A DNA stretch of 21,118 nt from Spirogloea muscicola (Eukaryota; Streptophyta; Zygnematophyceae; Spirogloeales; Spirogloeaceae): the NCBI GenBank assembly GCA_009602725.1, contig WELB01000048.1, forward strand, positions 598,022 through 619,139. Reading direction: 5' to 3'. Positions 1 to 21,118 of the stretch are shown here, piece by piece. Every line of letters begins with the position of its first letter. The first letter of the stretch is position 1. The notes below the pieces were generated by a model. The model made no database searches. It saw only the letters and a list, made by a program, of their open reading frames with translations, and was not told the origin of the DNA. Position numbers and translations under genes: made by a program.

Positions 1-974
1 GGCACAAGAGCTAGTCAATTGCCGTCCGGTATTCGAGCGTCAGCTAGCGACCTCTATGTGCTGACTCGTGGTTACTGAGCGGGTCAGCTTAGCAGCAGGT
101 GACGTACATTTGTCCAATGTGCTTGCCTTTGTACTTGGCCACACATGGCCTCCCCATCTCTTAATATACACGCATTTTCATTCTGGAACGAACAGGATCA
201 ATCTTCTACATGACACTGGGAGAAGAAATGACAGACTGGGTACGTGAGATTGACAGCCATTTGCTCCCATTGGGAAAGTGCAGTCTTAAGGTCTGAGCAA
301 CTTCGGCCATCTGCCAGAATCTGCCAATAGCTTCTGACTCTTACAGAACATTTTTTCATTCAATTTTCAAATCAATTTGTACATGACAAATAACTACCAA
401 AACCTGTGTATGTACATTAGCCTTTGCCAAACTCCATCAGATGTTGTCATCAATGAAGTGATCTTGTCAAGGGAAAAGTCATACTGCTATTAACCGAGTA
501 ATTAATCTGAGTGCAGAGCTTGAATAATCAGTCAACCATATATAGCACACATTTACTTATACAACTCTTATAATATATTATCTCCACAAAAAATTCAAAT
601 TGACTTTTTAATATTAACTAAACACTTTATCACAATTTTGGAAATGACTTCACCACAACATTAATACAGAGACATACCATCAATCTACCAACTTAGCTAC
701 AAACTGCTACATAGTATAAAAGTAATATTCAATGGCATTACTGTTGATGATATCAACCTTATCATTTCAGTGATCAAAGAAAGTAGAAGACTATATCTTT
801 TCCTTTCATCACAAGATTCCAAAACATTATCCATTATTCATTGGAATAATGGACCTACCAAATCAATAGAAAAATGTTTTGGGTTAAAACGTTTAAAACA
901 AGCGTCAGTTTAGACAAATGAATATGACCAATTATACCTTGTGATTGTAGAAGTTGTGAAAGTAAAACTCTATC
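1..974. other. AT-rich region without a recognised gene
   Basis: This stretch lies downstream of the TRM8 stop codon and is clearly richer in A+T than the gene-bearing parts. I find no exon with family similarity, no long open frame and no RNA gene. It presumably contains the TRM8 3' UTR and terminator on the minus strand, but I cannot place a polyadenylation signal with confidence. Confidence 0.5.
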
Positions 975-3317
975 CTACTTTCGTCGAAAGTGTGCAGAAT
1001 ATGTTCTCCCGCCATTTCTCTCCACCTTTACAAGATCACAGAAACATATTGATGAATATCAGCTAACATTTTGCTATTTGTTACCACAGGTACATGAGTA
1101 TATATCATGCATCACGGATAGAAGCAGTTGATCAGTACCTTCTGCCCTTCTTCAGTCGAGTGTACAAGAAGGGGAGGAATGGTGTCATCGGCCTGCAGAA
1201 AAAACTAGAGTAAGTTGGTTTCGTTTTGAAAGCACATACATGTCACAGCCCTGACCAAACTGTATTGACAGTAGCAACACACCATTTCAGTAGCAGACAT
1301 TCTTTCGAACAAAGGGTGTGTGCTGATATTGAATGCCATCAACTCTCCCAGCTCCTCGACATCTGTTATTGTATAGATAACACCTGCACATTGTGGCCAC
1401 TTTGCCACAGTATCAGCATGACAGATGATTATTTTGGACAAGGCAAAAATATCATCAAAGACTGGTGTGGTGCAAGTATAAACAATTACAATGCATGTGA
1501 CACAGGGTATCATCGAAGTTCAGGTCTTACCACCCGGTGCCAGCACATAGGCATACTCAGCCAGGAGCGCTTGGCTGTGAGGTCAAACCACAGTGCGAGT
1601 TACCGATCATGAGAGAGGCTCTTCCATCTTCCAGGAGCTGTGCTTATCGTTTTAGGACATGAACCAGTGACGTCTTAACAGAAGCATCTAGTTGCTGCAA
1701 GCAGAGATCTGAATCGCCTTTCACCTGATTATTCTGCGCCGGTGATTTTTCTCCTTGAAGTGCGGGTCTGGAAAGAGGAAGAACATCTTCGTGAGCTGCA
1801 GCAAGGACACAACCGCAAGGGAGACAGTATGTCCTCAGAGCAGGTACTGCACCGCGTAGATGTAGACACCCAACAGATGTGCTTGCACATATACAACCTC
1901 AGCGGAGACGAGGAAGGCACACAGGCCGAGCTTGGCACCCTTAAGGCAATTTCTACTCACTTGGCCCTTCTCAAAGTAATTGGGCAGGTACTTCATGGCG
2001 TTGGTTCTGATAGCAGTGATGTTGGTGTACTGTCAGGCATTGGGACAAGCCACAAGCTGTGAACTTCTTTCACTGCAAGACAACTGCTTCACTGATGCGG
2101 GCATCCTAGCGGATGGCTGCACTCAAGGGGTCTAAGCTTCTTGTAGCATCAACAGTAAGTCATACTTTCCACAATTTGCCATTTGCACATGATAGTCAGC
2201 AGCTTGAGTACAGCTTGTAACCTAGATTGGTACCTGTCCTGGGTGCTTAAGAAGAAGCGCATCTATCCGTTCCCGCAGGTACTCGCTGACCTGTAAGTCT
2301 TTCACAGCAGGTAACAATTGCTTCAATTGTCCTGCTAACAATGCACCCCAGATCCAATGCCCTTACTGTGAGAATACTCAGCAATTGCCAATGACTCCGG
2401 CGATCAATGGCAGATTAGTCGTAAGCAACGATGTAGCCACACATGCCCACCTTGTCTCGCAGCTCGAGGCCCACCATTGGTGTGTTGGGGTACAGGGGAG
2501 CCAGCGTAACTGGAAACAGAAGAAGATTGCGGATGACAATGAAGCAAAATTATCAGCAGTTGCACGACACAACAAAAGTGTAATCTGTCTATCGGTGGCC
2601 GAGTACTGAATACAGAAGCAAGGCCCTTGCCGTTTGCAACTCTGACTTGGGAGCTGAAGAGAACAGTCTTGGGAGCAAGAGAAAACCGAGTGTGCACTGT
2701 CTAGAGTAGCAAGATGCAGCAAAGGCGCACCGAGAAGCCCTCCAAATCCACACCCGATGTCCGCAAACTGCACACGGGGTACCGCGCCATTTGCTGCTCA
2801 ACACCACGCGGCCATACAGTGATTTGTCAGTCTGCATGCTCCCTTGCCTTTGAAAATCTCAATGCCTGAAGACCTGGCTTCCTCCTCCGTGTGGAGCTTC
2901 AAGTATGCCATAGCATGCCAGCCAAATCCTTTGTTGGTCTTGAATCTCAAGGGCTGGGTCCTGGAGCCCTGCCCTGTCAGCAGCCGCATTCTCCTGTAAG
3001 CTCAAAGCAGGCACGTGCCCAGCAAGACGCCATGCCTTACCTGCCACGCTTCCTGAGCAGGAGGCCTCTGCTGCCGCCTCCTCGTCTTGCCTCGGCAGTG
3101 CTACCTCTGCTGACTCGTTCGGCGAGGCATCTCCACCTCCGCAGCTGCCGTTCTGAGCAGCTGCAGCTGATGTTCCTTCTCGATCATGATCCGGGCCCTT
3201 TGCATCTGCTGCCGCCGCGCTCGGTAGCCCAGTGGCGCCGTGTGCCTCACCAAAGAAGGCCGGGTAGTGCTTGGACCAGTCAAACTCGGCTGGGCACAGA
3301 GGCCTGGGCTGACACAT
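975..3317 (-). CDS. TRM8: tRNA (guanine-N7-)-methyltransferase, TRM8/METTL1 family
   Basis: Catalytic subunit that methylates G46 of tRNAs with S-adenosylmethionine; in eukaryotes it works with a WD-repeat partner (Trm82/WDR4). Exons, in order of transcription: 3317-3041, 2793-2731, 2509-2451, 2290-2234, 2029-1961, 1795-1725, 1574-1531, 1383-1283, 1192-1139, 1025-975. They join in frame to 281 aa (human METTL1: 276) and every intron is GT-AG. Seen in the product: FDWSKHYPAFF near the N-terminus, the SAM-binding motif DIGCGFGG at 104-111, GLELRDKVSEYLRERI, NAMKYLPNYFEKGQ, the family signature MFFLFPDPHFK at about 179-189, IYTITDVEEL, HPLFER, STEEGQK, and a C-terminal NGGRTYSAHFRRK before TAG. 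Residues 24-92 are an Ala/Ser/Glu-rich, probably disordered linker. The usual upstream R-x-H-x-N-P segment is missing, so the ATG at 3317 is provisional and a short exon further upstream is possible; an acceptor CAG lies at 3311-3309. The downstream exons are solid. Confidence 0.93.
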
Positions 3318-3471
3318 GCAGCCAGATCACGCGCATGAGAGTGGAGGAGAGCACCAAGCTGGCTCTCCATCACAAAAGCTGGCGTGCTGCGAGGATGTCT
3401 TGATTCTGACTTGAACATAGACCCTTGATCACGAGCTAGCCCTCTTTAAAACCTAGCAATCAGGGTCCAGT

Positions 3472-3521
3472 GTTTAGATTCGGGTTGAGGGTTAAAGGGT
3501 TTAGGCATGAGGGTTTAGATT
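3472..3521 (+). repeat. Degenerate interstitial telomere-like repeat (TTTAGGG-type)
   Basis: A run of imperfect units such as TTTAGATTCGGGTTGAGGG, AAAGGGTTTAGG and GAGGGTTTAGATT lies on the plus strand about 150 bp upstream of the TRM8 start. The units resemble the plant/green algal telomere repeat TTTAGGG but are mutated, as expected for an old interstitial tract. Confidence 0.6.
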
Positions 3522-3556
3522 CAGGTGCCCTCTTTAGGAAGCTGCAGTAGTTCGAA

Positions 3557-3727
3557 ATGACGGTCTGCCCTCCACCTAACGCCTTGTCAGACCCTCTACC
3601 AGTCGTTGGCGTCCAAGCTGGGCCCCAGGTGGAGCAACCGGAGCGCTGGCTAGATCTTGCAGGCGCTGACGACTCTGCGCAGCAAGCCACTTGGGCCGAC
3701 ATTGGCGGCCCTCGCAGAGCGCCCTGA
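3557..3727 (+). CDS. Small open reading frame, unrecognised
   Basis: A 56-codon frame from ATG to TGA in a GC-rich island between the TRM8 start and the minisatellite. The product is rich in Pro, Gln, Ala and Asp, contains VEQPERWLDLAGADD and ends TWADIGGPRRAP. Its composition is more protein-like than its surroundings, so it could be a remnant exon or transposon fragment. I recognise no family, and there is no sign of splicing or expression. Confidence 0.13.
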   Translation: MTVCPPPNALSDPLPVVGVQAGPQVEQPERWLDLAGADDSAQQATWADIGGPRRAP

Positions 3728-3902
3728 TGCCTGGCGCCCTCGCCTGTAGAGACATTCCCGTCTTCATTCCTAGACCAGCTCCCGACATATACTGCTTCAA
3801 GCTGACAAAAGTGCTATGCAAGGCGCAAATAAAGAGGCATGGCCAGTTGAGGCAGCATGGCTTGGGAAAGCTTTCAGAAGTATTGGCCAGACTTACATGG
3901 GC

Positions 3903-3988
3903 TTTGGAATGGCTTGGAATGGCTTGGATGGCTTGGGATGGATGGAATGGCTTGGGAATGGCTTGGGAAGGCTTGCAAATGCTTGCAA
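3903..3988 (+). repeat. Imperfect GGAATGGCTT-type minisatellite
   Basis: Short tandem units of about 10 bp (GGAATGGCTT, GGATGGCTTG, GGGAATGGCTT, then AATGCTTGCA) repeat with variation through this stretch. The overlapping open frames encode the same tryptophan/glycine-rich or serine/histidine-rich pattern in several phases, so they are treated as repeat artefacts. Confidence 0.75.
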
Positions 3989-4511
3989 AGATTGCTGCTT
4001 GCTAACCAACTGCAGGTTTTAGGAAGGAGGCATGGAAGTAGCGCCGAAGCTTCAACGGCAGGCGCCAGGGTGTTGGCGATGGCGCCCATCCACTGCAGTG
4101 GGAGCTGCTGCGCTCTCTGCAACGGCGGCAACGGGAGCTGCCGTGCTTTGGGGAAGCAGACCTTACACGGGGAAGTGGGAGTCGCTTAGGGGGTTGCTGT
4201 GAGCGCGCGCGCGGTAGAACTTCTTCTGCGGCAGCCCGGCGCCGCCCGCCGCTGCTGCTGCCGCGCGCTTGCGAGCCTCGTGTGCGGTCCGGGCCCCGCG
4301 TCAGAGAGACCGGCGCGCACAGGAGATCGTGTGTGGCACTGAGCGGGCGTCGCCGAGATGCAAAGACGGCCCGCCGCGGCGGCTGTGGTGGCGACGACAG
4401 CGGCAACAGCGGCGGCGCCAATGGAATTGCGGGACGGCGTCGGCACGCGCTGGACGGCCATGAGCTCACGGCTAGCAAGCCTTGCAGGCGCGAGAGAAGC
4501 TCACATTTCAT

Positions 4512-4518
4512 GGCGGCG

Positions 4519-4561
<43 letters not shown>

Positions 4562-4606
4562 CGGCGATGGCGTCGGCGGCGGCGGCGGCGGCGGCGTGGC
4601 GGCGAT
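4512..4606 (+). repeat. (GGC)n trinucleotide tract, interrupted
   Basis: Almost uninterrupted GGC units, broken by GAC, GGT, GAT and GTC variants, extend over about 95 bp. It could be read as poly-Ala, poly-Arg or poly-Gly depending on frame, but no splice or family evidence makes it coding. It lies about 450 bp upstream of the GapB start codon. Confidence 0.8.
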
Positions 4607-4617
4607 GCGGAGGACAC

Positions 4618-4643
4618 GGGTTTAGGGTTTGAACCCTAAACCC
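4618..4643. repeat. Telomere-like perfect palindrome, head-to-head
   Basis: GGGTTTAGGGTT at 4618-4629 is followed by a 2-bp spacer (TG) and its exact reverse complement AACCCTAAACCC at 4632-4643. The G-rich strand runs inward from the left and the C-rich strand follows, the orientation expected of two telomere ends joined together. It also contains telo-box sequence (AAACCCTA), a known plant promoter element, and lies about 400 bp upstream of GapB. Confidence 0.85.
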
Positions 4644-5048
4644 TGCTTGACCGCGAGTCGCAGGACTCGGCTTTGCGGGTCCTGCCGGAAACCAGAATAC
4701 CGGCGCCGCTGCGGAGTCGGAATCCGGCATCGTGCCTCCTCGACAACGCGGAGCTGACATGGCGCATCGGGTGGCTGCCCGCGTCCGGTGGCGGCTGGCG
4801 GGCAGACCAATAACGGCGCCCGCGACATTGGCACACGGATTTCATTTACCCGCTGCCCCGGGCCCGCGCTCTGGCGGAGACTGCCGTCAGAACCTCCCAC
4901 TACGCGGCCCATCAAAAGGCCGTCGCAACCGTCTGGGGCACCGTTCGGGCGCCCCCCCTCCCAGCAAGCCTCCCCGGTCGCCCGCGCCTCCCGTCGTTCC
5001 GACCACCCACTCCCCCACTGATCTGAGACGGAGGCNCCAGCCGTAGTC

Positions 5049-8903
<3,855 letters not shown>

Positions 8904-9553
8904 GGTCACATTGTTTGACATAGTTTCCACTCCGCTGACCCAGCAGAGTCCCCATTTCTTCACTTCAAGCAGAGTCCGCCAGGTGTAGACTTGTTTGCTT
9001 GAAGGCGGATGTACTTTGCATTTGCCTAGTTGCCTTAGGTGCGAGCCGCTCATTGAACATTTATAGGTGCTCTGCTGCACGTTGCTATGGCGCGCACAAA
9101 ATTGATGGAAATCCCGAAACAAACACACTCTCATTCTGTGGTTCCTTCTTCCTACAGATTGAGAAATGAATAAGAATGTCCTAGGCCAGCCCTAGATGCG
9201 AATGACGGCCTGCATGTTGAGCCCGCATGGAGATACAGGTGAGACTGGCTGTGCAGCTGCCTCTGTCCACTTTGTGGAATAGAGGCTTGCTTGGAAGGTC
9301 GACACAGTTACTGTTGGACGAATATGCATTTTGCTTGTATGCTCGGCATAATAAGCCCTTTCGCAATCTACTTTCCCTGCCTACCTAAAACTTTGCAGCA
9401 CAGTGTTGAACCAAGTACAGACCAGTTATCATGCACCATACGAAAATTTAGCCGTCAAAAATAAGTGCTTGACATGACATGTTGACTTCAAGCTCCAAGT
9501 AACAATTTAGCTTAGCAACTTTTGCGTGACAGCTAGGATTGCATCTGATGTGC
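8904..9553. other. Convergent intergenic region (GapB and polymerase 3' ends)
   Basis: About 650 bp between the GapB stop (TAA, 8901-8903) and the polymerase stop codon on the other strand (9554-9556). It should contain the 3' UTRs and terminators of both genes. It is moderately AT-rich; I see no clear hairpin, repeat or exon-like segment, and no polyadenylation signal I can assign confidently. Confidence 0.5.
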
Positions 9554-12500
9554 TCAAGAAAGCGAGTGTCTTGAGGAGAAGAAGTGATCTAGCGTTGCCC
9601 TTCTTGGCCGCTTCACAAGGTCTCCAGCTGATGCTGCGGTCGGCGCCTGGCGAGCGGCGACCGAATCAAACAGCCCGTCTAGAGAAGACTTGAGTGGCCA
9701 TGGCTTCCGATCGAGGCCACCCTGCTCGTTTGCCTGCAGCCTTGCAGCCATATGGAAGTCCTGGTGCTCCTGTGCTGCCTGCAGGCCAGCCCCAACCTGC
9801 TCGCCGCAGTCGGTACACACCCAAGCTGCATCCAATTTGCCGTCAGGGGCCGGCGAGCTGCTTTCTACGTGGTTCCCAACGCCAGAGCTGTCGTCGGGCT
9901 TTGAGTGCCGGTCTGCAGTGGCAGCGGAAAGGCTGCTGGCTGGTGGCAGCCTCCGGAGCTGGCGCATGTAGCTCGCCTCCCGCAGGTCCTGCCAGATGCT
10001 GTCGTCCTCATCGTCTGCAAATGCTTGAAGATTTCAGCATCAAGAAAGGTGTGCAAACGTAACAGCAGTGAGCTGAGCAAGTTACAGCCGTTCGCTCGCA
10101 CGCTTTGATCTGCAGAGCAAGCTAGCAACTCTGGTCGAGCAGACTCAGAGAGGGTCAGAATTCATTGCTGAAATTCTGGAGCAGCGCTTCACACCTTCGC
10201 TTTCAGCTGTGAGAGTCTCGTCATGCCACGCCATCCTGGCCGGCGAAGCTCGACCATCTGTGCCGCCTTTGGCACCAACAGATGAATCTTTTCCCGAGTG
10301 GATAGTTCCACTCCTCTCCTCCCGCTCTGCCCGTGCCTCCCGTTTGCCGCGGTGCCGGCCGCAGCTCGGCGATGTCCGCTGCAGCTCTGCCAGCTGACTC
10401 GGCAGGCTGGCAGGAATCACTGCCATGTTCTGCATCGCCGCATCTTTGTCAAAGTAGCCCTGAATGCTGCAGCCATCCCCGCTTGCTTCACTCCCGTCAG
10501 CAGGAACGAAATTTGTCGCGCCAAGGTTGAGAACCGCGACTTTGAATTCAGCGCCGCTGTCAAACGCCCTCGCCAATAGGCGCACTGCGCAGCTTGTTGC
10601 AGCTTCTGCCCGGCCCTCACTTGGCATTGCCCTCGACGTGACCTCCGCAGGCATTGGGCATGATATTGACGAGAATCGCCTGATGCAGACGATCAAAGTG
10701 AGGATGACTTTGTGGATAAGTTAAGCACACTCCTAACAATGCAGGCAATGAACGAGCTGTCACAGTGCTACATGATTTCGTACTCGGAAGCAACCAGCGA
10801 GTGAGAGCCTGAAAAGTGTTTTCACCCACATTTAGTACAACTTCTGTTACTTGCTGTCTATCCATTAGCCAACGAGACTTCTATGAGCCTAAGCTGGCCA
10901 CCAATAATAGTGAAGAATTTGCAAGGTATAAAATCAAGAAATTAAGACGTCAGCTAGGACCTTGTGGCGCCATGCTAGCAAAAGGGGGTTGGTGGGGCAT
11001 ACCAGCCTGCCCCCTTGGCCCTCCACTTGACAGTCAGCGTCCTGGGCGTCCTCCCCATCTCCTCCCTGTCCTCGTCCAGACGTGCAATGAAGTCGGGGGC
11101 GAGCATGGCCAGAATCGTCTGCGCACAATTCCAACTCAGGTATGATACAAGAACTGTGAGCATGAGAAGTGAGATGTGTCCACCTAGTGAGCTGGTGCTA
11201 GCCCTCATGTAAGCTGCTCAGCATCCACTGTTGGTTAGCTGGGACCACACCTGTGCAATTGCGAGGGACGTGCAACCACGGAAGGAGTCCTCGACGGAGA
11301 TGGACTTGGGCGGGCCCCTGTCCCGCACAGGCGTGCCATCCAGCCCTCTGCTTGCTCCATGCATGAAGGTACCCACCTGCGGCCCAAAGCTGATCAACAA
11401 GAGCGCCCGCCTTGAGTGTCACGATCAATGAGCGGATATCACTTATCAATGAGAATGCAAAGGTAATCAGTGCACCCAGCCTGTGCCATGCAATAACGTG
11501 AGGTATCACAGTTGATAACAATGGCAGAGGCAGAGTGCATAACCATCAAGGGTTTAATGTTCCAGAGGAGGGATAGGCATCCTCAACAGCAAAGCCATTG
11601 CAAAGTTACCCCGACGTGAAGATACAATAGCTCAACCCCAGGTTGCAAGACCTTTGGAGAAAGACATGAATGTAAGTCGACGACATAAGGGTCGAGAGGA
11701 GGCGACGAAAGAGGCAGCACTTACATGGAGATGACGTGGTCAAGCGACAGCTGCTGCAGGTCCGAGATGGTCTGCACGCCAATATCTTGCAATGCTCTAG
11801 AGAAGTGATGACCCACACCTGGCACCTGCATCATGGCTTCAAATTCAGCTCAAGCAATACGAACTTTCAACAACTTGGGAGCATGGCTGTAGGGCCAGTG
11901 TTGGTACGTCACCTACCTTTCCTGCTGGATCACATGGCTGCATATACTGTCTGATTACGAAATGGGTGAACAATACATCAACTCCTCAAAACCCTAAACC
12001 CGACTCCCTAAACCCTGAACAGCCTTACATAGAATACCACTAGAATGTAATGCTCAGTGACGGGACATAGGCAGATAAAGTGTCCAAGTGAACCAATGCT
12101 AGATGTGTTCTTGTGAGAGGACAAGCTGTTGTGGCTGACCTTCCGCGCCGGGAGCGGCGCAATGAAGGAGGCAACCGCGGTTGCTGGCAGTGATGTCTGC
12201 GCATTCGGCTTGTGCAGCCCGCACGCCATCTTTGCCAGCATCTTCTGCAATGACAGCTCTGAGCTAATTCAGTCATGGAATGCATGGAAGGGCTACAACA
12301 GATACGGCTGCGCCAGGACCTTAGGGTGTAGGGTTTGGTTTTAGGGGTTTAGGATTCAAGGTATACGGGCTTAGAGTTTAGGGTTAGGGTTTAGGGTTGT
12401 GTAAATGGAGGTGGGGTTTCCAGCACCGCACATTGTGGGCGATGCCGCAGGAGCAGCGGTACCCGGTCTCGGTCTCGACGGCGCACCGCACCTCCAGCGC

Positions 12501-14157
12501 CACCTGGCTGCCCAACATGAGCTCGACCTCACCTGACGGCCGCACGGAGGCCTCGACCTCCGCACTCTGCTGCTGGGCCCTGGGGATACTTTGGCCCTGC
12601 TGCGGGCTCCTGCCTCTGCTGCCGGCAGGGACCTCCTGGCCGCTGCTCTCGAATGCGTTGTACACCACTCGGCGCGCTGTCCAGTCCTGCGTAGGAGCCT
12701 CCGGAGTGCCGTCCCGCAGCTCTACCACCTCCTCTCTGCTGCCGGGCCCTGGACAGCACCTGGCGCTGCTGCCGCCGCCAGGCGCCAGGTCGGCGGCGAC
12801 CGCCGGGGCCGTAGAGACGACGTGGCCGCAGTACTCAACCGGCACGCTGCCGGCGCGCACCCTTGCAGCTACTTCCGCTGTGAGGTCCACTACGGCCTCA
12901 TCCAGGCCAAGCCTGCACGGGCTCAGCAAGGATCCCGCTTTCAAGTTTCTGAAATGGCGATAGTATATTGGGCTGCGCAGTCATTTGGCACTCGATGCAA
13001 GCGTTTCTCGTTGTAGGGTAGCCAGATTGCGAGACGGGCGTGCAGGTGGGCGGCATCTCACACCTCTCCACTGTACCCCACCGGCGGAGAACGTCCATGA
13101 TGCGCCGGCTGGCCGCGCGGTATGGCGTCAGGTCCTCGCCGTTGATCAGCACCAGGTCGGGGCACCTGCGCGCCAGCCCCAGACTCCACTCCACATGTAA
13201 AGCAGAGGTAGGAAAAGGGCTTGCTGCGGACTTTTTTTGGCATTGCCAAAGCAAAAGCACAGGAGCTGCCAAGCAGCCGTTGCCAGTGCAGGATTCCGAG
13301 CGCAGCCATTGCCTAGCTCCAGCCTCTGCCAGTATACACCTGTATGCATCTGGCTGGCATTTCACAGCCGATTCTTTCATATCAGCAGCCGCTTTCTCTG
13401 CCAGAGTCAAGCGGTTAATGAACGACGGGAGGAGGCTCCGACTTGGTGGCGAAAGGCAGCCCCCGCAAGCGTACTTCCTCTTGGCGTCGATGATGGGGAC
13501 CATCTTGGGCACGCCCAGCCGCCGCGCTGCGTAGTTGCTCGTCACCACCAGATACTTCTGCAGCGCCACATCGAGTGGTGGCAGGATGAAGGAATGGATC
13601 TAAGTTTGTCAGTATTTGATTCAACAACAGTCACTTAGCTGTCGGCTGTATACGTAAGCTCTTACGTGTTGTGTAGAGTTATAATACCGAGGTGTCCAGC
13701 TACCAGGTTTTGAGGCCATTATGACTAAGTGCGTATTTACCGTGGCTGCCAGCATCTGAGAGTGGTATGGCAGACAGACAGGCTCCTGTGCGAGCCGACG
13801 AGGGCAAAGGCAAGCCCACCTGTGTCACTCCGAGGGGCCGGCCGGCAAGCTCAGGCCGCCGCTGCTCCTCCACCTGCGCATAGAAGCAGTCCAGGTCCTG
13901 CCGACGCAGCGGCGCGGCCATGGCTGTCCCGTCAGTCGGTCGCAGCGGCAGGCCACCCAGCAGTGCGGGCGAGCTGGCGTGGCGAGGGCTCGCAGCGGCG
14001 CTGGACGCACGAAGTGGGCTATCACGCGGCGGTGGTCGGGTGCGACGTCGCAGGAGCCGCCGGCGGCGGCGGCGGCGTCGCCAGGGCCAGCGGCCATCTC
14101 CGGCGGCTGCGGTGGCGCAGGGGGGCAGGACGCCAGACGCAGCGCAGGCCCGGGCAT
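9554..14157 (-). CDS. POLI: Y-family translesion DNA polymerase, Pol iota-like core with UBZ finger and PIP-like box
   Basis: Nuclear lesion-bypass polymerase. Exons in order of transcription: 14157-14011, 13897-13820, 13557-13475, 13165-13064, 12912-12432, 12244-12140, 11825-11725, 11389-11251, 11118-11003, 10679-10195, 10014-9554. They join in frame to 765 aa, all GT-AG. Core motifs: RRVIAHF then DLDCFYAQVE (metal-binding Asp50, steric-gate Tyr55), PLGVTQKYLVVTSNYAARR, CPDLVLINGEDLTPYR, GLDEAVVDLT (catalytic Asp141-Glu142), CGIAHNKMLAKMACGLHKPN, a VPGVGHHF helix-hairpin-helix, and EDSFRGCTS. The QKYLVVT, LINGEDLT and EDSF motifs match Pol iota better than Pol eta. Exon 5 carries about 100 extra Gly/Ser/Gln-rich residues inside the palm. 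The C-terminus has an acidic patch, a C2H2 ubiquitin-binding zinc finger (CTDC at 679-682, His696, His700, with HQDFH) and a terminal PCNA-box-like RATLDHFF at 751-758. ATG 14097 is an alternative start in the same exon. Calling it iota rather than eta rests on motif reading only. Confidence 0.9.
11988..12018 (-). repeat. Telomere-like tract, C-rich strand on plus (polymerase intron 6)
   Basis: ACCCTAAACCCGACTCCCTAAACCCTGAA consists of about three imperfect CCCTAAA units. It sits in intron 6 of the polymerase gene, about 120 bp from the edge of exon 6, and is inverted relative to the tract at 12321-12398 on the other side of that exon. Confidence 0.7.
12321..12398 (+). repeat. Telomere-like tract, G-rich strand on plus (polymerase intron 5)
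   Basis: Repeated TTAGGGTGTAGGGTTT, TTTTAGGGGTTTAGG and GTTTAGGGTTAGGG units run for nearly 80 bp with point variation. The tract lies in intron 5 of the polymerase gene, ending about 34 bp before exon 5, and is the longest telomere-like run in the window. Confidence 0.8.
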
Positions 14158-14804
<647 letters not shown>

Positions 14805-17800
14805 ATGGCGGCACCACTGCAGCGGAGCTCCGCAGCGCGGCTGGCCCGGCGGCTGCTGAGAGGCCCAGCAGCGGCCGCCAGCCGCAGCAGCTCTGCCGTG
14901 CCGCGTCCATCCCCACCACCACCAGCACCAACACAGGCAGAATGGGCCACCGGGCGCCCGTTCCGTGGCACTGTGTGGCGGCAGCTCATGCAGAGAGCGC
15001 CACTGGGGACGGCCGCTGCCGCAGAGCCTCAGCAGGCGCCGAGTGCGCCGGATGGCAAGCCATACCAGGTCCGCCTAAAGGTGTAGACTTCGGATTGACG
15101 TGTAGAATCAGGAAAGGATTTAGCTTTCATACCCAGCTGCCAACTTTGGAGTTCTGAATCCTGGAGCTGCTGAGTGAGCCCACCGCCGCTGCTCGACGCT
15201 GCATACAGGTCGTGCGCCTCGACGCTGGCGGCGGGCACCGGCGCATGGCTCTCGACCTCGACGAGCTGGTGAGGCTCTCTCTCGCTCTCTTCTCCTTCTC
15301 GCTCTCGCATTCGCTGCGCAGCAGAGGGGCCACTGCGGCGCTCCTCCTCACTGGTGTCGCTGAGGTTGAAGGCTTCAGCCATTATCGGCCGTCAATGCTT
15401 GCTGCAGGGCATGCGGCCCCGGGACCTGGACGCGGTCGACAGCTCCTCATTCGCGCCGAAGCGGGCTGTCCTGGCCATCCGCAGCAACAAAGTGAGCCCC
15501 CCCTGGCCACTGCGCCAAGAACCCTCCTTTACCACGCCAGACATCCCCGAGGCCGAGGTCCATGACTCTGAGCCGGAGCTTCACGCGCAGCTTCTTGTGA
15601 GGATGGAGAATGTGCGCGCCGTGGTGGCTGAGGATTACGCCCTCTTCTTCGATGCGCGCCGCCCGAGGTGAGCCCTCCTCCTTCTTGGTCCCCCGGCCTG
15701 TCGTTCCTCCTCACTTGCAGAACTCCAGGCTGCCCAAAGCCTTTCTCGGCTGTGTACAGGGTGCTGACGCCGCATGCGTCCATTGTAGACGTGACATAAT
15801 CTTAGCTGCATGAGGCATGAGAGTCGCACCCAACTTTCAAGGACACTAGCATTGCACACCAATGACTATCTCTAAGTTTTGGTGCTTATATGTTGAGCAC
15901 GTTTTGCGGATCAGCAAATCAGTTCCCCTGGATTTTCGATGCAAGTTCTTGCTGAGGTGTGCTGCAGGGCGTCTGCAAAGCGGCACCGGCCGCTTAGCGC
16001 CGGCGCCACAGCGCTGTCGGTCGACAAGGAGGACAACGGCAGCAGAAACGGCGGCGGCGACCAGGAGGAGGATGGCCAAGGAGGTGGCGACAGGCACGTG
16101 CACGGTGGATACATCCGGTGGGTGACCTCGGCCTCTCAACAAAGTCCAGAGAAGCCATGGTCCTTCATTTTGCTTTGCTTCGAGATCAAGCTGTCTTCTT
16201 ATGCTACTCAGACGTCGCACATTGTATCAGCAGCTGAGGCGCTCATCAGCGTTGCCAGGTCGACGGATGCGTTCGCGATGACCATGTCAGAGCTGGAGCG
16301 ACGGCCGGCATCGCCCACATGGGGCACCATGCCCTTCCGGCTCCGCATGCTCGAAGGCATCCTGCACGAGACCACCTCCTTCTTCGACCACAAGTTTGAG
16401 AGGCAGGGCGGCACAACACAAACTCCAACAGCATCACCATTTGCTATACTTTCTTCAGAAGGACCAAAGATGAATGGCAGCGTGACCCAGGTTCTTGCAG
16501 AGTCACTCATCTTTGTGATTGAGGACTTATTTTGTAAAGATTCTGCTGCCATTTCACTTCTATTCCCTCCTGCTCAGAGAAGGCTGCGGATGGTCGTGGA
16601 ACGGATGCTGGAGGACCTCACGGAGGACGTGAGCTTGGCTGGGTACGGGCTCGCATGATGCTCAACAATGGGTTGCTCTGGGACTCGATCATGTGGATGG
16701 ATTTGAGATCGATTGTGCAATCGGTCTACTTACTCTTAAGTGAGGGAGCCGCTGGACGATTCACATGTATTTCAGCACGGCTGACAATCAGGGTGGGGTT
16801 TGTCATGGCGAAGCTTGCACCGCCTGCTGCCACTAAAGGGAGCTCTCACGAGCCTTGAAAATGACGTACGTGAGACTCACTCGGCTATTGAGGAGGTGAT
16901 CTCTTCGAGCTCCCTGTCTTGGCACTCAGCCTTTCTGCTATCCACGTCCGCTCTCTCAACAATAGTTGGGCTAATGTGCTCTGGCTAATCCTCACTTGCT
17001 GGTGTACAAGACGATAGTACAGCATGGAGTTATTGTGTTCACCTTGTATGACGTTCTCGAGGTGCTGTGCTCTGCACAGGTGCTCGGCAATGACGACATG
17101 CTTGGGCTCCTGTGCGACGGGTCCTCCCCGCAGTCTTGGCCCGAGGCAGTCGGCGACTCGGCATACTATGATCTCGGCGCGACCTCCGGCGGGCATAGTG
17201 AGTGCCTCGAAGAATGTTGGCGGTCACTGGGCCAGTCTGGTAGCTTTGGCATTTGTGATTGACAATGGGTTGGTATCTTGGTCTCAAGTCAGATCATCTC
17301 AGCTTAGACTGTAAAGTAAGTCAAAGTTGCAGCACAATCACAACTTATCTACGATCTACGATAAAGCATGCAAATCATTAACGGCATGCTGATTGACCAC
17401 GGAGGCTGCGACCGATGGACGAGCTTATCAGAGCTCCTTGTCACCAGCTTGTGCCACACTGCTGTCCATGTTCTTGATGCAGGACGCAGAACTGGCTCCC
17501 AGGCAGTAGAGGAACGGCAACACAAGGCTAAGGCAGCCACAGTGGACATGCTCATCTCTTACACTAACGAGGTACGAGGCAAGGGCAGAGACTTCCAACT
17601 TCCAACATGATTGATCATGGCAGAGGATCTTTGGGACCCGCAGAATTGGCTCTTAAGGAGGAATTGTGAAAGCCCATCAAGACTGAGTTTCTGATTCAGG
17701 CATGGGTCCTGCTGCTGACTCGCATCTGGCAGCTCAATCTTATTAATCACCAAGCTTGTGGCATGCTCGTGTCGCCTGTGCCAGCTGCAAGATGTAGGGG

Positions 17801-19621
17801 GTGCACTCTCGGAGCTTCGTACCAACATGGAAGCGGCACAAGAGGTCCGTTGGCTTGTACATGCCCAGATCCTGAGCACATTGCAGAAAAACGCACGTGC
17901 ATTCGAAAGGATAAGGGTCGTGAAGCACAAAGGTGTTATTGAAGAGATAGATGCGTTAGTGGCCTGCTTACAAGCTGCTGGCCTGGGAGTCGGGCAGGTG
18001 TGGGAGCTAGGGCTGGACACTACGCGCAACCGCATCATCCGGATCAACCTCTTCACGTCCATTGCTACTCTCTGCCTGACCTCGTGAGATCACCTCACAG
18101 TCTCTTGAATTCCTGTCAACAATTTTAATCTTGCAGTGCCCAGAACTTCCTCATGATGTGGACCATAATGTACAGATACGCATCGAGCTGACAGTCACAG
18201 CCTTCCTTGGCATTCGAAATTTATAACCCTTCAGAAACATGTACTTGTCGCAGACCGATGACAGTTGGACAAGCATGTTAATACAAGCATGCTAACATAT
18301 CAGTCTTGTGGCAATCACTGGATCAGACCCAACAGTCGGCACTGCCCTTGTTTAATGTGGGCGCAGGGCAACTGTACCAGCTGCCTTTTTTGGCATGAAC
18401 ATTCCCAAGTGAGTTTCACTGCGAAGCTGCTTCTCGTTGGCAAGTCATCTGCCATGGCAAGCTGGGCTGAATAAATCTTCAAGTGGCAGGTAGCCTCAAT
18501 CAGGGCTAATCTCAAAGCAACCTCACTAAACGCTGTCATGTGGCGCAATCTCAGTGGGGTGGAGGACCACCCGCACTTTTTTGCTTATGTGGTAGGTAGC
18601 ACTGCGCTGTCCTCAGTTGCAATACTTGCAGTCTTCATTTACTTCTTCCAGATTCGACCGAGCACGGCTGACAGGAGACGTGCCCAAGTAGGCCTTTTCT
18701 CTTGTCTTATCTCTGCATACTGATTGACCATACATGTGTTTGATCAAATGCATGGTACCATGCTTGTTTGTAAGTTGATGCTACATCGGGTTGCCTGGTG
18801 ACAATTCCAGCTTGTCCTGAACAATCTTTCCATGAACAAGGAGTGATGACCTCTTCTCTGCCCATATGATGTAACAATTCCTGTCCACACTTGCAGGACC
18901 AAGCAGCGCTTCGGGACCTTCTTCAGCATATGGACGACATTGACGATATAGTCCACGCCGTAGCTAGCCGAGGTGGGCCTTGGTTTGTCAGTGCTTATAG
19001 TGATCCTGCAAGGCTAGGCATGGTTTCAGGTCTTGCTTGTTCAAGACTTGGCCAACAGAAGCTGGTGCTTGGTGTGCACTCCGCTTAATTCACACCGCTG
19101 ACTGGCAACGTACGTATCTGCTAGGGCTGCATAATTTCAACGCTTAAAATGAGCTATGCCTGAGTCATTACTACCTTGGAATCTGCAGATGGAATAGTGA
19201 AAAAGGACGACTTCCTTCTCCTGTGCAAGGCTCACCCATCTGCCAAGAACGTCCGCAAGGTGAGGGGCCCACGTTCTTTGAGAGCGAACAAGCACAAGCC
19301 ATGTCTGTTCTTGTGCGGCTGTACTTAAGCTGGCATCTCAGGCATGCATCAACTGTAGAATTACTGCGTATTGCAGAGGGAGCTGGACCTTGTGTTCAGG
19401 ATGCTTGACACAGACCACGACGGGCGCCTTGATGTACGTCTTGTGCATCTTCGCAATCTAAGAGTTGCCATAGCATGCACATCCTGCCCGTGTTGCAGTT
19501 CCTGGGTGTTCTTAAGGCTACTGGAGAAAACTTGTCCTCAATCAGTCAAAGTGGCCATGCATACTCCATGTTTCCAGAGAGACATGGTACTTGCTTGTTG
19601 GGCAAGTTGGCTTTTGAGTAG
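14805..19621 (+). CDS. MRS2: MRS2/CorA-type Mg2+ transporter with C-terminal EF-hand region
   Basis: Membrane Mg2+ channel of the CorA/Mrs2 family, probably in the mitochondrial inner membrane. Exons: 14805-15068, 15209-15268, 15408-15491, 15591-15667, 15760-15777, 15968-16117, 16259-16402, 16580-16642, 16814-16895, 17080-17197, 17483-17571, 17785-17844, 17998-18083, 18367-18408, 18555-18687, 18897-18972, 19189-19259, 19377-19433, 19499-19621. Residues 1-45 are Arg/Ala/Ser-rich without acids, a mitochondrial-type leader. Family motifs follow: MRPRDLDAVD, MENVRAVVAEDYALFFDAR, MPFRLRMLEGIL, LHRLLPLKGALTSLEND, GNDDMLGLL, ELRTNMEAAQEVWELGLD and RNRIIRINLFT. The signature GMN (441-443) closes membrane helix 1 (about 419-440); GVEDHP leads to helix 2 (about 455-477). 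The frame then continues: DGIVKKDDF (516-524, degenerate EF loop) and DTDHDGRLD (550-558, good EF loop start). The 18-nt exon 5, the start of exon 7, the GC donor after 16402 and the 3' end are uncertain; the last exon may extend or splice on towards 19795-19858. Confidence 0.88.
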
Positions 19622-20062
19622 TGGTTGCGTCTTCGTAAGTAGTGGCTGTGTAACTGCACTATTGCACAACCTGCAGTCAGCACTAAGGTCATAGCCAATT
19701 CTGGCAACCTTTGGCAGATGCTTCTGCGACCGCGAGGTGCCCTCTTAAAGGACCTGATCATACTTTCAGTCATCTGCTTGGCAGGCGAAGGAGATTCGAG
19801 CGGCCTTGGAAAATCATCAGCAAGCACATCCACACCGAGAGTTCTTCTCTGCTCGCAGGTTTTGGGAATGATTGTAAGCTTCTTGGGTGTTAACTCTCGT
19901 TTGCCATTTCTATATGCAAGAACAAGGCTGCTCCAATCTGCAGCCTGTTCAGGAGAATATAAGAAACTAAAGAGTAGTTGAAGACCTCGAACATGCTATG
20001 ATTCAGTATTACCACCCCCTGCATTTGTAAGTGTAATGTGTTCACAGCGGATTGGGTTGCTT

Positions 20063-20102
20063 GCAAGTAGAGCCGCTTTGAGGCAAGTAGAGCCGCTTTA
20101 AG
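20063..20102 (+). repeat. Two-copy tandem repeat, 20-bp unit
   Basis: GCAAGTAGAGCCGCTTTGAG at 20063-20082 is followed directly by GCAAGTAGAGCCGCTTTAAG, differing at one base. It is a recent local duplication in noncoding DNA. Confidence 0.9.
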
Positions 20103-20596
20103 AGTAGGTAACCTGCCAACTACGTAGAGGAACCAACTCATTTGCTTCTCTAGCAACACTTATCTCGTCACTGCCACACGGAGTTTGAATACAGAGCAGA
20201 CTGCTAAAAAGTCTTGCTTTGTGCTGACTCACTCAAGGCAAATCATAAACAACAGCATGACAAAACCCTTGAGTTGCCATTGACACAATGTTGGGAGAGC
20301 AGTCTGGAAGTGAGGTCAGCAGGCTGACGAGGACACGTGCCTATATATGTGATGGACAAACTGTCTGCTATCTCATGTACCAAGTTCACCAGCATGTCTA
20401 CATGTACCCATACATGTAGCAACAATACCTCTAGTTGCAAGCGCTGAAGTGGTATCAGTCAACAGGTGTGCCGCATGCTGTTGCAACACCTGAATGTTGA
20501 GACTGTAACTAAGTAAAGTTCCCGAAGTCAGGGGCTGCTGCAGCCTCATGAAGACGCTGGCTCAATCGAGGGTTTTGCGAGACCCCTCGAGATTTA

Positions 20597-20620
20597 CAGC
20601 AGCAGCAGCAGCAGCAGCAG
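20597..20620 (+). repeat. (CAG)8 trinucleotide tract
   Basis: Eight perfect CAG units. On the minus strand the tract would encode poly-Ala, poly-Leu or poly-Cys depending on frame; if the right-edge gene has an exon here it would be inside it, but this is not established. Confidence 0.9.
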
Positions 20621-20723
20621 CCTGCGGGCAGCCTTGCACTGCTCGTCCTCGCAGACATGTCTCGCCAATTTTGTGCCCGAGAAGGTGAATGCAGGCCTTG
20701 CTTGTGCATCACGGGCCGGCGGC

Positions 20724-21116
20724 TCAGTCCTTGGCCCTCGCTACGACGACGAGCCGGTAGTCAATGCAGACGCGCTTGGACTGCGCCGCCGCCATGCCGC
20801 TGCTGCGGCTGGTCAACACGATGGACGGCACCGCCGAGACGACGTGCAGGCCCCCCGGGAGTGGCGGCGCCATGCTGCGGCGCCCATCGCTGCCGGGATC
20901 GTGGGCAGTGGCGATGGAGATCGGGCTCCCCGAAGACGTCGTTGAAAGCCGCGCGCCGTCGTTCGCCACAACACTGGCTGACAGAATTGAGAGCCGCGAG
21001 GACGGCTCAGCTGCGCGGGCATGCCACGGCGGCGGCGGCGGCCCTGCGAGCGCGGCCGCTGCGGCGGCCGGGTCTTGGCGGGAGGCGGGCGCAGCGGACG
21101 TCGTCAGCTCCCCGCC
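20724..21116 (-). CDS. Partial open frame entering from the right edge, unknown product
   Basis: On the minus strand a frame stays open from the window edge for 131 codons to a TGA at 20724. It begins with an Ala/Pro-rich stretch (poly-Pro, poly-Ala), then Ser/Thr-rich sequence, then a more ordered part with GGLHVVSAVPSIVLTS, SSGMAAAQSKRV and CIDYRLVVVARAKD. The GC-rich codon use and the ordered C-terminal part resemble the exons of the other genes here. A possible splice donor (GTCGTC|GTAGCG) lies 21 bases before the stop, so the true exon may end near 20745 and continue to the left. I recognise no family; it could be a plastid- or mitochondria-targeted protein, but the start is outside the window. 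Confidence 0.35.
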   Translation of the reverse strand, partial: GGELTTSAAPASRQDPAAAAAALAGPPPPPWHARAAEPSSRLSILSASVVANDGARLSTTSSGSPISIATAHDPGSDGRRSMAPPLPGGLHVVSAVPSIVLTSRSSGMAAAQSKRVCIDYRLVVVARAKD

Positions 21117-21118
21117 GA

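Follow-up and report, generated by a model that had tools for sequence, protein, structure and literature searches.

The window, by which we mean the whole stretch of 21,118 nucleotides analysed here (contig C48, 598022-619139), carries on its plus strand an 18-exon gene (14805-19871) that encodes a 580-residue MRS2-type protein (Table 1). The splice sites were chained by hand, and in this hand-chained model the introns are GT-AG with a single exception, as intron 6 (16403-16579) is GC-AG in all three copies of the gene. The assembly on which the genome searches ran contains these copies in 153 Mb and 471 contigs. The donor of exon 1 is CAG/GTCCGC (15068/15069). It was set at this position because neither sister copy retains the donor modelled first (GTGTAG, following 15080), which was rejected. 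The later donor would give 584 residues (four extra), and the early searches used this 584-residue version.

Table 1. Exons of the MRS2-type gene and the rejected alternative last exon, in window positions.
Feature	Position	Strand	Content or basis
Exon 1	14805..15068	+	Start codon; N-terminus rich in Arg and poor in acids, resembling a targeting peptide for an organelle
Exon 2	15209..15268	+	Splice model and sister copies
Exon 3	15408..15491	+	Carries RPRDLDAVDSSSF, MRS2 N-domain; alignment to solved MRS2
Exon 4	15591..15667	+	Splice model and sister copies
Exon 5	15968..16117	+	Low-complexity insert; one of the exons that vary most from copy to copy
Exon 6	16259..16402	+	Followed by the GC-AG intron
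Exon 7	16580..16642	+	Splice model and sister copies
Exon 8	16814..16895	+	Splice model and sister copies
Exon 9	17080..17197	+	Splice model and sister copies
Exon 10	17483..17571	+	Splice model and sister copies
Exon 11	17785..17844	+	Splice model and sister copies
Exon 12	17998..18083	+	Pore helix (TM1) with Asp404, Arg407, Asn414, Thr421; alignment to solved MRS2
Exon 13	18367..18408	+	GMN motif, residues 435-437
Exon 14	18555..18687	+	Membrane helix 2 and basic linker QIRPSTADRRRAQ
Exon 15	18897..18972	+	Tail; entering helix of EF-hand 1
Exon 16	19189..19259	+	Most of degenerate EF loop 1 VASRDGIVKKDD and its exit helix
Exon 17	19377..19433	+	Entering helix of EF-hand 2 and loop residues one to nine
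Exon 18	19785..19871	+	Rest of EF loop 2 DTDHDGRLDAKE, exit helix, C-terminus, stop
Rejected last exon (implied by the earlier end point)	19499..19621	+	Frame-breaking gaps between copies

The MRS2 channel part

The Pfam MRS2-like model PF22099 matched the window protein with 76.6 bits (cut-off 27, E 2.2e-21), and it matched at E <= 0.01 in all three gene copies. The general CorA profile PF01544 reached 20.8 bits and remained below its cut-off of 27 (E 2.6e-4, residues 375-467). As the narrower MRS2-like model scores above its cut-off, we still file the protein as MRS2. The first-pass annotation had described an MRS2/CorA transporter extended by an EF-hand region; profile searches of the spliced protein placed both the MRS2-like and the EF-hand_7 models over their cut-offs, whereas the general CorA model did not follow. 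The nearest solved chains are Mrs2 8q8p (3.7e-15) and two entries named 'MRS2 homolog, mitochondrial', 8tul (3.4e-11) and 8ip3 (3.5e-11), which we take to be human MRS2, consistent with their numbering.

The GMN motif aligns with that of solved MRS2. In the ungapped alignment stretch before it, from which the pore residues were mapped by eye, Asp404, Arg407, Asn414 and Thr421 align with D329, R332, N339 and T346 of solved MRS2, and Ile411 stands where solved MRS2 has its second gate residue, M336. The excerpted text of PMC10632456 places D329, R332, N339 and T346 along the MRS2 pore or as its gate. Helix 2 rises above a Kyte-Doolittle value of 1.6 (scan starts 448-457); helix 1 stays below 1.6 and was placed by the alignment to solved MRS2.

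The N-terminal 60 residues contain 10 Arg/Lys against 1 Asp/Glu, with a hydrophobic moment of up to 0.69, a composition that is compatible with import into a mitochondrion or a plastid. A chlorophyll-binding family profile matched 68 of 100 scored candidates in the genome, from which we take the source to be a photosynthetic eukaryote. As the genome has light-harvesting proteins, the plastid is a possible target. A search for the mitochondrial Ca2+ uniporter family gave no match anywhere and is uninformative on matrix Ca2+ uptake.

The EF-hand tail and the end of the gene

Past helix 2 and the basic linker QIRPSTADRRRAQ, the protein continues in frame for 96 further residues (288 bases) that hold an EF-hand pair. 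This continuation had been proposed in the first-pass annotation and was borne out in the gene model: the GMN exon, the helix-2 exon and the in-phase sequence beyond are joined by GT-AG introns and kept in the sister copies. Exons 15, 16 (with DGIVKKDDF) and 17 (with DTDHDGRLD) are likewise in phase, with the same frame and the same splice dinucleotides in the two sister copies. Read through instead of spliced, the start of intron 14 (window 18688-18723) gives VGLFSCLISAY followed by a stop, which may represent a short isoform with the usual length of an MRS2.

EF-hand_7 matched the whole window protein with 37.2 bits (cut-off 30, E 3.9e-9) and was matched at E <= 0.01 in all three copies, and EF-hand_6 scored 27.7 bits, over its cut-off of 25. 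Three of the five EF-hand models remained under their cut-offs (EF-hand_1, 24.3 vs 25.4; EF-hand_5, 22.4 vs 25.9; EF-hand_8, 19.7 vs 28). Searched on its own, the tail matches solved EF-hand chains, among them calbindin, CBL2 and centrin; the best of 364 matches at E <= 1 reaches 2.7e-6. The two NCBIfam matches, both far below cut-off, also lie within the EF-hand region.

The two hands differ in their ligands. EF loop 1 VASRDGIVKKDD (residues 506-517, the first part encoded in exon 15) is without acids at positions 1, 3 and 9 and has an incomplete canonical ligand set. EF loop 2 DTDHDGRLDAKE (residues 544-555) has acids at positions 1, 3, 5, 9 and 12 and Gly at position 6, and thus all canonical ligands. 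The early description of one degenerate and one good loop agrees with this. With these three acids absent from loop 1, each subunit should have no more than one ion site.

Loop 2 is completed by the splice to 19785. The first-pass annotation gave 19621 as the end of the chain without spelling out a last exon. A splice to 19499 (FLGVLKATGENL...) opens a frame that stops at 19621, but this end point is not supported. With the splice to 19499, position 12 of the loop is not Glu, and a tail with this last exon scores 27.8 bits with EF-hand_7, below the cut-off of 30, whereas the tail with the last exon at 19785 scores 46.2 bits (5.8e-12). Alignment of 19500-19621 with the sister copies shows gaps of 24, 1 and 4 bases for C11 and of 25, 19, 1 and 4 bases for C26, and in neither copy does this frame stop at 19621 as it does in the window. 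We rejected this last exon on the EF-hand_7 score and the frame-shifting gaps.

Loops were also scanned for with an EF-loop pattern after PS00018. Its match DTDHDGRLDAKEI was found in the window, in locus L025 and in C11. In the 1213 bases past helix 2 in the window, a splice-made match (frame and chain not required) occurs once and is loop 2. Dinucleotide shuffles gave splice-made matches in 0 of 100 and 10 of 2000 sequences and an unspliced match in 2 of 2000. In C11 a further match, DTDHDGRLDVLEM, arises via a second, different acceptor, so the splice cannot be assigned from the pattern by itself.

Sister copies and other MRS2 loci

A DNA search with window 17990-19900 identified two sister copies of the gene in the same assembly, on contigs C11 (87% identity) and C26 (86%). 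All 18 exons are in frame in all three copies, and the sole coding gap is one of six bases in exon 1 of C11. Across the three copies the splice dinucleotides are conserved throughout, apart from the exon 1 donor modelled first. Introns diverge by 0.146 (window/C11), 0.130 (window/C26) and 0.155 (C11/C26). For the same pairs, dN/dS is 0.065, 0.106 and 0.159 in the tail, 0.251, 0.183 and 0.174 in the core (exons 2-14) and 0.859, 0.164 and 1.724 in exon 1; the exon 1 values are as expected for what would be a loosely constrained targeting peptide. Changes in the tail are few (3, 2 and 5 amino-acid against 11, 5 and 8 silent changes), and dN is below dS with one-sided Fisher p values of 4.5e-6, 0.0064 and 0.0016, the three pairs not being independent. 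Introns accumulated 40 and 36 indel events per 3324 bases (11-12 per kb). The tail has none in its 288 bases, where 3.5 and 3.1 would be expected at the intron rate (Poisson P(none) 0.031 and 0.044). All ligand positions of EF loop 2 are identical in the three copies. At the level of sequence, these comparisons show that the tail reading frame is under purifying selection.

Window 6001-9000 also matches C11 and C26, at a similar distance from the gene (11.99 kb on C48, 11.7 kb on C26 and 11.6 kb on C11). As these matches lie on the same contigs, longer segments, and not the MRS2 gene alone, are present three times. Weaker matches to window 6001-9000 form a further trio on C37, C6 and C21. The trio pattern, together with an intron divergence of 13-16%, suggests a triplicated or hybrid genome. 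With the tail as query, 12 scored candidates matched in the genome, four per copy and all within the three copies. As few candidates were scored and no calmodulin-like gene was returned, this search is insensitive and is no proof of absence.

The PF22099 search of the genome (E <= 10) returned 22 exon matches in 11 other loci, which we grouped into five (L026-L036, on C135, C62, C29, C181, C51, C7, C4, C55 and C40; two or three copies per group). The evidence for the loci on C55 and C40 consists of weak matches (best E 0.46 and 0.75) and their GMN exons. The list of paralogues may be incomplete, because the search missed the window's own gene. PF01544 gave no match among 9 scored candidates in the genome, probably because the exons are short. 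Very long open frames at L026, L027, L031 and L032 are runs of N.

In all 11 other loci the frame reaches a stop no more than about a dozen residues past helix 2 and gives a short basic end. The ends before the stop are WYCKYKRLIE (L026, L027, L028), AYARRRHIL (L029, L030), WYFRHKKLMLT (L031) and WYFRYKKLMLT (L032) and, in frames read by eye after GMN, YVYLRQRRIL (L033), YVYLRRRRIL (L034), GYARYRLLIT (L035) and GYARYRRLIT (L036). The statement of the first-pass annotation that MRS2 proteins end soon after helix 2 applies to these 11 loci in terms of first in-frame genomic stops, not of transcripts, and the window gene has such a stop too, in intron 14. A spliced tail of another kind is possible at these loci. 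The EF-loop pattern, plain or splice-made, is absent from all 11 (2101-2560 bases around and after GMN, free of N), in a scan whose positive controls, namely the window, L025 and C11 (by alignment), matched; L024 was left out, as its anchor letters differ. Relatives outside this genome were sought in viral_contigs and genome_contigs, neither of which is a eukaryote collection, and none was found there.

Proposed function of the fused tail

At the gene level, an organellar MRS2/CorA-type channel is almost certainly fused with a C-terminal EF-hand pair in one polypeptide. The locus could instead hold two adjacent genes, namely a conventional MRS2 read into intron 14 and ending there soon after helix 2 (AQVGLFSCLISAY stop), and a separate small EF-hand gene made of exons 15-18. 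Reading through intron 14 does give an ordinary MRS2 length and is open in all three copies, exon 15 has an in-frame ATG, and the other MRS2 loci here read to a similar stop. However, exons 14 and 15 join in phase 0 across a gap of 209 bases. All three copies share the donor GTAGGC and the acceptor TTGCAG, and over its first 36 bases intron 14 shows no more conservation than introns 13, 15 and 16 do at their starts. This makes two genes highly improbable. The same open ending, VGL..SCL.SAY in all three copies, could also mark one of two isoforms, with a short channel produced when intron 14 is retained or cleaved early and the EF-hand form when it is spliced, such that RNA processing would set Ca2+ sensitivity. 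As the short ending shows no extra constraint and its 11 open codons could be due to chance, we consider such a switch improbable.

For the fused protein, we infer the topology, the ion bound, the direction of control and the mitochondrial location, which would combine as follows. EF2 would be the canonical ion-binding hand, with EF1 as its degenerate partner, and EF2 probably binds a divalent ion. The N-domain and the end of helix 2 would lie on the matrix (or stroma) side, as in human MRS2, whose N-domain is on the matrix side and whose helix 2 also ends there (PMC10632456, in part). With human MRS2 topology presumed kept, a pentamer would place five EF-hand pairs beside the N-domain funnel. 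In the simplest and most likely course, Ca2+ would bind EF2, perhaps in competition with Mg2+, and the resulting change in the packing of the tail on the N-domain or helix 2 would shift the open probability. A Ca2+ input would thus be added on top of the usual Mg2+ feedback. Regulation of the channel by the tail in response to Ca2+ is about as likely as not. The specific proposal of a Ca2+-gated organellar Mg2+ channel with a built-in sensor, in which Ca2+ transients in the matrix or stroma would act through the tail to set Mg2+ entry directly, is more tentative. Taken as a whole, a fused channel with a Ca2+-responsive tail is the explanation that we moderately favour.

Other roles for the tail were weighed against a Ca2+-responsive one. 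EF-hand pairs with one degenerate hand can be structural, and one of the two hands here is degenerate, which would suit a docking or assembly module that serves a partner protein with little dependence on ions. The identity of all EF2 ligand positions in the three copies argues against this role, which we hold to be rather unlikely. EF-hands are also able to bind Mg2+, and the pair may do so instead of binding Ca2+ in the organelle, as an extra Mg2+ feedback site. In the sections of PMC9909464 used here, matrix Mg2+ is about 0.5-1.5 mM and exceeds most matrix Ca2+ estimates, which are under 100 uM. However, position 12 of EF2 is Glu, the commoner residue, where Asp likely weakens Ca2+ binding (PMC6358941, in part), and the MRS2 N-domain already has Mg2+ sites (PMC10632456, in part), leaving Mg2+ a possible ligand but, on balance, not a likely one.

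The MRS2-like Pfam match, GMN, the pore residues and the targeting-like N-terminus are shared with MRS2 channels (human MRS2, yeast Mrs2, plant MRS2/MGT), whereas the 96 extra residues with an EF-hand pair past helix 2 set the window protein apart. In MICU1-MCU, the EF-hands of MICU1 regulate MCU, an organellar divalent-cation channel, from a separate subunit, and the channel fold differs. The EF-hand domain of the ATP-Mg/Pi carrier (APC/SCaMC) lies outside the matrix; it is an N-terminal four-hand domain, and the carrier itself is an unrelated SLC25 protein. According to part of PMC6283063, this mitochondrial carrier owes its response to Ca2+ to an EF-hand domain fused to it, and the window protein would share such a responsiveness; the same text names MICU1-MCU, which is alike in tying EF-hands to an organellar divalent-cation channel. 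LETM1 is an inner-membrane cation transporter with a matrix-side C-terminal EF-hand region of one canonical and one proposed non-canonical hand (PMC6358941, in part). Unlike the window protein, LETM1 has an unrelated membrane part with one helix and is no Mg2+ channel.

Titles and abstract openings in the literature searched yielded no MRS2, CorA or magnesium transporter with an EF-hand. Two papers on Mg2+ transporters, one of them a review and the other a phylogenetic survey (PMC9276622, PMC13022745), have 0 mentions of the term EF-hand in the accessible main text, and a term search of the accessible text of PMC10284544 found separate mentions of EF-hand and MRS2 and no joint protein. The same architecture may already be present, unremarked, in annotated algal genomes. 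The effect of Ca2+ on MRS2 is unsettled, as the portions of two papers drawn on here disagree: PMC13022745, citing a 2025 paper, names Ca2+ alongside Mg2+ as a regulator of MRS2 activity, whereas PMC9909464 suggests that Ca2+ is without a crucial role for MRS2 and gives an N-domain affinity of about 1 mM. An MRS2 with its own EF-hand sensor, if true, would allow a direct test of how Ca2+ is coupled to Mg2+, as a single module could be deleted or mutated. It would mean that a Mg2+ channel also took the EF-hand fusion route of the ATP-Mg/Pi carrier, and it would provide a one-protein link from Ca2+ signalling to the Mg2+ supply of an organelle.

Elsewhere in the window, a long (TC)n run with one N at its end (about 14269-14545) lies about 260 bases upstream of the start codon of the MRS2-type gene. 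An open frame on the minus strand, MAAPLRRQDLDCFYAQVEEQRRPELAGRPLGVTQ (about 13820-13925), presumably resembles the start of a Y-family DNA polymerase. Interstitial CCCTAAA / TTTAGGG repeats occur at about 11985-12025 and 12320-12400, and we take these to resemble plant-type telomere units.
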